From assembly GCA_016212295.1 (NCBI GenBank), contig JACRGO010000221.1, positions 1 through 13,045 on the forward strand: a stretch of DNA of 13,045 nucleotides, written 5' to 3'. Shown one piece after another: positions 1 through 13,045 of this stretch; the stretch's first letter is position 1; each line of letters opens with the position of its first letter. Under the pieces are notes generated by a model. That model was given only the letters and a program-made list of their open reading frames with translations. It was not told the origin of the DNA and did not search any database. A program made the translations under genes and the position numbers. The DNA is from Nitrospinota bacterium (GTDB lineage: Bacteria > Nitrospinota > Nitrospinia > JACRGO01).

Positions 1-241
1 ATTTGTTTAATGTCCATACTGTCCTCCAAGATTAGACGCTAATGAAGAACACTATACCCCATTCGCGGTTCAATGTCCAGGAGTCGATGGTTCTCTCTTA
101 TATATCAGTGAGATAGGGAAAAGAACAAATTCACCCTGCCCATATCTGTTTTTTGGCAAGCTTAGGGCTTTACACTAAAATGAATTGGATTGACTATCAA
201 AAAAGGTTATATTACTATAGTTCAAAATCAAGGAGGCTCAA
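1..241. other. Leader region upstream of dnaN, no gene seen
   Basis: I see no credible coding region here on either strand. There is no 3' end of dnaA and no recognisable DnaA-box cluster, so this does not look like the dnaA-oriC-dnaN arrangement found in many bacteria. The only supported elements are a sigma70-like promoter near the right edge and the dnaN ribosome binding site AAGGAGG at 230-236, five bases before the ATG. Confidence 0.6.
190..218 (+). promoter_or_regulatory. Probable sigma70-type promoter of dnaN
   Basis: TTGACT at 190-195 and TACTAT at 213-218 are separated by 17 bases, the optimal spacing. The predicted transcription start would be near 225, leaving a very short leader that contains the dnaN Shine-Dalgarno sequence. 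This is read from sequence only; a start site further upstream is possible. Confidence 0.45.
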
Positions 242-1357
242 ATGGAATTCAGAATTAAAAAAGAGGACCTTTTCAAGGGGCTCCAGAAAGCCCAGGGGAT
301 CGTGGCCGCAAAGGGGGCAATGCCCATTCTCGCTAACATACTACTGGAGGCCCGTGAAGGGGAGATCGCCATATCCGCCACCGACCTTGACATGGGCATG
401 GAAGGGCAATATCCGGCACAAGTCGCCATACCAGGCAGGCTTACAATCAACGCGAGAAAAATATTCGATATAGTGCGGGAACTCCCGGACGAGGAAATCT
501 CCGTTAAAAGCTCTGAAAACGATTGGCTGAACCTCTCCTGCGGGAGGTCGAAATTCAAGATAGCTGGAATACCCCCGGAAGAATTTCCAAAGCTCCCTTC
601 CTTTGAGGACAGCGCCTTTTCCATGAAATTGGAAAGGGACGTCCTCCGGGACCTTATCCGGAAAACCATTTATGCCTCATCCAACGACACCACCCGGAGA
701 AACTTGAACGGGACCCTTCTGGAACTGGAGGAGAAAGAAATAAGGATGGTGGGAACGGACGGCCACAGGCTTGCCTTCGCCTCATACGCGACACAGGAAC
801 CAATCGCGGAGCCGGGAAAGACCCAAAGCGTTATTCTTCCAAAAAAGGCCCTTGGGGAAATCTTGAAATTCCTGGAAGACGGAGAGGGACCCATCACCTT
901 CTATTTGGGCGAGAACCACGCCTCATTCAGGAAGGAAAAATTCCGGCTTGTGTCCAGACTGGTGGACGACCAATTTCCCCTCTACCGCCAGGTTATACCA
1001 ACTGAAAACCAGCACAAGGCGGTGGCGGACCGGGATTCCTTCCTGCATGCCCTGAAGAGGGTTTCCATCATGTCGGACGAAAGCTCCAGATTGGTCCGCT
1101 TTGAATTCGGCCAGGGCCTGCTGAGGCTCATGGCGCAAAACGCCGATATAGGGGAGGCGGTGGAGGAAATCGAGATAGAATATTCGGAGCAGGATATACC
1201 CATAGGGCTAAACGCTACTTATATACTCGACGTCCTGAACAACATGCCTTCGGAAAAAGTCGATATACTCCTTAAGGACACGAGAAGTTCCTGCCTTATT
1301 TCACCAATGGGTGATGACAGCTATAAATGCATCGTCATGCCCATGAGATTGAATTAA
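242..1357 (+). CDS. dnaN: DNA polymerase III beta subunit (sliding clamp)
   Basis: This encodes the ring-shaped processivity clamp that tethers DNA polymerase III to the template and serves as a docking site for repair and replication factors. The 371-residue length matches the family (about 366-380). The N-terminus resembles known clamps, with a KAQGIVAAKGAMPILANILL-type first segment, then the conserved TDGHRLA motif near residue 180. It ends in MPMRLN, the family's typical C-terminus (MPMRL). The ATG start is supported by a strong AAGGAGG five bases upstream and a promoter-like sequence before that. It stands alone: rlmN converges on it and neither dnaA, recF nor gyrB is visible. I see no disrupted motif. 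Identification is secure. Confidence 0.97.
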   Translation: MEFRIKKEDLFKGLQKAQGIVAAKGAMPILANILLEAREGEIAISATDLDMGMEGQYPAQVAIPGRLTINARKIFDIVRELPDEEISVKSSENDWLNLSCGRSKFKIAGIPPEEFPKLPSFEDSAFSMKLERDVLRDLIRKTIYASSNDTTRRNLNGTLLELEEKEIRMVGTDGHRLAFASYATQEPIAEPGKTQSVILPKKALGEILKFLEDGEGPITFYLGENHASFRKEKFRLVSRLVDDQFPLYRQVIPTENQHKAVADRDSFLHALKRVSIMSDESSRLVRFEFGQGLLRLMAQNADIGEAVEEIEIEYSEQDIPIGLNATYILDVLNNMPSEKVDILLKDTRSSCLISPMGDDSYKCIVMPMRLN

Positions 1358-1379
1358 ACGCTTACTCAACCAATAAATA

Positions 1380-1463
1380 TTCACCGCAGAGGCGCCGAGA
1401 CGCAGAGATTTTTAAAAAGTTTATGGTTTTATTTTTTTCTTTTCTCCGCGCCTCCGCGGTGAA
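1380..1463. repeat. Dispersed-type inverted repeat between dnaN and rlmN
   Basis: Two arms, 1380-1395 and 1448-1463, are reverse complements over 16 bases with one mismatch (TTCACCGCAGAGGCGC against TTCACCGCGGAGGCGC). They enclose an A/T-rich loop of 52 bases. The motif TTCACCGC recurs at 12690-12697. Sequences of this style (CCGCAGAG..CGCAGAG paired with CTCCGCG..GCGGTGAA) are known as scattered intergenic repeats in many bacterial genomes. On the plus strand the right arm is followed by a run of eight T at 1472-1479 after other A/T-rich bases, so it might also act as a terminator for dnaN. Confidence 0.7.
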
Positions 1464-1520
1464 AAAATTTTAAATTTTTTTTAGATTCAGATTTGCATCC
1501 CAAATCCGGTTGCTTCTCTT

Positions 1521-2555
1521 TTAAGCGGCCCATCCGCCGCCCAATTGGCCGCAAGCCGCCAGAATGTCCCCTCCCCTGCTCTTCCTGGTGAAAACAGAAA
1601 TATTGGAATTCACCAGTATCTTGTGAAACCGGTCCACCCTGTCCTGGGGCATGGAGGAAAAGGGAACCCCTTCTCCGGCGTTCAAAGGAATCAAATTGAC
1701 CTTGCACTTGATCCCGCGCAGGAGCCTGGACAACTTTTCCGCGTCCTCATCCGTATCGTTTACGCCGGGGACTAGGACGTATTCAAAGGTGATCCGCCTG
1801 CCGGGCTGGAGCGGGTATTCCCTGCAAAACTTCAACAGGTCCTTCAATGGATACTTCTTGTTGGCTGGCATGATCCTGGAACGGGCCGCGTCGTCCACCG
1901 CGTTCAGGGAGATGGCCAGATTGATTTTTAAGTCCTCCTTCTGGAAGCGCTCCAACGCGGGAAGCAGCCCCACTGTTGATAGGGTGATCTTTCGTCCCCC
2001 GAACTTGAATCCGGCGGGAGAATTGAAAATCCTGAGCGCCTTCATTACATTATCGTAGTTGTCGAGGGGTTCCCCCATTCCCATGAGGACCAGGTTTGTC
2101 AACGTCTTTTCCGGTCCAAGCCATTCCTGGACGGCCAGGACCTGCTCCAATATCTCCGCCGGGGACAGGTTGCGGATGAATCCCATCTTCCCGGTCAGGC
2201 AAAAGGCGCAATGGAATTTACAGCCCACCTGGGTGGAAACGCAGAGGGCCCTTCTGTTTTCGTCCGGCATGTAGACCCCTTCCACGGCATTGCCGTCATT
2301 CAGCCCGAACAGGAATTTCACGGAGCCGTCCTTGGACTCGCGGGAGTCTTGGATTTTCAGGGACCGGAGGACAAACCGCGCCTCCAGTTTGGCCCGCAGG
2401 TCCTTGGAAAGATTGGTCATCAGGGCAAAGGCGCCGGCCTTTTTGAGATAGAGCCATTCAATGATCTGCTTGGATCTGAATTTGGATTCGCTCCATTCCT
2501 CCATCAGGCGCTCCAAGTCCTCCATGCTCCAGTCCAGAATATTTTCCTTTTGCAA
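1521..2555 (-). CDS. rlmN: Dual-specificity rRNA/tRNA (adenine-C2)-methyltransferase RlmN
   Basis: This radical-SAM enzyme methylates C2 of A2503 in 23S rRNA and, in studied species, A37 of some tRNAs. At 344 residues it is slightly short for the family. The 4Fe-4S cluster motif CxxxCxxC is at C112, C116 and C119 (GCKFHCAFC). The two cysteines needed for the methyl-cysteine mechanism appear at C105 and C335 (DILAACGQL), matching E. coli C118 and C355 by spacing and context. The SAM-binding MGMGEPL segment is at about 158-164. The start is TTG, chosen because AAGGA lies at 2563-2567, seven bases upstream; the next in-frame ATG (M11) has no such site. It diverges from tatA and is probably monocistronic. 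The C-terminus is a short Gly/Ala tail. Confidence 0.96.
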   Translation of the reverse strand: MQKENILDWSMEDLERLMEEWSESKFRSKQIIEWLYLKKAGAFALMTNLSKDLRAKLEARFVLRSLKIQDSRESKDGSVKFLFGLNDGNAVEGVYMPDENRRALCVSTQVGCKFHCAFCLTGKMGFIRNLSPAEILEQVLAVQEWLGPEKTLTNLVLMGMGEPLDNYDNVMKALRIFNSPAGFKFGGRKITLSTVGLLPALERFQKEDLKINLAISLNAVDDAARSRIMPANKKYPLKDLLKFCREYPLQPGRRITFEYVLVPGVNDTDEDAEKLSRLLRGIKCKVNLIPLNAGEGVPFSSMPQDRVDRFHKILVNSNISVFTRKSRGGDILAACGQLGGGWAA

Positions 2556-2641
2556 TGCCGTTTCCTTTAAGGTAAAATAAAAAACAAGGTCGAATGATTT
2601 ACGAGACTGTTCAGTTTAACAAATAGAGAGAGGATTTTAAA

Positions 2642-2842
2642 ATGGGTTCTTTTAGTTTAATGCATTGGATTATTGTTTTATTCATCGTGATGATTGTGTT
2701 CGGGGCGAAGCGGCTTCCCCAAATCGGCTCTGGATTGGGCGAGGGGATACGCAATTTCAAGAAATCCATAGGCCAGGACGATCAGTTGGAGGCCAAGGAT
2801 GAAGAGGCCAAGCCCGAGAAGACAAAGGAAAAAGTCGGATAG
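2642..2842 (+). CDS. tatA: Twin-arginine translocase subunit TatA/TatE
   Basis: This small membrane protein polymerises to form the conduit of the Tat pathway, which exports folded proteins across the inner membrane. The 66 residues show the full family pattern: one N-terminal transmembrane helix (about 5-21), the hinge F20-G21 followed by LP at 25-26 (FGAKRLP), an amphipathic helix (about 28-43, GSGLGEGIRNFKKSI), and an acidic/lysine-rich tail. The ATG is supported by an AGAGAGGA Shine-Dalgarno at 2627-2634. No tatC or tatB is adjacent, so it appears to be transcribed alone, diverging from rlmN. TatA and TatE cannot be told apart from sequence alone. Confidence 0.95.
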   Translation: MGSFSLMHWIIVLFIVMIVFGAKRLPQIGSGLGEGIRNFKKSIGQDDQLEAKDEEAKPEKTKEKVG

Positions 2843-2880
2843 TTTGCGGCCACGAAAAGATACCTATTTTTTTGGCAGGA

Positions 2881-3005
2881 TGAACAGGAAGGACGTGTCC
2901 GTGATTCGTGTCCGTGAAAAACGGTCACGGAGAACGATGGTGTAATCCGTGGTTTTGAATACTGTTAAAAAAACTTTGTGCTCTTTGCGGCTTTGTGGTT
3001 AATTC
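2881..3005. repeat. Repeat-rich gap with direct repeats and a small hairpin
   Basis: An 11-base unit CGTGTCCGTGA occurs twice in tandem with a 2-base spacer (2894-2904 and 2907-2917). The second copy overlaps a 7-bp stem TCCGTGA/TCACGGA (2911-2917 with 2925-2931). Further right, CTTTGTG, CTTTGCGG and CTTTGTGG follow each other at 2974-2998. This last block resembles half of a scattered intergenic repeat. It runs to within a few bases of the downstream glycosyltransferase start and leaves no recognisable ribosome binding site there. Confidence 0.55.
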
Positions 3006-3008
3006 TTA

Positions 3009-4775
3009 ATGCCTGAAGGAAATCAGACCCCACTCCAGAAGATCGCCTTTTTATTCTGCGTCCTTTCCTTTTTTTTCTTCTCTTATCATCTCGAACAAAT
3101 CTCCCTCTATCATACTGACGAGCAGTATTATATCCAGTCCTGCAGGAACATGGTGGATTCCGGGGACTGGCTGACGCCGGTATTGAACGAGAAAATGAGG
3201 TTCGCAAAGCCGGTCCTCTTCTACTGGCTGGCGTCCACTTCCTTCAAGATATTCGGGGTAAGCCTGGCCTCGGCCAGGCTGGTCTCCGCCTTTTTGGGGT
3301 CACTGGGACTGTGGGTAGTCTACCGGATGGGCACAGTCCTCTTTGGGCCCCTGACGGGCTTATATTCCGTCTTCATCCTCGCATCCTCCTTTCTCTATTT
3401 CCTCTCTGCCCGCCTTGCCTACACGGACATGGCCCTCTCTTTTTTCATCACCCTCTCCCTTTATTTTTTTTCCAGGCTGGTACGGCCTGAGGATGGAGGC
3501 ATGGAAAAAGGTGGACCGGGGAAAAGGGGGTCAAGGGACATTCTCTTCATTTATATTTTCATGGGACTGGCCACTGCCACCAAGGGTCCTCCGGGTTTCA
3601 TGGTTCCAGGACTCATAATCGCCGCCTTTCTCCTGATCACCAAGGACCGTAAGACAGCGACCTGTTTTTTGCATCACGCCGGGATATTCCTCTTCCTGTG
3701 CCTCTCCCTCTTTTGGCCCCTTTTAATGGCCTGGATGCATGGGGGGGCCTTTGTCAACCATCTTCTTCACGCGGAGGGGGTGGACCGTGTTCTACACACT
3801 GAAAAACCAAGCCTTTATTTTGTCTTCGCCATCCTGCGTTATTTTGCCCCCTGGTCTTTTTTTCTCGTGGCCGCCGTTTTCCTTGCCTTCGGAAAGGAGG
3901 AAAGGCATTTATTAAAAACCACGGAAAAACGCGGGTTGTTCCTTTGGGTCTATGTGGCGGTCCCCCTGGTTCTCTTTACTTTTCTGCGTACCAGGCACAG
4001 CCGTTACATGCTACCGGCCTTCCCGGCCCTGGCCATCCTGGTTGGACACTACTTTCACCGGATCGCGGAAAGGGAAATTAATCCAATGGGAAAGAGCTTT
4101 AAAATCCCTTACCTTTTCTCAGCGGCGCTTTTACTTGCCCTGGCCGTAATATCTCTCCTATCCGGCTTGCTCCTCTTCCGCCTGGACCGGGAGCTTTTTT
4201 CATGGAGCTTTTTCCTCTTGCCCGTGTTTTTTTTCATTGGGGGCGCTACCTTGGTTTTTTCCTGGAAGAAAAAGGACTTAAGCCTTTCCCCGCTTCTTAT
4301 CTCCATTCCCCTGTTGGCCTGCTTTGCGCTTATAGCTGGAAAGATCATCCCTTCCCTTAACCCGGACCCCATGATGGCGTTCGCGGAGAAAATCAACCAG
4401 GGATGGACGCCGGAGACGAGAATAGGGACATATAATTTTGGAAACGGGAACCAGCGCCTAAGGGTCCTTACCGGACGGCTAGTGGAATCGCTGGACAAAA
4501 AGGAGAGTCTTATGCTTTTTCTTAATGGCAAGGGTCCCCTATGCCTTGCCATACGGGAGGAGGATTTCAAAAATGCGGCCAAGGACGCCGTTGCGTCTTA
4601 TCAAATTTTCGCCGAGGCCAAACAATGGAGGAAAATCAAATTAACCGCCGGGACAATAGATCAGGCCAAGAGAGAGTTCGGGCCGGGGCTGCTGGAAAAA
4701 TTCAGGGAGAGGGTTTATTTGGTTTACATAGAAAAAAAAGAGCGCATGGCCCGTTTTGAGGGCCATGCGCTCTAA
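3009..4775 (+). CDS. Family-39 (ArnT/PMT-like) membrane glycosyltransferase
   Basis: This is a GT-C fold integral membrane glycosyltransferase that would use a polyprenyl-phosphate sugar donor and act on the periplasmic side of the inner membrane. The 588 residues contain about a dozen hydrophobic segments and a C-terminal soluble part from about 455. The first periplasmic loop has the acidic pair D37-E38 (HTDEQYY), then SGDWLTPVLN and KPVLFYWL, the ArnT pattern. A second acidic site is YTD140, followed by TKGPPGF near 191-197 and RYMLPAFPALAIL near 332-344. In ArnT the substrate is lipid A, but no arn genes are present here, so the acceptor is unknown (lipid A, another glycan or protein). 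The ATG lacks a Shine-Dalgarno sequence and a repeat abuts it. The last codons contain the hairpin that probably terminates the opposing tol-pal operon. Confidence 0.85.
   Translation: MPEGNQTPLQKIAFLFCVLSFFFFSYHLEQISLYHTDEQYYIQSCRNMVDSGDWLTPVLNEKMRFAKPVLFYWLASTSFKIFGVSLASARLVSAFLGSLGLWVVYRMGTVLFGPLTGLYSVFILASSFLYFLSARLAYTDMALSFFITLSLYFFSRLVRPEDGGMEKGGPGKRGSRDILFIYIFMGLATATKGPPGFMVPGLIIAAFLLITKDRKTATCFLHHAGIFLFLCLSLFWPLLMAWMHGGAFVNHLLHAEGVDRVLHTEKPSLYFVFAILRYFAPWSFFLVAAVFLAFGKEERHLLKTTEKRGLFLWVYVAVPLVLFTFLRTRHSRYMLPAFPALAILVGHYFHRIAEREINPMGKSFKIPYLFSAALLLALAVISLLSGLLLFRLDRELFSWSFFLLPVFFFIGGATLVFSWKKKDLSLSPLLISIPLLACFALIAGKIIPSLNPDPMMAFAEKINQGWTPETRIGTYNFGNGNQRLRVLTGRLVESLDKKESLMLFLNGKGPLCLAIREEDFKNAAKDAVASYQIFAEAKQWRKIKLTAGTIDQAKREFGPGLLEKFRERVYLVYIEKKERMARFEGHAL
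4732..4772 (-). terminator. Rho-independent terminator of the tol-pal operon
   Basis: A perfect 13-bp stem (GAGCGCATGGCCC at 4740-4752, complement at 4760-4772) encloses a 7-base loop. Read on the minus strand, the hairpin is followed at once by eight T (A-run at 4732-4739), the classic intrinsic terminator. It lies 45 bases past the pal stop codon. On the plus strand there is no T-run, so it should work only leftward. The stem lies inside the last codons of the convergent glycosyltransferase gene. Confidence 0.88.
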
Positions 4776-4816
4776 ACTTACTCCAGGCTTATCTATCCAT
4801 CAATCCTTTTGAGTTT

Positions 4817-5380
4817 CTACCTAATGGTAACAAGGAAATGGGCCCTGCGGTTTTTAGACCAGCATCCTTCATTATGCTCCGTGCAAACCGGCTTTTCTTC
4901 CCCATAGCTTACCGTGGAAATTCTGGACTTGGCCACGCCGAGCGAAGCAAGGTATCCTTCCGTCGAGCTTGCCCTTCTGTCACCCAGGGCGCGGTTGTAG
5001 GAATTGGTGCCTCTCTCGTCGCAATGCCCTTCCACTGTAACGTTAAAGGTAGGATTCTCTTTCAAAATCCTGGCGGTTTCCTGCAATTTGCTTCTTTCGC
5101 CGGCCTTTATGTCGGATTTGTCAAAATCAAAATAGACGTCTTCCAAATGCACCCATGACGGGACTGTCTTGGGGCTTTCCGCTGGTTCGGTAATGGCTTT
5201 GAAACCTCCTCCTGCTTTTTCCCCTTCGCCGACTGGTTTAGCGGGGGCCACTGGTTGTTCCACCTTCTTGGTTTCTTCTACTTCCGGGGCCTTCGGCTTT
5301 TTCGCGCAGCCTGGACCTGTGATACTGAAAAACGCGAGAATTGTCCCTGTAAGGGCGACTGCCAGAAACTTTTTTAACAT
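4817..5380 (-). CDS. pal: Peptidoglycan-associated lipoprotein Pal
   Basis: Pal is an outer-membrane lipoprotein that binds peptidoglycan and TolB, linking the outer membrane to the wall and to the Tol motor during division. The 187 residues show a lipoprotein signal (KK, then a hydrophobic stretch, with the lipidated cysteine probably C25 in TGPGC). A charged, proline-rich linker follows (26-75), then an OmpA-like domain (about 80-187). That domain has YFDFDKSDI at 83-91, VEGHCDERGT at 116-124 and YNRALGDRRA at 128-137, the meso-diaminopimelate-binding signature. The lipobox is slightly off consensus at -3/-2 (G-P). The start is supported by AGGAG at 5388-5392, seven bases upstream of the ATG. 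It is last in the tol operon, 129 bp after tolB, and followed by a strong terminator; no cpoB follows. Confidence 0.96.
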   Translation of the reverse strand: MLKKFLAVALTGTILAFFSITGPGCAKKPKAPEVEETKKVEQPVAPAKPVGEGEKAGGGFKAITEPAESPKTVPSWVHLEDVYFDFDKSDIKAGERSKLQETARILKENPTFNVTVEGHCDERGTNSYNRALGDRRASSTEGYLASLGVAKSRISTVSYGEEKPVCTEHNEGCWSKNRRAHFLVTIR

Positions 5381-5509
5381 AAACTTTCTCCTTTTAAAAT
5401 TTATATGACCCTCTTTCTTGAGGGAATCTTTAAGTTGCCAAATAGCTATTGAGAAACAACGAATATTATTTAATCCTGAAAAATTATCACCTCCTTAAAA
5501 AAACAAAAT
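5381..5509 (-). promoter_or_regulatory. tolB-pal spacer with orphan 16S-complementary site
   Basis: This spacer is much longer than the other gaps in the tol cluster. On the plus strand, 5486-5497 reads ATCACCTCCTTA, identical to the canonical 3' end of bacterial 16S rRNA. On the transcribed minus strand it is therefore a perfect 12-base extended Shine-Dalgarno sequence. No open frame of meaningful length begins at a sensible distance from it, and pal has its own AGGAG over 90 bases further on. A small stem CCCTC/GAGGG (5409-5424) sits just before pal. The role is unknown. Confidence 0.4.
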
Positions 5510-6853
5510 CTATCTGTAAAATCTTGGAGACCAAGATGGCTCATATCCACCTCCTTCCAAAAACGTAAGTTTCCTTACGCCGCTTCCATCCGCCCGCATT
5601 ATATAGATTTGCGGCTTTCCCTCCCTTGAGGAACTAAAAGCTATGAACCGCCCGTCCGGCGACCAGGAAGGATTTTCACTGCTGCCGCTTGGGGTTATCG
5701 TCAATTGTAAATTTACATTTTTTTCCATGTCCTCCACTACAATTTCAAAATGCCCATTCCTCAAAGAGGTATACGCGATGGATTTACCGTCAGGCGACCA
5801 CTCGGGGTCATCGTTTTGGCTCCCATTGTAGGATATGCGCCTTACCTTTCCCTTGTCCCCCTCCGCTACATCCAGCACGTATATTTGCGGGGTCCCGTTC
5901 CTGTTGGAGGTATAGGCCAATTTCTGGCCGTCCGGCGACCAGGCCGGGGAGGTATCAATTCCACTAAAGGAAGTGACCCTGGTTTGGGTCCCGTCTTTAT
6001 GCAGCAAGTAAATATCCGGATTGTCGTTTTTGCTTAAGGCGTATGCTATCTTTTCTCCGTCAGGGCTCCACGCGGGAGAATCGTTCAATCCCGGGACATT
6101 GGAAACCATTTTCCTTCCATTGCCGCTTTTTTTGGTTATATAGAGATTGGGATTGGCATTCCGGTAGGACGTGAACGCGATATTTTCTCCATCCGGGGAC
6201 CATGCCGGGGCCACGGTTATGGAATTATTGGAGGAAATTTTCCTGGGATTAGTTCCATCCTGGTCTATCAAATAGACCTCCTTATTGCCCTTGAAATAAG
6301 AAGTAAAGGCTATCATGGTCGCGCTGGACCCCTTGACGCCAGTGACTTCCCCTATAATTTCATCGGCAAACCGGTGGATCATCCAACGGTATAGAGACTT
6401 TTCTCCCTGATATTGTTTTCCCAAAAGAAAGTTTCTGGCTGTAATATCAAAGAGCCTGAATTTAACAGAGACGTCGCTCTCGCCTTTTTCAAAATCTCCT
6501 AGAACAAGAAGTTGGGCTCCCAATCCGGCCCAACGTTCGTAATTAACCTGCCCGGGCTGTTCCTGGCCGGACCCGCTATTTCCAGATGTTGACATAGTAT
6601 CAAACAGGCCGGAAAGAAGCAAGTCATTTTCCAGGACGTCCTTGCCAAGGCGGTCAAGTCCTTCGGATAGCGCTTGGCTGGAATTGCTGGAGAAATCAGG
6701 CACGGCGACCTTCATCTTCTCCGAAACCGCCTTTTGAATTTGCAGCCTTACCTCATCACAGCTTCCCGGCGCCGTCCATGCCAGTAAAACGGCCGAAAAC
6801 AAGAAGGTATAAAAAAAAGCAAGCTTATTTCTGGAAAATGTATTTAAAATCAA
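5510..6853 (-). CDS. tolB: Tol-Pal system beta-propeller protein TolB
   Basis: TolB is a periplasmic protein that binds Pal and TolA and relays Tol-motor force to the outer membrane. The 447 residues start with a signal peptide (basic 8-10, hydrophobic 11-27, likely cleaved around 29-32). An N-terminal alpha/beta domain follows (about 33-175) and then a six-bladed propeller. WSPDG blade motifs are at 218-222, 262-266, 305-309, 352-356 and 397-401, with a variant WSPRF at 441. The start is TTG, justified by a perfect GGAGG at 6860-6864 spaced six bases; any later start would remove the signal peptide. It overlaps the end of tolA by 29 bases, so translation of the two is probably coupled. The family is certain. 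Confidence 0.96.
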   Translation of the reverse strand: MILNTFSRNKLAFFYTFLFSAVLLAWTAPGSCDEVRLQIQKAVSEKMKVAVPDFSSNSSQALSEGLDRLGKDVLENDLLLSGLFDTMSTSGNSGSGQEQPGQVNYERWAGLGAQLLVLGDFEKGESDVSVKFRLFDITARNFLLGKQYQGEKSLYRWMIHRFADEIIGEVTGVKGSSATMIAFTSYFKGNKEVYLIDQDGTNPRKISSNNSITVAPAWSPDGENIAFTSYRNANPNLYITKKSGNGRKMVSNVPGLNDSPAWSPDGEKIAYALSKNDNPDIYLLHKDGTQTRVTSFSGIDTSPAWSPDGQKLAYTSNRNGTPQIYVLDVAEGDKGKVRRISYNGSQNDDPEWSPDGKSIAYTSLRNGHFEIVVEDMEKNVNLQLTITPSGSSENPSWSPDGRFIAFSSSREGKPQIYIMRADGSGVRKLTFLEGGGYEPSWSPRFYR

Positions 6854-7745
6854 GAAAAACCTCCAAATTGTCGTCCGTGGCCTCCCTTGGTGGAGGAGGA
6901 AGAGGAGAAGATTTTATTATTGCGTTTTTAATAAGGATATCCAATAACTCATCGCCGGATGTCTGCTCGATCCTCACGGCAACCACCTCGCCTGACGCCA
7001 AAATTTTAAAATAAACCACGCCAGGAACGTCCTTTCCGGAATCCTTGGTTTTCTTGCTTAACGGATTGATCCAGTTTTCATGAATTCTGGAAAGGACTTG
7101 GCCATAATAACTGTTTAAAGCAGAGGAAACCACCGGCGCCGAGGTTTGTGATCTAAGGCCGGCTTGTCTCAACTTCATCTGATTGTCGGATTTTTCCGCG
7201 GACTTGTCCGCTCCTTCTTTTTCACCTTTCTGTTCCGTTTGAGCGCTGTCCCATTGTTCCTCCAGCTTTTTCAGCTCTTCCAGCAAGTCCTTCTGTTTTG
7301 CTTCCTCAATGGATTTTGTTTCAGATTTTTTTTGCGGCTTCTTTTTGTCCCATTTTTTTTCAAAGGCGGTCAGCATTTCAGAAAGCGCCGCTTCTTTTAT
7401 TTCCTTGGTTTTTTTTTCAGGCTTTTTCTTTTCCTCTACTTTTTTTTCAAACTGTTCCAAATCCTTCAATATGTTATCATCTGGCCGGGGAGGGGTGAAT
7501 TGCAATGGTTTTCGTTCCGTTTTTGGAGAAGGAGGGGCCGCCTGTGTTTGCGTTTCCTTTTTTTTCGAGGCTTCCATCTCCCCCGGCTGCGAGGAGGAAG
7601 GTCCCTCAGGTTGGGGCAGCGCCAAAAGATCCACCGTGTATACCGGAGTATAAACCACGTCCTTGTGGGTCCATTTCGGCATATAGGCGGCAACCATTAA
7701 AAAAACAAGGTGCGCTATAGTGGATAATAAAAACATTCCTTTCAT
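6825..7745 (-). CDS. tolA: TolA/TonB-like energy-transducing envelope protein
   Basis: By position and structure this is the TolA of the cluster, which spans the periplasm from the TolQR motor to TolB/Pal. The 306 residues show a short cytoplasmic start, one transmembrane helix (about 4-22), a proline-rich part (43-90) and a long lysine/glutamate-rich helical region, probably coiled coil (92-190). A TonB_C-type domain follows from about 210, starting SYYGQVLSRIHENWINP and running through VYFKILASGEVVAVRIEQ to SSPLPPPP near 279-286. The C-terminal domain looks as much like TonB as TolA, which is common outside Gammaproteobacteria. The start is uncertain: neither ATG at 7745 nor the one three codons later has a well-placed ribosome binding site. 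It lies 28 bp after tolR, and its end overlaps tolB. Confidence 0.88.
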   Translation of the reverse strand: MKGMFLLSTIAHLVFLMVAAYMPKWTHKDVVYTPVYTVDLLALPQPEGPSSSQPGEMEASKKKETQTQAAPPSPKTERKPLQFTPPRPDDNILKDLEQFEKKVEEKKKPEKKTKEIKEAALSEMLTAFEKKWDKKKPQKKSETKSIEEAKQKDLLEELKKLEEQWDSAQTEQKGEKEGADKSAEKSDNQMKLRQAGLRSQTSAPVVSSALNSYYGQVLSRIHENWINPLSKKTKDSGKDVPGVVYFKILASGEVVAVRIEQTSGDELLDILIKNAIIKSSPLPPPPREATDDNLEVFLDFKYIFQK

Positions 7746-7773
7746 AATAATTATTATACATCCTTGGCTATTC

Positions 7774-8199
7774 CTACTCGATGTATTCCGTTACAAGCCC
7801 GACCCTTGATATACCCGCGTTTTTTACCGCCGCCATCACCTTCATGACGTAGCCGTAAGAATTCGCCTTATCCGCCCTGATATAAATTTCCTTGAATTTT
7901 TTCCCGGCGAAAACATCTTTCAGGTTTTGTTCCAGTTGGCCCATGGGCACCATTTGCTTCTGGACGTAAACCGACCCGTCCTTTTTAATGGTAAGGATAA
8001 AGCCCTCCTCCAGGTTCACGCTTTCCGCCTTTTCCTCCGGAAGCTGCACATCTATGCCGCGTTCCATCAAAGGGGTGGTCACCATGAAAATAATGAGAAG
8101 GACCAGCATCACGTCCACGAAGGGGGTGACGTTGATGTCCGACATGGGCTTTCTGGAATAGACGCTTACTCGCCTGTTCTGAGAATTTATCTCGCGCAT
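7774..8199 (-). CDS. tolR: Tol-Pal system motor subunit TolR (ExbD/TolR family)
   Basis: TolR is the inner-membrane partner of TolQ; the pair forms a proton-driven motor. The 141 residues have a short cytoplasmic start, the family signature SDINVTPFVDVMLVLLIIFM beginning at residue 20, and the transmembrane aspartate D29 that is central to proton flow. A periplasmic domain with paired beta strands (about 45-141) follows. The ATG directly follows the tolQ stop codon (TAAATG), so the two are probably coupled. TolR is preferred over ExbD because of the tolQ-tolR-tolA-tolB-pal order. Its first 13 codons plus ribosome binding region recur as a diverged relic at 12908-12954. Confidence 0.95.
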   Translation of the reverse strand: MREINSQNRRVSVYSRKPMSDINVTPFVDVMLVLLIIFMVTTPLMERGIDVQLPEEKAESVNLEEGFILTIKKDGSVYVQKQMVPMGQLEQNLKDVFAGKKFKEIYIRADKANSYGYVMKVMAAVKNAGISRVGLVTEYIE

Positions 8200-8976
8200 T
8201 TACTTTCCTAATTTTCTTTCCAGCAGGTTCAAGAAATCCAGGGAGAATTCCTCAATCCCGGCTCCGATGCGGCGGATTTTACTATTGAAAAAATTGAAGG
8301 CCACCACAGCCGGCACCGCCGCGAAGAGACCGGCGGCGGTTGCTATCAATGCCTCGGAAATGCCGGGGGCAACGCTGCCAAGGCTGGCGGCGCCTTTTAT
8401 TCCAATGGCGCGGAAGGAATCCATTACCCCCCAAACGGTCCCGAAAAGTCCTATAAAGGGGGCGGTGCTGCCGGTGGTGGCCAGGAAGGAAATGGTCCTT
8501 TCCAATCTGGAAATTTCCCGGCTGGCGGCGTTTTGGATGACCCTTTGGATCTCGTTGAATTCCTGGGGAGAAAGGCTTTCCTCAATGGCGTCCCCTGGCT
8601 CCATTTTTTCCGAACGTGACCTGGTCCTGACAATTTCCACTAAATCCTTATACGCGGAAACGAACACCATGGCGGAAGGACTGTTCTTCAGCAATTTCCC
8701 GCTCGCGTAAATGTTTGAAAGGGTCCCCTTCCTGTAAAAAATTTCCAGGAATTTTTCCGTGTCCTTTTTCACGGCTGAAAGTTCCATGAATTTGGACAGG
8801 ATTATCGCCCAGGAAGTGATGGAAAACATGAGGAGCAGGAGCAGAACAAGTTTAGCCGTAAAGCCTGCGTCCAGGATCATATCCATGAAGGTGCCGCCAA
8901 AATGCTTTTCCTGGGACGCAATTCCGGCGGTTGCCAAAGCGGTTGTAAATACTGTAAACAGGCCAGTCGTAATCAA
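8200..8976 (-). CDS. tolQ: Tol-Pal system motor subunit TolQ (ExbB/TolQ/MotA family)
   Basis: TolQ forms the membrane channel around the TolR dimer and harvests the proton motive force for outer-membrane constriction. The protein is 258 residues from the chosen start. Transmembrane helices fall at about 40-61, 163-186 and 206-231. The conserved block TGSTAPFIGLFGTVWGVMDS is at 168-187, and APGISEALIATAAGL at 203-217. The start is uncertain. TTG at 8976 has AAGGA nine bases upstream (8986-8990) and adds a 30-residue hydrophobic lead. ATG at 8886 (M31, MDMILDAG) would resemble the usual TolQ N-terminus but lacks a clear ribosome binding site. It is first in the tol operon, 94 bp after the pgsA-like gene on the same strand. 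Confidence 0.95.
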   Translation of the reverse strand: MITTGLFTVFTTALATAGIASQEKHFGGTFMDMILDAGFTAKLVLLLLLMFSITSWAIILSKFMELSAVKKDTEKFLEIFYRKGTLSNIYASGKLLKNSPSAMVFVSAYKDLVEIVRTRSRSEKMEPGDAIEESLSPQEFNEIQRVIQNAASREISRLERTISFLATTGSTAPFIGLFGTVWGVMDSFRAIGIKGAASLGSVAPGISEALIATAAGLFAAVPAVVAFNFFNSKIRRIGAGIEEFSLDFLNLLERKLGK

Positions 8977-9070
8977 AGCGGTATTTCCTTTAATTTAAAA
9001 GGGTAAAAAAGGTGAAAAGTTGCAAGCCCTGGATTCGGCTTCAAGGAATTTTCGCATGGTTTTCAGGCGT

Positions 9071-10126
9071 CTAAGCCTGGGACAGGACGTTTTTATGGAT
9101 CATTATCTTAAAAAGAGTATATCCGAAAGTGAGGGCGCAGATTGTGTAAACAATGGTTTGGGAAAAGGAGGACGCCCATCGGGGGTATAAAACCAAAAGG
9201 AAAGCCGCGACGGCCCCGAGGCTGATCTGCAACCCCACCTTGGCGACCTTGAAAAGAAAAAAACGGTTTTCCTCGGTTTTTTTCAATAAATTTTCCAGGG
9301 ACATGGCAATGAATTCAAAGGAAAAAATCAGAATATAGACCCATGCGATTTTCCGGTGGTGGCTGAAGGTGTAAAAAAGTATGGATGGCATTACCACGGA
9401 GGTCGCCGTCAAAAAAAAGATTTCCCAGGAAAGGAGAGGCTTGTCGCATTTGGCCAGCTTTTCCATACACTCGATGAAATACGAAATACCGGTGAAAAGA
9501 GTCACGAAGGTTATCACCAGCATATAGGCGTTCAGACAGACTTCATGGGAAAGGGTCCTTTGAAGGACATATCCCAGCAGGATGAATGAAGGGCCCACCA
9601 CTGAACGGTGCCCTATTTTTTTTCCCATGGCAAGAAAGACAAGGGGCAGGGAAAACGCGAAAAAAGTAATGGCGGCAAGGACCGTTTGGATTTCAGGGGA
9701 GCCTTGAAACATCGCCACAAGCAATATAAAAGCGGCCCCTATCATCTGAATGGTTGTTTTATACTTCGCGATTTCCGACGTCCGGAAGTTTATGTCCCGT
9801 TGCAAGGCGATGCCCCGCAAAAAGGTCACGGCGAATTCCCTGGACAAAAGCAAAAGGGTTAGAATGGGCGAAATAAAGCCCAAATCGCAAAGGATAAGAT
9901 AAACGGCGGCTATGAAAATCTTGTCCACCAATGGATCCAATATGGCCCCTAGTTTCGTGCTTCCGTATTTTCTCGCGAGCAGGCCGTCGATGAAATCGGT
10001 GAAGCCAAGAAAGGTGAACAAGGCTATGGCCCACAACCGGTCCTCGAAGGTGCCATACATGAGATAGCATGGGAACGGCAGGAGAATAAATCTTATGACT
10101 GTAACCTGATTGGCTGTAATAGGCAT
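9071..10126 (-). CDS. pgsA: CDP-alcohol phosphatidyltransferase, PgsA-like, with long C-terminal membrane extension
   Basis: The N-terminal half (about 1-170) is a CDP-alcohol phosphatidyltransferase most like PgsA, which makes phosphatidylglycerol phosphate from CDP-diacylglycerol and glycerol-3-phosphate in the inner membrane. The start ITANQVTVIRFILLPF matches the PgsA pattern. Catalytic residues D44, D47-G48, A51-R52, G60, D64 and D68 are all visible. The R-to-G spacing is seven residues, one fewer than the usual eight. The family is about 180-200 residues, but this protein is 351. Residues from about 175 on add some five or six hydrophobic helices of unknown role. I chose the ATG at 10126; a GTG at 10138 would add four residues and neither has a strong ribosome site. 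It diverges from tlyA and may be co-transcribed with tolQ. Substrate choice is inferred. Confidence 0.82.
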   Translation of the reverse strand: MPITANQVTVIRFILLPFPCYLMYGTFEDRLWAIALFTFLGFTDFIDGLLARKYGSTKLGAILDPLVDKIFIAAVYLILCDLGFISPILTLLLLSREFAVTFLRGIALQRDINFRTSEIAKYKTTIQMIGAAFILLVAMFQGSPEIQTVLAAITFFAFSLPLVFLAMGKKIGHRSVVGPSFILLGYVLQRTLSHEVCLNAYMLVITFVTLFTGISYFIECMEKLAKCDKPLLSWEIFFLTATSVVMPSILFYTFSHHRKIAWVYILIFSFEFIAMSLENLLKKTEENRFFLFKVAKVGLQISLGAVAAFLLVLYPRWASSFSQTIVYTICALTFGYTLFKIMIHKNVLSQA

Positions 10127-10129
10127 GAT

Positions 10130-10159
10130 TTGAACCACTGAAACTTATTAAGCTATGAT
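10130..10159 (+). promoter_or_regulatory. Possible tlyA promoter
   Basis: TTGAAC (10130-10135) and TATGAT (10154-10159) are spaced by 18 bases, a plausible sigma70-like pair reading toward tlyA. The predicted start near 10166 would give a leader of about 50 bases. The -35 box abuts the start codon of the divergent pgsA-like gene, so the two genes could influence each other's transcription. Confidence 0.4.
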
Positions 10160-10215
10160 ACCGTGATAACCCTAAACAAATCAACAGGCGGAAAGTTAAA
10201 AACGTTCGCGAAATT

Positions 10216-11010
10216 ATGAAAAAAACAAGGCTTGACAATCTTCTTATTGAACAAGGAAAGGCGGACAGCCGCGAAAAAGCCAAGCGCCTGGTCCTTTCCG
10301 GCGCGGTCATGGTTGGGGACAGGGTAGTGGACAAACCAGGAACAATGATTTCTTCCGGCGCGGAAATCCGGGTCACGCAAAAAGACCCCTTCGTGAGCCG
10401 CGGGGGACTCAAGCTTCAGGAGGCCCTGGACCGGTTCGGCATCGATTGCCGCGATGTCACCGCTATTGATATCGGCGCCTCAACCGGGGGGTTCACCGAC
10501 TGTCTCCTGCAAAGAGGGGCCCGGAAGGTTTTCGCGGTTGATGTGGGTTACGGCCAGTTGGACTGGTCCCTGCGAAATGACCCGCGAGTGGTCCTTCTGG
10601 AAAAGAAAAACGCAAGATATCTTCTGCCGGAGGATATCGGAAATGAACGCGTGAAACTCGCCGTGGCCGATGTTTCATTTATCTCCCTGAAACTGGTCCT
10701 TCCCCCCTTGCGGAACCTCCTTGACCCGGAGGAAGGGATTGCCATAGCCCTTATCAAACCCCAATTCGAGGCGGGAAAGGGGAAGGTCGGGAAAGGGGGG
10801 ATCGTGAAGGACCCTGAAACCATAAAAACCGTGCTTAGCGGCTTGCTGGAATGGTTTAAAAAGGAGGGCTGGGGGGTTGGAGGACTGATTCCATCGCCTA
10901 TTAAAGGGCAGAAGGGGAACACTGAATTCCTGGTTTATCTGAAAAGCGGGCGATCTGGAAAGGATTGGGAAATAGTCCCACACAACTGGCCGGCGGCGAG
11001 TGACAAGTGA
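10216..11010 (+). CDS. tlyA: TlyA-family rRNA 2'-O-methyltransferase (S4 + FtsJ domains)
   Basis: In mycobacteria and other species TlyA methylates ribose 2'-OH groups of 16S and/or 23S rRNA; its older name is haemolysin. The 264 residues begin with an S4 RNA-binding domain (about 3-58, RLDNLLIEQGKADSREKAKR). The FtsJ-type Rossmann domain follows, opening with PFVSRGGLKL at 58-67. The SAM-binding segment DIGASTGGFTD is at 85-95. DVSFIS is at 152-157, KPQFEAGKGKVGKGGIVKD at 181-199, and NTEFL at 235-239. The likely catalytic set is K66, D152, K181 and E237, by analogy with RlmE/FtsJ. No Shine-Dalgarno sequence is clear before the ATG. It diverges from the pgsA-like gene and ends 26 bp from the convergent hflX. 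Which rRNA is modified cannot be told from sequence. Confidence 0.93.
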   Translation: MKKTRLDNLLIEQGKADSREKAKRLVLSGAVMVGDRVVDKPGTMISSGAEIRVTQKDPFVSRGGLKLQEALDRFGIDCRDVTAIDIGASTGGFTDCLLQRGARKVFAVDVGYGQLDWSLRNDPRVVLLEKKNARYLLPEDIGNERVKLAVADVSFISLKLVLPPLRNLLDPEEGIAIALIKPQFEAGKGKVGKGGIVKDPETIKTVLSGLLEWFKKEGWGVGGLIPSPIKGQKGNTEFLVYLKSGRSGKDWEIVPHNWPAASDK

Positions 11011-11036
11011 CTGTCTCTCATCCACAGTAAAATTGG

Positions 11037-12293
11037 TTATGCTGACAGACATCCCGCTTTTTTAAGAAGCCCCAGCCTTTTCCCCTCCATGCGAAAAAGG
11101 ACCCTGATCCCGTTTTCCGTGTATTTTTCCGAAAGTATATGGCCGTGCCTCCGGATCTGTTGCAGGAGAGAGTTTTCACGGTAATCTAGGACCAATTCCC
11201 TTTCCACCATTCTTTCCTCTTGAATTGACGTTATCGTCCGGACCAGTTCCTCGCATCCGTTCCCCTTGGCCGCTGAGATAAAACTGCTGCCCGGAAAACG
11301 CGCCGCGATGTTTTCCACGATGGCGCCAGGGACGCGGTCCACCTTGTTGAACACCCATAAATTAGGCTTGTCCATGACTCCTAGTTCTCCTATGACCCTT
11401 TGCGTGGAGGCCATCTGCGCCTCGAACCTGGGGTGGCTGACGTCGATCATCTTTATGAGGAAGTCCGCCATGCGTACCTCGTCCAGCGTGGCCTTGAACG
11501 AGGCCACGAGGGAGTGGGGAAGCTTGTCGATGAATCCTACCGTATCGGTGATCAGAATTTTTTTTCCGCGGGCTTTTTTAAGGGTCCTGGTGCAGGCGTC
11601 CAGCGTGGCGAAGAGCCGGTCCTCCACGAAGAGGTTGGACATGGTTAGCCGGTTCATGAGCGTGGACTTGCCCACGTTGGTATATCCCACGATGGCCGCC
11701 TTGAAGATCTCGTCCCTGGCCTTTCGCTGGATATGCCTTTCCTTGTCAATGGCTTTAAGTTTGTCCCGCAGCCGGTATATTTCCTGGCGGACGATGCGCC
11801 GGTCGATTTCTAGCTGTTTTTCCCCGACTTCACGGAGTCCTATTCCCCCCCTCTGTCTGGAAAGATGGGACCAGCGTCCGGTAAGGCGTGGAAGCAGGTA
11901 TTCGAGGCGGGCCAGTTGCACCTGGGTCTTGGCCTCGCGGCTGCGGGCGTGCCGGTTGAATATATCAAGGATTAAACCGCACCGGTCAACCACCGCGCAG
12001 TTGAGCGCGTTTTCCAGGTTTCTGCATTGGGCGGGTGAGAGGTCATCATCGAAAATGACAAGGCAGGCATTGGAGCCGGTTTTAAGGGACAGAAGCTCCT
12101 CCACTTTCCCTTCGCCTATGAAGGACCTGGGGTTGATGCGGCCCTTTGCCTGGATTACCTTTCCAGTTATGGAATAACCGGCGGTTTTGGCCAGGCCGGC
12201 CAGTTCCTCCAGGGAATCCTCGATTTCCCATGCCGGCCTCCTGTTTATGGAGACCCCTGCAAGGATGGCGTTATTTTTCTTGGTCGTATCCAA
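11037..12293 (-). CDS. hflX: Ribosome-associated GTPase HflX
   Basis: HflX is a GTPase that binds the 50S subunit and, in studied bacteria, splits stalled ribosomes after stress. The 418 residues have the N-terminal HflX domain (about 8-110, with FIGEGKVEEL and FDDDLSPAQCRNLENAL). A coiled linker with REAKTQVQLARLEYLLPRL (119-137) and RQRGGIGL (146-153) follows, then the GTPase domain. G1 is GYTNVGKST at 203-211, G3 DTVG at 250-253, G4 NKVD at 316-319 and G5 SAAKG at 340-344. The usual GPGE of the linker reads EVGE here (155-158). The TTG start at 12293 has no ribosome binding site, so the exact start is uncertain, though the family N-terminus is accounted for. Upstream is the gene-free repeat region. 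Confidence 0.95.
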   Translation of the reverse strand: MDTTKKNNAILAGVSINRRPAWEIEDSLEELAGLAKTAGYSITGKVIQAKGRINPRSFIGEGKVEELLSLKTGSNACLVIFDDDLSPAQCRNLENALNCAVVDRCGLILDIFNRHARSREAKTQVQLARLEYLLPRLTGRWSHLSRQRGGIGLREVGEKQLEIDRRIVRQEIYRLRDKLKAIDKERHIQRKARDEIFKAAIVGYTNVGKSTLMNRLTMSNLFVEDRLFATLDACTRTLKKARGKKILITDTVGFIDKLPHSLVASFKATLDEVRMADFLIKMIDVSHPRFEAQMASTQRVIGELGVMDKPNLWVFNKVDRVPGAIVENIAARFPGSSFISAAKGNGCEELVRTITSIQEERMVERELVLDYRENSLLQQIRRHGHILSEKYTENGIRVLFRMEGKRLGLLKKAGCLSA

Positions 12294-12479
12294 ATTTTTT
12301 TTTCGTTAGCCCATAGCGCGTCATGGCCGCAAACAAAATAAATTTCGACGCATTCAAACGTTCGATTAAATTATTACTCTCTGTAAACATTATATAACGA
12401 TATAACGCCCAAGGCCATTTGTCCATATTTGTTTGAAACGACAGGCACTATATCATTATGGCATTGAATTTTTTTGATT
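12294..12479. other. Gene-free stretch upstream of hflX
   Basis: I see no coding region or strong structure here. It should contain the hflX promoter. A TATAAT can be read on the minus strand at about 12389-12394, but no -35 hexamer sits at proper spacing, so I do not call a promoter. Confidence 0.5.
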
Positions 12480-12607
12480 TTGCATTAGCGGGGTATCCAC
12501 TTAGAGCAAGTAAGGCCAAAATATCTACAATAGATGGTATCAATAGATAACAACCGAATACAATATATAGTATTAACTTGCGTTAAGTGGATACCCCGCT
12601 TGCATTA
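12480..12607. mobile_element. MITE-like element with 8-bp target duplication
   Basis: The element proper is 12488-12599 (112 bp). Its ends are 16-bp perfect inverted repeats: GCGGGGTATCCACTTA at 12488-12503 and its reverse complement at 12584-12599. The match continues inward for six more bases (GCAAGT at 12506-12511 with ACTTGC at 12576-12581) after two mismatched positions, so each end is about 24 bp. The element is flanked by an exact direct repeat TTGCATTA (12480-12487 and 12600-12607), the signature of a target-site duplication. The interior is A/T-rich and too short for a transposase, so it is non-autonomous. Several insertion-sequence families make 8-bp duplications; I cannot assign one. 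Confidence 0.85.
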
Positions 12608-12689
12608 TATTAATTGCACACTGAGGCTGTGGCGGGCTTCTTATGGGAATTTTGGAGTTGGGATCGCGGATTTAGGATTTTAAAATTTT

Positions 12690-12866
12690 TTCACCGCAAA
12701 GATCATGGAGCGGCTTCGCCGCAACCAAATGGAAGACAAAATTCCAAATGGCAAATAACAAATAAATTCCAAACCACTGCTGAATTTCCAAAATAATTCC
12801 ATTTCCTTGTTTGTTTTTTGTAATTTTGGTTATTGAGATTTATTTGTTATTTGACAATTGAGATTT
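12690..12866. repeat. Composite A/T-rich intergenic inverted repeat
   Basis: A perfect 15-bp inverted pair (CAAATAACAAATAAA at 12752-12766, complement at 12839-12853) lies in a longer imperfect one extending outward to about 12739 and 12866. Repeated ATTCCAAA-type words fill the area. At the left edge is TTCACCGC (12690-12697), shared with the repeat near 1380, then a small stem GCGGC/GCCGC (12710-12722). Repeats with this wording are typical scattered intergenic sequence in many environmental bacterial genomes. The short reading frame at 12614-12796 arises from this repeat and is not called a gene. Confidence 0.6.
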
Positions 12867-12907
12867 TGATTATCATAAAACTTTGCTGAAAAAACAAAGC
12901 GTTATAG

Positions 12908-12954
12908 ATACTTATTCGCCTATTCTGAGAATTTATCTCGCACATTTCATTTCC
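12908..12954 (-). pseudogene. Relic of the tolR 5' end
   Basis: These 47 bases align without gaps to 8162-8208, the start of tolR and its ribosome binding region, with 40 identities (85%). Read on the minus strand from ATG at 12945, it encodes MCEINSQNRRISIY against MREINSQNRRVSVY in TolR. Changes inside the frame are one R-to-C, two V-to-I and silent ones. Similarity then stops abruptly and the conserved transmembrane segment is absent, so it is a fragment rather than a working ExbD/TolR. It may derive from duplication of this tolR or from a lost paralogue. Confidence 0.75.
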
Positions 12955-13045
12955 CGGCAATGAGCCAAAAATATTTGAAATTTCAAAAAGGCGGCAAAAA
13001 GTAAAACGTTTCATGGCAAAAAGAGATAAATTTTCGGAATAGGCG
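12917..13045. repeat. Inverted repeat at the right edge of the window
   Basis: The 23 bases 13023-13045 are the reverse complement of 12917-12939 with two mismatches, separated by 83 bases. The left arm is part of the tolR relic, so the right arm is a second, inverted relic encoding EINFRNR in one plus-strand frame. The match runs to the last base of the window and may continue beyond it. Confidence 0.75.

What the first reader, a model, noticed from the sequence alone, without database searches (positions are those of the whole stretch)
12480..12607. Small non-autonomous transposable element with intact target duplication
Perfect 16-bp terminal inverted repeats (about 24 bp with two mismatches), a 112-bp body and exact TTGCATTA duplications on both sides fit a recently inserted MITE. 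Undecayed ends and duplication suggest recent mobility, which would need a transposase elsewhere in the genome recognising GCGGGGTATCCACTTA ends.
Basis: partly seen in the sequence, partly recalled or inferred. Interest (0 to 1): 0.7.

Follow-up and report, generated by a model that had tools for sequence, protein, structure and literature searches.

The report
Miniature transposon mobilised by IS1595-type transposase
A 112-base stretch of DNA that carries no gene has recently spread to at least four places in this bacterium's genome, and its ends show that it borrows the enzyme of a known kind of jumping gene (the IS1595 family); this is an ordinary sort of element, but its enzyme partner can now be named.

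Summary
Window 12488-12599 is a 112-bp element with perfect 16-bp terminal inverted repeats (22 of 24 matching) and exact TTGCATTA copies on both sides. The reading as a recently mobile MITE is supported: the same genome (a 237-contig assembly) holds four copies that differ by at most one base, three with different exact 8-bp, AT-rich target duplications. A related 256-bp element with its own 8-bp duplication lies on contig C199. I added the missing partner. Elements with such ends occur in Desulfobacterota, Kiritimatiellae, Verrucomicrobia and Latescibacterota MAGs, and insertion sequences with the same ends encode IS1595-family transposases (Zn_ribbon_IS1595 + DDE_Tnp_IS1595). One is complete at 1,045 bp (L129), and two annotated plasmid IS1595 elements with 8-bp duplications share the terminal motif. 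A weight matrix built only from ISs found through their transposases picks exactly the two ends of this element out of the 13-kb window. No IS1595 transposase was found in the binned genome or its congener, so the present source of transposase is unknown; an empty site was not tested. New member of a known kind: an IS1595-family MITE.

The parts
12480..12487 (.). left target-site duplication TTGCATTA
   Evidence: sequence; AT-rich 8-bp duplications also flank the C179 and C125 copies
12488..12599 (+). 112-bp non-autonomous element (MITE), no ORF of 80 aa or more within it
   Evidence: four copies in own genome, 99-100% identical
12488..12511 (+). left terminal inverted repeat GCGGGGTATCCACTTAGAGCAAGT
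   Evidence: second-best match in the window to the weight matrix of IS1595-family IS ends
12576..12599 (-). right terminal inverted repeat GCGGGGTATCCACTTAACGCAAGT
   Evidence: identical over 24/24 bp to the end of an IS1595-family IS in L077; best match in the window to the IS-end weight matrix
12554..12575 (-). subterminal stretch TAATACTATATATTGTATTCGG (TATATATTGT core), similar to the subterminal stretches of IS1595-family IS ends (e.g. CCTATATATTGTGG in L137, ACCACTATATATAGT in L156)
   Evidence: alignment of ends and 46-bp weight matrix
12600..12607 (.). right target-site duplication TTGCATTA
   Evidence: sequence

Best explanation
The element is a MITE: a short stretch with two transposase-binding ends and no gene, moved in trans by a DDE transposase of the IS1595 family (the Zn-ribbon-bearing, about 305-aa type). 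The transposase would bind the roughly 24-46-bp ends, cut them, and insert the element into AT-rich DNA, making an 8-bp (in relatives sometimes 9-bp) staggered duplication. Shown: multi-copy recent dispersal, target duplications, and ends shared with IS1595-family ISs. Inferred: cross-recognition by the transposase, the staggered cut, and where the transposase now is or was (an unassembled IS, a lost one, or one visiting on a mobile element).
For: Four near-identical copies, three with distinct exact 8-bp AT-rich duplications. A related 256-bp element on C199 with duplication TTAAATAT. A pattern made from these two elements found ends in Desulfobacterota, Kiritimatiellae, Verrucomicrobia and Latescibacterota genomes, including complete short elements of 111-379 bp, some with 8-9-bp duplications. 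Such ends lie next to IS1595-family transposase genes in five genomes: L077 (N-terminal part, 38 bp inside the end) and L079 (C-terminal part) of one genome, L131, L132, L137, and L129, a complete 1,045-bp IS with an intact 305-aa ORF. NCBIfam transpos_IS1595 at 1.9e-58 and both Pfam IS1595 domains for L129. Independent control: plasmid ISs found by transposase homology only, annotated IS1595 family (L156, L157), have ends CAGGGCTATGCAGTTGAC and ACGGGGTATCCCCTTAGC and 8-bp duplications; a matrix from those alone ranks the two ends of the window element first and second in the whole window. Literature: IS1595-family members are usually flanked by 8-bp duplications (PMC8101967), and ISEc69 of this family inserts into 8-bp AT-rich targets (PMC7835479).
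Against: No IS1595 transposase was found in the binned genome (90.5% complete) or in the congener, by family model or by protein. No end of this type sits at a contig edge of the own genome, so a broken full-length copy is not visible. The C229 copy has no duplication. In L079 the transposase C-terminus is split over frames. The genome searched is an assembly in pieces, from which repeated ISs easily drop out.
Confidence: 0.9

Rival explanations
1. The element is a MITE, but of another transposase family with 8-bp duplications (for example ISL3 or IS256), and the likeness of the ends to IS1595 elements is coincidental.
For: 8-bp duplications are not unique to IS1595 (general knowledge); the own genome holds two IS256-type fragments (PF00872) and five DDE_Tnp_1 matches.
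Against: No ISL3 transposase in the own genome, and the ISL3 loci of the congener lack these ends. The IS256 and DDE_Tnp_1 loci lack these ends. The IS1595-end weight matrix, built without any window-derived sequence, picks exactly the element's two ends, and one IS1595 end is identical over 24 bp.
Confidence: 0.05
2. The element is a hairpin-type repeat (REP or BIME-like) spread by a REP-associated Y1 transposase, or a structured RNA or terminator element, not a TIR transposon.
For: It folds strongly as RNA (-46.1 kcal/mol, z -8.8); the C179 copy lies 41 bp from a Y1_Tnp gene (PF01797).
Against: Exact 8-bp target duplications in three of four copies; Y1 transposition gives no such duplications (general knowledge). 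Ends shared with DDE-transposase ISs. No Rfam match in 12200-13045. The strong fold is a direct result of the inverted repeats.
Confidence: 0.02
3. A rival on present activity only, compatible with the best explanation of what the element is: the copies are now immobile remains, spread by an IS since lost from the lineage, with no source of transposase left.
For: No IS1595 transposase in the bin or the congener; no such ends at contig edges.
Against: Copies differ by at most one base in 112, so spread was recent; about 9.5% of the genome is missing from the assembly, and repeated ISs are the part most often lost.
Confidence: 0.4

Closest known systems
IS1595 family of insertion sequences (Zn-ribbon + ISXO2-like DDE transposase; e.g. 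the annotated IS1595 elements in L156 and L157)
   Same: terminal motif GGGGTATCC.CTTA at the same distance from the tip, subterminal similarity, 8-bp duplications (AT-rich in L156 as in the MITE copies)
   Different: the window element has no transposase gene and is 112 bp against about 1,000 bp
MITEs of bacterial and archaeal ISs, e.g. MITEPye1 (IS1182-related, PMC11578231) and the archaeal MITEs of PMC3852290
   Same: short, no gene, inverted repeats and duplications, likeness to the partner IS limited to the ends, strong RNA fold
   Different: other IS families as partner; here no partner was found in the bin itself
Merlin DNA transposons of eukaryotes (relatives of IS1016/IS1595)
   Same: 8-9-bp target duplications and a DDE domain shared with IS1595 according to PMC8101967
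   Different: eukaryotic; named only as the wider kin, ends not compared

Membership tests
MITE (miniature inverted-repeat transposable element) | short (under about 500 bp), no transposase gene | tested here: met
   112 bp; no ORF of 80 aa or more within it
MITE (miniature inverted-repeat transposable element) | terminal inverted repeats | tested here: met
   16/16 and 22/24 bp
MITE (miniature inverted-repeat transposable element) | target-site duplications of constant length at different sites | tested here: met
   8 bp, three different sequences, in 3 of 4 copies; the C229 copy has none
MITE (miniature inverted-repeat transposable element) | several dispersed copies in one genome | tested here: met
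   four copies on four contigs
MITE (miniature inverted-repeat transposable element) | empty-site form in a relative | not tested
   the genome searches needed were used for the transposase; no ortholog of the site was examined
IS1595-family partner | ends shared with ISs that encode an IS1595 transposase | tested here: met
   L129 complete IS; L077, L079, L131, L132, L137 partial; plasmid ISs L156, L157
IS1595-family partner | 8-bp AT-rich target duplications | tested here: met
   family property in PMC8101967 and PMC7835479
IS1595-family partner | IS1595 transposase in the same genome | tested here: not met
   no match in G000 by PF12762 or by the L129 protein; assembly 90.5% complete and fragmented. 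This concerns the source of transposase, not the class of the ends, and is not a defining feature of a MITE
IS1595-family partner | movement of the element by an IS1595 transposase | not testable with these tools
   needs a transposition or binding assay
ISL3-family partner (considered) | ISL3 transposase with these ends in the genome or congener | tested here: not met
   none in G000; the two ISL3 loci of G001 lack these ends

The most novel reading that the evidence does not exclude
One kind of IS1595-type end has been kept nearly unchanged (CTGGGGTATGCACTT or GCGGGGTATCCACTT plus a conserved subterminal stretch) across several bacterial phyla, so that MITEs and ISs of distant hosts may be cross-mobilisable: a shared, horizontally usable set of ends whose MITEs can be spread by a visiting transposase even in genomes with no resident partner, such as this one.
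Probability: 0.25. Interest if true: 0.45.

Novelty: new member of a known kind. Interest (0 to 1): 0.27.

Why it matters
It names the transposase partner of an otherwise anonymous repeat and supplies a testable set of ends. IS1595-family MITEs seem little described: the searches of open papers made here found only one paper that holds the terms for MITE, IS1595 and non-autonomous together, and it mentions IS1595 once. The same kind of end occurs in several phyla. The finding is otherwise ordinary genome biology.

Tried and rejected
ISL3 was the first family guess, from a remembered likeness to ISPpu12 ends; rejected. IS256 (PF00872) and DDE_Tnp_1 (PF01609) loci of the own genome carry no such ends. 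Ends in L075 (Dyadobacter) and L084 (Pedobacter) fall inside ordinary protein genes and have no partner end, so they are taken as chance matches and not counted. L091 (Bacillota) has an IS21-like reading frame near the end and was left unresolved. L037, L038 and L045 of the same phylum show single ends with no convincing partner. IS1595 matches elsewhere in the phylum (L139-L153) have no such ends. The exact 16-bp end was not found in viral contigs, and the element has no relative in plasmids. A search for orthologs of the neighbouring hflX gene in genome contigs found nothing.

Full report
Observation. Window 12480-12607 is TTGCATTA, then a 112-bp segment GCGGGGTATCCACTTAGAGCAAGT...ACTTGCGTTAAGTGGATACCCCGC, then TTGCATTA. 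The terminal repeats are perfect over 16 bp and match at 22 of 24. The window is contig C180 of a 3.74-Mb, 237-contig assembly, 90.5% complete.

It is a real, dispersed element. The same 112 bp lies at C229:23481 and C179:7892 without a single difference and at C125:28536 (inverted) with one substitution. Flanks differ entirely. Three copies have exact 8-bp duplications: TTGCATTA, TATAAAAA and TAAAAATA. The C229 copy has none, as can happen after a deletion or recombination next to an element (inference). Identity this high means recent spread. A second, related element on C199 (256 bp, ends CTGGGGTATGCACTTA, 44-bp arms 77% complementary, single copy) has the duplication TTAAATAT. All five lie between the longer reading frames of their contigs; the window copy is 195 bp upstream of the start of an hflX gene (TIGR03156, 1.1e-125).

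Not found in close relatives. Among 59 other genomes of the same phylum no copy of the whole element was found; the only match was a weak 36-bp one in G004. The one congener has neither element nor ends. The element is absent from plasmids, and its exact end from viral contigs.

Partner. A pattern combining the ends of the two local elements (SYGGGGTATSCACTTRNNNNRAGT) gave 20 loci in the genome collection. By my estimate for random DNA of that size about 15 would be expected, so single hits mean little by themselves. What makes many of them real is that they are paired, inverted, 111-379 bp apart, some with 8-9-bp duplications (ATTATGAAA in Desulfoluna limicola, TTTTGCAAT and ATTGCAAAA in a Desulfobacterales MAG, TATAAAAA in a Desulfobulbaceae MAG), and that several genomes have many copies. 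Three contigs of CSMAG_833 break 138-139 bp inside such an end, the mark of a longer repeat. Two hits, in Dyadobacter and Pedobacter, lie inside genes and are set aside as chance.

Two contigs of one genome (L077, L079) carry, just inside such ends, the N-terminal and C-terminal parts of an IS1595-family transposase (family match for L077 and for L079's DDE part). The L077 end is identical to the right end of the window element over 24 of 24 bp. A search of these genomes for DDE_Tnp_IS1595 (PF12762) then gave L129, a complete IS of 1,045 bp with about 45-bp ends ACTGGGTATCCGCTTTACTCAAGTGACCACAACATGTAGTAT and an intact 305-aa transposase (NCBIfam transpos_IS1595 1.9e-58; Pfam Zn_ribbon_IS1595 and DDE_Tnp_IS1595), and L131, L132 and L137, partial ISs each with one such end. 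To guard against circularity I took ISs found by transposase similarity alone in plasmids: annotated IS1595-family elements of Legionella antarctica (L156, 990 bp, duplication TTATTATT) and Enterobacter hormaechei (L157, 1,053 bp, duplication ACGAGAAG) have ends CAGGGCTATGCAGTTGAC... and ACGGGGTATCCCCTTAGC.... Weight matrices made from the independent ISs, or from the two plasmid ISs only, rank positions 12599(-) and 12488(+) first and second (tied at 16 bp) among all of the roughly 26,000 places on both strands of the window, at 16, 24 and 46 bp. The transposases of L131, L132 and four plasmid ISs are 46-53% identical to that of L129.

Mechanism. IS1595-family members are usually flanked by 8-bp duplications and, except for one group, carry a Zn-finger domain in front of the DDE domain (PMC8101967); ISEc69 of this family was shown to insert into AT-rich 8-bp targets (PMC7835479). 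The duplications here are 8 bp and AT-rich. The best reading is therefore trans-mobilisation of a gene-less element by an IS1595-type transposase that binds its 24-46-bp ends. Binding and movement are inferred, not shown.

Source of the transposase. Neither PF12762 nor the L129 protein matches anything in the own genome or its congener, and no such end lies at a contig edge of the own genome. Either the IS is in the missing part of the assembly, or it was lost, or it visits on another replicon. The data do not choose.

Other readings. The strong RNA fold (-46.1 kcal/mol, z -8.8) follows from the inverted repeats; no Rfam family matches, and promoter and terminator scans are at chance level. 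A REP-type origin is disfavoured by the duplications, although one copy lies 41 bp from a Y1_Tnp gene.

Novelty. MITEs are a known kind, and so are IS1595 elements; this is a new member with an assigned family. What may be of wider use is the occurrence of the same ends in several phyla. An empty site was not tested.

Noticed in passing
window 12917-13045: A second inverted-repeat element (23-bp arms, 91% complementary) ends exactly at the contig end; a 94% identical 129-bp copy lies on C70 of the same genome (L094 2703-2829), where the arms extend outward (TACTTACTCGCC...), so the window copy is cut by the contig end.
   Followed up: partly
L034 2863-3852 (G000 C179): A Y1_Tnp (IS200-like, REP-associated type) transposase gene ends 41 bp from one copy of the MITE.
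   Followed up: no
L092 147-338: A viral contig (IMGVR_UViG_3300033181_000010) has a 192-bp element with related ends (GTGGGGTATCCACTTGG / GTGGGGTATCCATCCAA) flanked by AAACCCTGCT on both sides.
   Followed up: no
L072 5145-5283, L073 709-847, L082 6681-6820: Three contigs of Deltaproteobacteria MAG CSMAG_833 stop 138-139 bp inside the same element end, an assembly break at a longer repeat.
   Followed up: partly
window 12752-12767 and 12838-12853: A further perfect 16-bp inverted repeat in A+T-rich intergenic sequence (CAAATAACAAATAAAT), which looks like low-complexity DNA rather than part of the element.
   Followed up: no
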